Assembly (NCBI RefSeq): GCF_900890425.1
Contig: NZ_CAAHFG010000001.1
Coordinates: 1,736,001 to 1,800,000, forward strand
Length of the DNA: 64,000 bases
From: Pontiella desulfatans
Lineage (GTDB): Bacteria; Verrucomicrobiota; Kiritimatiellia; Kiritimatiellales; Pontiellaceae
Reading direction: 5' to 3'
Within the stretch, counting starts at the first letter, position 1. Each line of letters begins with the position of its first letter. The translations under genes were made by a program, and so were the position numbers. The notes under the pieces were generated by a model, which had not been told where the DNA came from, did no database searches, and saw only the letters and a list, made by a program, of their open reading frames with translations. Below, in pieces: positions 1-64,000 of the stretch.

Positions 1-1110
1 GACGGACTCGCCGGCGGCGGCATCATGGCGACGGGCAACTATCCCGGCCGCGCCCGCAATGGCGAAGAGGCCCGTGCGGACATTGCCAAGGCGATGTCGT
101 TGATTCCCGGAACACAGCGCTGCAACGTCCATGCGCTTTATTGCGAAACCGAGGAATACGTGGATCGCGATGAGATGACTCCGGCCGGTTTCACGAAATG
201 GATGGATTGGGCGAAAGAACAAGGCATCAAGCTCGACTTCAACCCCTCGTTCTTCGCCCACCCGAAATCGCAGGACGGCTATACGCTTTCCCATCGCGAT
301 GAGGAGGTCCGTTCCTTCTGGGTGCGCCACGGCAAGGCATCGCGCCTCATTGCCGAGGCGATGGCGGAAGCGCAGGGCTCTCCCTGCTACGTCAACTGGT
401 GGACGCCGGATGGTTCCAAGGATATTCCGGCCGACCGTTTCGGACCGCGCGCCCGCATGGCGAAATCCTACGACGAAATCATGGGCGACGATTCGGTCGA
501 TAAAGCCAAATGCGTCGATTTCATCGAAAGCAAGCTCTTCGGCATTGGTTCGGAAGAATATGTCGTCAGTTCCGGTGAATTCTGTTCCGACTATGCCATC
601 AGCCGCGGCATGGGACTCTGCATGGACATGGGGCACTTCCATCCGACCGAGACCATCCACGGCAAGATTTCCAGCCACCTGCAGTTCATGGATAAAATCC
701 TGCTGCACGTGAGCCGTCCGATCCGCTGGGACTCCGACCACGTTACGCTGTTCAACGACGACCTCAAAAACGTTTTCCTCGAAATCCAGCGCGGCAACGT
801 GTGGGATCGCGTGATCATCGCGCTCGACTTCTTCGATGCCTCGATCAACCGCATCGGCGCCTATGTGACCGGCACGCGTGCCGCACGCAAAGGCATCCTC
901 TACGCCCTGCTCGACCCGACCGAACAGCTCCAGTCCTACGAAGCCGAAGGCAAGAATGCGCAGCGCCTGGCGCTCATGGAGGAATTCAAGTCCATGCCGT
1001 TCGCGGCCGTTTGGGACATGCTCTGCGAAAAGGCCGGCGTCCCGGTCGGTGCCGACTGGTTGGCCGAGATGGAAGCCTACGAAGCCGACGTGCTGTCGAA
1101 AAGGGCCTGA
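1..1110 (+). CDS. rhaA: L-rhamnose isomerase, 5' end cut by window
   Basis: Converts L-rhamnose to L-rhamnulose in the cytoplasm. The frame is open from base 1, and the residues before the first ATG (DGLAGGG, then ATGNYPGRARN) match the conserved RhaA stretch, so the ATG at 25 is internal and the gene starts upstream. Other RhaA-like stretches are HALYCE, LDFNPSFFAHP, CMDMGHFHPTE and SRPIRWDSDHV, which carry the metal and substrate ligands of the family. It overlaps the mutarotase gene by one base (TGATG), indicating translational coupling. RhaA enzymes can be substrate-tolerant, so a 6-deoxy or L-galactose-type algal sugar is possible, but only the rhamnose role is supported by context. Confidence 0.93.
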   Translation, partial: DGLAGGGIMATGNYPGRARNGEEARADIAKAMSLIPGTQRCNVHALYCETEEYVDRDEMTPAGFTKWMDWAKEQGIKLDFNPSFFAHPKSQDGYTLSHRDEEVRSFWVRHGKASRLIAEAMAEAQGSPCYVNWWTPDGSKDIPADRFGPRARMAKSYDEIMGDDSVDKAKCVDFIESKLFGIGSEEYVVSSGEFCSDYAISRGMGLCMDMGHFHPTETIHGKISSHLQFMDKILLHVSRPIRWDSDHVTLFNDDLKNVFLEIQRGNVWDRVIIALDFFDASINRIGAYVTGTRAARKGILYALLDPTEQLQSYEAEGKNAQRLALMEEFKSMPFAAVWDMLCEKAGVPVGADWLAEMEAYEADVLSKRA

Positions 1111-1424
1111 TGATCCGGAATGCATTCACCATGAAGCTCAAGCCGGATTGCGTCGCGGAATACAAAAAACGCCACGACGAAATCCGGCCGGAGCTGGCGC
1201 GGGCGCATACGGATGCCGGCATCTTCGACTATTCGATCTACTTCGACGAGAAGACGCTGACGCTGTTCGCCTTCCAGAAGCTGACCGACGACAACACGGC
1301 AGACAATTTAAAGAACCTCGAAATCGTTCAGCAATGGTGGGATCATATGGCCGACCTGATGGAAACCCATCCGGACAACATGCCCGTCTTCAGCCCGCTG
1401 CGCGAAGTTTTTCACATGGACTAA
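1110..1424 (+). CDS. rhaM: L-rhamnose mutarotase
   Basis: A 104-residue protein with the RhaM pattern: an N-terminal AFTMKLKPDCVAEYKKRHDEI, a central YSIYFDEKTLTLFAF strand and a C-terminal WWDHMADLM followed by HPDNMP. It interconverts the anomers of L-rhamnose and so feeds the isomerase. Its ATG overlaps the rhaA stop codon (TGATG at 1108-1112), and the next gene begins 9 bases after its stop, so the three genes are one operon. Length and motifs fit the family. Confidence 0.92.
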   Translation: MIRNAFTMKLKPDCVAEYKKRHDEIRPELARAHTDAGIFDYSIYFDEKTLTLFAFQKLTDDNTADNLKNLEIVQQWWDHMADLMETHPDNMPVFSPLREVFHMD

Positions 1425-1432
1425 AGGAAGTT

Positions 1433-2485
1433 ATGACCGAATTAGAAACGATTGTTGCACTCTCTCACGAGTTTGGAACCGTGGATTATGTGAAGGGCGG
1501 GGGAGGCAACACCTCCGTCAAGAACGATACCACGTTGTGGGTAAAACCCTCCGGTACCACATTGGGTGGATTGACCACCGAAACGTTCGTGGCCATGAAC
1601 CGCGAAATAATCAACGGGCTCTATGCCGTGCAAACGCCTGCCGAATCGGCCGACCGGGAGGAGCTGGTCAAAAACATGATGGCCGAGGCCGTCGAGAACG
1701 ATGCCGGGCGACCGTCGGTTGAAGCGCCCCTGCATAACGTGTTTGAGGCGATCTATGTCGTGCATACCCACCCGGCCCTTGTGAATGGCCTCACGTGCGC
1801 CAAGGGCGGTGAAGCGGCCTGCAAGCGGCTGTTCCCCGATGCGCTGTGGGTGGAATACATCGATCCGGGCTACACGCTCTGCATGGAGGTGCGCAAGCGC
1901 ATCGAGGGGTATAAGGCGGAAAACGGCAACGAGCCGGCCCTGCTGGTGCTACAGAACCATGGCATCTTTATTGCGGCCGACACGCCCGATGCCATTCGCG
2001 CGCTTTACAAGCGGGTGATGGAGGCCTTGGAGGCCGAATATGCCAACACCGGCGTCTCCTTGGTGCTGGACATTCCGGAAACGCCGGGGGCGGCCGAAGT
2101 TGAAGAACAGATCAAAACGACTTTCGGCGACAACGCCGCTTTTATGGCGTCGTGTGGAACGTTTGACGTGGCGCCGGGGCCGATCACGCCGGATCACCTC
2201 GTTTATTCCAAGGCGTTTCCCTACGTTGGAAACCTGACCGAAGCGGGTGCGGCCGCCTATGAAGCGGAACGCGGTTATGCCCCGAAGGTGATTGTTGCCG
2301 GAACGCGGGTCTACGGCATCGGAAATTCGCAGAAGAACGCCGATCTGGCGTTGGAATTGGCGCAGGATGGCGCATTGGTCATTCAACTGGCGCAAGCCTT
2401 CGGCGGCATCAACTATATGACCGATGCCCAGCGCGAATTCATCGAAAACTGGGAAGTCGAGTCCTATCGCTCCAAGCAGGTTTAG
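1433..2485 (+). CDS. class II aldolase (rhamnulose-1-P type), no dehydrogenase domain
   Basis: A 350-residue class II aldolase/adducin-family protein. The zinc-binding motifs are visible: VVHTHP around residues 100-105 and LVLQNHG around 163-169. Residues from about 235 to the end resemble the linker region of the fused RhaD aldolase/alcohol dehydrogenase, but the following short-chain dehydrogenase domain is absent; the protein stops at WEVESYRSKQV. From position after rhaA and rhaM, its likely reaction is cleavage of L-rhamnulose-1-phosphate to DHAP and L-lactaldehyde. A clear AAAGGAAG ribosome site precedes the ATG at 1433. A fuculose-phosphate role cannot be excluded. No kinase is visible here; it would lie upstream. 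Confidence 0.85.
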   Translation: MTELETIVALSHEFGTVDYVKGGGGNTSVKNDTTLWVKPSGTTLGGLTTETFVAMNREIINGLYAVQTPAESADREELVKNMMAEAVENDAGRPSVEAPLHNVFEAIYVVHTHPALVNGLTCAKGGEAACKRLFPDALWVEYIDPGYTLCMEVRKRIEGYKAENGNEPALLVLQNHGIFIAADTPDAIRALYKRVMEALEAEYANTGVSLVLDIPETPGAAEVEEQIKTTFGDNAAFMASCGTFDVAPGPITPDHLVYSKAFPYVGNLTEAGAAAYEAERGYAPKVIVAGTRVYGIGNSQKNADLALELAQDGALVIQLAQAFGGINYMTDAQREFIENWEVESYRSKQV

Positions 2486-2489
2486 GACT

Positions 2490-2512
2490 CCCCGCCAACG
2501 CGGGGCGTTTTT
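2490..2512 (+). terminator. intrinsic terminator after rhamnose operon
   Basis: Six-base-pair stem CCCCGC/GCGGGG with a CAAC loop, followed directly by CGTTTTT. It begins 5 bases after the aldolase stop and closes the operon. Confidence 0.88.
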
Positions 2513-2584
2513 CTTTGTGGTTTTCTTCGTGGCCTGCCGCTATTGTCCCCCGTTTTGAGATGAATTCAGAACGGAGGATGGACG

Positions 2585-4996
2585 ATGGTTAATCAGGGTG
2601 CGAAGAAGCGCGTTTGGCTCTTGTTGTTGGTGGCAGGTTTGGGCGGGATGGTGTTCGGGAAGACGTTGCCGATGCCGCCAAGGCCAAATCCCGTCGGAGA
2701 AAAGCAACCGGTTTTCGGCGCGGCGGAAGGCCACTTTACCTTCGACGGCAAGCCGGCGGTGATCATTTCCGGTTCGGTGCATTATCCGCGCGTGCCGCGG
2801 GCCTATTGGCGCGACCGCATCCGCAAGGCGAAGGCGATGGGCTTCAACTGCATCGGCACCTATATTTTCTGGAACGCCCACGAAAAGAAGCCGGGCGAAT
2901 TCGATTTCAGCGGCAACCTCGATATTGCCGCGTTCATGCGCGTTTGCCAGGAGGAGGGCATGTGGGTGATTGTCCGGCCCGGCCCCTATGTGTGTTCCGA
3001 ATGGGATTTCGGCGGCATGCCCGCCTGGCTGCTGAAGGATCCGGAGATGCAGGTGCGCACCGGCGATCCCAAGTTCCTGGAGGCGACGGCCCGCTACATG
3101 AAGGCGGTGGGCGAGCAACTCAAGGATTGGCAGGTTACGCACGGCGGGCCGATTATCCAGGTGCAGGTGGAAAACGAATACGGCCAGTTCGGCCGCCCCG
3201 GCAACGAGGACGACATGGCCTATAACAAAGCCATCCACGACCAGCTCATTGCCGCCGGGTTCGATGCCATGTTCATCCGTTGCGATTGGCCGAAGAAAAA
3301 AACCATCGGAACCGCGCACATCGACGGCGTCTACACCACCATGAATTTTGGCGGCAGTGCCGACACGGCCTTTGCCTTCTTCGAAGAGGAATATCCGGGC
3401 ATGCCGAAGATGTGCGGCGAATACTGGGTGGGTTGGTTCGACCACTGGGGCGCGAAGCACCACACCAAGGCGCTGGCGCCGTTCATCAAGCAAATCGAGT
3501 GGATGCTCGACAACAGCGTTTCATTCAACGTCTACATGCTGCATGGCGGAAGCAACTTCGGCTTCACCTCCGGCGCCAACTGGTCGTCCGGTCAATACAG
3601 CGCCGATACCACCAGCTACGACTACGATTCGCCCATGGATGAAACCGGGCGCATCACCGACAAGTTTTTCATCTTCCGCGACACCATCAAAAAATACCTT
3701 CCGCCGAACTACGAACTTCCGGAACCGCCTGAGCAGATCAAACGCATCGAGGTGCCGGAATTCAACCTGGAGCAAACCGCCGGGTTCGATCAGTTGTTCC
3801 GCGAGCCCTTCAAGTCGGAACAGGCGCCGCACATGGAGGCGATGGACCTGAACCAGGGGCTGGCGCTCTATGAAACCACGGTCGAGGTTCCGAAGGCCGG
3901 CGAGTGCAAGCTTTCGTTCAGCGAGCTGAAGGATCGCGCCATTGTGATCGTGAACGGCAAGCGGGTTGCCACGCTCGACCGCCGCCTGAAGCAAAACACC
4001 GCGCGTATCGAGCTTCCCGCAGGGAACGTGGAACTCGGAATCCTTCTCGAAAACATGGGGCATTTGAACTATGCCCGCGAACTGATGAAGGACCGCAAGG
4101 GGCTGGGCGAGGTTACGCTGGACGACAAGCCGGTGCTGGGCTGGGAAATCCTGACGTTCCCGTTGGAACTGGAGGACATCGCTTCCCTGAAGTTCTCCGA
4201 TGCCCCGGCCCAACCATCCGCGCTCCCCGTGTTCTTCCGCGGCGAGTTTTCGGTCGACGAGGTCGGCGATACGCTGCTCGATATGACCGGGTGGGGCAAG
4301 TGCATGGTTTGGGTCAACGGAATCAACCTCGGGCGTTTCTGGGACATCGGGCCGCAATACACGCTCTATCTGCCGGGGTGCTGGATGCGGCCCGGCGCGA
4401 ATGAAGTCGTCGTGATGGACATCGAACCCACCGGCCACCATGCCATCCGCGGCGTGACCGAATTCATCTACGGCCTGAAGGTCGATAAAAACCTGAGCTA
4501 CAACCGCAAGCCCGGCGAAACCATCCAGCTCTCCAAAAAACAAATGGTTGCCAGTGGCTCCTTCAAGGATGGCGACGATGCGCAGTTGGTCGACTTCGGG
4601 AAGACGATCAGCGCGCGCTTCATCTGCATCGAATCGCTCAGTTCCCACTCCGAAGACAACCATGCCTCCATCGCCGAAATCCATCTGATCGATGCCAAGG
4701 ACCAGTGGCTCGACCGCGATGGTTGGCAGGTGGTCTATGCCGACAGCGAAGAGATTGTTGCGGAGCCCGCCTCGGCAAGCAACGTGATGGACAACCAACC
4801 GGTTACGTTCTGGCATACCCAGTACAAGGGCGGTTCCACGCCGCACCCGCACCAGGTGGTCATCGACCTGGGGGCGGTCAAGGAGTTCAAGACCCTGCGC
4901 TACCTCCCGCGCAACGGCGCGAATCCAGGCAAGATCAAGGACTATCGGATCTATGCCGCGAAGCCGCTCTTCGATGGGTTGAAGGCAAAGGACTAA
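2585..4996 (+). CDS. exported GH35 beta-galactosidase with C-terminal discoidin-like domain
   Basis: 803 residues. The N-terminus (basic MVNQGAKKR, then a WLLLLVAGLGGMVFG core) is a signal peptide. The GH35 domain follows: FTFDGKPAVIISGSVHYPR, the signature GGPIIQVQVENEYG with acid/base E198, and the nucleophile region MCGEYWVGW with E279. A galactose-binding-like beta region ends near 640. The last 150 residues (FICIESLSSHSEDNHASIAE and VVIDLGAVKEFKTLRYLPR) resemble a discoidin/F5-8C carbohydrate-binding fold. The start follows a GGAGG ribosome site. The likely role is removal of terminal beta-galactose from algal galactans outside the cytoplasm. It is followed by a GH36, and the two probably act on the same polymer. 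Confidence 0.92.
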   Translation: MVNQGAKKRVWLLLLVAGLGGMVFGKTLPMPPRPNPVGEKQPVFGAAEGHFTFDGKPAVIISGSVHYPRVPRAYWRDRIRKAKAMGFNCIGTYIFWNAHEKKPGEFDFSGNLDIAAFMRVCQEEGMWVIVRPGPYVCSEWDFGGMPAWLLKDPEMQVRTGDPKFLEATARYMKAVGEQLKDWQVTHGGPIIQVQVENEYGQFGRPGNEDDMAYNKAIHDQLIAAGFDAMFIRCDWPKKKTIGTAHIDGVYTTMNFGGSADTAFAFFEEEYPGMPKMCGEYWVGWFDHWGAKHHTKALAPFIKQIEWMLDNSVSFNVYMLHGGSNFGFTSGANWSSGQYSADTTSYDYDSPMDETGRITDKFFIFRDTIKKYLPPNYELPEPPEQIKRIEVPEFNLEQTAGFDQLFREPFKSEQAPHMEAMDLNQGLALYETTVEVPKAGECKLSFSELKDRAIVIVNGKRVATLDRRLKQNTARIELPAGNVELGILLENMGHLNYARELMKDRKGLGEVTLDDKPVLGWEILTFPLELEDIASLKFSDAPAQPSALPVFFRGEFSVDEVGDTLLDMTGWGKCMVWVNGINLGRFWDIGPQYTLYLPGCWMRPGANEVVVMDIEPTGHHAIRGVTEFIYGLKVDKNLSYNRKPGETIQLSKKQMVASGSFKDGDDAQLVDFGKTISARFICIESLSSHSEDNHASIAEIHLIDAKDQWLDRDGWQVVYADSEEIVAEPASASNVMDNQPVTFWHTQYKGGSTPHPHQVVIDLGAVKEFKTLRYLPRNGANPGKIKDYRIYAAKPLFDGLKAKD

Positions 4997-5149
4997 ATTT
5001 CGACTGCAAGCGTTGAGTTCGTTCGGGAAGTGTTTCGGTCAAATTAAAAACTGAAGTCCAAAAATCGTTCACGGTTCGTTTCCATACGTCAGATTTCATT
5101 TTTTGATCACCTTGTTTGGCATACGTACATTCAAAGGAAAGGTCAAAAA
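4997..5149 (+). promoter_or_regulatory. intergenic region upstream of GH36 gene
   Basis: About 150 AT-rich bases between the GH35 and GH36 genes. They hold two partly matching CATACGT words (near 5083 and 5121) and a purine-rich AAAGGAAAGG ribosome site close to the ATG at 5150. No confident -35/-10 pair or terminator was recognised, so this may be internal to an operon. Confidence 0.35.
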
Positions 5150-7351
5150 ATGAAACCCGGAAACATCGATAAACGCACCCTGCTTGCTTGTGCCGCGCTG
5201 CTGGTTGCCCTCGCCGTCCATGCCGAGCGGTTTGTCCTGGATATGCCCAACAATACGCTGGCGTTTGAGTCAACCGACCAGGAGTTGAAGTGCAGCTACT
5301 ACGGCGTAAGGATTGCCCGGCAGGAGGATCTGTTCTCGGGGAAGGGCGTTCTGGAATTTCCCTCCCTTTGGGATGTCACTGCGCTGAGGAACCACGACGA
5401 GCATGGTTATTCGGTGGTTCAGGCGGATGGCTCCATCGCTTCCCGGCTCAGGTTTGTTAAAGGCGAAAAGGTGGATGTGGATGCGGATCGCAGCCGCTTG
5501 GTTTTTGTGTATGAGGATCCGGTCTATGCGGTACAACTGCGCCGTTTTTACGAGGCATCGAAAAGTTGCGATGTGGTTTCCACGTGGACGGAGGTCACCT
5601 CGTCGGAAGAGGCGGAGGTTTGTGTTCGGCAGTTGGCATCGCATGTCTTGCAGACGAGCTCATCCGATCCCTGGCTTACGGGCTTTCAGGGCACCTGGTC
5701 GCGCGAGGCCATTCTTTCGGAATCGCCGCTGATGGAAGGGGTGTCCGAGCTTTCCTGCACCACGGGCACCCGCATCTCGCAAACCGCGCAACCCTCCTTC
5801 GTGCTGTCCCTGGACGGGGCGGCGCAAGAGGATTCCGGCCGGGTCATCATGGGAAGCCTCGCGTGGTCCGGCAACTTTTCGTTCCGGTTTCGCCGACACT
5901 ACAACAACCGCATCACCGCCACCTTCGGCATGAACCCCGCGAATTCGGAGTATGTGCTGGCCCGGGGCGAAACGCTGGCAACCCCGCGCCTCCTCATGAC
6001 CTACAGCGACAAGGGGAAGGGCGATGCAAGCCGTTCATTGCATCGTTGGGCAAGGAAATACGGGATCCGCGACGGACAGGAACCGCGTTCGATCCTGCTC
6101 AACTCCTGGGAGGGCGCCTATTTTAAATTCGATCAAAAGACGATCTACGGAATGATCGAGCGGGCGGCATCCATGGGCGTCGAGCTATTCGTGCTGGATG
6201 ACGGATGGTTTGGCGAAGGCGAGTTTGCGCGCAACAACGACAAGGCGGGGCTGGGCGATTGGGTGGTGAACCGCGAGAAGCTGCCCGACGGCATTGAAGG
6301 CCTGTTGGGCAAGGCCAGGGAAGTCGGCATTGAATTCGGCATCTGGGTGGAGCCTGAAATGGTGAATCCGAAAAGCCAGCTGTTCATGGAGCATCCGGAA
6401 TGGGTGGTCCGGCAACCGAACCAACCGCACCGCCCCCAGCGCAATCAACTGGTGCTCGATCTGTGCAACCCGGCGGTGCAGGACTATATCTTCGACTTCA
6501 TGGATCAGCTGCTGGGTTCGCATCCCGATATTGGCTACATCAAGTGGGACTGCAACAGCCATCTTGTGAACCCAGGTTCCACCTGGTTGGCGGCGGATCG
6601 GCAGTCCCATCTGTGGATCGACTATGTGAACGGATACTATTCCGTGCTGGACCGGTTGGTTGCGAAACATCCGGGCGTTACCTTCCAGGCATGTTCCAGC
6701 GGCGGGGGGCGCATCGACTATGGCGCATTGCAGCGCCATCATGAATTCTGGCCGAGCGACAACACCGATGCGCTGGAGCGCATCGACATGCAGTGGAGCC
6801 TCGGGCATTTTTATCCGGCCATGGCGATGGCCTCCCACGTGACCGTCGTGCCGAACCATCAGACGGGACGGAAAACGCCCCTCAAATTCCGGTTCGATGT
6901 GGCCATGACGGGGCGGCTCGGTTTTGAGCTCGACCCGAAAAACCTGAATGCGGGCGATACGGCCTATTGCAAACAACAATTGGAGCTCTACAAAAAAATC
7001 CGGCCCATCGTCCAACTCGGTGAACTCTATCGGTTGCGCGATCCCTACCGGTCCAGCGACCCGGCCCTGATGTATCTGCACGAACAAGGCGGCCGGCAAA
7101 GCGGGATCCTGTTTGCCTATCTCACGGAACGGCGGCGCGCCGACGGGCACGAGCCGCTCCGGCTGAAAGGGCTCAAGCCGGACGCGCTCTACACGGTCAG
7201 GGAACTGGGCCGCCTTTCGCTGCCGAAGATGGCGATGGAAGGCCAGACCCGGTCGGGCGACTACCTCATGAAGCACGGGCTTTCAATGGATTGGCCGATG
7301 CGGTCCCCGGATTATATCAGCCGCGTGGTCGAAGTGGTTGAAACCGAATAA
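5150..7351 (+). CDS. exported GH36 alpha-galactosidase
   Basis: 733 residues, the usual GH36 size. A signal peptide (MKPGNIDKRTLLACAALLVALAVHA) is followed by the N-terminal beta-supersandwich and the (beta/alpha)8 domain. Diagnostic motifs are LFVLDDGWFG, GIWVEPEMVNP, YIKWDCN with nucleophile D467, and the acid/base region CSSGGGRIDYG...WPSDNTD with D537. It hydrolyses terminal alpha-galactosides. In this locus it may remove alpha-linked galactose units from algal galactans or oligosaccharides such as floridoside; the substrate is inferred. The ribosome site AAAGGAAAGG lies a few bases upstream of the ATG. Confidence 0.93.
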   Translation: MKPGNIDKRTLLACAALLVALAVHAERFVLDMPNNTLAFESTDQELKCSYYGVRIARQEDLFSGKGVLEFPSLWDVTALRNHDEHGYSVVQADGSIASRLRFVKGEKVDVDADRSRLVFVYEDPVYAVQLRRFYEASKSCDVVSTWTEVTSSEEAEVCVRQLASHVLQTSSSDPWLTGFQGTWSREAILSESPLMEGVSELSCTTGTRISQTAQPSFVLSLDGAAQEDSGRVIMGSLAWSGNFSFRFRRHYNNRITATFGMNPANSEYVLARGETLATPRLLMTYSDKGKGDASRSLHRWARKYGIRDGQEPRSILLNSWEGAYFKFDQKTIYGMIERAASMGVELFVLDDGWFGEGEFARNNDKAGLGDWVVNREKLPDGIEGLLGKAREVGIEFGIWVEPEMVNPKSQLFMEHPEWVVRQPNQPHRPQRNQLVLDLCNPAVQDYIFDFMDQLLGSHPDIGYIKWDCNSHLVNPGSTWLAADRQSHLWIDYVNGYYSVLDRLVAKHPGVTFQACSSGGGRIDYGALQRHHEFWPSDNTDALERIDMQWSLGHFYPAMAMASHVTVVPNHQTGRKTPLKFRFDVAMTGRLGFELDPKNLNAGDTAYCKQQLELYKKIRPIVQLGELYRLRDPYRSSDPALMYLHEQGGRQSGILFAYLTERRRADGHEPLRLKGLKPDALYTVRELGRLSLPKMAMEGQTRSGDYLMKHGLSMDWPMRSPDYISRVVEVVETE

Positions 7352-7375
7352 TAGGAACTTAATTTGAATGGTCTC

Positions 7376-7446
7376 ACCACAGAGGACACGGAGGCACAGA
7401 GAAATATAGTAATCCCGCTCCTCTGTGCCTCAGTGCCCTCTGTGGT
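7376..7446 (+). repeat. large imperfect palindrome, 26-bp arms
   Basis: Arms at 7376-7401 and 7421-7446 pair at 24 of 26 positions (ACCACAGAGGACACGGAGG against its complement), with a 19-base AT-rich spacer. It lies 25 bases after the GH36 stop and looks like a dispersed palindromic repeat of the kind scattered in many environmental genomes. It could also help terminate transcription. Confidence 0.85.
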
Positions 7447-7520
7447 AAAAAACGATTCAGTTTAATTTGGTATTAGTGGCAACGAATGTATGGAACACGA
7501 AGTGAGAGTACCAGCTTCAG

Positions 7521-7540
7521 ACCATTTCTGTTGAAATGGT
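7521..7540 (-). terminator. short perfect hairpin downstream of GH16 remnant
   Basis: ACCATTTC/GAAATGGT, an 8-bp perfect stem with a TGTT loop, 76 bases beyond the 3' end of the minus-strand GH16 gene. There is no long T-run, so the terminator role is tentative. An 8-G homopolymer lies between (7576-7583). Confidence 0.3.
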
Positions 7541-8492
7541 TCCCGGGTGCAGAGCCTAGCCGATCCTGCAAATGAGGGGGGGGCGCTTTCCCGTTCCTGC
7601 TGGAAGCCGCGCTGGCTAGCGTTGCCAGCTTCGGACATAGTCGACTTCCATGTGGGTGGGGAAGCCTTCGGGGGTTGAGGCCTCGGGCACCGGCTCGCGG
7701 CCATCAACGCCGGCCCAGGCGATGAGCGGCGGGCGCAGCTCCATGGTGAGCGTAAGCGTCATGGGCAGGTGCCAGTTGTGGTTGGGCGATTCCGCAACCT
7801 TGATGCCGTCGATATACCAAGTGATCTTTTCCGGCGTGTTTTCGCAGGCGTAGATGTGGAAGTCGTCGCGCGGGTCCCATGGGGCCGTGTGGACATTGCG
7901 GCACACTTCCGGCCAATGCTGCGGGCGCCGCCAGGTTTCAACGCCATCGATCATTTCGCGGGTGTGCAGGTTGCAATCCATGTGGCTTGGGCCGGTTTTC
8001 TCTTTCTTCACCGGATCATATCCCCCCTGAAGCATTTCAATGATGTCGATTTCGCTGTAGGTGATGTGCGGATGATCGGGGCTGATCTCCTTGCCGTTGC
8101 TATAGAGCCAGAAGGCGGGGCAGAGGCCCGGAAAGCGGGAACAGCCTTTGATGCTCGCCTCGAAATATCCGTAGGTGGTTTTTTCGTGGGACTGTGCAAT
8201 GCCGCAGGTGTAGAAAAATTCGCGTCCTTTGCGGTCTTGGTGCGGTTCATATTTGGCTTGCACAAAAAGGCGGCCGCTTTTCTGCCAGACATTCTCCGGT
8301 CGCCACGCGCGCTCGCCCCAGGGCCGCACCTTCCGGTTCCATTTTTCCTCGTTCAGTTTTTTGCCGTTGAACTCGTCGGAAAACGTGTCGGTGTGCGCCT
8401 ACCCCCAATCTTAAACCACGGATCGGTGAACTTAAGGTGGAACCTGCGGTTCCCTGTTCCGTGTTCTGGCGGCCAACGAGCCGCCCTTCCAT

Positions 8493-8567
8493 GATGCCGT
8501 CGCGGAGCGGAGCCCGTCCCCGAAGGGGCGGCCCGGAGGGCCGAGGGCGGAGCGCAGCGACGGCATC
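8493..8567. repeat. GC-rich long hairpin in the IS3 3' non-coding end
   Basis: Perfect 11-bp arms GATGCCGTCGC (8493-8503) and GCGACGGCATC (8557-8567) enclose a GC-rich, partly self-complementary 53-base core with CCCGTCCCCGAAGGGGCGG inside. It sits between the orfB stop and the element end and is unusually structured. It may shield the transposase gene from outside transcription or be a nested palindromic repeat. Confidence 0.75.
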
Positions 8568-8575
8568 ACTTGCGA

Positions 8576-9429
8576 TCATGTTCTGACTGCTCCTTCCATG
8601 AATACCTCGGCGGGGGTGCGTTTGTCCAGAGCGCTGTGCTTCCTCTCGTGGTTGTAATATTTAAAATAGCTGTCAAGGCCCCGATGCAACGCATGCCCGT
8701 CGGCATAGCATGCGGGATAGATTTTCTCATACTTCACCGACCACCACAGTCGTTCGATGAATACGTTGTCCAACGCCCGGCCTCGCCCGTCCATGCTGAT
8801 GGTGATGTTCTCGTTTAACAGGACACCGGTGAAGGCGTTCGAGGTGAACTGGCTTCCTTGGTCGGTGTTGAATATCTCCGGATTCCCCTGCGTCAGCGCA
8901 CGCTCCAGCGCATCAACGCAGAACGTGCTCTCCATGGTGCTTGAGAGCTCCCAGGCGAGCACATAGCGGCTGTACCAGTCGATTACGGCGGTCAGGTACA
9001 TGTATCCATGCCGCATCGGGATGTAGGTGATGTCCGTACTCCAAACCTGGTTCACCCGTTCGATGTCCACATTGCGCAGCAAATAAGGGTAGATCTTGTG
9101 CCTCGGGGCGGGCTTGCTCGTGTGCGGACCGGGCGTGATGGCCTGAATCCCCATCAGCTGCATGAGGCGGGCGACCCGCTTGTGATTGACATCATAGTCT
9201 TGATCACGCAACCAGTCCGTCATGCGTGGATAGCCGAACTCCGGATGCCGGAGATACTGCTCGTCGATCAAACGCATCAGAAGCAGGTTCTCCGGCGTTT
9301 CCGGGGCGGGGTCGTAGTAGAAGCCCGATCTGGGGACGCCTGCGAGCCTACACTGCCGCCGAACCGAATAATCGGTGCCGGGCTCCACCCAGCTGCGGCG
9401 CGTTGAAAGCGGCAGGCTCATAGCTTTTT
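8576..9429 (-). CDS. IS3-family transposase, OrfB catalytic part
   Basis: DDE integrase-type transposase. After an HTH_21-like segment (YLRHPEFGYPRMTDWLRDQ) come the catalytic stretches: WSTDITYIP for the first D, FNTDQGSQFTS for the second D, and DNVFIERLWWSVKYEKIY for the E. The end is the usual NHERKHSALDKRTPAEVF. The frame is entered from orfA by a -1 shift at the A7G run (T7 on the plus strand, 9425-9431), giving a fused OrfAB. A separate start at MSLPL just after the slip is also possible. Confidence 0.93.
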
Positions 9430-9702
9430 TTCGAGCCACTTCACGTCCATCTTCAGACGCCCGATCTCTTCGTAAAGTGGAGCCGTAAGCTCTTCTTCCG
9501 TTTGAGCCTGCTTCTTTTTCCCCGATGCAAAAAGATCCGGCGCATTCGAAAGCAACTGCTTCTTCCAATCCGAAATCTGGTTCGGATGGACCTGATATTC
9601 CGATGCCAGCTCCGCCAATGTCTTCACGCCCTTGATGGCCTCAATCGCCACCTTGGCCTTGAACTTGTCCGTGAATGTTCTTCGTTTTCTTCCCATTTCC
9701 AT
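9418..9702 (-). CDS. IS3-family transposase, OrfA
   Basis: 94 residues with the OrfA helix-turn-helix (RRTFTDKFKAKVAIEAIKG...VHPNQISDWKKQLL) and a C-terminal heptad-like stretch ending EIGRLKMDVKWLEKKL. The final codons GAA AAA AAG form the slippery run used for the -1 frameshift into OrfB. It binds the element ends. Confidence 0.93.
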   Translation of the reverse strand: MEMGRKRRTFTDKFKAKVAIEAIKGVKTLAELASEYQVHPNQISDWKKQLLSNAPDLFASGKKKQAQTEEELTAPLYEEIGRLKMDVKWLEKKL

Positions 9703-10191
9703 GCGTCCTTTTGTACCATGTTGAGGACGCAGGTTCCACTTAAGCCGGTGGTCCGAAAATCGGGGTTAAGCGCAGTGATCTTCCAGTGGGAGGCCGCGGG
9801 GGCGGGATCGACAAATAGCGGGCCGCCTTTGCTGGCGGCCTTGGCGGCGTCCACCACCACCTTTAGTTCTTCGGCGGTTAGCGCGTCCATATGGGCGGTT
9901 GCCCATTGGTCGAGCAGCCCGTTGGACGCTTCGCTGAGTTTGGTGCGTTCAATGCGCGCCGGTTTTTTGAATCCGCGCTGCAGGTAGGCCCAGTGCTCAC
10001 CGACATAGAGGATTTTGGCCTCGATGCTTCTGCTTTTCAGATCCACCAAGGTCTGGAAGTCGGTCTTGCCTTTCAGTTCCAGCGCGCTTGCCCATGGGCC
10101 AACCAGCAGTGCGGCAACGATGAAAATCGATCTCATGTATTTCCCGTATTTGTTTAGAGCGACCCAATCTAGCACAAAGGGCAAGCCCGGC

Positions 10192-10257
10192 AACCTGACC
10201 ATAAGTCTCATGCCTCCGCTGTCCCATGCCTCCGGCGAACCTGACCAAAAGTCCTAT
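10192..10257 (+). promoter_or_regulatory. two direct operator-like repeats in divergent region
   Basis: AACCTGACCATAAGTCTCAT (from 10192) and AACCTGACCAAAAGTCCTAT (from 10238) are direct copies 46 bases apart, between the divergent GH16 remnant (start 10136) and the sulfatase (start 10352). The second copy shares 13 identical bases, CCAAAAGTCCTAT, with a site at 21921-21933 upstream of the sugar porter. This suggests a regulator site shared across the locus. Confidence 0.5.
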
Positions 10258-10351
10258 TGTGGAACGGGGACGGGAATGGTAGCTCTTTGGGCTTGCCGGA
10301 ACGGAATCCGGCATCCTTCACGAATTAGAATATGGCCCGGGGGGCAACAGA

Positions 10352-12025
10352 ATGAAGAATCCATTTGCAGTTTTTATGTTGGCCACCTTCATGGCGGCAT
10401 CGGTGTGGGGGGCGGGGCGCCCCAACATCGTCATCATCATGTCGGACGATTCCGGCTACACCGATCTGGGGTGCTACGGCAGCGAGATCGATACGCCGAA
10501 CCTCGATCAGCTGGCGGCAAAGGGGCTGCGCCTGGGCAACTTCTACACCAATGGACGCTGCAGCCCGACGCGCGCATCGCTACTGAGCGGCCTCGACTGC
10601 GCCAAGGTTGGTTTCGGCGGTGGCGTCGTCGGCGACTGGGTGCGCGAAATGCCATACCCGGCGCACCGCGCCCGGATGCCGTATGATATCCCGCTCTTGC
10701 CCGAGCTGATGAAAGCGGCGGGGTATCGTACGCTGATGTCCGGAAAATGGCACATGGGCGGCAGCACCATGAAGTTCCATAAGAGCCAGCAAAAGCAGTG
10801 GAAACACTACCACCAGGGCTGGGAATTGACCGAGGAGGAGATGGAACAGGATTTTCTAGGCCTTCCGCTGCAACGCGGTTTCGATGAATATTTCGGCCTG
10901 TACGGCGCGCAGGACAGCCTCTTCTTCGTGCCGGGGCAGTATCATCCCATGATGGAGGGCAACGAGCCGGCCAAGCTGAAGTATGACCGTGAATATACGA
11001 TGCATTGCTTCTCGAAGCGGAAGGACTTGAACTACAATGTGAACCACGGGAAAACCGGCAAGGCCTTTTATGCAACGGATGGCGTGACCGACCGGGCCAT
11101 CGAAATGATCCGGGACGCGGCTGGCCAGGAGCAGCCCTTCATGTTGTATGTGGCCTACCGCGCACCGCACAAGCCCCTTCAGGCACCGGACGGGCTGGTG
11201 CGGAAATATCTGGAAAAATACGAGGATCTGGATGCGATTGGCACGGATCGCGTTGCCGGTTTGAAAAAGGAAAAGCTCTATCCCGAAGCGGCCGAATACC
11301 GCAAGGCCTGGATTCCGCCGGCGCGCGAGGAGATGCGGCTTCAACTGGCCATCCACTCGGCCATGATTGAGAAGATCGATGAAAATGTCGGGCGGTTGGT
11401 CGACACGCTGGACGCATCGGGCGAGCTCGACAACACCCTGGTGCTCTACTTTTCCGACAACGGGGCGGCGGCGCATCTCCAAGGGATCATGAATGCACCC
11501 TATCACGGCGTGAAGGCGCTGATGTGGGAAGGGGGCACCAAGACCCATTTCATCGCTTCCTGGCCGGGCAAAATCAAACCGGGCACGATTTCGCACGAGC
11601 AGGCTTGGGTGGGCGATATCCTGCCGACCTGCCTGGAGCTGGCAGGTGCGGACTATCCGGACACGTTCCGCGGCAAAAAAACCGAAGCCCTTGCCGGGCG
11701 CAGCATGCTGCCGATTCTCCAGGGCACATCGCGAGATCCGGCGGAGGCGCTTTTCTTCAACGACAAGGGGCAGCAAGCCATCATCTTCCAAGGGCGTTGG
11801 AAATTGCTGATCGAACCCGGCTGGTATCTGCAGACCCGCGACAAGCCCGGCATTGCCTATGAACTCTACGACCTCGAAACGGATCCCGCCGAGACCCGGA
11901 ACCTTGCGAACGAAAAGCCGGAAATGGTGCAGAACCTCTCCAAGAAATGCGAGGCTTGGATCAAGGAGTGCGGCATCGTCGATTATGCCAAGCTCATCGA
12001 ACTTCGCCCCAACGATCCGTACTAA
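10352..12025 (+). CDS. exported S1-family sulfatase
   Basis: 557 residues. The signal peptide [20 protein letters not shown] is followed by the alkaline-phosphatase-like fold: [21 protein letters not shown] (metal ligands DD), the formylglycine motif [11 protein letters not shown] with C70, SGKWHMGG, and the distal [10 protein letters not shown] motif. The C-x-P-T-R cysteine needs conversion to formylglycine by a maturase that is not in this window. The C-terminus has the usual [17 protein letters not shown] tail. It is in front of the agarolytic operon and probably desulfates agar or porphyran fragments; substrate inferred. A run of G (CCCGGGGGGC) precedes the ATG. Confidence 0.93.
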
Positions 12026-12055
12026 CCGGGCCCCGTGGGCGCCTTCATTCGTATA

Positions 12056-12067
12056 GGTCATTTGGTC
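12056..12067 (+). promoter_or_regulatory. operator-like GGTC repeat upstream of GH2 operon
   Basis: GGTCATTTGGTC, a direct GGTC-N4-GGTC, 97 bases upstream of the GTG at 12164 and 30 bases after the sulfatase stop. It resembles the GGTC repeats at 32041 and the GGACATTTGTCC site at 26166. Confidence 0.35.
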
Positions 12068-12163
12068 AGTATCCACGGACTGCGCCATGGTTTAGGTTTT
12101 TCCGTGCTAAATGGACGAGGTGTGCCGAACAGGCGCTAAAGCAGATAAACGACGGGTGATAAG

Positions 12164-14515
12164 GTGAATTGCGAAGCAATGGATTTTTCGAAGGAGTGGA
12201 AGTTTTTCCTGGGTGAACAGGAAAACGGGCAGGCGGTGGAATTCAACGATGCGGATTGGGACACCATCGACGTGCCGCACGACTGGAGCGTGGAAGCCTC
12301 GTTCAGCGAAGAGCTGGAAGGGGCAACCGGATATCTCCCCGGCGGCATCGGCTGGTACCGCAAAACCTTCGAGGCGCCGCACCATCCGGTCGCCTATCTC
12401 CATTTCGACGGGGTCTACAACCAGGCCACGGTCTACCTGAACGGCGAAAAGCTGGGCGATCACCCGTATGGGTATTCCCCGTTTTATTTTGAGGTTTCGG
12501 ATAAACTCAAGCACGGCCGGAATGTGCTGGCTGTGCGGGTGGATCATTCGCGCTACTGCGACAGCCGCTGGTACACGGGATCGGGCATCTATCGCTCCGT
12601 CGAACTCCTCGGCGCGGCAAAAACGCACATTCCGGTTTGGGGCACGTTCGTCACCACGCCGAAGGTTTCCACTGAAATGGCCACGGTGCAGGTGCAGGTC
12701 GAGGTGCGCAACCCCGATGGCGCCACGGTCGCAACGTCGATCTTCGATCCCGCCGGAAACCACGTGGCGGAGCATTCGATGCCGGCCAGCAAAGCCATCA
12801 TCCAGTCGATGGAAGTCGCCAATCCGATGCTTTGGGATGTCGATGGGCCCAACCTTTACACGGCGGTCACAACCGTTTCCGTCGATGGCGGCGCGGTGGA
12901 CGAATACACGACCCGGTTCGGCATCCGCACCATTCGTTTCGACGCCGCCGAAGGTTTTTTCCTCAACGGTAAAAACAGGAAGATCAAGGGCGTTTGCCTG
13001 CACCACGATGGCGGGTGCGTCGGCGCGGCCGTGCCGAAGGATGTCTGGCGCCGACGCTTCGCTGCGCTCAAGGCCGGCGGCTGCAACGCCATCCGCATTG
13101 CGCACAATCCCGGTTCATCCGAGTTTCTTGATCTTTGCGACGAGATGGGCTTGCTGGTGCAGGACGAATTCTTTGACGAATGGGATAATCCGAAGGACAA
13201 GCGCAAGAACATGAACGAGCAGCACGACGACTATATCTCGCGCGGCTCGGCGGAATATTTCCAGGAGTGGGCGGAGCGCGACCTGAAGGACACCATGCGG
13301 TCGCACCGCAACCATCCCTGCATTTTCCAATGGAGCATCGGCAACGAGATCGAATGGACCTATCCGCGCAACGCCGAGGCCACCGGGTTTTTCGATGCCG
13401 ACTGGAGCGGCAACTATTTCTGGGAACAGCCGCCGCACTCCATCGACGAAATCAAACGTCTGCTCAAGGAGCTGCCCCGGGGCGAATACGACATCGGAGA
13501 AACCGCGCAGAAGCTCGCCAAGTGGACGAAGGCACTCGACACCTCGCGTCCGGTCATCGCCAACTGCATCCTACCGTCGTCGAGCTATGAATCCGGCTAT
13601 GCCGACGCACTCGACATCATCGGTTTCAGCTATCGCCGCGTAATCTACGACTATGGCCACCGGCACTATCCCAAGCTTCCGGTCATGGGCACCGAGAATC
13701 TCGCCCAGTGGCACGAGTGGAAGGCCATCGAGGAGCGCCCGTTCGTTTCCGGCACCTTCCTTTGGACGGGCATCGACTATATGGGCGAATCGAACGGACA
13801 GTGGCCGATCACCACGACCCGTTCCGGGCTGCTCGACCGCGCGGGTTTCGAGAAGGGGTCCTTCCACATGATGAAGACGCTGTGGAGCGAAGAGCCGCAT
13901 GTCCATCTCACCACGCAGACGCTTGAAAAGTCGCCCTACCACACGAACAACGGCGACCTCGGCGAAACGGATCCGAAGGCGTGGGAGCGGAAGCTGTGGG
14001 TCTGGCACGACGTCAATACGCACTGGAATTACAACGACGGAGAAATGGTCGCGGTGGAGGTCTATTCCAACTGCGCTTCGGTCGAGCTGTTCCTCAACGG
14101 CGAGTCGCTCGGTGTGAAGCACCTGAAGGATTTCGACGACCGCATCTACAAATGGGCGGTGCCGTTCAAGGCCGGCAAGCTGGAAGCGAAAGCGGTCAAT
14201 GTGTCGGATAAATTGATAACTGCAGGCATCCCGGTTTCCATCCAACTGGTTGCTGATGGTTGCCATGTAATTGCGCAACTGGTGGATGCCGAAGGAACGC
14301 CGGTAAAAACCGACGAGCGGGAAATCAGTTTTGATGCCACCGGCGGTCGCATCCTCGGCGTGGACAACGGTGCGCCTGACAGTACGCAGGATTACCAATC
14401 CAACAAGGTCGCCACCTCCCAAGGCCGCTGCCTGGTGGTGGTTGAAGGCACCTGCAACGTGTCGGCGTCGGCCAAAGGCCTCGCCGGCGCGCACATTGCC
14501 GTGGAGGCCGTGTAG
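12164..14515 (+). CDS. cytoplasmic GH2 beta-galactosidase-like enzyme
   Basis: 783 residues with no signal peptide, so cytoplasmic. GH2 order is seen: sugar-binding domain ([46 protein letters not shown]), immunoglobulin-like domain, and TIM barrel with [17 protein letters not shown], acid/base WSIGNEIEW (E395) and nucleophile [10 protein letters not shown] (E511). C-terminal beta domains follow. The GTG start at 12164 is weakly supported; ATG at 12179 (MDFSKEW) is an alternative. The stop abuts the GTG of the GH50 gene with no spacer. It most likely splits neoagaro- or agaro-oligosaccharides to galactose after import. It is a paralogue of the exported GH2 at 48787. Confidence 0.9.
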
Positions 14516-16627
14516 GTGAGGCAACTCTTCCAGAGGGCGCGACAAAGCGCGTACCGCAGGCGTCTCGCCTGCTCCGCGTTCGGTCTGCTGGCGCTCGGTG
14601 CCTGTGCCCAGCCGCTCGAACTGGTATCGCTGAAGGAAGGGGCATTGCATGCGGACATCGACTATTTGGACTCGGCGATCTCCAACAACGTTGGCGATAC
14701 GATCGAGGTCCATGCCATCGGCAAGGACGCATGGCCGAACGTCACCTTCAATGCGATCGGCAAGCCGTGGAACCTCAAGGGCTATGCCACGGTCAAGGCC
14801 GACTTCACCAACCTGGGCAGTGCGCCGCTGCAGGTCGGCATCCGGCTCGACAGCGCCAAGGCGGCGGAAACCGAAACGCCGCAGCACGCGCAGGGCTTCG
14901 AGCTGCTCGATCCCGCCGAGACGCGCACCATTAGTGTTCGGCTGGTTTCCGATGGATGGGTGTTCACCAATGCCGTCGAGCTGGTCGGCATGCGCCGCGC
15001 GCCGGGCGCGGAGCTGGTGGATGTTGCAAACATCGGCCGCATCCAGGTGTTTGCCGGGCACGTGAAGCAACCGTGCCTGTTTGCGGTTTCGAACCTCCGC
15101 GCCGAAGGTTCGGTTGGGCAACGTTCCGCCGAAGGCTTCCTGCCGTTCATCGATACCTATGGCCAAACCAAGCACCGCGAGTGGGAAGGCAAGATCCGCG
15201 CCCATGCCGACTTCGCCGTGCTGCGCACAGCCGAGGAGCAGGATCTTGCGCAGCATCCCGGGCGCAGCGATCTCGGCACATACCGCGGCTGGACGGGCGG
15301 CGAAAAGCGCGAGGCCACGGGCTGGTTCCGCGTCGAGAAGGTGGACGGCCAGTGGTGGCTGGTCGATCCCGAGGGCTATCTGTTTTGGTCGCACGGCGCA
15401 ACGTGCATCGATCCCAACTTCGGCTACACGGGCATCCAAGGTCGGGAAGACTATTTCGAGGGTCTGCCTGCGGACGACAAACCGCTGGGGCAGTTCTATT
15501 CGCAGAGTTCCTGGGCACCGCACGGGTTTTATGCCGACAAGGTGCCATTCAAAATTTTCCAGTTCTATAAAGCCAACCTGTTTCGAAAATACGGCGAAAA
15601 CTGGAAGGCCGATTTTTCCGACTCCGTTCACAAGCGCATCAAAAGCTGGGACATGAACACGATTGCCAACTGGGCGGACCGCGAGGTCTACCGCGGGCAA
15701 CGCACGCCCTACGTCGCCAACTTTTTCATCCGCGGCAACCGCCAGCTCGAAGGGTCGCACGGCTACTGGGGCAAGTTCCACGATGTGTTCGATCCCTCCT
15801 TCCGCGCGAGCATCCAACGGACCCTCAAGCAGCGCAAGCGGGAGGCGAAGGATCCGTGGTGCATCGGCTTCTTCGTCGACAACGAACTGTCGTGGGGCTA
15901 CGACGGCATGTCGCTCGCGATCGATACGCTCGCAAGTCCCGCCGACCAACCCGCCAAGATTGAATTCATCGGCGACCTCCAGGCCAAGTATGGCGACATT
16001 GCCACGCTCAACCTGGCCTGGGGCACGCGGCACGCTTCGTGGGAGGCCTTGCTGGCATCGCGCGAGCCGCCCGAGGCGGTCCGCGCCGGGGAAGACCTGC
16101 GGGTCTTCTACCGCAAGACCTGCAACACCTATTTCGGCACCATCCGCGACGAGCTGGAAAGCGCCGCGCCGAACCACCTCTATCTCGGCTGCCGCTTCGC
16201 GTGGGTTAACGACGCCGTGGCGGTCGCCGCGTCCGAATATTGCGATGTGGTCAGCTACAACAAATACAACCATTCCGTGCGCGGCCTGCGCCTGCCGCAC
16301 CAGATCGACAAGCCGCTGATGATCGGGGAATACCATTTCGGCGCAACCGACCGCGGCCATTTCCACCCCGGCCTGCGCGAAGGGGCCGACCAGTTGGAGC
16401 GCGCGGAAAAATTCAAGGCCTATTTCACGAGCGCGCTCGATAATCCGCAGATGGTCGGCGTCCACTGGTTCCAGTGGGTGGACGAACACGCCGCCGGTCG
16501 CGCCGACGAGGAAAACTACAACGTCGGGCTCGTGGATATTTGCGATACGCCGTATCCGGAAATGGTTAGCGCCATGCGCGAGGTGGGGGCAACGATGTAT
16601 GAATCCCGAACCGGGAAAGGGAACTAG
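14516..16627 (+). CDS. lipoprotein GH50 beta-agarase-like enzyme
   Basis: 703 residues. A lipobox is visible in [14 protein letters not shown], so it is probably membrane-anchored. A non-catalytic beta-sandwich comes first (about 25-200), then the GH50 barrel: [34 protein letters not shown], acid/base [10 protein letters not shown] (E457), SYNKYNH, and nucleophile MIGEYHFGA (E605). GH50 enzymes release neoagarobiose, often exolytically. The GTG start follows the GH2 stop directly and the MFS gene begins 2 bases after its stop, placing hydrolysis and uptake in one transcript. Confidence 0.9.
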
Positions 16628-16629
16628 CC

Positions 16630-18213
16630 ATGTCTAAAAAAACACAAGCGATTGAACTGAGCGAAAAGACGAAGGCGGAGGACAAGGTTCCGCTGTTCCA
16701 GAAGATTGCCTATTCCATGGGCGTGGTCTCCGACCACTATGCGAACGTCTGCCTGGCCTGGATTTTCCTGACGCCCTTCTTTGTCGACTTCCTCGGACTG
16801 GGCGCGACGGTGGTTGGCCTGGCGCTGGGGGCGGCACGCTGCTGGGATGCATTCACCGATCCGCTGGTGGGGCGCATTTCCGACCGTACCCGGAGCCGCT
16901 ACGGTCGGCGAAAACCGTTTATCTTTGTGGGCGCGATTTTGACGGGGATGATGTTCCCGCTGATCTGGCTGGTGCCGGAGGGCTGGTCGACCACGGCGAT
17001 CACCGCCTACCTGTTTGTTGCGCTGATGATCTTTTTCTCGGTCTACTCCATTTTCTCCGTGCCCTACGAGGCGCTGGGTTCGGAACTGACCGCCGACTAC
17101 AGCGAACGCAGCTGGATCTTCATCGTTCGCAAATATGTGCAGGAAATCTTCAACCTCGGCATTGTCTGGGTGTTCCCCCTGGCCGCTTGGCTGGGCAAGC
17201 GGGTCGGCGGCGAAGTCAACGGCGTACGCGCCATCAGCTGGGTCATCGGCGGCATCATCATTGTGGCGGGCATCCTGCCGGCCATCTTCAACAAGGAGCG
17301 CTACAAGGACATCGCCGTCCAGGAGGGCACCGGCAGCTTCAAGGAGGGCTTGGGGGCCTTGGTCCGGAACAAGCCGCTGCTCATCGTCATCGGCGTGATT
17401 GCCACCTACCTCTTCGCCATCATGGCCACGGCCAATCTCTCCTACTTCGTCAACGTCTATTATATCTACGGCGGGGATGTCCAGAAGGGCGCCAACCTCG
17501 GCGGCATCGACGGCACCCTGCGCCTGGGCTTCGCACTCGGCGCCGCCTGGGTGATCGGCCTGATCGGCAACAAGGTCGACAAGCACAAGATCATGATCTT
17601 CTCGTGCGCCACCCTGCTGGTGGCCTTTATCGGCATGTTCTTCACCACCATCCCCGGCAAGCCCTGGCTGGCGCTTTCCATGAAGCCGCTCGTGGCCATC
17701 GGCGAATGCGGCTTCTGGGTGCTGATCCTTTCCATGCGCGCCGACGTTTGCGACTGGGACGAATACAACACGGGGTCGCGCAGCGAGGGGATGATCGCCG
17801 CCATCACCAACTGGTGCAATAAAATCGCCATGACCCTCGCCATCGTCATCTCCGGCTGGAACCTCGAACACGTCGTCAAGTTCGATAGCAAGCTCGACGA
17901 GGGAACCAAGGCGGCGGTGATGGCCAAGGCCGAAGCGTCATACGCCGAGCTGACCGAAGCGCAAAAGGTGGAGGCCGGGAACGGCACGGAAATCACGCTC
18001 GATGCCTACACCGACGGCATGGAGCGCCAGGCCGTCATGGATAACCTGGAGCCGGGCACCATGCGGCGCCTGCGCATCTTCTATTCGCTGCCGCAGGCCG
18101 GGGCGCTGGTGCTCTGCTTGTTCATGCTGGGCCGCTATCCGCTCACCAAGCGCAAGATGGAGGAGATTCGCAAGGAACTCGAAAGCCGCCGCGGCACAAC
18201 CTCGGCAACCTAA
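16630..18213 (+). CDS. GPH-family sugar:cation symporter (MFS)
   Basis: 527 residues with about twelve membrane segments. The GPH pattern is present: [48 protein letters not shown] near the N-terminus, [18 protein letters not shown] after the fourth segment, and [17 protein letters not shown] later. Between the last segments is an acidic insert ([24 protein letters not shown]...). A GAAAGGGA ribosome site precedes the ATG. Position between GH50 and GH86 suggests uptake of neoagaro-oligosaccharides. No SusC/D pair was found in the window, so import at this step appears to rely on MFS carriers. Confidence 0.92.
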
Positions 18214-18224
18214 TGGAGCTTAGC

Positions 18225-20078
18225 ATGAAAAATACGCATGGGTTTATTGTTGGGGTGGTCTGGCTGGTGGCATCAACCGCGCTGGCCGAAACGGTCGAGG
18301 TGGAACTCGATCCCGCTTGCGTGCGCAACATCGGCGGCGTGACCGCATTCGACCGCGCGCAATTCATCACCATCCATGACGGCTTCGGGTCGACGGACAT
18401 CAACGAGCACGATGTCCGCTACCTGGAGGATGAATTGGAGGTGCGCTACGGGCGCGACGGCGGGTTTATCACTTGGATGGCGGCCGAGGTCGGGGCCGAC
18501 CCGGCCAAGCCGGAAATGCCGAACCTGCAGGATCTAAAGGACGTCCTGAAGAAATACCGGGAGGAGGTCGAACCCTTCCGCATGGTGCCGAAGCACATGC
18601 GCGACGTGGTGTTCTGCACCCACCCGGAGCAAATGCACGGCTTTGCCGACAACACCTTCACGGCCTGGGGGCCGCGGACGCCGGAGGCGACGGCCGAGCT
18701 TACCGCCCAGTTGCTCAAGCACGGTTTTTCCGACGAGGAACGACCGCGTTTCCTGGAGGTCTACAACGAACCGTTCGTAAAGGCGAAAAAGATCCCCGCC
18801 ACCATTGAATCGATGTGCGAGCAGCATAATGTGGTGGCCAAGCGCGTGAAGGAGCTTACCCCGAATGTGCTGGTGGGTGGCTATGCCGCCGCTTGGGTCG
18901 AGGTGGAAGACCGCAACTTCGAGCACTGGAACGGTTGGCAAAAAACCTTCATGGATATCGCCGGTGAAAACATGGATTTCTGGTCGTACCACATTTACGA
19001 CGGCGTCAATGTGATGGGGTCGCCGCGCAACCGCACCGGCAGCAACTCCGAGGCGATCATGGATCTGATCGACACCTATAGCCATATCAAGTTCGGCGTG
19101 GCCAAACCGATCATGATTACGGAATACGGCAAGATTCCCGGCGGAAACATGAACTCGATGCCCTACAGCGCCGAGCGTTCGGCCGGCATGCTCTACTCGG
19201 CCATGGGGCAGTTGATGACCTTCATGGACCATCCCGACCGGTTGTTGAAAACCATTCCGTTCTTCCTCGGCAAGGCCACCTGGACCTACGGGATGACCAA
19301 CGACCACGTGCCCGGCGAGGCCAATCCGTTTCTGCTGTGGCGCAAGACCGCGGAAGGGGACTACGTGGAAACCGACCTGACGCTCTTCTATCAGTTTTGG
19401 AAAGGCGTTGAAGGCGAGTGGCGAAAAAGTGCCAGCTCCAATCCCGATGTGCGCGTCCATGCGCTGCACGACGGAAAACGCCTGAATGTTGCGTTCATGA
19501 ACCTGGATGAGGATGCGAAGCGGGTAGGGCTGTCCGGCTTGGATGGCATTCAAGCGGCCGCCGTGTCGCTACGGACGCTAACGACCCATGGCAGGAAACC
19601 GGTGCTCGGCCAGCGCACCATGGACAAGGTTCCGGCCTCGTTGGAACTCGAACCCGGTGAAGCCGCCCTGCTGATGATTGACCTGGGCACGGCCCTGAAG
19701 CCGAAACGCGGCGTGCGGGAGCATCGCATTTATGCCACGGAATATCTGAAGGATATCGAGGCGGGCAAGCCGGTTGTCTTCAACTATCCGAATACGCCGA
19801 CCGGAAACGGATCGGCGCTGCTGCGGGTTTCGGCCGGCCGCAAGCTGGGGCGGAAAATCCTGCCGGACTCCGTGAGGTTCAACGGCCATGAACTGTCGAT
19901 TCCGACAAACTGGGCGGGAGACGACCAAGCGGGGCGCGCCAACTATTTTGGCATGATCGAAATCCCGGTGGGGATGGACTTGGTTCGGGATGCGAACACG
20001 GTGGAGGTCCGCTATCCCGATGCCGGCGGCAAGGTGGCCAGCGTTGTTCTCCAGGTGAACCGCATGGAGGAGCTTTAA
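18225..20078 (+). CDS. exported GH86 beta-agarase/porphyranase
   Basis: 617 residues. A signal peptide ([21 protein letters not shown]) precedes the GH86 barrel: [29 protein letters not shown] with acid/base E182, [10 protein letters not shown], and nucleophile [10 protein letters not shown] with E300. C-terminal beta domains ([19 protein letters not shown] onward) match those of the paralogue at 36692. The ATG at 18225 is preferred to 18213 because GGAG lies 6 bases before it and the signal peptide then starts properly. GH86 members are endo-acting on agarose or porphyran; the choice between them cannot be made from sequence alone. Confidence 0.92.
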
Positions 20079-20081
20079 GCC

Positions 20082-21551
20082 ATGTTGAAATCCGCAATCT
20101 TTAAATTGGCCCTGGCGTTGGTGGCCTTCAGCTTGCACGCCGATGAACGCCCCAACATTCTCATCATTCTTGCCGACGATCTGGGGTATGGCGACCTTGG
20201 GTTTACGGGGTCGAAAGCCATCAAGACGCCGGTGCTCGATGCGTTGGCGAAGGGCGGGGTGGTGTGCGAAAACGGATATGTGACGCACTCCTATTGCGGC
20301 CCTTCGCGCGCCGGCTTGCTGACCGGGCGTCACCAGGCGCGCTTCGGCATGGAAATCAATGCCACCTATTCGCCCTACGACATGCACATGGGGCTTCCTC
20401 CGGAACAGAAGACCTTCGGCAAGCGGTTGCAGGCCGCCGGATACCGTACGGGGCTCATCGGGAAGTGGCACTTGGGAGCCGCTCCGAACCATCATCCCAA
20501 CCATCGGGGATTCGACTATTTCCATGGGTTCCTCGGAGGAGGGCACTGCTATTGGCCGGAGCAGGTCACGATGACCATGCCGCTACTGATGGAAGACGGG
20601 AAGATCAACTATGGAGCAAACCAGGGAACGTCCCATCCGTTGCTGCGCAACGACCGCGAGGCCGAATTCAATGAATATTTGACGACCGCGCTCAGCCGCG
20701 ATGCCGCCCGTTTCGTTCAGGAGAGCGAGGAGCCGTTTTGTCTTTATCTGGCCTACAACGCACCGCACAGTCCGTTGGAAGCACCGAAGGAAACCATTGC
20801 CAAATATGGCCACATCCAAGACCGTAACCGCCGGATCTATGCCGCGATGGTGGATGAGATGGACCAGGGGATCGGCATGGTGGTCGATGCGCTCAAGGAG
20901 AGCGGCAAGTTTGAAAACACGTTGATCTTTTTCCTGTCGGATAACGGTGGCGTTGGAACGCCACCCTGGAACCCGTCGGAAAACTGGGCGGACAACGGTC
21001 CGTTCCGCCAGGGCAAAGCCAGCTGGATGGAGGGCGGAATCCATGTGCCCTATCTGGTGCACTGGCCGAAAGCGCTGAAGCCGGGAACCTTCAAGGGGCT
21101 GGTCTCGGCTCTGGATATTACGGCCACCGCCGTAGCGCTTGCCGGTGGCGATACCTCCGGCGAACCGTTGGATGGCGTGAACCTGATTCCCTATCTCGCG
21201 GGCAGCAAAAAGGGTTCGCCGCACGCCGCGCTTTATTGGCGCGAACGCAACAGCACTTCGTGGGCCGTGCGCACGCCGCAGGCCAAGTTTGTGAAGAATG
21301 CCTGGGAGCGCGGCGAGCTTTGCGTCTACGACATGGTGAACGATCCATACGAATCCACCAACGTGATCGACCATGTGCCGGAAAAACGTGCGGAGCTGGC
21401 CCGGTTGTGGAACGACTGGAACGCCGTCAACAAAGCCAATGTCCTGCTTCACGCCTACGAGTATCAGGAGCTCCGCTTGAAGATGTATGAGGATCTTCAC
21501 CGGGAGCTGGAAGCAAAAGCCGCAAAGACCAAGCCGGTTGTCATTGATTAA
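20082..21551 (+). CDS. exported S1-family sulfatase
   Basis: 489 residues with a signal peptide (MLKSAIFKLALALVAFSLHA). Sulfatase motifs: RPNILIILADDLGYGDLGFTG, formylglycine motif YCGPSRAGLLTGR with C72, IGKWHLGA, LIFFLSDNGG, and a trimmed C-terminal tail. It is 3 bases after the GH86 stop and ends the five-gene operon 12164-21551. It probably removes sulfate from galactan oligosaccharides. The 3' end overlaps a small convergent ORF by 4 bases. Confidence 0.92.
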   Translation: MLKSAIFKLALALVAFSLHADERPNILIILADDLGYGDLGFTGSKAIKTPVLDALAKGGVVCENGYVTHSYCGPSRAGLLTGRHQARFGMEINATYSPYDMHMGLPPEQKTFGKRLQAAGYRTGLIGKWHLGAAPNHHPNHRGFDYFHGFLGGGHCYWPEQVTMTMPLLMEDGKINYGANQGTSHPLLRNDREAEFNEYLTTALSRDAARFVQESEEPFCLYLAYNAPHSPLEAPKETIAKYGHIQDRNRRIYAAMVDEMDQGIGMVVDALKESGKFENTLIFFLSDNGGVGTPPWNPSENWADNGPFRQGKASWMEGGIHVPYLVHWPKALKPGTFKGLVSALDITATAVALAGGDTSGEPLDGVNLIPYLAGSKKGSPHAALYWRERNSTSWAVRTPQAKFVKNAWERGELCVYDMVNDPYESTNVIDHVPEKRAELARLWNDWNAVNKANVLLHAYEYQELRLKMYEDLHRELEAKAAKTKPVVID

Positions 21552-21697
21552 ATGAGGTATGCCAGTTTTTCGCATTCCCGGAGAACGAGCGAAACCCGGT
21601 CAAGCATGGCTTCGTAGAGTACCCGGTAGCACAAAATCAACCCATATGCGCTCATGGCCACGATGAATCCCGTCAGTGCTGTTTTAATTGTTTTCAT
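21548..21697 (-). CDS. small membrane protein, 49 residues, unknown
   Basis: A short convergent ORF preceded by AGGGAGAAGCC, a strong ribosome site 3-4 bases ahead of ATG. The protein begins MKTIKTALTGFIVAMSAYGL and continues ILCYRVLYEA, giving one membrane segment of about 20 residues (9-28), then an amphipathic tail with two cysteines (C23, C42). Its last bases overlap the sulfatase stop region. No family was recognised. Ribosome site, hydrophobic profile and lack of conflicting gene support it; conservation is untested. Confidence 0.45.
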   Translation of the reverse strand: MKTIKTALTGFIVAMSAYGLILCYRVLYEAMLDRVSLVLRECEKLAYLI

Positions 21698-22020
21698 GGC
21701 TTCTCCCTGTCTGCCAGCGGTTGTCCATCGCGGGATTGCGGTGGTAGTGCGCTAGCGACAACCACCCCTATTGCATAGGGTGTGCCATCGCCTTTTCCAG
21801 GGGCGCAAGTATATTCGCGGCAACGGAATGGGACGTTTGTCGCGTGTTTTAGGGGTTGTTTTCGGCGAACCTTGCATGAATAGCATGCATACAGTTAATG
21901 AAGGCTTGCGCATCTATTGGCCAAAAGTCCTATATCCACGCGGTAAGCCCGCTGTTATAGATGGGCGTTCCAACCTGTGGCTCCGGGAATCGAGACGTAG
22001 TGCTGGTAAAAAGGGTTTTC
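21698..22020 (+). promoter_or_regulatory. regulatory region upstream of sugar porter
   Basis: No gene seen in 323 bases. It holds a near-palindrome CACCCCTAT-TGC-ATAGGGTG (21763-21782) and the operator-like GGCCAAAAGTCCTAT (21919-21933), 100 bases before the porter ATG. TTATAG at 21954 is a possible -10 element. The last 40 bases lead into the ATG at 22021 with only a weak ribosome site (AAAAAGGG). Confidence 0.5.
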
Positions 22021-23583
22021 ATGAATAAACAGGTTAAGGCATTTTTCTATTCGGTGGTCGTGGCTCTCGGCGGTTTCGTCTTCGGCCTCGATGCCGCGGT
22101 GATTTCCGGCACGGTCAAATTCATTACTGCGGAGTTCGGGCTCAACGATCTTCAGGTGGGCACGGCAGTCAGTGCGCCGGGGTTCGGCGTGCTCATCGCA
22201 CTGTTGATTACGCCGTGGCTGTGTAATCGCTTCGGTCGTAAGAAGACACTGATCCTGATTTCCGCCCTCTATTGGGTGTCGGCTGTTACTTCCGCGCTCG
22301 CGCCGACTTATTGGAGCCTTGTCGCAGCCCGCTTCCTGGGCGGGTTGGCGTTCACCTCGCTCACCGTGGCTGCAATGTATATTGGCGAGGTTGCGCCGCC
22401 TCGCTGGCGCGGCAAGCTGGTATCGATCAACCAAATGAACATTGTCTTTGGTCTGTCGGCGGCCTATTTCGTGAACTACTTCCTGATTCAGGCCATGAAT
22501 AACGATGCCGGGTGGGCCGTTGCCGTGAACCTGAAGGAGAATATCTGGCGCTTCATGCTCGGTTCGGAAATTATTCCCGCATTCATCTGGCTCGGCCTGC
22601 TGTTTCTTATTCCCGAGAGCCCGCGCTGGCTGGTGTATCGCGGGCGCATCGAAGAGGCCAAGGCGATCATGCACCGCATTACGCCGGATGATGAGATTGA
22701 TGGGCAGGTCAAGGCGATGGAAGAGAGCCTGCATCATGGAACCGAAGAGCTCTCGGGGCTTTCCCAGTTCCGCGAGCTGTTCCATAAGCGCATGCGGCTG
22801 GTGGTCGTTGTTGCGGTCGTCATTGCGGTTGCCCAGCAACTGTCGGGCATCAATGCCATCCTGTTTTACGCACCCACGGTCTTTGAGCAGCTTGGCGGAG
22901 GAACCGATGCCGCGTTTGCCCAGTCGCTCTGGGTGGGCCTCGTTTCCGTGATCTTCACGCTGGGTGCGATTCTGCTGGTCGACCGGTTGGGGCGGCGGCC
23001 TTTGATCCTGATCGGCCTGATGTGGGTGGTGGTGAGTCATTCCCTGTGCTGGTGGGGCTTCAATACGGCGCGCTACACGTTGAGTGAAGAGGCGGTTGTT
23101 GAGCTTCCCGCGGAAGTTGACGCGGCCGCGCTGAAGCCGATGCTCGGTCAGGAATTCAAGAGCGATATCGCATTCAAGAGCGCGCTCATCGATGCATTGG
23201 GCGAGACCGAGGCGCGGGTGCATTCAGCCGAGATTCTCAAACAATCCGCGGATATGAACGCAACGCTGATCCTGATCGGCATCCTCAGCTTTATTTCCGC
23301 GTTCCACTTCTCGCTGGGGCCGGTGATGTGGGTGCTGTTTTCGGAACTGTTTCCGACCTCGTTGCGCGGCGTTGCGATACCCTTTTTTGTGTTGATCAGC
23401 AGTGTGATCAGCTTCCTCGTGCAAAAGTTTTTTCCGTGGCAGCTCGCGAACATGGGCGGCGAAGCCATATTTATGTTCTACGGGATCGTTGCATTGGTCG
23501 GCTTTGTCTGGTTACTGCCGATCCTGCCGGAAACGAAGAATTTGAGTATTGAAGAGATCCAGCTGAAGCTGGAAAGAAAATAG
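22021..23583 (+). CDS. sugar-porter-family MFS transporter
   Basis: 520 residues with twelve predicted membrane segments and the SP-family marks: GFVFGLDAAVISG, NRFGRKKTLI, LGGLAFTSLTVAAMYIGEVAP, IPESPRWLVYRGR, QQLSGINAILFYAP, DRLGRRPLI and the terminal LPETKNLSIEEI. An extra loop of about 70 residues (YTLSEEAVVELPAEVD to AEILKQSADMN) lies between segments 9 and 10, where most porters have a short loop. It likely imports a monosaccharide or disaccharide from agar breakdown. The start at 22021 rather than 21961 agrees with the porter N-terminus. Confidence 0.92.
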   Translation: MNKQVKAFFYSVVVALGGFVFGLDAAVISGTVKFITAEFGLNDLQVGTAVSAPGFGVLIALLITPWLCNRFGRKKTLILISALYWVSAVTSALAPTYWSLVAARFLGGLAFTSLTVAAMYIGEVAPPRWRGKLVSINQMNIVFGLSAAYFVNYFLIQAMNNDAGWAVAVNLKENIWRFMLGSEIIPAFIWLGLLFLIPESPRWLVYRGRIEEAKAIMHRITPDDEIDGQVKAMEESLHHGTEELSGLSQFRELFHKRMRLVVVVAVVIAVAQQLSGINAILFYAPTVFEQLGGGTDAAFAQSLWVGLVSVIFTLGAILLVDRLGRRPLILIGLMWVVVSHSLCWWGFNTARYTLSEEAVVELPAEVDAAALKPMLGQEFKSDIAFKSALIDALGETEARVHSAEILKQSADMNATLILIGILSFISAFHFSLGPVMWVLFSELFPTSLRGVAIPFFVLISSVISFLVQKFFPWQLANMGGEAIFMFYGIVALVGFVWLLPILPETKNLSIEEIQLKLERK

Positions 23584-23584
23584 A

Positions 23585-23723
23585 TTTCGGAGGATTGGAA
23601 TTCCTGTGCCTGCGGAGGTGCCGCGGGGTTGGTTGGATAACCTATCTTGGTAACGGTGTTCGGATTGCCTAGACCGTAAGCCAGGTTAGCTGGAACGAAG
23701 ATCTCCGGGTGGGAATGAACCAA
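23585..23723 (-). pseudogene. possible FKBP-type peptidyl-prolyl isomerase remnant
   Basis: Minus-strand frame reads MVHSHPEIFVPANLAYGLGN and then NTVTKIGYPTNPAAPPQAQEF. EIFVPANLAYG resembles the FKBP segment in which (E)LFIP..LAYG is conserved, but the rest of the domain and a proper start are missing. It lies antisense in the leader between the porter and the UroD-like gene. The match is short, so this is a tentative remnant. Confidence 0.3.
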
Positions 23724-23734
23724 AGGTAATCAAA

Positions 23735-25003
23735 ATGAATATATCGAAACAGGACGTCGGGATCCTGCGGGAGCTGGGCAGAAAGGCGGCGGAGCTTTCC
23801 GCAACGGACGACAACAAACAGAAGATCGACAAGTGGACGCGGTTGACGGATCTCGACAAGAGCGCCGGGCCGCTGCAGCTGATCCACCTCTGGCCGCTGG
23901 CCTGGGCGGAAGCGTTGCCGGACGAACAACACCTGGTTTGCCAAAACGAAACCGCACGCAACTATGAGCGCGATCTGCGCCAGCGCATCTGGTCGGTGGA
24001 AAACCTGCACGACGATACGGTCATCGAACCGGTCATCCGCTATCCGCACTGCGTCGAGATCACGGCCTATCCCGAGCTTCCCGTCATGGCGCACTATGCC
24101 TCCGACGACCACGCGAAGACCGGCGCCTTTAAGTTTGAGTCGCCGATCGTCGAGATGGCTGATATCGAGAAAATCGGCGATCCGGTGGTGAAGGTCGATG
24201 CCGAACAACGCGAAGGTTATAAAGCCGAAGCGGAGGAAATCTTCGGTGGCATTCTTGACGTGATTCCAACCGGGATTTATTTTGCGGCCAAAGTGGTGGA
24301 TGAATGGGCCGGGTTGCGCGGCATGGAAAATGTCTACACCGATATGATGGATGAATCGGAGTGGACGCACGAGGCGTTGCAGCGGATTGCCGACAACTTC
24401 CAGAAGCGTTTCCAGACATTGGAAGAGCAGGGGCTTTGGGGCCCGTGGGAAAAATCAGACCCGCTGGGATCAACCGGCCTGCGCTTCAATCCAGATATCC
24501 CGAACTATCAGGACATCATGAAAAAGGGTAAGGCCGATCTGATGGATACCTGGGCCTTCACCTGCGCCGAGGGGTTCAACTGCGTTTCTCCGGGCATGCA
24601 CGAGGAGTTCGATCTGCCCTACAATGTGCAGCTGATGAAACTCTTCAAGTGGGTCAACGTGGGGTGTTGCGAAGTGCTGCACAACAAGGTTGAGTTTGTG
24701 AAGAACGTGCCGAACGTGCGCCGGATATCGGTCAGCGAATGGTGCGATTTCGAGAAGGCCGGCGCCGAGATCGGCACCGAGCTGCTCTATGGCTACAAGC
24801 CCTCCGGCGTGCCGTTCCTCGGCGACGGATTGCACGAGGATCAAGTCCGCAAGGAGCTTCGACGCGTTTTGGATGCGGCGAAGGATTGCCCGCTGGAAAT
24901 GATTCTCAACATCGGCGGCACCCTGGGTGGTGGCGACGGCGCCGCCAAGCTGGTGGAGTGGACAAAGATTGCGAAGGAAGAAATCGAAGCAACCAAGGGT
25001 TAG
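23735..25003 (+). CDS. uroporphyrinogen decarboxylase-family (UroD-like) methyltransferase candidate
   Basis: 422 residues of the URO-D superfamily but not HemE: it lacks the HemE N-terminal PVWxMRQAGR motif and has the KWVNVGCCEVLHNKVEFV segment, followed by PNVRRISVSEWCDFEKA, seen in a PVC and clostridial UroD-like group. The superfamily includes corrinoid-dependent methyltransferases such as MtaA, CmuA and O-demethylase components, in which Cys/His ligands bind zinc. The C-C-x5-H cluster could serve that way. No signal peptide. It is placed between a sugar porter and a cytoplasmic GH117, suggesting a step in sugar processing, for example demethylation of 6-O-methyl-galactose. That is a hypothesis; no corrinoid protein is in the window. 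RBS AAAGGTAATC is weak. Confidence 0.7.
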   Translation: MNISKQDVGILRELGRKAAELSATDDNKQKIDKWTRLTDLDKSAGPLQLIHLWPLAWAEALPDEQHLVCQNETARNYERDLRQRIWSVENLHDDTVIEPVIRYPHCVEITAYPELPVMAHYASDDHAKTGAFKFESPIVEMADIEKIGDPVVKVDAEQREGYKAEAEEIFGGILDVIPTGIYFAAKVVDEWAGLRGMENVYTDMMDESEWTHEALQRIADNFQKRFQTLEEQGLWGPWEKSDPLGSTGLRFNPDIPNYQDIMKKGKADLMDTWAFTCAEGFNCVSPGMHEEFDLPYNVQLMKLFKWVNVGCCEVLHNKVEFVKNVPNVRRISVSEWCDFEKAGAEIGTELLYGYKPSGVPFLGDGLHEDQVRKELRRVLDAAKDCPLEMILNIGGTLGGGDGAAKLVEWTKIAKEEIEATKG

Positions 25004-25024
25004 ACTTTTGAATGGAGGTTACAA

Positions 25025-26101
25025 ATGAGTGAAAAAAAAATGAGTGCGGCAACGAAGCGGGCGATGGAACGGAATTATTTCCAGGGCCCGGAATGGTATT
25101 GCGAGATTGTTTCCAAACCGATCACCGGCGATCTGGCGGAAGAGCGCGATGGCATGGTACGGCGCGATCCGAGTGCCGTGATTGAAGTAGACGGCCTCTA
25201 CCACGTTTGGTACAGCCGCTCCACCGGCAAGAGCCATGGCTTTGGCAGTGGCGACCTGGAGGCCAAGACCTTCCCGTGGGACCATTGCGATCTGTGGCAT
25301 GCCACCAGCAAGGACGGCTGGCACTGGGAAGAGCAGGAGCTGGCCGTGGCCCGCGGCGAAAAAGGGGCCTATGACGACCGCAGCGTCTTCACGCCCGAAA
25401 TCCTCGCGCATGACGGGAAATTCTATCTGGTCTATCAGGTGGTCACCTCCCCGTATGTGCGCCGCTCGTACGAAAACATTTCCATCTCGGTTGCCGATTC
25501 TCCCTGCGGCCCGTGGGAAAAGTTGCCGGGGCCGGTGCTGGAGGCCGAGCAGGACGGGGAGTGGGAAGGCGATGCGGACAACCGTTTCCTCGTGAAGAGC
25601 AAGGGTAGCTTCGACAGCCATAAAGTGCATGACCCGACCCTGATGTTTTTCAACGACAAGTTTTACCTCTATTACAAAGGCGAGCCGATGGGCGAGGAAA
25701 TGTTCATGGGCGGTCGCGAAACCAAATGGGGGGTTGCCATTGCCGACCAGGTGGAGGGGCCGTATGTGAAGAGCGAATATAATCCGATCTCCAACTCCGG
25801 CCATGAAATCTGCGTGTGGCACTACAACGGCGGTATTGCCGGCATGCTGACCACCGACGGGCCCGAGCGCAACACGATGCAGTGGGCGCCGGACGGCATC
25901 AACTTCGAGATCAAGGCCTACATCAAGGGCGCGCCGGAAGCCAACGGCCTGTTCCGCACGCCCGATCACGACCAGCATCCGCTTGAAGGCCTGCGCTGGG
26001 GACTTTGCCACGAAGTAACCAACCAGGCCGGCTGGATGCGCCGCTTCGAGGTGGATGAAGGGCTGAAGTCCTTTTTCATCAACCGCAATACCTACGAGTA
26101 G
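25025..26101 (+). CDS. cytoplasmic GH117 neoagarobiose hydrolase-like enzyme
   Basis: 358 residues, no signal peptide. The five-bladed propeller family GH117 is recognised from [19 protein letters not shown] (D48), [61 protein letters not shown] and [17 protein letters not shown]117 releases 3,6-anhydro-L-galactose from neoagaro-oligosaccharides. Cytoplasmic location fits hydrolysis after import by the neighbouring porters. GGAGGT lies close to the ATG, and the gap from the UroD-like stop is 21 bases. A paralogue with a signal peptide is at 47457. Confidence 0.92.
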
Positions 26102-26165
26102 AGGCAGTGGGCATGGCATTGTCCCTATGGCTACGTAATAACAATGGGTGCCCGCCGGATTCCTC

Positions 26166-26177
26166 GGACATTTGTCC
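26166..26177 (+). promoter_or_regulatory. operator-like GGACATTTGTCC palindrome
   Basis: Perfect 5-bp half sites GGACA and TGTCC around TT, 93 bases before the GH16 ATG. It is similar in size and setting to the GGTC sites at 12056 and 32041. Confidence 0.35.
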
Positions 26178-26219
26178 CAGTAGGCAATATGCGTTATCTT
26201 TGCGAGCGTAGTCATGCAT

Positions 26220-26236
26220 AGCGGAATTGTTCCGCT
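26220..26236 (+). promoter_or_regulatory. inverted repeat near GH16 start
   Basis: AGCGGAA-TTG-TTCCGCT, a perfect 7-bp inverted repeat 22 bases before the ATG at 26259. It could be an operator or a 5' leader hairpin that affects translation. Confidence 0.45.
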
Positions 26237-26258
26237 ATCGCGGACTGGAAAATTGATT

Positions 26259-27521
26259 ATGAAAAAAGAATATTTAGTTTCAGCCTTGGCCGTTGTGGGC
26301 ATGAACGTATGGGCGGCGGATTGGGATGGAGTTGCCGTTCCGGCCGATGCCGGGCCGAATAATACGTGGGAGTTGCAAACGGCTCCATCCGACGATTTTA
26401 ATTATGAATTCAAGGCGGCTTCGTCCAAGGCAAACTTTGGAAACCATAAGTGGTATAATTTCTACCATAACGAGTGGGATGGCCCGGGGACAACCTATTG
26501 GCAATTCGACCATGTATCCGTGGATGGCACTGATCTGGTGATTAAGGCATCGCGCAATCCGAGCACAGTGAAAATGGGCGTGCCCGGCGTTAATGCCGGC
26601 TGCATTACATCCCACAGCAAGGTTAAATATCCGGTGTTTGTGGAAGCCAGCGTGAGTGTGGCGGATATTGCGTTGGCTTCCGATGTTTGGTTGCTGAGTA
26701 TGGATGACACGCAGGAAATCGACATCATCGAATGTTATGGCGGGGCCAACTATTTCCAGGAATTCATTCATCTCAGCCATCACTCTTTCATCCGTCATCC
26801 ATTCACCGATTATCAGCCGAAGGATGAGAATAGCTGGTGGGCAAAACCGGGCGTTACAAACTGGGGGGCGTATTGCTTCAACAGGGGAAACCGAAAATAT
26901 ATTCGTATTGGCGTGAACTGGATTGGCCCCAAGCATTTCGAATATTACATCGATGGGGAGTTGGTGCGGGTTTTGTACGACAAGGCTTTCGCAACGAAAA
27001 AAGGGACCACGTGGCACTATACCTATCCAACCATGTCCAACGGAAAGCTCGATAGCGGCGGCGGTTACCAAACGGTGGTGGAACTTGCGACCGGGACTGA
27101 ATATTCGTTCGAAATATTAAAAGGCACGAGCAATGCATCCAGCACTTCCGTGATCGATCCGTATAACTATCAAAGGGGACATGGTTTCACTAAGGAGCTG
27201 GATATCATCATCAACGTTGAATCGCAGGATTGGCATGTTGCCGCCGGCAGAACACCTTCCGATGCGGATTTAAAGAATCCCGATAAAAACACCATGAAAG
27301 TGGACTGGATTCGGGTGTATAAGCCCGTCATGAAGGGGGGTGCAGCGGCCAAGGCTCCTTCGGCGGAACCGGGCAAACCGAAGTCGTCCTGGATGGCCTT
27401 CATGGAGGACGACTGCAAGAAAAAGGGACAGACCTTCCACGCAAAATGGTTTTCAGACCGTTTTGACCGGCTGGATAGAAACGGCGACGGAATCCTGCAG
27501 GACTCGGAACGTCCGAAATAG
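26259..27521 (+). CDS. exported GH16 beta-agarase/porphyranase with EF-hand tail
   Basis: 420 residues. After a signal peptide (MKKEYLVSALAVVGMNVWA) comes WDGVAVPADAGPNNTWELQ, the start typical of GH16 agarases. Then KWYNFYHNEWDGPGTTYWQ and the catalytic QEIDIIECYGG (nucleophile E153, D155, acid/base E158). The lectin-like domain ends at MKVDWIRVYKP. A linker follows, and a tail with DRNGDGILQDSE has the calcium-loop spacing of an EF-hand. The ATG at 26259 restores the signal peptide. It is an extracellular endo-enzyme cutting agarose or porphyran. It has its own upstream palindromes, so it is probably regulated separately. Confidence 0.92.
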   Translation: MKKEYLVSALAVVGMNVWAADWDGVAVPADAGPNNTWELQTAPSDDFNYEFKAASSKANFGNHKWYNFYHNEWDGPGTTYWQFDHVSVDGTDLVIKASRNPSTVKMGVPGVNAGCITSHSKVKYPVFVEASVSVADIALASDVWLLSMDDTQEIDIIECYGGANYFQEFIHLSHHSFIRHPFTDYQPKDENSWWAKPGVTNWGAYCFNRGNRKYIRIGVNWIGPKHFEYYIDGELVRVLYDKAFATKKGTTWHYTYPTMSNGKLDSGGGYQTVVELATGTEYSFEILKGTSNASSTSVIDPYNYQRGHGFTKELDIIINVESQDWHVAAGRTPSDADLKNPDKNTMKVDWIRVYKPVMKGGAAAKAPSAEPGKPKSSWMAFMEDDCKKKGQTFHAKWFSDRFDRLDRNGDGILQDSERPK

Positions 27522-27524
27522 CGC

Positions 27525-27686
27525 CTAACCTGGCAGCGCCGGAACCCAATCGACCTTCGCCTCTATGGCATCGGATATCTGTACAAGTATCCATTGGCGG
27601 TTGTCGGTTATGACGCCTTCGCCTATTTCAAGTCCATCAGCCTGGACGCAAATGTCTTCGAGTAATCCGCGTCCAGGTGAACTCCG
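27525..27686 (-). pseudogene. orphan C-terminal coding fragment, periplasmic-adaptor-like
   Basis: A 53-codon open frame on the minus strand without a start codon. It reads LLEDICVQADGLEIGEGVI, then TDNRQWILVQISDAIEAKVD and WVPALPG before TAG. The V-x-GL-x-x-G-x-x-V-I pattern resembles the C-terminal part of RND/HlyD membrane-fusion proteins. The 5' side is lost at a stop near 27687. It looks like a gene remnant in the rearranged stretch after the agarase. The family match is weak. Confidence 0.35.
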
Positions 27687-27689
27687 TTA

Positions 27690-27960
27690 ATACTTCCATC
27701 TCCCCGAAGCGCTTGAAGCGGTGAGAAGAACAACAACTATTAAGGTGTGCCCTTGCACCTGTGGGTCGCTTTGGATTGCACGGCGTCGCTTGACGGCTAG
27801 CCTCTCGTTAGGCGCGCTGCGAGTGACATAGAATCGGCTTCGACGAATTAAGGGATATGCATGTTTTGTGGAGAAATGGCTGAGAAAATATTTTTTGAAA
27901 GAATTTGAGCGAGGGTGTCTTTTATGAGTTGATGTCGATGTTTTCTACTAACTAGGGGAA
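27690..27960. other. gene-free, low-GC stretch
   Basis: No supportable gene. It contains a small GGTG...CACC hairpin near 27751 and a CTCGTTAGGCGCGCTGCGAG stretch near 27805-27824 whose GTTAGGCGC complements GCGCCTAAC at 27521-27529. Base composition falls toward AT from about 27840. Confidence 0.4.
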
Positions 27961-27971
27961 GGGGAATGATG

Positions 27972-28787
27972 ATGAAATTTCTAGGAATGCTATTTGTAGT
28001 ATACTTTTCAGTAAATACATTTGCGAGCCACACTACTGTGAAAGATGCTCCCTTGAACTATTTGTTTTCCAATATGACAACCAATACTGTGGATCTCGGG
28101 GGGAAATATGTGCAAGTATATGTTGTTTACGGTAGCGATGGCATAGCTACGGGAGAAGCTTGTGAGTTTCGTTTTTATGACGATGCATATGCTCTCGTTC
28201 CTTTTGAAAGTTATCTTTCTACAAATAAACTCAGCACAACGAGAATATCTCTGCGCTACAAAACCAATGCTTCTGCTTTTAACAATTGGAGAGCCAACCT
28301 ATGCGGTCGATTGGAAATCGAAGCTTTATCCGGATCCGTGTCAATTGCATCAGTGGAATTCACGGTGGTTGATTTAACTGATAACATGTATCAAGAGACC
28401 ATTCTGCAACCAAGTACACTTATCCAAACTACTACACTTGGAACTCCGGTTTCATGGTTGCAAAACCTTGGATATACGGGGGATTGGGATACAGCTGATG
28501 TAGCAGACCCGGATGATGATAATTTTTTAAATTGGCAGGAATATGTGGCTGATACGCTTGCTCTTGATGGAGCAGATTTCTTGAAGATAAATATACGAGA
28601 GGGCAACATATCTTTTGACAGTTCTACATCTTGCGTATACGCGGTAGATTGTACCCATAATATGTCTGAGCCCAACTGGATTGAATACACAAACAATGTA
28701 ATTGGAACTGGAAACCAGATCCTGTTGCCATCCTGTGGTGCTACTAATGAAGCCTTCTTTCAACTGCACGTGGAACGAATTCCATGA
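27972..28787 (+). CDS. secreted hypothetical protein, AT-rich
   Basis: About 271 residues with a signal peptide (MKFLGMLFVVYFSVNTFA). The N-terminal two-thirds is an unrecognised beta-rich domain. The C-terminal third has the PVC-type tail SWLQNLGYTGDWDTADVADP, DDDNFLNWQEYVADT, then a short beta segment (FDSSTSCVYAVDCTHNM and NWIEYTNNV). Three ATGs in a row (27966, 27969, 27972) follow AGGGGAAGGGGA; 27972 gives the best spacing. Codon usage is much more AT-rich than in flanking genes, which suggests transfer or a fast-evolving accessory gene. Function unknown. Confidence 0.7.
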   Translation: MKFLGMLFVVYFSVNTFASHTTVKDAPLNYLFSNMTTNTVDLGGKYVQVYVVYGSDGIATGEACEFRFYDDAYALVPFESYLSTNKLSTTRISLRYKTNASAFNNWRANLCGRLEIEALSGSVSIASVEFTVVDLTDNMYQETILQPSTLIQTTTLGTPVSWLQNLGYTGDWDTADVADPDDDNFLNWQEYVADTLALDGADFLKINIREGNISFDSSTSCVYAVDCTHNMSEPNWIEYTNNVIGTGNQILLPSCGATNEAFFQLHVERIP

Positions 28788-29107
28788 GGTTGTTTCTCTA
28801 ACCAGATTTGTTCGGTACCCTAAGGTGTGGAAATCGTGAATCCGCTGGAGGGAACTATGGACACTGTTTTGTCTGGAAGGATTTTAAGGGAGCCATCCGT
28901 GATGCGAAGATAGCCTATCCGACCAAAGTGGAAAACCCTGCATCCTATTCCTTGAAGTGGGCTTTAGCATTCCGAGCCTCCACTGCGGTAGCTCAATGGT
29001 TCCGCGTTCCGGTTGCATTGAAGGCACGGGTTCCTGCCGGGGATCACCATTAAGAATGATTTACCGTGCTTGGAAAAGCGCTGGCACTCGGGTATAGATG
29101 GTCGTCG
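28788..29107. other. intergenic stretch with no recognised gene
   Basis: 320 bases between the AT-rich gene and the histidine kinase. Short frames exist but lack ribosome sites or recognisable protein pattern. A GACCAAAGTGG word near 28921 faintly resembles the operator-like motif seen elsewhere. The kinase promoter is expected here but was not pinned down. Confidence 0.35.
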
Positions 29108-31333
29108 ATGGCAAAACGGCTTAAACATACGGCAGGGCTTCTGTTGCTGGCACTCGTTGTTTCAGGGGGGGCCTGCGGACAGGCGGTGGTCTCCTCGGTT
29201 TCAGAGCTGCGCAAGCTTTCCGCCGCCGAGGCGGCCGAGGGGCGGACGGTGGGGTTGGAATCGCAGGTGGTGCGCCTCGGGCCGAGCGGCTCGCATTTCT
29301 TTGTTTTTTCGGGAGCGGGCGGCGGGGCCTATGTTCAGCGAAGCTTGGAGCTGGCCAAGGAGCTGAACCTCAAGGTGGGGGACATGGTCCGGATCCACGG
29401 GAAGACCTACCCGGGCGAATTCTATCCCGCCATCATGGCCGAAAAGGTGGAGTTGGTGGGAACGCGGGAGTTGCCGGAAGCCCGCCCGTTCCAGTTGGAC
29501 GAGATCCACCGGCCGGCCAGCGACTGCGATTGGGTTTCGGTCGAGGGCCGATTGATTGCCTCTTCGGACCATGCCACGCAATTCGGCCGGTTCTATATGC
29601 TGCTGGAAATCAACGATTCCATTCAGCTGGGCGTTCATCTTCCCGCCCGGCCCGGGTTGTGGAAAAGGTTGCCCGAGCTGATGTTCCGGCGGGTGCGCTT
29701 CAATGCCGTGGTCGGGACGCTGTATAACGGGCAACGTCAGTTGACGGGCCGTGTTTTCATTGTGGACTCCATTGATGACTTCAAGTTGCTGGACGAGGAG
29801 GGGCTGCATGCGGCGACCCGCAACCTGCCGATTCAGTCGCTCATGCGTGTGCATGTCGATCCGCGGGAGGCGATCCGCACGCAGGGGGTGGTCACCCATG
29901 CTTCGGCCAACGAAATTTTCCTGCGGGGGGAGGAAACGAGCCTGCGGGTGGCGGTGCTGAACAGCAACGGCCTGAAGGAGGGGCAGACGGTGGAGGTGGA
30001 AGGGTTTGTCTGGCCTCAGCCGATCAGTCCGGCCTTCCGTGCCCTGAAGGTGCGGGTGCGGAAAGAGGCGGTTGGGCAGCCGGTTCCGAAAGAGGTCGAA
30101 CTCGATGAACTGTTTGGCTCCGGCCAGCCCGAAGATTTGCTGGACTCCCGGATGAACTATGAGCTGGTGCGGATCCAGGCCCAGTTGCTGGACATTGGCA
30201 AGTCGTTCGGCATATCGCGCGATGTCGGGGAGGAGAGTGGGCAGCAGAGTCTGTTGTGCCGGTCGGGATCGCACGTGTTCGAGGCCCGTCTGCCGGAGGG
30301 TATGGCGGCCATCAAGGCCCTGGCGCCCGGCGCAGAGCTTGAGCTGACGGGAATCTGCCACCTGATGCACGATGAAAACATGCTGTGGCGGCTCTATTCC
30401 GACGGGCTTTGGCTGCAGGTTCGTGGCGAGGGCGATGTGGTGGTCTTGCAACCCGCACCGTGGTGGACACCGAAGCGGCTTTTGTGGGTTGCGGGAATTG
30501 CCCTAGGGGCGTCGGCCTTGTTTTTGGTTTGGATTCTTGCGCTCCACAAAACCGTGGACCGGCAAACGGGCATCATCAGCAAACAGGTCGAACGCGAAAC
30601 CATTCTCGATGAACGCGCGCGGATCGCCCGCGAGCTGCACGACAACCTGGACCAGGGCCTGACGGGCGCGGCCATTCGCCTGCAGGGCTGCCGCAAGTTT
30701 CTGGAAACCGGTTTCAAACGGCATCTGGAATTGCTCCATTTCTTTGTCGACCAGGAAATGGTGGCCGATCCCGTCCAGAAACAAAAACTCGTGGAGCATC
30801 TCTCTACGGTGGAAAAGGATTCCGCCACCAGCCGTGATGATTTGCAATCGGTTCAGGACATGCTGGGGTATTGCGGGGAGGAATCGCGCTCGCAGATCCT
30901 CGATTTGCGCGGCGGCCCGTTGGAGCGGATGGATCTTCCGGCGGCTTTGCGGGAAACGCTGGAGCCCCTGGCCGACGAGTGCGGCGCGCGGTTGGATATT
31001 GTGGTGCAAGGCGAACCCCGCCGTTTGAAGCTGCGGGCGGAACGGAATTTCCTGCTGGTGGCAAAAGAGTCGGCCACGAACGCGGCGCGTCATGCGGCGC
31101 CTTCGCTGATTCGTCTAACCCTGGCCTACAGACCGGATTCCATCGTGCTGGATATCGTGGACGACGGCAGCGGGTACAATGTGAGCCAGGATTCCCCCGC
31201 TGGGCATTTTGGATTGCAGGGCATGCGCGAACGTGCGAATAAACTGGGCGCGGAATTCAAGATTGAAAGCGTGGCGGGAGAGGGCACCTCCGTCCATCTC
31301 GAACTGGCGACGGTCGAGTGGGAATTGGAGTGA
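29108..31333 (+). CDS. NarL-type sensor histidine kinase with large beta-rich sensor
   Basis: 741 residues from ATG 29108; GTG 29066 is an alternative. A signal-peptide-like start ([24 protein letters not shown]) precedes about 450 exported residues of repeated OB-fold-like units ([50 protein letters not shown]). A membrane segment ([22 protein letters not shown]) lies near 460-482. The HisKA_3 box [19 protein letters not shown] carries the phosphoacceptor H511. An insert of about 90 residues precedes the HATPase: [29 protein letters not shown]. It overlaps the next gene (TGATG), so it pairs with the response regulator. The ligand is unknown. Confidence 0.92.
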
Positions 31334-31389
31334 TGCTCGCGGAAGAGGCCCCGATGGAGTCATCGGGCAAAGCAAAAAAGGGAAATACC

Positions 31390-32019
31390 ATGGGCAAGAA
31401 TACAACCGTTTTGATTGTGGACGACAATGCCATGCTGCGTTTTGGGCTGGCCGGGGCCATCGGGCATGAGGAAGGGCTTGAGGTTGTCGGCGAAGCCGCA
31501 TCCGGAGCGGATGCCTACGATCTTTATGCGATGCTCAAGCCGGATGTGGTGACCATGGACTACAAGATGCCCGGCGAGGACGGGGTGGAATGCACCCGCC
31601 GCATCCGGGCCGATTTCCCCGATGCGAGGATCATTCTGTTTTCCGTGTTTGAATCGGAAGAGGATATCTGGAAAGCCGTGAAGTCCGGGGTGAAGGGCTA
31701 TCTCACGAAAAATGCCGGCGCGGTGGAGGACGTGATGGAGGCGATCCACGAGGTCGCCGATGGCGGAACCTATTTCCCGGCATTGATTGCCCAGAAAATC
31801 GAAGTCCGCAAGCAGCAGGAAGAGCTGACCCCGCGCGAGCTCGAAGTGCTGCAGCTGCTGGGCGAAGGCAGGAGCAACAAGGAAATCCTCGATCATTTCG
31901 ATATATCCCTTTCCACTGTTAAGCATCACATTACCAATATCCGCGAAAAACTGGGGGCCGCCGACCGCACTCAGGCGGTCGTTATTGCCTATAAAAGAGG
32001 CATTTTAAAGGTAGATTAG
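31390..32019 (+). CDS. NarL/FixJ-family response regulator
   Basis: 209 residues from ATG 31390, which has an AAGGGAAA ribosome site. An in-frame ATG at 31333 overlapping the kinase stop would add 19 residues. The receiver domain has [11 protein letters not shown], phosphoacceptor D57 in [14 protein letters not shown] and K in ILFSVFES and GYLTKNAG. The LuxR-type HTH is [15 protein letters not shown]...[25 protein letters not shown]. Partner of the kinase above. The operator-like GGTC repeat just downstream (32041) makes the next gene a plausible target. Confidence 0.93.
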
Positions 32020-32040
32020 GCCGTTTATCCTCTCGGGCAG

Positions 32041-32062
32041 GGTCAAATGGTCCTTTTGGTCC
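32041..32062 (+). promoter_or_regulatory. triple GGTC direct repeat
   Basis: GGTC-N4-GGTC-N5-GGTC, 22 bases after the response-regulator stop and 130 bases before the fibronectin-III gene. Its complement contains GGACCAAAAGGACC, close to the GACCAAAAGTCC of the site at 10244. TTATAC at 32085-32090 is a candidate -10 element. Confidence 0.4.
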
Positions 32063-32100
32063 ATATACTGCAAAACCCCTTATTGTTATACCTCACAATG

Positions 32101-32166
32101 TTAACAGTCGCGTTAGTAGGATTCCGGTGCGAACCGGGCCGCGCCACTGGCGAACCGAGGAGATCA
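32101..32166 (+). ncRNA. cobalamin-riboswitch-like leader (short)
   Basis: The leader carries, in the order found in cobalamin riboswitches, TTAGTAGGA, GGTGCGAA-CCGG, CGCCACTG and GAACCGAGGAGATC (compare family words TTAAnAGGGA, GGTGnnAnnCCG, CCGCnACTG and GAAGCCAGGAGACC). Two hairpins form: CCGG-TGCGAA-CCGG and CGCC-ACT-GGCG. The final GAGGAG is the ribosome site of the next gene, so folding could hide it. The spacing between CACTG and the 3' block is much shorter than in full-length members, so it may be degenerate or a look-alike. Confidence 0.45.
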
Positions 32167-32170
32167 AACA

Positions 32171-35100
32171 ATGAGGAAACAATTAACTCTGATGTTATGT
32201 ATGTTGACTGCTGCTTTTGCTGTTCAGGCTGCAGATATCAATATTTTTGACATCGACTTCAGCACATACAGCAATGGAGATATAGATGGAGTGAACGGCT
32301 GGGTCACGACCAGTAGTTCCAGCTTCAGTGTCACAAACAGTACGGAAGTGTCTTTAGACGGATCGGCAGGATCGCACCGTATGATGCTCACCACGAGTCC
32401 ATCAACATTGGGCATCGGTGAGTCGCTTGAAATTACGTTTGATGCGCGGTATAGCATTCCCAGCATTCGTCAGCATGGTCGTATGATGATGTTTGGTGTT
32501 CAGACAAATGGAGTGGACGCTTCCGGCGGACAGGCTGAAACGGTATCCGGCTTTTTAAACTTCTTCGGTGCGGAATTGTCCCGTGAAGCCGGGCAGTTGC
32601 GTTATAATGCGGATTCTGCCAGCTGGTGGGTGAATGATGGCACCCATATCGAGACCAGTGCCACGAATGTGTCCATGAATCCATTTGGATATGATTTTGT
32701 AACCATGACTGATATCGGTCTTGTTGATTCTGATTCAGACGTTGTGCGCACCACCTATCTCATTACCAAATCGCATGTGACCAATGAGTTCGACGTCTCC
32801 GTGACGATTTCCGACAGCATAACAGGCTTCTCGGAAACGTATGCAGAGGCTGGGATTTCACGTCCGGGTGCCTGGGCCGGTAACGAGCTCTATTTCTTCC
32901 TCGATACCAATCCGGAAGCAGGTCGCGATTACGGTATCTTCGTTCAGACCGCAAAGATGGATCGACTGGATCCTGTTCCGGTTCCGCCCGCCTCAGTAAG
33001 CGCGCTTGGTCTGGATGGTTCTGTATCTTTAACCTGGACCGAAATGGCCGGAGCAGCTACGTATGACATCTACAGATCCACGACCTCCGGCGGATCATTT
33101 ACACTGCTTGCCAGTGATGAAACACAACCCTATTCCGATACTTCGGTAGCCAATGGAACAACGTACTACTATACGGTGGTCTCAAAGTTTACCAACGGTG
33201 ATTCTGCTCAGTCTGGTGAGGCACAAGCCACGCCTAAAGCCATCTTCGACAACGTGACGGTATATGATAACGATTTTTCCAGTTATTCGCTGGGTGATCT
33301 GACGGTTGTTTCAACCGACTGGGACGAAGTTTCCGGAAGTGGCAGCAATGCATTTGCCGTTATCAATGATAATGGAACGAATAAAGCGGATACCGTTGCC
33401 ACGCAGGCTGATCATGATAGCGTTGAAGGTAATGCGGTTTATCTGGACAAACTGCTTCGCAACGATGCTGACGATATTATCGAAGGACATATTGATTTGG
33501 TCTTCAGCGTGACTGCAAATAGCGGGACTGATGCGGTTTATACGCACAAAAACGTATTCACATTCGGTCCAACGACCAGTACGGCTGATTCGCTCAAGGT
33601 AACCGGAAAAGATAACATGGCACTGCTTAACGCCAAAATGCGCTATGAGAACAGGCTGCTGATTATGTTTGGCGATGACAGCATCACCGAAGCGAACGCG
33701 CTGGCGATTGTTAACTTTAACGAGCTAGGCTGGAACCCGAAACCGAACTCCGGCCAGAGCTGGGTAGGTACTCCAGGTACTGCAGACCTGGAAACAGATC
33801 CACTCCGCATTTCTTACAAATTCCGGAAAACACGCGAAGACGGTGTTTACCAGGTGTGGGCCTCTGTATCCAACATGAATACGATGATCACTTATAGTGA
33901 GTCTGAAAACGAGTTCAGGACGCTGGAACGTCAGGATCTCTATGATTCTCCGGCGACGTTGTTCGGTATGAGCCATGATTATCAGGCTAAGGTGGATAGC
34001 GAAGTGGATATAATTGATGTAACGGTGAATGAAATGAGTGTTACGCATTCAACGCAGGAACCCGCTGTAGTTGTTCCGCAGGTAACCAGTGTCCTTTCCG
34101 GCGACCGGCAGGTCTCCATTACATGGGAACCGATATTGGAAGCTTCGGGCGGTTACACCCTTACCGTGGTAACACCGGACAGCGAAGAATACGTTGTGGC
34201 AGAAAATACGACCGAAACAACAATCACAGATTCGCCGCGTTGGAACGATATTGCCAACACGTACACCCTCACGGCGAACTTCGATTCCGAGCTGACTCCG
34301 AATACCGCCAGCACAAACTTTGTGGCGGCGCCGGTTGGATTGGTGTCGGCATTCGAAGTTGATTCGTTTGGTACTGCAAATATGGATACGGCTCTCTTGC
34401 AGATATCAAATGCGGTGGACTGGGCGACTATCGATGCCATGACCACGCCATTCTTTGAAAATGGAGAGAATAGTTATACTGGGCCCACGCTGTATGGAAT
34501 GTACAAGGGCAAGCAGGCTGTGGATGGTGTGCTTTTGCAGACCCGAGTCCAGGACGCTGGCGGGAAGGTTAACTTTACCCTCGATAAGGGATGGAAATCC
34601 TGGCCTTACGCATCTGTACTCGCCTTCGTTGAGGCATCGGATATGGGTACCGCAACCTTCGATGCGACTGCGGAAACCCTGAATGTCCAGGTGTCCTGGG
34701 GCGCTACCACAACCGGTAATGCCGGTAATCAGGATAATGGTCTGCGTCTTGCGATTCGCAATGGTTCAACCTGGTATGCTTCCGATGAGAATATTGTTGC
34801 AAGTGATGCAACAAAGAATGATCCCAAAACCATCATTGTTGCCGATGTGGCCAGTGCCGACTGGAGGCCGATTACCGGAATCAATGCCGCTGCCACGTCA
34901 GAAATGTGGATTGGCGGGGTTGTGGACGGCAGTACCTTTACGGATGTCAACGCCGTGGGCTGGTTCCAGGCGCGGGGCTGGGTATCGAGTATTTACGGGC
35001 TTGAGGTCAAGGTGCAGGGCGCACTGCCTTCCTATGAATACTGGACGGAAAACAGCGGACTGGTCAGCTCAAACAATGCGGCGACCGCCGATCCGGACCT

Positions 35101-35422
35101 CGATGGGCTGGTCAATGAGAAGGAATATGCCTTCGGCGGGAACCCGCTCGTGGCCGATACCGCTACGTTGCCGGTGATGGATCCAGCCGTGGTTGATATT
35201 AGCGGCACGGACTACCTCACCTATGTCTACCAGAAGCGGCGTGATCCGGTTTCCGGCATCAGCTATGCGCTCAAGACCACCACCGACCTGGTCAACGTGC
35301 CTTTTGCGGCCAACGGTGCTGTGCTGACCGATGAGCAGGTGATCGATTATTACTGGACGGCGGTGACCAACTACGTTCCGTTTACTGCAGATAAAACCTT
35401 CATCAAGGTTGACGTGGAATAA
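32171..35422 (+). CDS. large secreted multidomain protein with two fibronectin-III domains
   Basis: 1083 residues. Signal peptide MRKQLTLMLCMLTAAFAVQA. Three beta-rich modules (about 25-270, 360-630, 720-955; the first two start with similar IFDIDFSTYSNGDI and VYDNDFSSYSLGDL) alternate with FnIII domains (about 270-356 with YDIYRSTTSGGSF, and 630-720). The last 130 residues (ADPDLDGLVNEKEYAFGGNP, then YVYQKRRDPVSGISYALKTT and TFIKVDVE) match the tail of the protein at 53572. GC content rises near that tail. It is probably an extracellular or surface polysaccharide-binding protein. No catalytic motif was recognised. Confidence 0.8.
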   Translation: MRKQLTLMLCMLTAAFAVQAADINIFDIDFSTYSNGDIDGVNGWVTTSSSSFSVTNSTEVSLDGSAGSHRMMLTTSPSTLGIGESLEITFDARYSIPSIRQHGRMMMFGVQTNGVDASGGQAETVSGFLNFFGAELSREAGQLRYNADSASWWVNDGTHIETSATNVSMNPFGYDFVTMTDIGLVDSDSDVVRTTYLITKSHVTNEFDVSVTISDSITGFSETYAEAGISRPGAWAGNELYFFLDTNPEAGRDYGIFVQTAKMDRLDPVPVPPASVSALGLDGSVSLTWTEMAGAATYDIYRSTTSGGSFTLLASDETQPYSDTSVANGTTYYYTVVSKFTNGDSAQSGEAQATPKAIFDNVTVYDNDFSSYSLGDLTVVSTDWDEVSGSGSNAFAVINDNGTNKADTVATQADHDSVEGNAVYLDKLLRNDADDIIEGHIDLVFSVTANSGTDAVYTHKNVFTFGPTTSTADSLKVTGKDNMALLNAKMRYENRLLIMFGDDSITEANALAIVNFNELGWNPKPNSGQSWVGTPGTADLETDPLRISYKFRKTREDGVYQVWASVSNMNTMITYSESENEFRTLERQDLYDSPATLFGMSHDYQAKVDSEVDIIDVTVNEMSVTHSTQEPAVVVPQVTSVLSGDRQVSITWEPILEASGGYTLTVVTPDSEEYVVAENTTETTITDSPRWNDIANTYTLTANFDSELTPNTASTNFVAAPVGLVSAFEVDSFGTANMDTALLQISNAVDWATIDAMTTPFFENGENSYTGPTLYGMYKGKQAVDGVLLQTRVQDAGGKVNFTLDKGWKSWPYASVLAFVEASDMGTATFDATAETLNVQVSWGATTTGNAGNQDNGLRLAIRNGSTWYASDENIVASDATKNDPKTIIVADVASADWRPITGINAAATSEMWIGGVVDGSTFTDVNAVGWFQARGWVSSIYGLEVKVQGALPSYEYWTENSGLVSSNNAATADPDLDGLVNEKEYAFGGNPLVADTATLPVMDPAVVDISGTDYLTYVYQKRRDPVSGISYALKTTTDLVNVPFAANGAVLTDEQVIDYYWTAVTNYVPFTADKTFIKVDVE

Positions 35423-35452
35423 AGTTTCATCTCATGGAGAGTCATCTCCTCC

Positions 35453-35507
35453 GGGAAATCCCGCTTCGGCGGGATTTCCCGACATACGTTGAAGGTAGGT
35501 TTTTTTT
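35453..35507 (+). terminator. 12-bp UUCG hairpin terminator
   Basis: GGGAAATCCCGC (35453-35464), a TTCG loop and GCGGGATTTCCC (35469-35480) form a perfect 12-bp stem 31 bases after the stop. An 8-T run follows about 19 bases later. Termination of the fibronectin-III transcript is the simplest reading. Confidence 0.75.
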
Positions 35508-35542
35508 AGGAACTGAATTGGAATCAGAAAAAAGGAAAAAAC

Positions 35543-36400
35543 ATGAAAAAAAATAAAAACAGATTCGCACTGCTCGCGCTGGCGAGCATGGTTGGCGCAA
35601 CCGCGACGGCGACGATCATCGTTTCTGATGACTTCAGCGGCTATACTGCCGGTGCGGTAATTGGGGGGCCGAACTGGAATCCCAAGTGGGATGGCGGGGA
35701 TACATCCCAACAAAGCCTGTTCAGGGCAGAATCGGGTGGAACGGGTTATGCGGTGCTTGATACGACCGTTGCAAAGCGTTCGTACCATATTCCCAACCAG
35801 ACTTCATTCACCATGGGCCCTGGCTTGACCGCAACAGTCAGCTCGGATTTCCGCTACAGCCATGAGGCCGGCGGCACGATTACCGCCAATCTCAACAAGA
35901 ATATTTTTGGACTGCTGGTAACAGACCAACCTCAATGGTGGAATGGTGCTAATAAGAATTTTTCGCTGGCAAATCGCGGCAATGCCATGGGAAACACTTT
36001 GCCGGCATCTCCATTTGTCGAAGGCTGGATGACGCATGGTTCGCTAGGTGTTGACACGACTGTCGGCGGATTGAGCCACTGGCTCCGCGTGGACTGGGAA
36101 CTCACCGATAATGGTTCGACCATTCTTGGACAGGCGACCATTACCGATCTTGATACGGCCACGGTACGCTATACCTCGACACAGATTGATCTAGGGCTTG
36201 CATCCGGTAGCACGCTATATGCTGGTTACAGCACAGACTGGAACGATGTTGGCGCTGTCGATATTGCCTCATTCTCAAAAATCGATGAAGTCCACATGGA
36301 TAACTTCCAGATTGAAGTCATCCCGGAACCGGCCACGCTGGGGCTGATTTCCGCGTTTGGCGGAGCGGTGTTGTTCATCCGCCGGCGCTTCATGCTCTAG
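35543..36400 (+). CDS. PEP-CTERM-anchored secreted protein
   Basis: 285 residues with a lysine-rich signal peptide (MKKNKNRFALLALASMVGATATA). The C-terminus VIPEPATLGLISAFGGAVLFIRRRFML is a PEP-CTERM sorting signal: PEP motif, membrane segment, arginine cluster. It would be processed by an exosortase, which is not in the window. The body (DDFSGYTAGAVIGGPNW...DEVHMDNFQIEV) is LamG-like and beta-rich. It is probably a surface or exopolysaccharide-associated protein. AAAAAGGAAAAA precedes the ATG. Confidence 0.88.
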   Translation: MKKNKNRFALLALASMVGATATATIIVSDDFSGYTAGAVIGGPNWNPKWDGGDTSQQSLFRAESGGTGYAVLDTTVAKRSYHIPNQTSFTMGPGLTATVSSDFRYSHEAGGTITANLNKNIFGLLVTDQPQWWNGANKNFSLANRGNAMGNTLPASPFVEGWMTHGSLGVDTTVGGLSHWLRVDWELTDNGSTILGQATITDLDTATVRYTSTQIDLGLASGSTLYAGYSTDWNDVGAVDIASFSKIDEVHMDNFQIEVIPEPATLGLISAFGGAVLFIRRRFML

Positions 36401-36429
36401 AGCGGATCACGATTGAGATGATAAAAAAG

Positions 36430-36553
36430 TAAGGCCTGAACTTAGGGCGACTCGTCCGCCGTAGCTCGAAGAGCGAAGGAGGAAGCCCGTAGATCCGGCC
36501 ATCACGGCACGGAAGCCAGACCCACGCTGCTTCGCAGCTCAATTCAGGCTTTA
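36430..36553. repeat. 124-bp element with 13-bp terminal inverted repeats
   Basis: Ends TAAGGCCTGAACT (36430-36442) and AATTCAGGCTTTA (36541-36553) pair at 11 of 13 positions. Inside are a CGCCGTAGCTCGAAGAGCGAAGG arm pair and a GCTGC-TTC-GCAGC hairpin. No ORF. It resembles a MITE or palindromic repeat, or a structured non-coding RNA, since a strong terminator lies 55 bases downstream. Confidence 0.55.
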
Positions 36554-36607
36554 CGACATCGCAAGGGTTAAATGCTCTGGTTTAAAACTGGATTAAATTG
36601 TGAATAG

Positions 36608-36633
36608 GGGCACTTTCGCAGTGCCCTTTTTTT
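36608..36633 (+). terminator. intrinsic terminator
   Basis: GGGCACT/AGTGCCC stem with a TTCGC loop and seven T's. It ends transcription from the PEP-CTERM gene, or from a short RNA over 36430-36600. Confidence 0.9.
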
Positions 36634-36691
36634 CAGCGTTATCAGCTGGCTGGTGTCGAATAGATAGTAACGTGATAAGAGGAGAGAAAAT

Positions 36692-39547
36692 ATGTTTGGC
36701 AAAAGAGCATTCGAAATCACTTCACTTTGTTTCCTGACGGTTTGTGCCATGGCCCAGACCAAAGTCGATATCAATTTGAATGTTCGGCATGAAGTGGGCG
36801 GTGTTTCGACCTTCGATCGCGAAAAATATATTGTGCTGCATGCCGGGTTGACCGACAACGATTGGGATTCCGATGCCCAGCGGGAATCGTTTCTCAACGA
36901 CTACGATGTCTACCTGGGCCGCAACAACGGTTCAATGCCGTGGAACCTGAGCCAGACCACGGAAGATCAGGGCAACCCGGGCTGGTGCAACCATACCAAC
37001 ATGCTCTCGCGAGGCAACAATGCCCGTTCCAGCTATGCTTCCGACACCGCTGCACATGCGCTGGAGTTTCGCGCAAACAGGATGATGCATGGCGGACAAA
37101 TGTCCATGTATCCAAATGGGCAGACCAACGGCAATGGTTTTGCGATCGGGAGCTATGATGCACTCGGCGACTATTTTGAAACGTACCTGACCGACTTCTT
37201 TGGTTCTGGCGGAACGGACGGGCAACCGAAACCGACCATGGTTGAAGTGGTGAACGAACCGTTTGTGTCGGCCTCTACATATGGCACCACCCGCGCCAAT
37301 ATATCCCGTATGCACACGAACGTGGCGGCGGCGGTCAAGAATTCGCACCCCGAGGTGCTGGTTGGCGGATACACCGCTGCACATCCGCAGTATGAAGGAA
37401 ACAACAGCGACTTTGCCCACTGGGATGCCAACTGGAAAACGTTCATCGACATTGCCGGAGCCGACATGGATTTCTTTTCGCTGCATCTTTACGATAATCC
37501 GCAAGAAAGCACCAATATGCTCGATACCATGTACCGCAGCGGGAGCAACGTGGAAGCGCTGCTGGATATGGTTGAGCACTACAGCATGCTGGCACTCGGT
37601 GAGGTTAAGCCTTTCAATATTTCCGAATACGGCAGTCTTGCGGTAGAAAGCGGAGTGCCGTACAACCCGACCAACGATTGGGTGGATGTCCGCTCCTATT
37701 CGACCATCATGATGCAGCTGCTGGAACGTCCCGACCGGATTGTACAGGCGATTCCGTTCATGATTCTGAAGGCGGAGTGGGGGCGCAAAAACGGCTACCC
37801 TTATCCGACACGCCTTTTATGGAATCTGGATGAAGTCAACGATCCGAAAAGTACCGCCGGTGCCTGGGCCTACACGGATCGCATCAAGTTTTTCGAACTG
37901 TGGAAGGAGGTGGACGGAACCCGTGTGGATACCATGGCCTCCGATCCCGATATCCAGGCCGATGCCTATGTGGATGGAACCAACGCATTTGTCATCGTGA
38001 GCAGCCTGGATCATACCGGTCCGCAGACGGTGGATTTGAATCTGTTCGGAGCCGCAGGGCTTCAGGGCATCAAGGTGAAACACAGCTATGCAGCGCCGTC
38101 CGGATTGCCGACGCTCGATATTTATACCACGAATGCGTTGCCGTCCATCACGCTGCCGGCGTCCTCCACCGCCGTCATTAAATACACCTATGCAAACACC
38201 GTGCTGCAGCATGAGCAGGAAACGGAAACAAAATATTATGCCACGACCTACCTGCAACCGATCAGCGACAATACACCGATCATTTTCAGCATCACCAATG
38301 TTTTGCATGAGGCAACCCATGGAGAAGCCATGCTGCGCCTTGGCCTCGGCCGGGATCACGGCGATTCGCTGCAACCTACGCTGCTGGTAAATGGGGCTTT
38401 TGTTGCCGTGCCAACAGACTGGCGTGGCTACGACCAGTCCACCCGGAATTCCTTTTATGGGGTACTCGAAATTCCGGTCCCCTATGAGCTGCTACAAAGC
38501 AACAACACGATTTCGGTGGAGTTTTCGGATGCGGGCGGTTATGTCGCCAGCGTCGCCCTGCAGGTATTTGAATTCAGTTCCGATATTCGGAACCCGAGCG
38601 ACGGTATAAACATTGATTGGTATGCCATTAACGGAAGCGACATCATACTCGGCTTTACCAACGGACCGGCGGACCGTTTCTTTTCGCTCTATTCCAAAAC
38701 CAACCTGACGGATTCCGAATGGATTGCTGCGCAGACCAACCTTCCGACGGATGGGTCGGGGGCCGGCGCGGTCACAAATCCGATCGTTGCTCCACAGGAA
38801 TTTTACCGGTTGATAAAGGATGCGGCGATTGTGCCCCCTATGGGGCTCATTGAGTTCACCAGTCCGGACTACACCAACGGCACCCTCAACGGACAGCAAA
38901 ACTGGAACGCGGAATCCGGCTGGACCGTCGCCGATGCCGCGGGTTCGGGAAATGCATCGACGCCCGATAACTCGAGCGCGGCGGTATTGAACGAACCGAT
39001 TCAGTTAAGCGTGGGGGAAACGTACAGCCTCAGTATTAATTTCCAGTTCGGCGGCGGCCCCTATTCAACACCGTCGGGTTTTGTTTACGCGTTCCTTGGC
39101 GGATTGAAACCAGGCAATGTCGGCGAGTCGGTCAATACCGGCGAGGCCACGGCTGCAGATGCCAATATCCAGATTATCAGCGCAACGGATACGTATCGTC
39201 TGCTCAATAATTTTGCGGGAGTCTCCGGAGCATCCAGCATTAGCGGTACCGAGTTGAATGCCGGGGATGTGCTGCAGTTTGATTATGCGCTTACACTGGA
39301 TTCGCACGCTTCCAATACAACGTACACCGTACGGCTTCAGAATCTGACCGACGGAACCGACACCGGAACGGGGACGGTTAGTTCGTATGTGGAGTCTTCG
39401 GTTACCTATCCCGGCATTCATCCGACCCTTTATAATGCCCTGAGCGGTAGCGGGGCCTACGGTTTCTTCCAATCCATCAACCCGGGGGCGAACGGCTCCG
39501 GTCTGAGCGGTGTGCAGGTGAACTCGGTTACTGTCGACGCACCATAG
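36692..39547 (+). CDS. exported GH86 beta-agarase/porphyranase with 306-residue C-terminal module
   Basis: 951 residues. Signal peptide (MFGKRAFEITSLCFLTVCAMA), then GH86: HEVGGVSTFDREKYIVLHAG, VEVVNEPFV with acid/base E189, DFFSLHLYD, and nucleophile NISEYGSL with E312. Beta domains to about 635 parallel those of the GH86 at 18225. The tail from 637 (INIDWYAINGSDIILGFTNG; second part from about 718, IEFTSPDYTNGTLNGQQNW) matches the tail of the next gene almost throughout. The tail probably binds polysaccharide or the cell surface. The ATG at 36692 follows AGAGGAGAGA. It starts a new transcript after the terminator at 36608. Confidence 0.92.
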   Translation: MFGKRAFEITSLCFLTVCAMAQTKVDINLNVRHEVGGVSTFDREKYIVLHAGLTDNDWDSDAQRESFLNDYDVYLGRNNGSMPWNLSQTTEDQGNPGWCNHTNMLSRGNNARSSYASDTAAHALEFRANRMMHGGQMSMYPNGQTNGNGFAIGSYDALGDYFETYLTDFFGSGGTDGQPKPTMVEVVNEPFVSASTYGTTRANISRMHTNVAAAVKNSHPEVLVGGYTAAHPQYEGNNSDFAHWDANWKTFIDIAGADMDFFSLHLYDNPQESTNMLDTMYRSGSNVEALLDMVEHYSMLALGEVKPFNISEYGSLAVESGVPYNPTNDWVDVRSYSTIMMQLLERPDRIVQAIPFMILKAEWGRKNGYPYPTRLLWNLDEVNDPKSTAGAWAYTDRIKFFELWKEVDGTRVDTMASDPDIQADAYVDGTNAFVIVSSLDHTGPQTVDLNLFGAAGLQGIKVKHSYAAPSGLPTLDIYTTNALPSITLPASSTAVIKYTYANTVLQHEQETETKYYATTYLQPISDNTPIIFSITNVLHEATHGEAMLRLGLGRDHGDSLQPTLLVNGAFVAVPTDWRGYDQSTRNSFYGVLEIPVPYELLQSNNTISVEFSDAGGYVASVALQVFEFSSDIRNPSDGINIDWYAINGSDIILGFTNGPADRFFSLYSKTNLTDSEWIAAQTNLPTDGSGAGAVTNPIVAPQEFYRLIKDAAIVPPMGLIEFTSPDYTNGTLNGQQNWNAESGWTVADAAGSGNASTPDNSSAAVLNEPIQLSVGETYSLSINFQFGGGPYSTPSGFVYAFLGGLKPGNVGESVNTGEATAADANIQIISATDTYRLLNNFAGVSGASSISGTELNAGDVLQFDYALTLDSHASNTTYTVRLQNLTDGTDTGTGTVSSYVESSVTYPGIHPTLYNALSGSGAYGFFQSINPGANGSGLSGVQVNSVTVDAP

Positions 39548-39567
39548 GAAACGCTCAAGGAATAGAT

Positions 39568-42420
39568 ATGAGGAAACTAGCCATCCTGTTTGCTATACTG
39601 ATGCCCACATTGATTTGGGCTGCGACATATCATGTTGATCTGAGCTCAGAAGAGACCTTCGAGGACGGTTCGGAAACCTATCCCTTCAAAACTATTGCAC
39701 AGGCCTCTGCCGTTATGTCGGCGGGGGATACCTGCTATATCCATCGGGGAATCTATCGCGAAACCATCGTGCCGGCTCAACACGGATCATCGGGGGCACC
39801 GATTCGGTATGTGGCATACGGCAATGATCCGGTCGTGGTCTCCGGCACGGAGGTGGTTGCCAATTGGCAGCTGCACTCCGGCAATATCTATAAAGCCACC
39901 GGTGTGAGCATGCCGTTGGGTAATAAAAATATGGTCTATTTTAACGCCGATGCCCAACAGCTGGCGCGCTGGCCGAATGATCTGGATGGAGATCCATATA
40001 CGTATGATGCCTACTTCGCCGAAACCGCTTCGGGAACGTATTCCGACTCGTACATCACCCACTACGATATTCCGGACTACTGGACGAGCGGCGTTATTTT
40101 TTGGCTCGGTGCGCACAGCGGCTGCTCCATTCAGCGAAACATCACGGGATTCGATCCTGGAACGCACCAGCTCTCTTTTACGCCTATGCCCACGAGTATC
40201 TGGCCGTTCAGCAATCACTCTCCATTGCGCTATGAAAACGGCCACCGCGGAATCTTTTATCTGTTAAACCGGCTTGAAGCGCTGGATGCACCGGGGGAAT
40301 GGTTCCATGACTCGGCAACGCAAACCCTCTATTTTTATGCGCCGGGCGGGGTTGACCCATCGACGGGTACCGTGGAGGTTGCGGTTCGCGATAAAACCAT
40401 CGATCTCACCAAAAACTATATTCAGTTTGAGCGTCTTAACTTGTTCGGGGCGTATGTCCGTATGCAGAACCATAATTGTTCTCTCATCGATATGCGCATT
40501 CGGCACGGCATTGCGGGGCTGATTCCCGATGTGAACAGCACAGGCGCAGCCACGGCCGGCGGTGCGGCGATCGACATCGTTGGGGATAACAACCGAATAG
40601 AGCGCTGCCTGCTTGAAGAGGGAACGTCGAACGGAATTTACATCAGTGGAAATGCGGATGGAACCGTCATTCTGAACAACGTGATCCGCAATTTTGACCA
40701 GCAGGGTAATCACTGCTGCCCAATCCGGTCGGGCGGCACCGATGCCCTGATTATCAGCAACAGTATTTCCGGATCAGCCCGGGACGTCAGTCGGGCAACT
40801 GGAGAGGGAACTGTATTCAGCTACAACGAAGTTTTTGACGGCTTGAAATCCTGCGCCGACGGTGGACTTTTCTATGTGACGGGCAACAGCATTCCCCGCG
40901 ATGTAGAGCTCAGCTATAACTGGTTCCATGATGCCTACTCGCCTAGCTATGCGGGAGTGAAAGCCACCGGCATCTATCTGGACAACGACACCTCGGGCTA
41001 CAAGGTCCACCATAACGTCGTATGGGATGTCCAATGGGGCGGACTGCACTTCAACTGGGATGCACTTGAAAACGAAATTTATAACAACACGTTTTGGAAT
41101 GTCGGAACAAACGAGGCGCTCATTTTATGCTGGGTTCCCGAGAATGGCGGCATCCGCACCGACGTGCGCGACAACACGCTCATCAACAACCTGTCGGACG
41201 TGCGCGACTGGTGGGACTCCGGCGCGGGGGACTATACCGAAGACGAAACACTGGACAACGTGTTTTCCAACAATGTGCAGGTGGCCACCTCGCCCTTCGT
41301 ATCCATTGAAGATAAAAACTTCATGCCGCTGAATCATCCTTCCATCGTCGACCAAGGCGTTGACGTGGTCGGGATCACCGAGGGCTATGTTGGAGCAAGC
41401 CCGGATGTCGGCGCCTATGAATACGGTGGGACGCGGTGGATTCCCGGGGCGGACTGGACGCCCTCTTATTTCTCGTGGCTGCTCGGCGATGAAATTCCGG
41501 GCTGGATCCGCATCGACTATGCCGAGGTGCTCGGCAACAGCATGGTGCTGGGTTTTACCAACGGCCCGGCAAACGGATGGTTCGAGCTGCACTCCAAGAC
41601 AAACCTGATGGATGCCGCGTGGACCACCCTGCAGACCGGATTGCCGATCGATTCCTCCGGTGCCGGGGCCATCACCAATCCGATTGCCGCACCGCAGGAA
41701 TTCTTCCGGCTGTTTGAAGGGGAAGCTCCGGCTCCAGCGGGGCCGGAAGTCATCCGGTTCACGGCGCCGGACTATGCCGACGGGGCGCTTGACGGGCAGC
41801 AAAACTGGAAGGCGGAAGCCGGCTGGAGCGTCGGGGATTCCGCAGGAATCGGCCACGCCATCACCGCCCAAAACAGCGAAATTGCCGTGTTGGACGAAGC
41901 GGTTGCCTTGTCCGTTGGCCAATCCATCGGCTACACCGTCAACTTTGAGTTCGGCGGCGCCTATTCCGCACCCACGAACTATGTCTACACCTTCCTGGCT
42001 GGATTGAAGGCCGATGGCTCCGCCGCCTCCCATGTGGGCACCGCCGACTCCGCCGCCGATGCCAACGTCCAGATTTTTCCGGACAACGACACCTACCGTC
42101 TGCTCAGCAACTATTCCCCGGTTTCCGGAGCGGGCAACATTGCCGGCACGCAACTCAACGCCGGGGATCTGCTCCGGTTCGACTACACGCTCACGCTCGG
42201 GGACCATGCCTCCAACACATTCTATACGGTGCGGTTGCAAAACCTGACCGATGGAACCGATACCGGCCTGGGCACGGTGACCGGGGTTGACGCCACGGTT
42301 CACGCTGCGCTCACCGGCCCCGGCGCCTACTTTTTCTTCCAGCGGATCAATCCGGGGGCGAGGGGGGCCGGACTCACCGACCTGCAGGTCAATTCCGTCA
42401 CGATCACGCACCGTCCGTAA
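39568..42420 (+). CDS. secreted right-handed beta-helix protein with the same 306-residue tail
   Basis: 950 residues. Signal peptide (MRKLAILFAILMPTLIWA), then a parallel beta-helix: TIAQASAVMSAGDTCYIHRGIYRETIVPAQ and repeated coil turns such as GIYISGNADGTVILNNVIRN, VFSYNEVFDGL and NEIYNNTFWNVG. Beta-helices of this kind include polysaccharide lyases and glycosidases, but no named family could be fixed. The tail from about 645 is the same module as in the GH86 upstream, which argues for joint action on one substrate. It is 20 bases after the GH86 stop and ends at a palindrome. Confidence 0.82.
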   Translation: MRKLAILFAILMPTLIWAATYHVDLSSEETFEDGSETYPFKTIAQASAVMSAGDTCYIHRGIYRETIVPAQHGSSGAPIRYVAYGNDPVVVSGTEVVANWQLHSGNIYKATGVSMPLGNKNMVYFNADAQQLARWPNDLDGDPYTYDAYFAETASGTYSDSYITHYDIPDYWTSGVIFWLGAHSGCSIQRNITGFDPGTHQLSFTPMPTSIWPFSNHSPLRYENGHRGIFYLLNRLEALDAPGEWFHDSATQTLYFYAPGGVDPSTGTVEVAVRDKTIDLTKNYIQFERLNLFGAYVRMQNHNCSLIDMRIRHGIAGLIPDVNSTGAATAGGAAIDIVGDNNRIERCLLEEGTSNGIYISGNADGTVILNNVIRNFDQQGNHCCPIRSGGTDALIISNSISGSARDVSRATGEGTVFSYNEVFDGLKSCADGGLFYVTGNSIPRDVELSYNWFHDAYSPSYAGVKATGIYLDNDTSGYKVHHNVVWDVQWGGLHFNWDALENEIYNNTFWNVGTNEALILCWVPENGGIRTDVRDNTLINNLSDVRDWWDSGAGDYTEDETLDNVFSNNVQVATSPFVSIEDKNFMPLNHPSIVDQGVDVVGITEGYVGASPDVGAYEYGGTRWIPGADWTPSYFSWLLGDEIPGWIRIDYAEVLGNSMVLGFTNGPANGWFELHSKTNLMDAAWTTLQTGLPIDSSGAGAITNPIAAPQEFFRLFEGEAPAPAGPEVIRFTAPDYADGALDGQQNWKAEAGWSVGDSAGIGHAITAQNSEIAVLDEAVALSVGQSIGYTVNFEFGGAYSAPTNYVYTFLAGLKADGSAASHVGTADSAADANVQIFPDNDTYRLLSNYSPVSGAGNIAGTQLNAGDLLRFDYTLTLGDHASNTFYTVRLQNLTDGTDTGLGTVTGVDATVHAALTGPGAYFFFQRINPGARGAGLTDLQVNSVTITHRP

Positions 42421-42428
42421 ACGAAACC

Positions 42429-42450
42429 CCATAGTCCTTAAGTACTATGG
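42429..42450 (+). promoter_or_regulatory. perfect 7-bp palindrome between two genes
   Basis: CCATAGT, an 8-base loop, and ACTATGG, 8 bases after the beta-helix gene. It is followed by an alternating GCGCGCGCGC tract (42457-42466). It may be an operator or a weak terminator. Confidence 0.45.
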
Positions 42451-42548
42451 ATGGTTGCGCGCGCGCGGTCTATCTTCGTTGCGTTATGGCTAGGGACTTT
42501 TTCGCGGTTCCTGGCGCATGGATTAAACCAGGCAGAAAAGGTGCATGG

Positions 42549-45500
42549 ATGAAAATGACGAATCATAAGGCGGCCGGTGTTGGCGCAATACTCACGTTGG
42601 CGGCCTGTTCGTCCGTTGCGGCGCAAACAGCGAGTCCGCTGGCTCATTGGCGCTTTGACGACGGTACCGGGAACCGGGTGGCCGACAGTTCCGGCAACGG
42701 AAACTCCGGAACCATCAAGGAGATCAAGTGGGTTCAGGGCGCAGTCAATTCCGCCGGTCAGCTCGGCCACCAGGCCGGGGTGAATGTCGGCAACGACAAC
42801 AGCCTGAACGCAGGCCAGTCCATTTCCATCCAGGCGTGGATCAAGCCGTGGGCTCCGCAATACGACCAGTTTCCCACCATCGTTCGAAAGGAGGGGGCCT
42901 ATGTTTTCCGGCTCTCGCCGAGCAAATCGTTGGGACTGGTGCTTTGGCTGGATGGAAAAAAGCACACGCTTGAAGCGAAGCAAAAGGAGTGGCCGAACGG
43001 CAAGTGGCAGCATGTGGCCGCCACCTACGATGGCGCCGAAGTCCGCCTCTATGTCAACGGCGGGTTGGATTCCGTGTTCCCCGCTTCAGGAAAAATATCC
43101 AGTAGCGAAGCCGACTGCCATCTCGGCGCCGTCGAAGGTCGGTACTTTTTCAATGGAACGCTGGACGAAGTGCGCATCGATGGCTCCGCGTTGAGCTCGC
43201 GGGATATTGCGGAAGCCAGCTGGCAGGGGCGCTACGAAATGGCGCGCCGCGACAACCGCTTCACCGACTTTTATGAAAAGATCCAGAAACGCAGTGCGGA
43301 AACAATGGTGCCGGGTACGCTGTGGATCGATGCCGAGGATTTTGATGAGTACGGCGGCTGGTGGATGGATACCCAGTTTGTTCCGCAGATGGGCTCGCCC
43401 TATCTGCTGGCGGCCGGCGTCGGCACGCCGGTTGAAAACGCGAAGACCACGGTTGCTGTTCCCGAGTCCGGGCAATACCGCCTGTGGGTGCGCACTAAAA
43501 ACTGGTTCGGTTACCGCCATGCACCGGGACGCTTTGCGGTTTCCGTTAACGGCGCAAGATCCAAAACCACGTTCGGCACCCGCGAACAGCGCGCCTGGGT
43601 CTGGCAGGACGGAGGAACGTTTGAGCTGGATAAAGGCGATGCCACCCTCGAACTCGAAGACCTGTCGGGGTGGTACGGCCGCTGCGATGCGCTGATCCTG
43701 ACCAAGGATCCCGCGTTTGTGCCGAAGCAGGAGCAGAAGGATTACCTCCCGATGCGCAAGGAGATGGTCGGCACGGTTCCGGTGCAGGAGATGGGGCATT
43801 TCGACTTTATCGTCGTCGGTGCCGGTGTGGCCGGCTGCAATGCGGCGATTTCCGCGGCGCGCGGCGGCGCGAAGGTGGCGCTGATCCAGGACCGCCCGAT
43901 GGTCGGCGGAAACAACAGTGCCGAAATGGGCGTGCCGGTTTCCGGCGGCTCCAGCATTGGAAAGGGGCGTGAAACCGGTTTGAACGAGGAGATCGGACGC
44001 ATCCATGCCTTCAACTATCTGAGCAAGTGGGCTTCGGGGGCCGATCTGGTGATCGCCAGCGAACCAAACATTACCCTTTTCCTGAACGCGCATGTTTTCG
44101 ATGCGGAGATGGACGCAGACCACCGGATCAAGGCGGTAAGGGCCTTCGACATGATCGATGGCCACCACACGCGGTATACGGCCGACCTCTTTGCCGATTG
44201 CACGGGCGATGGCTGGCTGGGCTACCATGCCGGTGCCGAGGTGATGCTCGGCCGCGAGTCGAGGGAGCAGACCGGAGAGATGAACGCCAAGGATATTGCC
44301 GACGGCATTACGATGAGCGGATCGCTCATGCAAAACTCCATCCTGGGCTACCAGGCCATCGATATGGGCAAGCCCCAGGCCTTCGAAACGCTACCTTGGT
44401 TCTACGACCTGCGCATGAACGAAGAGGGCTATGTGAAGCATCGTCCCCGTTATGACAACGGGGTGCGTGCCGGAAACTGGTGGACGGAAAACCATGGCCG
44501 CAACGACGACCTGTGGGATCCGGAATGGGCGCGCGACGACCTGATCCTGGTAAGCTTGTCGTACTACAACTGGATCAAGAACCACTCCCCGCTGGCGGAA
44601 AAGGCAACCAACTATCAGCTGAAATATATTCCGGTCACCAACGCCAAGCGGGAAACGCGCCGCCTGGTCGGCGATCTCGTCGTGACGGAACAGGACATCC
44701 TTAAGCGGGAAGTGTTCCCGGATCGCGTGGGCTATTTTACCTGGAAACTCGACGTGCACCATCCGCTGGGCATCTTTTCCCCGGGGAGTCCGTATGACTA
44801 TGAAAACAATATTTCCCCGGCGAGCATTCCGCTGCGCATGCTCTACACGAAGGACGTGCCCAACCTGTTCATGGCCGGACGCCATGTTTCGGTAACGCAC
44901 GTCGCGCTGGGTTCGGCGCGTGTGCAGGGTACAACCGGCATGATGGGGCAGGCCGTTGGAACCGCGGCGGCCCTCTGCCTGGACTACGAAACCACTCCGC
45001 GCGGCATCGTGAACAACCATATGGCCAAGCTGCAGCAGCAACTGCTCAAGGACGACCTAACCATTCCGCACCTGCGCAACGAGGATCCGGACGATCTGGC
45101 ACTGATGGCGAATGTCAAGGCCTCCAGCAGCCGCTCGCTTGAAGCCGGCGTCCAGAATGTGATCAACGGGATCACCCGCCCGCTGGATGAAGACCAGGAA
45201 ATGTGGATCGGGAAAGTGCCGGACAACATGTGGATTTCCGACCCCGCGCAGAAGATGCCGCAATGGGTTGAGCTGGTCTTCGGCGGGCAGCAAACGGTCA
45301 ATTCCGTCTATCTGACCTTCGACACCAACCTGAAGGAAAAACGCTATTGCTCGTGGGAATTCAAGGTCGAGGAGCGCATGCCGCCGCAGTGTGTGCGCGA
45401 CTACGAAGTCCAGTATTTCAACGGCAGCGAGTGGCTCGCATTGGCCACCGTGGAAAACAACTACCTGCGTCGGCGCATCCACCGGTTCGATGCCGTCAAA

Positions 45501-45584
45501 ACCTCCAGGATCCGGGTGCTGATCACCGCCACCAATGGCGACCCATCCGCACGCATCTACGAAATCCGCGCGTATAACGAATAG
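42549..45584 (+). CDS. exported FAD-dependent oxidoreductase fused to LamG and carbohydrate-binding domains
   Basis: 1011 residues. Signal sequence [17 protein letters not shown], possibly a lipoprotein (LAAC). LamG domain about 28-235 ([44 protein letters not shown]). Carbohydrate-binding-like domain about 250-390 ([25 protein letters not shown]). The FAD domain has the Rossmann motif [21 protein letters not shown] near 420 and [18 protein letters not shown] and [23 protein letters not shown] later. A discoidin-like domain ends the protein. Its substrate is unknown; oxidation of a sugar or algal compound is a guess from location. ATG 42549 is preferred for the signal peptide. Confidence 0.85.
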
Positions 45585-45596
45585 GGCACCCTCGTC

Positions 45597-47432
45597 ATGA
45601 AAACATGCATTGCGATCATTTCCGGTCTTGCGGCCCTGCAGCTTTCGGCGGCCGCATCGAAACCCAACATCCTTTGGATCATCACCGACGACCAGCGGAG
45701 CGATTCGCTGGCGTGCTGGAACCGGGCCACGACCGGGAAGCCGGAAAGCGAGCTGGGCTACGTCGAGTCGCCCAACCTCGATGCGCTGGCGAAGGAGGGC
45801 GTGCTTTTCACCGATGCATATTGCAACTCGATGGCCTGCGCGCCGTCGCGTAGCTCGATGCACACCGGCAAATACCCGCACCGTTCCGGCATGTATGGCT
45901 TCCGCAAGGCGCACCAGGCGGCCGACTGCTCCAGCCGGGTGGTTCCGGAGGTCATGAAGGAGCACGGCTACCAGCCTTCGATGTTTGGCAAGAGCGGCTA
46001 CTATATTTTTGACTGGGAGGGCTACCACCAATGGGCGCCGCTGGGCTACTACAAGCCGTTCATCCACCGCAACCAGCTCGAAGCAACCGCCGGTAGCGAT
46101 TTCTGGTGGAACAAGCCTTGGGGCCAGCACAACGGCAAGGGCATGGTACTCGGCAAGGAAGAGGTGTTCCGCTTCGCCGACGGCTCGGTCAAGCGCTATT
46201 GGTACGAGCGCAAGGACCGGCCGCTGACCGATGAAGAAAAGGCGAACCGGATTGCGGTGGAGGAAGAGCTCGACCTCCTGCGCACCTATACCCGAAGCAA
46301 TACGGAACTGATCATCGGCGGGGTTTCGCCCAACACCACCAGCCAGACACTCGATGGCGCCATCGTGAAAACCATGCAGAACTATCTGGCGAACGCCGGG
46401 AAGGAATACACCTCGGCCATCGGCACGGCGGAGCAGGGGCCCGATCCGGAAAAGCCGATCTTCATCAACCTCGGTTTTGTGTTCCCGCACACGCCGGTGC
46501 TGCCGACCAAGGAATTCCGCGACCGCTTTGCCAACCAGACCTACAAGGTGCCGGACTATTCCGACAAGGAAGCCGAGCTGATGCCGGCATCGCTGAAGGA
46601 TCTGCGCAACGATATGGATTTCTCGCGAATGACCGATGCCGAAAAGCAACAGGCCATCCGCGACTACTATGCCTTTTGCGCCATGGGCGACCACCTCATC
46701 GGCGAAGCGGTCGAATCGTTCAAGGCCTACTGCAACCGGCACGGGCAGGACTTCCTGATCGTCTACGTCTGCGGCGACCACGGCTGGCACCTGGGCGAGC
46801 AAGGGATCGAGGCCAAGTTTGGCCCCTGGTACCAGACCGTCCACGACAGCGCCATTGTGGTGGCGTCCGACAAAAACAAGTTCCCGGCGGGCACGGTGTG
46901 CCGCGACTGGGTGGAGTTTGTCGATTTTGCCCCGACCTTCTACGAGGTGGCCGGCATCGATGCGGCGAAGCATCCCGGACTCGACGGAACCAGCCTGCTG
47001 ACCACCCTCAACGAGGGGCCGCAGCGCGAATATGTGATCGGCGAGATGAACCAGGTGCGCGGCGACCGCGCCTATCTGCGCTGCAAGGATTTCGCCTTCG
47101 CCATGCGGGTGCGGCCGTTCTGGACAAAGCCGGGCGAGGGCTATGAACCCGGCGCCAACATGCGCTGGGGGCTCGACGCCCCGGCCGCGGAGGTCGATAT
47201 GTCGCTCTACGATCTGCGCGTCGATCCAAAGGAGCAGGCCAACGTGGCCTATTCGGAACCCTATGCCGAGCTGGCGGCGTTTTTCCGCAACAAGCTGGGC
47301 GGCATTGTGCTTGGCGATGGCCGGGTGGAATGCGACTGGACGCAGAAAAACACCTTCAAGGTCAGCAACTTTGCCGCTGGCGCCCATGACCGGAAACTCA
47401 ACATTCCGCAATCGATCATTCCCAGTCCGTAG
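45597..47432 (+). CDS. exported S1-family sulfatase
   Basis: 611 residues. Signal peptide [19 protein letters not shown]. Sulfatase motifs: [21 protein letters not shown], formylglycine motif [20 protein letters not shown] with C81, [10 protein letters not shown], and [14 protein letters not shown]. Family resemblance is to iduronate- and arylsulfatase-type enzymes. It begins 12 bases after the oxidoreductase stop and lies 24 bases before the GH117 gene, so the three are cotranscribed. It probably acts on a sulfated galactan oligosaccharide. Confidence 0.92.
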
Positions 47433-47456
47433 CGTTTCCGGAACGGAGGTGAACCC

Positions 47457-48707
47457 ATGAATCTGCACATCAAGCTTTTGCCGGCCATGGCGGTGGCGTT
47501 GCCGCTCTTCGGAACCGGCGGGGAGCCATCCAGTTTCCCCTTCAAGATGCCACTGGAAAAACCCAGCATGCCGTTGAGCGCCGCAATGGAGCGCGCGTAC
47601 GACGACTACGCCTCGCCGACCTATTGGTGGAACGAGCTCTTTTCCAAGTTCCGCTACACCCAGCTCGAAGGGCTGGACTACCACAACCACGATGGCACCA
47701 TTTCCCGCCGCGATCCCTCCAAGGTCGTCAAGGCCAATGGGAAATACTATGTCTGGTACACCTGCCGCCGAACCGAAACCCCGCCCCAGGGGGCGAGGGG
47801 CGGAAGCGACACGCGGCCTTCGTTCGACTGGGACCTGGCGGAAATCTGGTATGCCACCAGCGAAGATGGCTTCACGTGGACGGAGCAGGGCGTTGCGGTG
47901 CCGCGCCCCCCGAAGCCGAAGGTGGGTTGGCGCTCGGTCTCCACGCCGGATGTGCTCTGCTGGAATGGACGATACTATCTCTACTACCAGGGCTTCCTGG
48001 AAATGCCGGGCACGCGCGGCGACGACTGCCCCGTGGCCTGTTCCTGGGCGGATTCCCCGGACGGCCCCTGGACGCCGGTCAACGAAATCATCGTTCCGAA
48101 CGGACCGGAAGGGACGTGGGACCAATATTGCATCCACGACCCGTATCCGCTCGTCTACAACGGGAAAATCCATCTCTACTACAAATCCGACTTCAATGGC
48201 CTGCCCGAGATGGTCCGCGCGCAGGGCCTCGCCACCGCCGACCATCCACTGGGGCCGTTCGAAAAATGCCCGCTGAACCCGGTGCTCAACTCGGGCCATG
48301 AAACCGCCCTGTTTCCCTTCAAGGGGGGCATTGCGGCGCTGACCGGCCGCCATGGCAACGAGCTCGAAAGCATTCAATGGGCCCCCGATGGCATCAATTT
48401 TTCGCGGGTCGCCAATTCCATCCTGATGCCGATAGCGGCCGGCCCCTATGTGCCCGACGCCTTCACCGACACCAAGGATGGCCGCGGCATCACCTGGGGC
48501 CTCTGCCACTTCACGACGATGGGCGGGAAGAACAAGAGGCACGGCATCCTTGGCCGGTTCGACTGCGACCTGAGCCTGGACTACCACGACCAGGGCATGA
48601 AGGATCCGGAGCACTATTGGCCGCCGGAATTCTATTTCCGCAGCGGCCTCGGCGGGGCCCGAAAGAGAATCGAAGCCATCGCCCGCGAAGACCTGAAAAC
48701 GCAATGA
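47457..48707 (+). CDS. exported GH117 alpha-neoagaro-oligosaccharide hydrolase-like enzyme
   Basis: 416 residues. A signal peptide is indicated by the hydrophobic start MNLHIKLLPAMAVALPLFG. GH117 marks: SRRDPSKVVKANGKYYVWYT (D86), DLAEIWYATSEDGFTWTEQG, STPDVLCWNGRYYLYYQG, CIHDPYPLVYNGKIHLYYKS, LNSGHETALFPFKGG. This is closer to the classic Zobellia-type sequence than the cytoplasmic copy at 25025. It releases 3,6-anhydro-L-galactose outside the cytoplasm. GGAGGTG precedes the ATG. Confidence 0.92.
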   Translation: MNLHIKLLPAMAVALPLFGTGGEPSSFPFKMPLEKPSMPLSAAMERAYDDYASPTYWWNELFSKFRYTQLEGLDYHNHDGTISRRDPSKVVKANGKYYVWYTCRRTETPPQGARGGSDTRPSFDWDLAEIWYATSEDGFTWTEQGVAVPRPPKPKVGWRSVSTPDVLCWNGRYYLYYQGFLEMPGTRGDDCPVACSWADSPDGPWTPVNEIIVPNGPEGTWDQYCIHDPYPLVYNGKIHLYYKSDFNGLPEMVRAQGLATADHPLGPFEKCPLNPVLNSGHETALFPFKGGIAALTGRHGNELESIQWAPDGINFSRVANSILMPIAAGPYVPDAFTDTKDGRGITWGLCHFTTMGGKNKRHGILGRFDCDLSLDYHDQGMKDPEHYWPPEFYFRSGLGGARKRIEAIAREDLKTQ

Positions 48708-48786
48708 ACATGATCCAGCATTCCCCAACCTATCCTTTAGGCCTAACGCCTTGCGGTTGCAACGCGGATGGGAATCGCTATCATCC

Positions 48787-51249
48787 ATGGTTCATGCGAA
48801 GAAGGCGAGGTGGGTTGTGGATAGGAGATGTTTTGTGGGCGTAGCAATGGCGGGAACCGCGGCCTCGGCCTGGCCGATGGGCTCTAGGCGGCTGGGCGGG
48901 GACGCGCTGGAATACCGAAGCTCGTTCAACGAGGGCTGGCGCTTCCACAAGGGCGATGCCCCCGGCGCCGAGGTTGCCGCGTTCGACGATGCCAAATGGC
49001 GCGCCTTGGATCTGCCGCACGACTGGGCCATCGAGGGTCCGTTCGATGTCAAATACAACGCACGCTGCGGCGGGCTTCCGTTCCATGGCATCGGCTGGTA
49101 CCGCAAAACCTTCGACGTGCCGGCCGAGGCCGAGGGCAACGTGGTTTACATCACGTTCGATGGGGCGATGTACAACGCGCAGGTCTGGATCAATGGCCAG
49201 TTCCTCGGCAACCGCCCGTATGGCTATAGCGAATTCCGGCATGAGGTTGGCAAGCATCTGAACCATGGCGGCTCCAACGTGATTGCCGTGAAGCTCTCGC
49301 CGGAAGACCTCTCGTCCCGCTGGTATCCCGGCGCCGGGATCTATCGCAACGTTTGGATCGACTACCGCAACCCGGTGCACGTTGCGCCGTGGGGCACGTT
49401 TGTCACAACGCCGACCATCACGGAAACACAGGCCACGGTGCATGTGGAAACAACGCTCGTCGGCGAAGGCGACATCGGGTATGAAATTATTGATCCGAAC
49501 GGCGGGGTCGTGGCCGCCGGAACGACGCCGGATCTGGTGGTTGAAAACCCCCGGCTGTGGGACATCGACTCGCCGAATCTCTATGTGCTGCGCACAACCG
49601 TTCGGGTGGATGGGGCGATGGTGGATCAGGTGGAAACCCGTTTCGGCATCCGGACGCTGGAATTTTCCAAATCCGGATTCAAGCTGAACGGCAGGCCCGT
49701 GCGGATCCAGGGCGTTTGCCTGCATCACGATAACGGTCCGCTGGGCGCCGCCACCTATCGCCGCGCGGACGAACGCAAGCTGCAGATCATGAAACAGATG
49801 GGCGTCAACTCCGTGCGCACCAGCCATAACCCGCCTTCCAACGAGTTCATGGATCTCTGCGACGAGCTGGGCATCCTGGTGCAGGACGAGGCGTTCGATG
49901 TCTGGAAAATCCCCAAGGTTGAAAACGGCTACAACCGGTTTTTCGAGGAGTGGGGCGAGCGCGACATCAAGGATATGGTCAGGCGCGACCGCAACCACCC
50001 GTCCGTCTTCATGTGGAGCATCGGCAACGAGATCATCGAGCAGCGGGAAAAAGTGGAAGGCCCCCGCGTTGCCAAGCAGCTGAACGACTATGTGAAGGAG
50101 CTCGACCCATCCCGCCCGACCACCTGCGGCTTCAACTGGTGGCCGGGGCCGTACCAGACGGGGATGGCGGGGCAGGTCGACATTGCCGGTATGAACTACA
50201 AGCCGTTGGCCTATGGTGCTCCCGTAAACGAATTCCTGCCGAACCATCCGGTGGTCGGTTCCGAAACCTCCTCCTGCACCAGTAGCCGGGGCGTCTACCA
50301 CCTGCTGATCGAAAAATACAAGACGCACGAATCCAAACAGGTCTCCAGCTACGACCTCATCGGCCCGCCGTGGGCCTATCCGCCGGATGTCGAATACGAT
50401 GCGCTGGAGCGGAACCCCGAAATCCTCGGCGAATATGTCTGGACGGGTTTCGACTATCTCGGCGAACCGACGCCCTACGGCGGCAAGGACAACAGCACCA
50501 ATGGCTATTGGAATGCCGACTGGCCGTCGCGCAGTTCCTATTTCGGCGCGGTCGACCTCTGCGGGTTCCCGAAGGACCGCTTCTATCTCTACCAAAGCCA
50601 GTGGACCGCGAAACCGATGGTGCACGTGCTGCCGCATTGGAACTGGGAGGGGACCGGCCACTCCACCATTCCGGTCTACGCCTACACCAACTGCGAAGAG
50701 GTGGAGCTTTTCGTGAACGGAGCGTCCGCCGGAAAAAAGGTGAAAGGCAAAGACCTGACCCAACTGCTGGTGAAGTTCAACCGCTATGATGGCGATACGT
50801 TCATGTCGAAATACCGTCTGTCGTGGGACGTGCCCTATGCGCCCGGCAGCTTGAAGGTGGTCGGATACATCGGCGGCAAACCCGTTGCGGAAAAAGAAAT
50901 CAAGACCGCCGGTGCGCCGGCAAAAATCAGACTGGTCCCCGACCGCTCCGGGATCGCCGCCGACGGAGCCGACCTCTCCTATGTTACCGTGCGGATCGAG
51001 GATGCCGACGGCAACCTTTGCCCGCTGGCCGACAACTCGGTCGAGTTCGAGGTGGCGGGGGCAGGGCGCATTGCCGCCGTGGGCAACGGCAACGCCGCCA
51101 CCACCGCGCCGTTCCAGGCCAACCGGCGCGATGCCTTCAACGGACTTTGCATGCTCATCGTCAAGGCCGGCAAGCAAGCCGGAACGATTGACGTGAAGGC
51201 CACCTCGCAAGGCCTCCAGCCGCATGCGGTGCACCTGACCGCGCGATAG
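48787..51249 (+). CDS. exported GH2 beta-galactosidase-like enzyme
   Basis: 820 residues from ATG 48787. The N-terminus KARWVVDRRCFVGVAMAGTAASAWP has a twin-arginine followed by a hydrophobic stretch, suggesting Tat export. GH2 motifs: WRALDLPHDWAIEGPF, YRKTFDVP, WINGQFLGNRPYGYSEF, RIQGVCLHHDNG, RTSHNPPS, acid/base WSIGNEIIE (E415), nucleophile region VVGSETSSC (E493). C-terminal beta domains follow. It is a paralogue of the GH2 at 12164 but exported. It would act with the exported GH117 beside it on galactan oligosaccharides. The start codon lies in a poorly conserved region, so nearby starts are possible. Confidence 0.9.
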   Translation: MVHAKKARWVVDRRCFVGVAMAGTAASAWPMGSRRLGGDALEYRSSFNEGWRFHKGDAPGAEVAAFDDAKWRALDLPHDWAIEGPFDVKYNARCGGLPFHGIGWYRKTFDVPAEAEGNVVYITFDGAMYNAQVWINGQFLGNRPYGYSEFRHEVGKHLNHGGSNVIAVKLSPEDLSSRWYPGAGIYRNVWIDYRNPVHVAPWGTFVTTPTITETQATVHVETTLVGEGDIGYEIIDPNGGVVAAGTTPDLVVENPRLWDIDSPNLYVLRTTVRVDGAMVDQVETRFGIRTLEFSKSGFKLNGRPVRIQGVCLHHDNGPLGAATYRRADERKLQIMKQMGVNSVRTSHNPPSNEFMDLCDELGILVQDEAFDVWKIPKVENGYNRFFEEWGERDIKDMVRRDRNHPSVFMWSIGNEIIEQREKVEGPRVAKQLNDYVKELDPSRPTTCGFNWWPGPYQTGMAGQVDIAGMNYKPLAYGAPVNEFLPNHPVVGSETSSCTSSRGVYHLLIEKYKTHESKQVSSYDLIGPPWAYPPDVEYDALERNPEILGEYVWTGFDYLGEPTPYGGKDNSTNGYWNADWPSRSSYFGAVDLCGFPKDRFYLYQSQWTAKPMVHVLPHWNWEGTGHSTIPVYAYTNCEEVELFVNGASAGKKVKGKDLTQLLVKFNRYDGDTFMSKYRLSWDVPYAPGSLKVVGYIGGKPVAEKEIKTAGAPAKIRLVPDRSGIAADGADLSYVTVRIEDADGNLCPLADNSVEFEVAGAGRIAAVGNGNAATTAPFQANRRDAFNGLCMLIVKAGKQAGTIDVKATSQGLQPHAVHLTAR

Positions 51250-51385
51250 ACGTCAGGGCCGACGTCCAACTTTAATTCGATCCGGTGTCCACTCCTCTAT
51301 GTAGTTAAACGTTTCATCCTTGTGTTTGATGAAGGTTTTGCATGAATCGCAGGAATTGAAGCGAAATAGGACAGAGAGGATGAAG

Positions 51386-53332
51386 ATGAAGATGAAGTGG
51401 GTGCAAGTTGCCCTTTTGGCGGGATTGGTTTCCGGTGCAAACGCGAAGGCGCCGAATGTGCTGTTCTTTTCACTGGACGATATGAACGACTGGGTCGGGG
51501 CAATGGGCTATGCGCAAGCGGTTACGCCGAACATGGACCGGCTGGCGAAAAACGGCGTCAATTTTTTGAATGCGCATGCGGCCGGTGTGTTTTGTGCGCC
51601 ATCGCGGTCGGCCATATTCACGGGACGCCATGCCAGCACGACGGGGTGCTACACCACGCAGGTTTATTTCCACAACCATCCGGAGATCAATCCGCTCCAC
51701 AAGGTGCTGCACGACGGTGGCTATGCCACCTATGGCGCGGGCAAGTTGTTTCATCATCCGGCGGGCTTCATCGACCAGCGCGGCTGGACGGAATATTTCT
51801 TCCGCACCGACGCGCAACGCAAAGCGGGCTGGAACATCAACACCTGGAATGTGGACGACCCGATTCTTCCCGATCCCTATCCCAACAGTGTCTACAACCA
51901 GGATCGCGAACCGGCGAACAAGTTTTTCATGGAGTGGGGCAAGATCAAGAACGAGGACGAGGAAAAGATGGCCGACACCCTGCGTACCGAGTGGGCCTGC
52001 GCGTTGCTCCGTCAAAAGCACGACCAGCCGATCTTCGTGGGGGTGGGGCTCTATGCCACGCATTTCCCGAACTATGCGCCGGAAAAATATTTCGACCTCT
52101 ACGACCCCGGCAAGATCGAGCTTCCGCCCTACCGGGCCGACGACCTCGATGACCTGCCACCCGCCGTCAAGAAGGCCAAGACCGGCCGCAGCGAAATCCA
52201 CAAGCGGTTGGAAGCGCTCGATGCCGTGGATGATGCCATCCATGGCTACCTCGCCTGCATCTCCTACCAGGATGCCATGCTGGGCCGTCTGCTCGAAGCC
52301 ATCGAGTCGGGGCCGAATGCGGGCAACACCATCGTGGTGCTGTGGAGCGACCAAGGCTACCACCACGGCGAAAAGTTCGACTGGGGCAAGCACACGCTCT
52401 GGGAGCGGACATCGAACGTGCCGTTCATTTGGGCGGGGCCGGGCATCTTCAAGGGAGCCGATGTGGAGGCAACCGTTTCGCTGATGGATATGTTCCCGAC
52501 GCTGACCGAGCTGTGCGGAATCAAGGATGGGCAGGCGCGCGACGGCACCTCGCTGGCCCCCATACTGGCCGATCCTTCAACGGCGAAAGACCGCGAGGTG
52601 CTGCTGCCGGGCATGAAGCCGGAGGAATATGCGATCATCAACCGCAACTGGCGCTACATCCGCTATGCCGACGGTACGGAAGAACTGTACAACACGAGGC
52701 AGGATCCCAACGAATGGAACAACCTGGCCAACAATCCGGAGTTCAAGGAGCTGAAAACGCAGCTGGCCGCCTCCGCGCCGCAAGCCTTTGCCGAACCGGG
52801 CATGATTGGCGACGAACTAAAGCTGGTCACCGAGGGCGATTCCTTCAAGTGGGTCGGCAAAAGGAAAGCCGCGCCGAAGAAGCTTTCGGATACCGTTCAA
52901 GGCTCGCCGATGGTTCCGCGGGAAAACAGTGATGAGGCGGAAATGACGCCGGACAAGGTGAACGGGAAGGAGGTCTGGATCTCGAAGATTCGCGACGGCG
53001 CGCCGACCTATTTCTATTTCAAGCTACGGAACCGGAAATACGCCAACGCCAAACAGCCGAGGGTGCAGATCCAAATTACCTATCTGGATCAAGGGAATAC
53101 GCGCGGCTTTGTGCAGTATGACTCCAGCGATGCATCGGCAAACGCTGGAGGAACCTTCAAGCAGGCAACCACGTTTAAGGTCGGCAACTCCGGCCAATGG
53201 AAAACCCTCCTGTTCAACCTCGACGACGCCCAGTTTTCCGGCCGCAGCAACGGCGGCGACCTGCGCATTGCGTTCGATAGGCCCGATGCCGATCCCGTTG
53301 TGGCGGAAGTGTTGGTTAAGCCGCTCAACTAA
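51386..53332 (+). CDS. exported S1-family sulfatase with C-terminal beta domain
   Basis: 648 residues. Signal peptide MKMKWVQVALLAGLVSGANA. Motifs: APNVLFFSLDDMNDWVGAMGY, formylglycine FCAPSRSAIFTGRHASTTG with C70, YGAGKLFHHPAG, WSDQGYHHGEKFDWGKHTLWE. This is the iduronate-2-sulfatase/choline-sulfatase-like group. A tail from about 510 (GKEVWISKIRDGAPTYFYF, then QFSGRSNGGDLRIAFDRP) resembles domains in the GH71/99-like protein at 55991. Three ATGs (51380, 51386, 51392) follow GAGAGG; 51386 has sensible spacing. Confidence 0.9.
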   Translation: MKMKWVQVALLAGLVSGANAKAPNVLFFSLDDMNDWVGAMGYAQAVTPNMDRLAKNGVNFLNAHAAGVFCAPSRSAIFTGRHASTTGCYTTQVYFHNHPEINPLHKVLHDGGYATYGAGKLFHHPAGFIDQRGWTEYFFRTDAQRKAGWNINTWNVDDPILPDPYPNSVYNQDREPANKFFMEWGKIKNEDEEKMADTLRTEWACALLRQKHDQPIFVGVGLYATHFPNYAPEKYFDLYDPGKIELPPYRADDLDDLPPAVKKAKTGRSEIHKRLEALDAVDDAIHGYLACISYQDAMLGRLLEAIESGPNAGNTIVVLWSDQGYHHGEKFDWGKHTLWERTSNVPFIWAGPGIFKGADVEATVSLMDMFPTLTELCGIKDGQARDGTSLAPILADPSTAKDREVLLPGMKPEEYAIINRNWRYIRYADGTEELYNTRQDPNEWNNLANNPEFKELKTQLAASAPQAFAEPGMIGDELKLVTEGDSFKWVGKRKAAPKKLSDTVQGSPMVPRENSDEAEMTPDKVNGKEVWISKIRDGAPTYFYFKLRNRKYANAKQPRVQIQITYLDQGNTRGFVQYDSSDASANAGGTFKQATTFKVGNSGQWKTLLFNLDDAQFSGRSNGGDLRIAFDRPDADPVVAEVLVKPLN

Positions 53333-53571
53333 TCGTTAGGGCTCTGCAATCGGGCTGCGGTGGATGCCCTGAAATGGGATAAACGATAATCCTTTTAGGT
53401 GAATATTGGAATGAATTGTCGATAGGCCGAATTTTGTGAATCGCGAATTAAACACATAACGCTGGGCATATAACAAATTCAAAAAAAATCGCTTGACGAT
53501 GAATCAAACTATGCTAAATCGTTCTACCATGAATCGGGTACGATTAACCATAACCCCGGAGGAGAAGTAGC
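53333..53571 (+). promoter_or_regulatory. promoter region of the GQN-domain cluster
   Basis: AT-rich region with TTGACG (53493-53498) and TAAATC (53515-53520) spaced 16 bases, a plausible sigma-70 promoter. An A8 tract lies just upstream, and ATGAATC occurs twice, at 53499 and 53528, flanking the -10 box like operator halves. GGAGGAG precedes the ATG at 53572. It therefore starts a separate transcript. Confidence 0.5.
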
Positions 53572-55893
53572 ATGAGTACGTTCAAGTTAAGTCTGATCGC
53601 GATGCTGACGGCGGCTGCCGCCAGCCAGGCCGATGTTTCGGTCATGTTCACCAATAACCTTGCCAAGGCGGCCAACCCGTTTGCGGAAAACACGCCTGGA
53701 ACCGTTACGCTGGACTTTGCAGTCGATGGCGGCGGCAACGTGACCCTGGATGCCTCCTGCTCGGAATCCAATGCGACCATCGTTGCGGAGATCGACAAGT
53801 TTGACGGTCCGGTGGGGACGGTTAGTTATAGCGGGGCGTTCGGTACAAGCTTCAGCATCGCCCTCGTGGCCCAGGGCGGCACCCTGCGCCTGAGCGAGGA
53901 TGATCTAGGTGGTTTTGGTGTTACCGGCCAGAATCAGTGGCGGATTGATCGTACGGAAACGGAGCAGGTAAAGGTTACGCCGAGCGGCCTTGACGGTGCC
54001 TCCATTGATTTTAAAGCAGTTGATTGGACTAGCCGGGCCAACGGCAGCGTGCAGATGAAAGCAATCGGCCCGCAGGGGGCATACACGAATGCCTTGCCCC
54101 AGAGCGATGGCACGTGGGATTTGGATGCGGAAAACATTATCCTCAATAACGGGAAGGATATTGCCTTCATGAATGCCACCACCAACAATGGCGATGGTTA
54201 CGTACTGGCCGGTATTTCTTTTGATGTGGTGCAGGAAATTCCCGATCCGGGTGTCAAGGTGGTCTTCACCAACAGCTTGCCAAACGATCCGGCCACCGTA
54301 ACCAACATGCCCATTTCGATTACCCTCGATTTCGACGTGGATGCCGTGGGTTTTGTTACGCTGGACGCTTCGTGCGAAGAAACCAATGCCGCCCTCGTGG
54401 CCATCGTCGATGCATGGGACGGGCCAGCGGGCTATGTGGATTATACCAACAATGTCTCTTTCAGCGTAAAGCTTGAGTCGATCAGCGGCGATCTGCGCCT
54501 GAGTGGCTGGGGCGGTACCGGCGGCCTCGGGCTTACCGGACAAAACCAGTGGCGCGTGGACCAGCCTTCCGAATCCTTGGCGCTGACCCTCGATTCGTTG
54601 CCGGGCGTGGCCCTGAAAATGAAAAACTTCGAACTAACCAGCACCCAATCGCCGGCCTACCTGAAGCTGGATGCTTCCAGCGGATCGTTCACCAACGCAA
54701 TCACCTCCTCGGGCACCTTGGTCATTGAGCAAAGTGTTTTGGCAAACAACGACGACGCCATGGTGGTCGGCGTTGCCGTCACCAACCAAGGCTATGTGCT
54801 GAGCGGCTTCGAGTTTGTGCTGGTCGATGCCTATGAACCCCCGCCGGAACCCGGCGTTGGAATCCTGTTCAGCTACGACGATAGCACCAAACTCGACTTC
54901 GGCAATGCCGGAACCATCACCCTGGACTTTGCCATCGACGGTTCGGGTGTGGTTTCGCTGGATGCCTCCACGACGGACTCCGGCGCAAACGAAACCAATG
55001 CCGTGAATGGATGGGACAGCGCCGACGTCGGATTCGTGACCAATGCAGCCCTCTTTGGAAAATCCTTCACCCTCACGGGAGCGGCCAGTGTGACCACCAC
55101 CAATGTCACGACGGACGGCATTATCACCCTCTGGAACAACAATGGCGGCATTCTGGCGATCCAGGGGCAGAACTCCGGACGCATCGACGGCTACACGTTG
55201 AATGTCAGGACCAACATGGAAGCCATGGCTTGGACGCTGAGTGGCGATGTCTCCCTCGACTTCGAAAGCTTCTCCTACGGCAACTCACTCAACAATGCAG
55301 GGATCGAGCTGAGCGATGCCGATACCGCGCTGCTCTACACCGCGACTGCACAGTTTGGCGACCAGAACGTCGCCGCCGACGGCTTTTCGATCGGCAGTGG
55401 ACAGGCGCTGACGTTCACGGCGGTGACCAATTATACCTGGGGCATCGCACTGGGCGGATTCAGCTTCCAGATTGTTCCGGCGAAGGCCCTGAGCTATACC
55501 GACTGGGCGGCGCTGTACCCCTCCATGACCGGCGGCATGCTGGACGACGACGACAACGACGGCCTCGACAACCTCTACGAGTTTGCCGTGGGCGGCAACC
55601 CGGTCAACGGCACGGTTGCCCCGGCCTACATGCCCGTTTCGAGCCTGATCGATGCCGGCGGTTCCTCGAACGTCATTGAATATGTCTACACGCGCCGCCA
55701 CCCGGTTCCGGTCGACATGGGCTACACGCTCAACGTTTCGGACGCCGGGCTGACCTTACCGAATTGGGCGGACGACGGCTACACGGTGATCGACGAAGGC
55801 GAGGGTGCTCCGGGCTTCAAGACCGTCACCAACCATGTTCCGGTCGATGCCAATACGAAAAAGTTCATCAAGCTAGTGGTTGAACAAAACTAG
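53572..55893 (+). CDS. secreted protein with three GQN-domain repeats
   Basis: 773 residues. Signal peptide MSTFKLSLIAMLTAAAASQA. Three homologous beta-rich units of about 200 residues (about 20-222, 224-422, 424-635). Each has GTVTLDFAVDGGG-type strands, a VTLDAS element, a WDG or FDG turn, and a GQN-x-x-R-[IV]-D signature: GVTGQNQWRID, GLTGQNQWRVD, AIQGQNSGRID. The tail (DDDDNDGLDNLYEFAVGGNP, YVYTRRHPVPVDMGYTL, KKFIKLVVEQN) matches the C-terminus of the protein at 32171. I do not recognise the repeat family. The same unit starts the next two proteins, so binding of a shared glycan is a reasonable guess. Confidence 0.85.
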   Translation: MSTFKLSLIAMLTAAAASQADVSVMFTNNLAKAANPFAENTPGTVTLDFAVDGGGNVTLDASCSESNATIVAEIDKFDGPVGTVSYSGAFGTSFSIALVAQGGTLRLSEDDLGGFGVTGQNQWRIDRTETEQVKVTPSGLDGASIDFKAVDWTSRANGSVQMKAIGPQGAYTNALPQSDGTWDLDAENIILNNGKDIAFMNATTNNGDGYVLAGISFDVVQEIPDPGVKVVFTNSLPNDPATVTNMPISITLDFDVDAVGFVTLDASCEETNAALVAIVDAWDGPAGYVDYTNNVSFSVKLESISGDLRLSGWGGTGGLGLTGQNQWRVDQPSESLALTLDSLPGVALKMKNFELTSTQSPAYLKLDASSGSFTNAITSSGTLVIEQSVLANNDDAMVVGVAVTNQGYVLSGFEFVLVDAYEPPPEPGVGILFSYDDSTKLDFGNAGTITLDFAIDGSGVVSLDASTTDSGANETNAVNGWDSADVGFVTNAALFGKSFTLTGAASVTTTNVTTDGIITLWNNNGGILAIQGQNSGRIDGYTLNVRTNMEAMAWTLSGDVSLDFESFSYGNSLNNAGIELSDADTALLYTATAQFGDQNVAADGFSIGSGQALTFTAVTNYTWGIALGGFSFQIVPAKALSYTDWAALYPSMTGGMLDDDDNDGLDNLYEFAVGGNPVNGTVAPAYMPVSSLIDAGGSSNVIEYVYTRRHPVPVDMGYTLNVSDAGLTLPNWADDGYTVIDEGEGAPGFKTVTNHVPVDANTKKFIKLVVEQN

Positions 55894-55920
55894 TCGTATA
55901 CCTGTCCTTAGCCTTATCCG

Positions 55921-55950
55921 AACCCCGCCCGATGGCGGGGTTTGGTTTAT
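55921..55950 (+). terminator. intrinsic terminator
   Basis: AACCCCGCC/GGCGGGGTT, 9-bp stem with a CGAT loop, then TGGTTTAT. It lies 28 bases after the GQN triple-repeat gene. Some readthrough into the next gene is possible, as the T-run is short. Confidence 0.75.
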
Positions 55951-55990
55951 ACGGCGGAATACGTCAGTTTCAAAAAGAGGGAATGACTAC

Positions 55991-58900
55991 ATGAAACAAG
56001 GAATTAAATGGGCTGGAATCTGGGTGCTGGCCGTGGTTGCGGCTTCGGCCGAGGTTTCGGTGGATTTTTTTAACTCCACCTTGCCCCAATCCACCACCAA
56101 CGAGCTGGGAACGTTGACGCTGGTGTTTTCGGTCGACGCCGCCGGCGTTGTTACGCTGGATGCCTCGACGACACGGGGCGAACAGATCGTCATCGATGCC
56201 GTCGATGCGTGGGATGGGGCGGTCGGTTCCATCGGCCACTCCGGCGCATTCAACACCTCTTTTTCCCTTGTGCTCGACGATGTCGGCGGTTCCGGCCTGA
56301 AGCTCACCGACAATGGCGGTGGCGGCCTGGGCGTCGGCGGCCAGAATGCCTGGCGCATCGATCGCCCCGGCATTGAATTTGTCTCGGCGGATGCCATCAT
56401 TCCGGATGGGTTGCTCGCCTTGAATTCGGTGGCTTGGAACCATCGAGCCAACACGACGGTCGATATGCAGCTCACCGCCCCCGGCGGCTCGCTCACCAAC
56501 AGCCTCGACGGGCTGGAGGGAACGTGGAATCTCGTGGGCGAAGGCCTGCGGCTTCAAAGCGGTCAGCAATTGCTGTTCGGCAATGCCGACCTGGGCGTGG
56601 AAAACGACGGCTATGCGCTGGCGGGTTTTTCGTTCGACATCATCGATGGAACGGTGGCCCCGGAAACCGCCGACCTGACACCGGACAACCAGACCTCGTA
56701 TACCACCCAATCCTTCGAAGGACGCACGGTCTGGGTTTCCGACAGTGCGGATGGCCAACTCTATTTCGATGTGCCCGGTGCGTTTGGCTTTGTGCCCGGA
56801 CAGCCGGTTTATGTCCGCATTGAATACCACGATTCCGGATACGGAAGACTGTTTGCCGAATACGATTCAACGCTGGGGGATGCCACGGCCGATAAATTCC
56901 AGGATGCCGAAACCCATTCGCGCTCCAGCCGCGTCGGTGGCGGCGGTTTTGTCTACAGCTATCAGGAATTTAAATCACCCCTGTTCAACGGCCGGCAGAA
57001 TGGGGGCAACGACTTCCGGTTCAAATTGCAAAGCAGCGACGGCACGCCGCTGCGGATTGCCGGCGTGCAGATCAGCACGGCGCCTTATGCCGACGAAATG
57101 TTCCAGCTTGCGCTGTCCGAACCCTGGCTGGAACCGTACGCAGGGGAAGTGCACGACCTGGTCGACAACACCACGCTGGCCGGCAAGGTGATGACGGGCT
57201 ACCAAGGTTGGTTCGGCGCGCCCAACGATGTGATGGACAGTGGGTGGAACCACTGGGGGCGCGGCAGCAACGACAAGCCCGATGAAAGCTGGATGACGAT
57301 CGACGCGTGGCCCTATCTCGACGACTACGATGCCGAAGGCCTCTACCGCGCCGGCGACCTGCTGCATCAGGACGGTCGTCCCGCCTACCTCTTTTCCTCC
57401 CGCGATCCTGAAACCGTGCAGCGCCACTTCCGCTGGATGCGCAAGCACGGCATCGACGGCGCCTACCTCCAGTATTTCGTGAACGCCAGCCGCAGCGGCG
57501 CCAACGGGGGAAAGCAGTTCGTGCTCAACAACGTCCGCGAGGCCGCCGCCAAGGAGGGGCGCATCTGGGCGCTCGAGTACGACATCAGCGGGCTCTCGAC
57601 CGACTTCAATGAAGCCATGGATATCATGACCAACGACTGGAACTGGATGGTCAACGAGGCGCACATTACCGACGATCCGCGCTATGCCCGCGAGGATGGG
57701 AAGCCGGTGGTTTTCATCTGGGGCTTCGGGGTGCGCGACCACTCGCCCGCGCTTGCCAATGCGGTGGTCGACTGGTTTGCCGCGCAAAACCTCTACCTGA
57801 TCTGCGGCACGCGCTGGAAGTCCGAACCGGAGTGGCAAGACCATTTCCAGCGCTACGACCAGTTGCTCATCTGGATGGAACGCGACCTGGGCACCCTGGC
57901 CAGCCGGAAAGCCGCGCTCGACAGCTGGGGCATGAAGATCCTGCCGCACGCCTGGCCGGGCTTTTCCTGGAACAACCTGCAGCAGACGGTCTATCCCTAT
58001 CAGCACACCGCGCGCGACGGCGGGCAGTTCTATTGGGACAGGCTCTACAACGCCGTGGCCGTGGGCGCCGACCAAATCTTCCTCGGCATGTTCGATGAAT
58101 ACGACGAAGGCACCGCGATCATGCCCATGCAAGACAACCATCCGAACATCTATTCGGAGGGCACCAACACCTGGGGGCACTATATCGACAACGAGGGGCG
58201 CGATCCGTTCTGGTATCTCCAGCTCAGCGAGGCCGCCCGCGAGATGCTCAACGGACAGCGCCCGGTGTCGGCCACCCTTCCGTTGGAATCGGAAATCACG
58301 CCTGCGGCCTATGCGGGCGACGATGCAACCTGCTATTTGGGCACCAACGATGTGGTTACCGGCCTATCCCATCCGCAACCCCCGGACGGAGTGACCGACG
58401 GATTGGTGCTCGGCAACCAAAGTTGCCGCACCAACGGCGCGTCCTATTTTTACTTCGGCATCGATGATGCCATGGTCTATGCAAATACCGCAGGACAGGC
58501 GGCCACCATCGAGCTGGAATATTACGACGACGCGCCGGGCAAAACCATCCGCCTCCAGTACGACGGCACCTCGGCGGCCTACAGCCTCCATCCGGATGTC
58601 GAAATCACGCCGGGCTCCGGCGGTTGGAAGTATTATCGGTGGAATGTGGCCGATGGTTATTTCGGAAACCGCCAAAACGGCCTGTCGGATTTCCGCATCA
58701 ACATCACCGGCGGCAACACCGTGGCGATCCGCCGCGTGAGCGTCTTCCTGCCGGAAGAGCAGGGCGGTGCACAGGCCGATGCCCCGACGATCGAGTTTGC
58801 CGACACGGGACTGGCCTGGCCGGAAATGTCGGACGTCACCGGCTGGCGCCTCTTCGAAAGCGGCAACCTGGCATCCAACGATTGGACGGAAGTCGGCAGC

Positions 58901-58993
58901 GGATTAACCTTCACCAACGGCATGGTGCTCTACGATGCGCTGGCCACGAATGAGGCCAGTTTCTACCAGCTCCGCAAACCGGCGAAGAAATAG
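55991..58993 (+). CDS. exported GH71/99-like glycosidase with GQN domain and two beta accessory domains
   Basis: 1000 residues. Signal peptide MKQGIKWAGIWVLAVVAASA. A GQN domain at about 22-212 (GVGGQNAWRID). First accessory domain about 216-360 (YFDVPGAFGFVPGQPVYVRIEYHDSG, LFNGRQNGGNDFRFKLQ). Catalytic-type barrel from about 390 to 755: GKVMTGYQGWFGAP, WNHWGRG, IDGAYLQYFVNAS, WALEYDISG, MFDEYDEGTAI, as in GH71/GH99-related enzymes. Second accessory domain about 813-920 (FGNRQNGLSDFRINITGG). Exact GH family unresolved. The ATG at 55991 follows AAAGAGGGA. The substrate is not predictable from the sequence. Confidence 0.8.
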   Translation: MKQGIKWAGIWVLAVVAASAEVSVDFFNSTLPQSTTNELGTLTLVFSVDAAGVVTLDASTTRGEQIVIDAVDAWDGAVGSIGHSGAFNTSFSLVLDDVGGSGLKLTDNGGGGLGVGGQNAWRIDRPGIEFVSADAIIPDGLLALNSVAWNHRANTTVDMQLTAPGGSLTNSLDGLEGTWNLVGEGLRLQSGQQLLFGNADLGVENDGYALAGFSFDIIDGTVAPETADLTPDNQTSYTTQSFEGRTVWVSDSADGQLYFDVPGAFGFVPGQPVYVRIEYHDSGYGRLFAEYDSTLGDATADKFQDAETHSRSSRVGGGGFVYSYQEFKSPLFNGRQNGGNDFRFKLQSSDGTPLRIAGVQISTAPYADEMFQLALSEPWLEPYAGEVHDLVDNTTLAGKVMTGYQGWFGAPNDVMDSGWNHWGRGSNDKPDESWMTIDAWPYLDDYDAEGLYRAGDLLHQDGRPAYLFSSRDPETVQRHFRWMRKHGIDGAYLQYFVNASRSGANGGKQFVLNNVREAAAKEGRIWALEYDISGLSTDFNEAMDIMTNDWNWMVNEAHITDDPRYAREDGKPVVFIWGFGVRDHSPALANAVVDWFAAQNLYLICGTRWKSEPEWQDHFQRYDQLLIWMERDLGTLASRKAALDSWGMKILPHAWPGFSWNNLQQTVYPYQHTARDGGQFYWDRLYNAVAVGADQIFLGMFDEYDEGTAIMPMQDNHPNIYSEGTNTWGHYIDNEGRDPFWYLQLSEAAREMLNGQRPVSATLPLESEITPAAYAGDDATCYLGTNDVVTGLSHPQPPDGVTDGLVLGNQSCRTNGASYFYFGIDDAMVYANTAGQAATIELEYYDDAPGKTIRLQYDGTSAAYSLHPDVEITPGSGGWKYYRWNVADGYFGNRQNGLSDFRINITGGNTVAIRRVSVFLPEEQGGAQADAPTIEFADTGLAWPEMSDVTGWRLFESGNLASNDWTEVGSGLTFTNGMVLYDALATNEASFYQLRKPAKK

Positions 58994-59059
58994 GAGAGTG
59001 CAATGTTGTTGAAAGGCTTGCGGCACAGCCGCCCTGGAGCAACAGTGCTTAACAGCAAC

Positions 59060-59974
59060 CTAAATTTCAGCATTTTTCACGGCGGAGTTAGCAGCGATGA
59101 GCAACTTTCTCATGACCGCCGTAAGCGCGACCATTTTTGGGCGGTGGTTTTCATTTACCAGACGCTGGTAGAACTCGCGAAGAACTGGGTTGTATGTCCT
59201 GGCATTCATGGCAGCCATGTACAGGCAGGAACGCAACCTTCGGCGCCCGCCACAGACATGCCGCCTGCCGGACTTGCCCCCGCTGTCCCGGTTGAAGGGG
59301 GCGAGTCCCGCCAGCGACGCGATTTCCCTGCGCGAAAGCGTGCCGATCTCAGGGAGGTGGGCGAGCAGGGTCACCGCATTGACGATGCCCAGGCCTTTGA
59401 TGGACTGGATACACTTGGCCTTCTGCGTCATGGTTGCGTCTTCGGCAAGGGTATCTTTGATTTTCGCTTCGATTTTCTCGAGCTGCTTTTCAAGCCACTT
59501 GAGATGCTGCTTGATCAGTCTGACCATCTCCGGCTCGTCGGCAGTTCCCAAGCGGTTCTTCTCGGCCGTATGCATGTCGCTCAGGTGCACCCTTCGATCA
59601 ACGAGGGCGGTGAGCCTGCGCTGCGTCGCCGAAGGCTTCTCGGAGGGCTTGGGGTCGGTGTGCGACGCGAAGTCGCGGATCATCCGCGCGTCGATCGGAT
59701 CGGTCTTGGCGATCTGCCCCATGCCCAGCGCGAAGTGCCGGACGCGCGACGGGTTCACGATGCTCGCGGTGCCGCTGGCGGCCATCACCATCCAGGCGGC
59801 CATGCGTTCGTAGCCGCCCGTGGACTCGAAGACATAGTGGGCGCTGCCCGCCCAGTTCATCAGCGCCGTGGCACCCTCGCAGGTGTTGTCGAAGCGACGC
59901 GCTGTTTTTCCGTTGAAGGCATCCAGATGCTTCTTGGAAACATCGACGCCACAGTATACTTTTTCCTTGTTCAT
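59060..59974 (-). CDS. IS110-family DEDD transposase
   Basis: 304 residues. N-terminal DEDD domain: MNKEKVYCGVDVSKKHLDAF, ATALMNWAGSAHYVFESTGGYE, and KTDPIDARMIRDFA. C-terminal Tnp20 domain with LPEIGTLSRREIASLAGLAPFNRDSGGKSGRRHVCGGRRRLRSCLYMAAMNA, which contains the serine of the family. Slightly short for the family but apparently complete. It catalyses site-selected insertion, guided in some members by a bridge RNA from the non-coding end. Confidence 0.94.
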   Translation of the reverse strand: MNKEKVYCGVDVSKKHLDAFNGKTARRFDNTCEGATALMNWAGSAHYVFESTGGYERMAAWMVMAASGTASIVNPSRVRHFALGMGQIAKTDPIDARMIRDFASHTDPKPSEKPSATQRRLTALVDRRVHLSDMHTAEKNRLGTADEPEMVRLIKQHLKWLEKQLEKIEAKIKDTLAEDATMTQKAKCIQSIKGLGIVNAVTLLAHLPEIGTLSRREIASLAGLAPFNRDSGGKSGRRHVCGGRRRLRSCLYMAAMNARTYNPVLREFYQRLVNENHRPKMVALTAVMRKLLIAANSAVKNAEI

Positions 59975-60178
59975 ATTTGCTCCTACTTGCTAATGCGAGC
60001 TCGCTCGTACGGCTCATGCAACAGTTCGAGTTCAATATGGCAACCATCCGGCGGATCCGGGCTCCAGAACGTTCGCCAAAGGCGAACCAGTGCGGCACGA
60101 TCTCACCGGACGGGAACCTCTCCCGGCTGGCCGGCCGGGGGAGGCACTCCTCTACGAGGATTGCACAACCCCTTTCAC
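59975..60178 (-). ncRNA. candidate bridge-RNA region of the IS110 element
   Basis: About 200 non-coding bases on the 5' side of the transposase, where IS110-group members encode their bridge RNA. Hairpins seen: GTTCGCC-AAA-GGCGAAC near 60070 and CCGGCGGATCCGG near 60049, plus a CCCGGCTGGCCGGCCGGGG palindrome near 60122. Placement matches established knowledge of IS621-like elements; the guide loops were not identified. Confidence 0.35.
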
Positions 60179-60233
60179 GGGAAAAAGGATTTCTCCGACG
60201 TTATAGAAATTCATTCTCAAAATCCTTTTTCCC
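60179..60233 (+). repeat. perfect 14-bp inverted repeat
   Basis: GGGAAAAAGGATTT (60179-60192) and AAATCCTTTTTCCC (60220-60233), perfectly complementary with a 27-base spacer. It lies between the IS110 region and the sulfatase start. It may be a bidirectional terminator or the end of an older mobile element. Confidence 0.75.
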
Positions 60234-60266
60234 TACCTGTTTTGAGTTGGTTGGAGAAACATACAA

Positions 60267-63200
60267 GTGCGGTGGCAACCAACGGGCGACACCGCTTTCA
60301 CTCCAAAGCGCTTTGCGCAGGCGCTCGGTATTGTCGTGTTTTTTGTGCAGGCATCGGTCGCCTCGATCACGCTCGACTTTAACGTGGCGTCAACCAACGT
60401 TGGTGCCGACCGGCTTTATCTGGGCAGTGCGCCGCTAACGTTTACTTTCACCGTGGATGGTTCGGGCCATGTTTCGCTCGATGCTGCAACGACCAGCGGC
60501 GACCAGATCAATATCGATACGGTGAACGGTTGGGACGGCGCGGTTGGGACGGTGGCCGACAGCAACCTGTTTGGCACCTCCTTTACGCTGGAAGCCAACG
60601 CCGCGAATTCGGACGGAAATGCCAATGTGACCCTCGAGGGTGCCGACACCGGGGTGATGGCGGTGCAGGGGCAGAACTCGGGTAGAATTGATGGGGCAAC
60701 CCTTCCGGCACCCAATATCGAATCGCTCGACTGGACACTCGCGAGCGGTCATGTTGCCATTGATTTTATCTCTTGGGATTGGGGCTACGGCACCACCAGC
60801 AGCGACATGATCTTGGTCGATGCCGATTCGACCAACAGTTTCGACAATATGGGCGTGTCGGGGACTGCCGGTTTATCCGGCATTTCGCTGGCCGCCGGCG
60901 AAATGGTCTCGTTCACGCAGCCGCCCACTTCGGGCAATGGGGTTGGGCTGGCCGGCCTCTCGTTCGATGTTTCCGCAACTGGATCGGGAACTGCAGCAAC
61001 TTCCGTCTTGGTGGTGGATGCATCCGCGGCTTTCGAGGCGCTTGCATCCTCCGTTGAATCGAGCCGTACCGATGTGGTCAACACCGACGCGGAGCGTAGG
61101 ATCGACTGGAGCGATGCGGCATACCTTTTTAACGGGGGTAGCCCCGGCACGCGCATTTACGGAGGCGCGGTCGTAACCTCTGCCGGCGACAGCCTGCTGG
61201 GAAACAACCACATCTGGATCAATTCCGCCCAGAACGATCTCGTTGTGAGAATGGACGGCGGAGCCGGCTCGTCCGCGGCGCGCGCCATGCTACTGTGGGA
61301 TTCGTCCGACTTCCTCTCGCCCGGGTCATCGTTTGGGTTCGACGCTACCACCAACAGTTCGTTCCAGGTTGAGGCGGGCGCGGCCTACTTCGGCCCCGGC
61401 GGAACGCGCTATGTGATCCGTGACGGCGGCACCTGCTATCTCTCCAGTCTGGAGGGGATTACGGCATCTTCAGGAATCTTTTCCATCGATGGCGCTTCGC
61501 CGGGCTTGCAGTGGGCGCCCTTCGATCCGGCTGAATTCGCCACGTTCGATACCGATGCCGCCGACCTCGGGCTCCCCAGCCTGGGAAGTTTTGCGGCGAT
61601 GACCTTCGACAACGTGACGGGCGTCGGCCTGCTCTGCGAATCCTACCGCAGCTCGTTCACCCGCTTGGAAATCCGCGACTTCGAGGCGCAGTTGGTCGGC
61701 ACCCCGCCGGACACCGCGCTGCCGGGCTACGGCTCGCACCCGTTCGAGCTGATACAAACCGAAGTCGATCCGGTTACCGGATATGTCACGGTGTCGTGGG
61801 AGGCGGCGCTGAACCAGCGCTTCACGGTCGAGCGCAACAGCGACCTTGCCAACCCCGAGTGGATGGTTCTTGCCTCGGACTATCCGGACGGCGGGGCGGA
61901 CGGCAACACCGTCACGTACGTGGATACGACGGCGGTTTCGAATCAAAACTTTTACCGCGTCTCCCGTCCGTACGATCCCGACAAGCCACTGAACGTCCTG
62001 CTGATCGTGGTGGACGACCTGCGCGACCACGAATCGTTCTCGCTCAACAACATCGTGCAGATGCCGAACCTGGATCGTTTTGCGGCCAAGGGGGTCAAGT
62101 TCAACAATGCCTTCTGCCAGGCGACCTACTGCAACCCGAGCCGCGCCTCGTTCCTGACCGGCCTGCGGCCGGAGTCCACCGGCATCCTGAACAACGAGGA
62201 CTATTTCCGGGATAGTTCCGATCCTGCGGTGGCGGATGCGGTTACATTGCCTCAGTGTTTCCGCGGCAACGGATATTATACGGCCAGCCTCGGAAAGATC
62301 CTGCACGGCTCCCAGCTCGATCCACTTTCGTGGGATCTGCAAATCAACACGTTTGCGGCAACCCCCGCAGGCAACAGCGGCGAGTGGGTGAACATGACCG
62401 CCGATGCGGCATCGCCCCTTTCGTGGTGCAAGTGGCGCGCGCCCGACTGCGCCGACAACGACCTCGGCGACGGCATCATGGCCGAAAAGGCCATTGAAAT
62501 CCTGAACACCAAACGTACCGATCCCTTCTTCCTGGCGCTGGGTTTCAAGAAGCCGCACGACCCGTTCGATGCGCCCAAGCGCTACTTCGACCTCTATCCG
62601 CTCACCCATCTGGTTTTGCATGCCGACCCGGTTGATGCATCGCCGCTGCCGCCGCAGGCGCTCGCCGTTACGGGGGGCTCGATGATCGCCTTCAATGCCA
62701 TGGACGAGCAGGATCGCCTCGAATTCCTTCGTTGCTATGCGGCCTGCTCAACGTATGTCGATGCGCAGATCGGCAGGGTGTTCGATGCCATGGATGAGCT
62801 GGGGCTGTGGCAGAATACCGTCGTCATGCTCTGGACGGACCATGGCTACCACCAGGGCGAACGCGGTTGGTGGAACAAAACCCTGCTGGATACCTACGAT
62901 GCCAAGGTGCCGTTCATGGCCTATGTGCCCGAGATGCCCGAATGCGGTGTGGTGAACACGGGCGTGGTGGAGCTGGTCGATGTCTACCCGACGCTCGCCG
63001 ACCTGGCGGGGGTTGCACCGCCGGCCAGCCTCGAAGGCGACAGCTTTGCGCCCTTGTTGCAATCCCCGGGGATCCCGTGGGGCGAAGTGGCCATTACCCA
63101 GCGGACATCGGGCAGCGCGATTGTCGGCACCAGCGTCTTCGATGGCCGCTACCGTTACACCGAATGGACGGACGGCAACAAACAGCTGTTCGACCACGCC

Positions 63201-63284
63201 AGCGACCCCGGCGAGTGGTACAACCTCGCCGACGATCCGGCCCATGCCGGTCTCATGCTGAGCCTGAGCCAGCATCTTCAATGA
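60267..63284 (+). CDS. exported sulfatase with N-terminal GQN domain
   Basis: 1005 residues from GTG 60267. Signal-like stretch KRFAQALGIVVFFVQASVAS at about 14-33, then a GQN domain (about 34-235, AVQGQNSGRID). A middle region (240-490) and a short beta segment (FTVERNSDLANPEW) follow. The S1 sulfatase from about 572 has KPLNVLLIVVDDLRDHESFSL, formylglycine motif YCNPSRASFLTG with C622, LGKILHGS, LGFKKPHDPFDAPKRY and LWTDHGYHQGERGWWNKTLL, as in iduronate-sulfatase-like enzymes. An IS110 element lies just upstream, so the true start may have been displaced (see 59003). It overlaps the next ORF (ATGA). Confidence 0.85.
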   Translation: MRWQPTGDTAFTPKRFAQALGIVVFFVQASVASITLDFNVASTNVGADRLYLGSAPLTFTFTVDGSGHVSLDAATTSGDQINIDTVNGWDGAVGTVADSNLFGTSFTLEANAANSDGNANVTLEGADTGVMAVQGQNSGRIDGATLPAPNIESLDWTLASGHVAIDFISWDWGYGTTSSDMILVDADSTNSFDNMGVSGTAGLSGISLAAGEMVSFTQPPTSGNGVGLAGLSFDVSATGSGTAATSVLVVDASAAFEALASSVESSRTDVVNTDAERRIDWSDAAYLFNGGSPGTRIYGGAVVTSAGDSLLGNNHIWINSAQNDLVVRMDGGAGSSAARAMLLWDSSDFLSPGSSFGFDATTNSSFQVEAGAAYFGPGGTRYVIRDGGTCYLSSLEGITASSGIFSIDGASPGLQWAPFDPAEFATFDTDAADLGLPSLGSFAAMTFDNVTGVGLLCESYRSSFTRLEIRDFEAQLVGTPPDTALPGYGSHPFELIQTEVDPVTGYVTVSWEAALNQRFTVERNSDLANPEWMVLASDYPDGGADGNTVTYVDTTAVSNQNFYRVSRPYDPDKPLNVLLIVVDDLRDHESFSLNNIVQMPNLDRFAAKGVKFNNAFCQATYCNPSRASFLTGLRPESTGILNNEDYFRDSSDPAVADAVTLPQCFRGNGYYTASLGKILHGSQLDPLSWDLQINTFAATPAGNSGEWVNMTADAASPLSWCKWRAPDCADNDLGDGIMAEKAIEILNTKRTDPFFLALGFKKPHDPFDAPKRYFDLYPLTHLVLHADPVDASPLPPQALAVTGGSMIAFNAMDEQDRLEFLRCYAACSTYVDAQIGRVFDAMDELGLWQNTVVMLWTDHGYHQGERGWWNKTLLDTYDAKVPFMAYVPEMPECGVVNTGVVELVDVYPTLADLAGVAPPASLEGDSFAPLLQSPGIPWGEVAITQRTSGSAIVGTSVFDGRYRYTEWTDGNKQLFDHASDPGEWYNLADDPAHAGLMLSLSQHLQ

Positions 63285-63478
63285 AATCGATGGCTAGACT
63301 GATCCTAACAGCGTCCGTTGTGTTGCTGGCCGCTTGCGGCAATGCCATGCAACCGGTAGATTATGTCAACCCATTGATCGGGACGGCACCGCTGGAGGAT
63401 CCGATTGTGGGCTTTAATGTGTTGCGGAATGAGGGCCGGCTCCGGTTCCTGATGGGATCCGAACCGAGAATTGAATAA
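63281..63478 (+). pseudogene. GH92 N-terminal remnant (lipoprotein-like)
   Basis: 65 residues. MKSMARLILTASVVLLAACGN is a lipoprotein signal (LAAC), followed by VDYVNPLIGTAPLEDP, close to the YVNPFIGTG start of GH92 alpha-mannosidases, which are about 700 residues or more. The rest (VGFNVLRNEGRLRFLMGSEPRIE) does not continue that family. The remainder of the gene appears deleted. It overlaps the sulfatase stop by 3 bases (ATGA) and ends just before a terminator, so it may still be transcribed and translated as a small lipoprotein. Confidence 0.6.
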
Positions 63479-63489
63479 GCATGAAATGA

Positions 63490-63529
63490 GCCTCTTGCAA
63501 AACTCTTCGAGTTTGCGAGGCGGTTTTTT
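63490..63529 (+). terminator. intrinsic terminator of the GQN-sulfatase transcript
   Basis: GCCTC...GAGGC outer stem with an inner CT-TTCG-AG hairpin (bulged) followed by GGTTTTTT, 12 bases after the GH92-remnant stop. Confidence 0.75.
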
Positions 63530-63536
63530 GTTAAAA

Positions 63537-63595
63537 GTTATTGGTTATTGGGCTAAACCGATGGTTGCGTATGACTTGTCCTGATAACCAATAAC
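63537..63595. repeat. 12-bp inverted repeat
   Basis: GTTATTGGTTAT (63537-63548) and ATAACCAATAAC (63584-63595) with a 35-base spacer. Located between the terminator and the ThuA-like gene; function unknown. Confidence 0.6.
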
Positions 63596-63658
63596 CAGCA
63601 CCTGATAACTGGAACGGCAAAACCAGAGGTTTTGCAAGTTCCTCAAATGGAGACGAGT

Positions 63659-64000
63659 ATGAAACACCGTGTGTTGAGTCTGGGATTGGTTGCCGTTGCG
63701 CTGGCCGGCATCGCCGATGCAAAACCAAAGCTTAAAGCGTTGATTGTGGATGGCCAGAACAACCATGTCGTCTGGCCGAAGTCGACGATCATGATGAAGC
63801 AGTACCTGGAGGACACGGGACTGTTTGAGGTCGATGTCGACCGCACGGCATACACCTGGCGAGGCGAAACGCGCGAAGGCCGCTGGCTTCCGCTGGCCGG
63901 CGTTGGCGAAACGCAGGATCTGGAAAAGCCGAAACACGACCCGGAGTTCACTCCAGGCTTCAAGAACTATGATGTGGTGGTTTCCAACTTTGGCAACAGC
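63659..64000 (+). CDS. ThuA-like domain protein, exported, 3' end cut by window
   Basis: The frame stays open to the window end (114 residues visible). Signal peptide MKHRVLSLGLVAVALAGIADA. Then KLKALIVDGQNNHVVWPKST, YLEDTGLFEVDVDRTAYTW, and PEFTPGFKNYDVVVSNFGNS, which match the N-terminal half of ThuA-like (trehalose-utilisation type) proteins common in PVC secretomes. The biochemical role of this family is not settled. A GGAGAC ribosome site precedes the ATG at 63659. Confidence 0.85.
   Translation, partial: MKHRVLSLGLVAVALAGIADAKPKLKALIVDGQNNHVVWPKSTIMMKQYLEDTGLFEVDVDRTAYTWRGETREGRWLPLAGVGETQDLEKPKHDPEFTPGFKNYDVVVSNFGNS

What the first reader, a model, noticed from the sequence alone, without database searches (positions are those of the whole stretch)
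23735..25003. UroD-family protein inside an agar locus: possible anaerobic demethylase of 6-O-methyl-galactose
Seen: a URO-D superfamily protein that is not HemE (no HemE N-terminal PVWxMRQAGR motif, GCCEVLHN cluster) lies 21 bases before a cytoplasmic GH117 and after a sugar porter. Known: the superfamily contains corrinoid methyltransferases, and porphyran/agar carries 6-O-methyl-D-galactose, whose aerobic removal uses P450 enzymes. Inference: an anaerobe could use a corrinoid methyltransferase instead. No corrinoid protein or activase is in the window, which weakens the claim.
Basis: partly seen in the sequence, partly recalled or inferred. Interest (0 to 1): 0.6.

Follow-up and report, generated by a model that had tools for sequence, protein, structure and literature searches.

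The report
Oxygen-free sugar demethylase candidate in agar locus
A marine bacterium that lives without oxygen carries, between its seaweed-sugar importer and its seaweed-sugar-cutting enzyme, a distant relative of vitamin-B12-linked demethylases that may strip methyl groups from red-algal galactose, a step for which no oxygen-free enzyme is known.

Summary
Window 23735-25003 encodes a 422-aa cytoplasmic protein, 21 bp upstream of a GH117 gene and just after a sugar porter, in a Pontiella genome (8.66 Mb; matches P. desulfatans). On its own it hits no Pfam, NCBIfam or PDB sequence. It belongs to a large, undescribed Verrucomicrobiota family, and URO-D superfamily membership is supported by profile comparison and by the predicted fold. 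The genome has no P450 and no MttB. Across 388 genomes, 71 of 75 carrying the family also carry RACo, against 70 of 313 others. In three genomes a family member sits inside a corrinoid-protein/RACo/URO-D array. Orthologs (85-89% identity) stay beside GH117, GH86 and sulfatase genes in other Pontiellaceae, even where the GH117 allele was replaced. Best reading: a corrinoid-dependent methyltransferase I that demethylates an O-methyl galactan sugar, most likely 6-O-methyl-D-galactose. Methyl transfer, the corrinoid partner and the substrate are inferred, not shown. The canonical HxC...C zinc motif is missing.

The parts
16630..18213 (+). GPH-type MFS sugar transporter (imports oligosaccharides)
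   Evidence: Pfam MFS_2 E 1.5e-56, TIGR00792; conserved beside GH86 in relatives that carry the candidate
18213..20078 (+). secreted GH86 agarase/porphyranase-type hydrolase
   Evidence: BPA_C 3.5e-27, Porphyrn_cat_1 4e-23; PDB 5ta1/8h97/4aw7; signal-peptide-like N-terminus
20082..21551 (+). secreted S1 sulfatase (nearest solved relatives act on carrageenan)
   Evidence: Pfam Sulfatase 3.7e-62; PDB 6bia, 9hh3; 81-83% identical copies in related loci
21961..23583 (+). sugar porter family MFS transporter; adjacent to GH117 in sister genomes that lack the candidate gene
   Evidence: TIGR00879 over cut-off; 72% copies next to GH117 in G035 and G384
23735..25003 (+). candidate corrinoid-dependent O-demethylase (methyltransferase I), divergent URO-D superfamily member
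   Evidence: co-occurrence; synteny
25025..26101 (+). cytoplasmic GH117, 3,6-anhydro-L-galactosidase (would release L-AHG and D-galactose or its 6-O-methyl form)
   Evidence: PDB 3r4y E 2e-139, 4ak5; no signal peptide seen

Best explanation
The protein is a cytoplasmic methyltransferase I of the URO-D superfamily, specialised for the agar/porphyran locus. Secreted GH86 and sulfatases cut red-algal galactan; the GPH transporter and/or sugar porter import small oligosaccharides; GH117 removes 3,6-anhydro-L-galactose and leaves D-galactose that is partly 6-O-methylated. The protein then moves the methyl group to the cob(I)alamin of the genome's single stand-alone corrinoid protein, freeing galactose. 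RACo keeps that cobalt reduced. The methyl group passes to THF through the MTHFR-fused methyltransferase domain and is oxidised by MTHFR, FolD and FTHFS to formate (with ATP), exported by FocA. Shown: gene, predicted fold, family, locus, presence of the machinery. Inferred: methyl transfer, partner, substrate, direction of flow.
For: Fold of UROD/MtaA and profile match to URO-Ds. One stand-alone corrinoid protein and one RACo in the genome, in a FolD-MTHFR/MtvA-FocA-FTHFS-CP-RACo-DUF1638 cluster, kept largely intact in four other Pontiellaceae genomes and as CP-RACo-DUF1638 in P. sulfatireligans. Family and RACo co-occur: 71/75 vs 70/313 genomes, p 1e-32; 54/56 vs 47/142 genera, p 8e-18. In G060, G284 and G373 a family member lies close to RACo and a corrinoid protein, among about 7-10 other URO-D genes. 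No MttB and no P450 in the genome, so the aerobic route is unavailable. Orthologs always precede GH117 (4 of 4) and are 85-89% identical although the GH117 downstream is only 61-63% identical; sister genomes with sugar porter-GH117 but no GPH-GH86 cassette in the stretch read lack the gene. Conserved residues at predicted barrel-strand ends (Q279E, Y309V, S353G, K392N, D393I) changed together in this clade, as expected for a new substrate.
Against: No corrinoid gene is in the locus itself; the partner is 165 kb away. The MtaA/CmuA zinc motif HxC...C is not conserved in the family, though CdmB and Moorella MtvB need no zinc (PMC13222342). Co-occurrence concerns the whole family; the agar clade sits on a long branch and has lost K392/D393, invariant elsewhere. 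Family members elsewhere have mixed neighbours (AraC regulators, few CAZymes). GH86 relatives include agarases, so a porphyran diet is not proven, and P. desulfatans did not grow on agar (PMC7356697). Other GH117-bearing Pontiellaceae with RACo lack the gene.
Confidence: 0.5

Rival explanations
1. It is a corrinoid methyltransferase I, but for another methylated unit of red-algal galactan, such as 2-O-methyl-3,6-anhydro-L-galactose or 4-O-methyl-L-galactose, or for a methylated oligosaccharide rather than the free monosaccharide.
For: All genomic evidence fits any O-methyl sugar of this locus; position before GH117 does not name the sugar.
Against: 6-O-methyl-D-galactose is the well documented methyl sugar of porphyran and has a dedicated P450 enzyme in porphyran-degrading aerobes (PMC10033563).
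Confidence: 0.2
2. It is a URO-D-fold enzyme without corrinoid partner, for example a lyase, decarboxylase or isomerase in 3,6-anhydro-L-galactose or galactose catabolism.
For: Loss of the HxC...C zinc motif and of residues invariant elsewhere in the family; distance from the corrinoid cluster; mixed family neighbourhoods.
Against: Co-occurrence with RACo and insertion of family members in corrinoid arrays; no HemE motif or hemE model hit; sister GH117 loci do without it, so it is not needed for anhydrogalactose itself.
Confidence: 0.2
3. The protein works in general C1 metabolism (for example methyl supply to methionine or salvage, like mlp clusters) and its place in the agar locus only reflects co-regulation.
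For: URO-D members of mlp clusters are proposed to handle methyl-sulfur compounds (PMC10418091).
Against: Found in only four Pontiellaceae genomes of 338 in the class and always next to GH117; absent from relatives that keep the corrinoid cluster (G035, G384).
Confidence: 0.07

Closest known systems
URO-D superfamily O-demethylase methyltransferases I (MtvB, OdmB, VdmB, MtoB) and CdmB
   Same: Same superfamily; MT I working with corrinoid protein, MT II and activase; MtvB and CdmB need no zinc
   Different: Those act on methoxy-aromatics or haloalkanes with the partner genes nearby; here the locus is a galactan locus, the corrinoid module is remote and possibly shared, and the sequence is too far for any family model.
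MtaA/MtbA/CmuA (TIGR01463)
   Same: Fold (Z 16.2 to 4ay7); the genome's own MtaA/CmuA-like URO-D lies by the corrinoid cluster
   Different: HxC...C zinc motif not conserved; only one of 31 family members touches TIGR01463, at E 0.28
Cytochrome P450 6-O-methyl-D-galactose demethylase (Reisky 2018, as described in PMC10033563)
   Same: Proposed substrate and place in porphyran loci
   Different: Needs O2 and makes formaldehyde; no P450 in this genome
mlp gene clusters (Kountz and Balskus, PMC10418091)
   Same: Several URO-D genes with a corrinoid protein and an activase, like the arrays in L067-L069
   Different: Proposed for methyl-sulfur/selenium; by definition no tetrahydrofolate methylase nearby, whereas Pontiella has one in the cluster

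Membership tests
URO-D / MetE-like superfamily | TIM-barrel fold of UROD | tested here: met
   model pLDDT 87.2, pTM 0.86; UROD Z 18.6, MtaA Z 16.2, MetE mostly 9-11; other barrels under 9
URO-D / MetE-like superfamily | profile similarity to URO-D proteins | tested here: met
   single sequence no hit; 13/31 family members hit PF01208, best E 3.5e-4; hhalign 97.4%, E 1.1e-11
HemE uroporphyrinogen decarboxylase | N-terminal PxWxMRQAGR signature and hemE model TIGR01464 | tested here: not met
   motif absent; no hemE hit at E 1 in any of 31 members
MtaA/CmuA methyltransferases | HxC...C zinc ligands and TIGR01463 | tested here: not met
   YGCCE at about the corresponding strand, KDIST (NIGGT here) at the last strand; TIGR01463 best E 0.28
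Corrinoid O-demethylase system (MT I, CP, MT II, activase) | corrinoid protein, activase and methyl-THF methyltransferase present in the genome | tested here: met
   also RACo in P. sulfatireligans and B12227
Corrinoid O-demethylase system (MT I, CP, MT II, activase) | components encoded together | tested here: not met
   165 kb apart here; together for family members in G060, G284, G373
Corrinoid O-demethylase system (MT I, CP, MT II, activase) | methyl transfer from an O-methyl substrate to cob(I)alamin | not testable with these tools
   needs enzyme assay
MtvB/OdmB/VdmB/CdmB clade | placement in that clade of a URO-D tree | not tested
   no reference sequences in the tools; the tree made here holds family members and Pontiella URO-Ds only

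The most novel reading that the evidence does not exclude
This is the missing anaerobic route for demethylating algal methyl sugars: a new URO-D subfamily of sugar O-demethylases, sharing one corrinoid hub per genome that oxidises the methyl groups to formate with ATP gain.
Probability: 0.4. Interest if true: 0.85.

Novelty: new variant of a known kind. Interest (0 to 1): 0.68.

Why it matters
Red-algal galactans carry 6-O-methyl-D-galactose. Aerobes remove the methyl with a P450; [quoted passage not shown] I found no paper in the held library joining corrinoid methyltransferases to sugar demethylation. If right, this gives a gene, a partner system and a direct assay for that gap, extends corrinoid O-demethylation from aromatics to carbohydrates, and offers a reading for many unassigned URO-D genes in Verrucomicrobiota.

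Tried and rejected
Single-sequence AlphaFold failed (pLDDT 37); the 31-sequence alignment solved it. phmmer of the protein against the PDB gave nothing, and the family profile only sub-threshold UROD hits. HemE was rejected. MttB was tested as another methyltransferase I that could use the corrinoid protein and is absent; MtaB-type was not tested. The neighbourhood survey of the wider family gave AraC regulators (10/102), URO-D (5), sulfatases (3) and fucosidases (2), so the wider family is not confined to polysaccharide loci; I do not claim a sugar role for all of it. The exact residue match of GCCE to the HxC zinc site is uncertain by one or two positions. Papers joining corrinoid with 6-O-methyl-D-galactose, or Kiritimatiellota with O-demethylation: none in the library.

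Full report
What was checked. The window is C1:1736001-1800000 of an 8.66-Mb genome whose closest named relative by this gene is Pontiella sulfatireligans (89% aa identity). Size and gene content fit P. desulfatans F1, described as 8.6 Mb, 56% GC, a fermentative marine anaerobe from Black Sea sediment (PMC7356697; window GC 57.7%).

Superfamily. Alone, the protein matches nothing in Pfam, NCBIfam or the PDB sequences. Genome searches found relatives at about 30% identity in 75 of 388 genomes of the phylum, up to several per genome, and two paralogs in its own genome. Aligned (A1, 31 sequences), the family has invariant W34, P46, E78, W273, P286, G310, C311, C312, R329, P356, T396 and W409. Thirteen of 31 members reach PF01208 weakly, best E 3.5e-4; hhalign against a URO-D alignment gives 97.4%, E 1e-11. 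The AlphaFold model (pLDDT 87.2, pTM 0.86) matches UROD (Z 18.6) and the corrinoid:CoM methyltransferase MtaA (Z 16.2), then MetE (mostly 9-11), with other barrels below 9. So it is a URO-D superfamily protein, but not HemE, and not an MtaA/CmuA protein by motif or model. A lost zinc motif is not fatal: CdmB and Moorella MtvB are zinc-free URO-D methyltransferases (PMC13222342).

Machinery. The genome has one stand-alone corrinoid protein (the other B12-binding_2 hit lies in a 1275-aa frame, probably MetH) and one RACo activase. They lie together at C1:1924.6-1927.0 kb, 165 kb from the candidate, within FolD, MTHFR fused to a methyl-THF:corrinoid methyltransferase-like domain, formate transporter FocA, FTHFS, corrinoid protein, RACo and DUF1638; a URO-D-thioredoxin protein of MtaA/CmuA type starts about 3.8 kb further on. 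This order is kept largely intact in four other Pontiellaceae (FocA is not called in one, the MTHFR fusion in another), and P. sulfatireligans keeps CP-RACo-DUF1638 with URO-Ds near. Read as a pathway it takes corrinoid-bound methyl to methyl-THF and then to formate with ATP at FTHFS (direction inferred). There is no MttB and no cytochrome P450. Other URO-D genes of this genome lie in sulfatase/GH2 loci (L065, L066), which suggests one corrinoid hub serving several substrate methyltransferases (inference).

Family link to corrinoid chemistry. RACo occurs in 71 of 75 genomes with the family and in 70 of 313 without (Fisher p 1e-32); by genus 54 of 56 versus 47 of 142 (p 8e-18); within the own genus 3 of 3 versus 2 of 8 (p 0.06). 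Genomes are related, so these p-values overstate independence; the genus count is the safer one. In G060, G284 and G373 a family member sits near RACo and a corrinoid protein among about 7-10 further URO-D genes. RACo was found in the genomes of P. sulfatireligans and B12227, which carry the ortholog; the fourth carrier, an incomplete MAG, was not tested.

Link to the galactan locus. The ortholog clade (four genomes, 85-89% identity) always precedes GH117. In P. sulfatireligans and B12227, as here, a GPH transporter, GH86 and a sulfatase precede it; the MAG contig is too short to tell. The GH117 genes differ: the window's GH117 is 91% and about 90% identical to those of G035 and G384, where a sugar porter abuts GH117 and the candidate is absent, but only 61-63% to those of its co-carriers. 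So the candidate sits between porter and GH117 here and between sulfatase and GH117 there, and its company with GH117 survived allele replacement. G035, G384 and G087 show no GPH-GH86 pair in the stretches read. This pattern (three loci with, three without) fits an add-on for galactan of another make-up, such as methylated porphyran. The clade has a long stem and joint changes at positions that the model puts at strand ends (Q279E, Y309V, S353G, K392N, D393I), which suggests a different substrate from the rest of the family.

Mechanism and limits. Porphyran's D-galactose is partly 6-O-methylated and GH117 would leave that sugar in the cytoplasm, where both the candidate and GH117 belong by their N-termini. 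Aerobes use a P450 (PMC10033563); for anaerobes the route is stated to be unknown (PMC12316285). I therefore hold corrinoid-dependent O-demethylation of a galactan methyl sugar as most likely, 6-O-methyl-D-galactose first. Not shown: any activity, the corrinoid partner, the substrate. The wider family has mixed neighbours, agar growth was negative for this species, and the cited paper does not mention porphyran.

Noticed in passing
L067:1-16001, L068:1-17001, L069:1-16001 (genomes G060, G284, G373): Arrays of about 7-10 different URO-D paralogs plus one member of the candidate's family around a single corrinoid protein and RACo: a possible multi-substrate demethylation island.
   Followed up: partly
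L059:41-9876 (own genome C1:1918-1928 kb): FolD, MTHFR fused to a methyl-THF:corrinoid methyltransferase-like domain (824 aa), FocA, FTHFS, corrinoid protein, RACo, DUF1638: a compact methyl-to-formate module kept in several Pontiellaceae.
   Followed up: partly
L066:6361-7476 and L065:6017-7114 (own genome): Other URO-D genes embedded in sulfatase and GH2 loci, suggesting more sugar-linked methyltransferases.
   Followed up: partly
L066:8900-11659: Protein with a hydrazine synthase alpha middle domain (PF18582, E 2e-25) inside a sulfatase locus.
   Followed up: no
L061:6601-8852 (own genome): Paralog of the candidate directly after a PhyH-type dioxygenase gene and near an AraC regulator and GH29; a dioxygenase is odd in an anaerobe.
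   Followed up: no
window 25025-26101; L143:9053-10126; L145:8979-10051: GH117 alleles of two lineages (about 90% versus 62% identity) have been swapped at this locus among Pontiellaceae; the G384 copy is split into two frames.
   Followed up: partly
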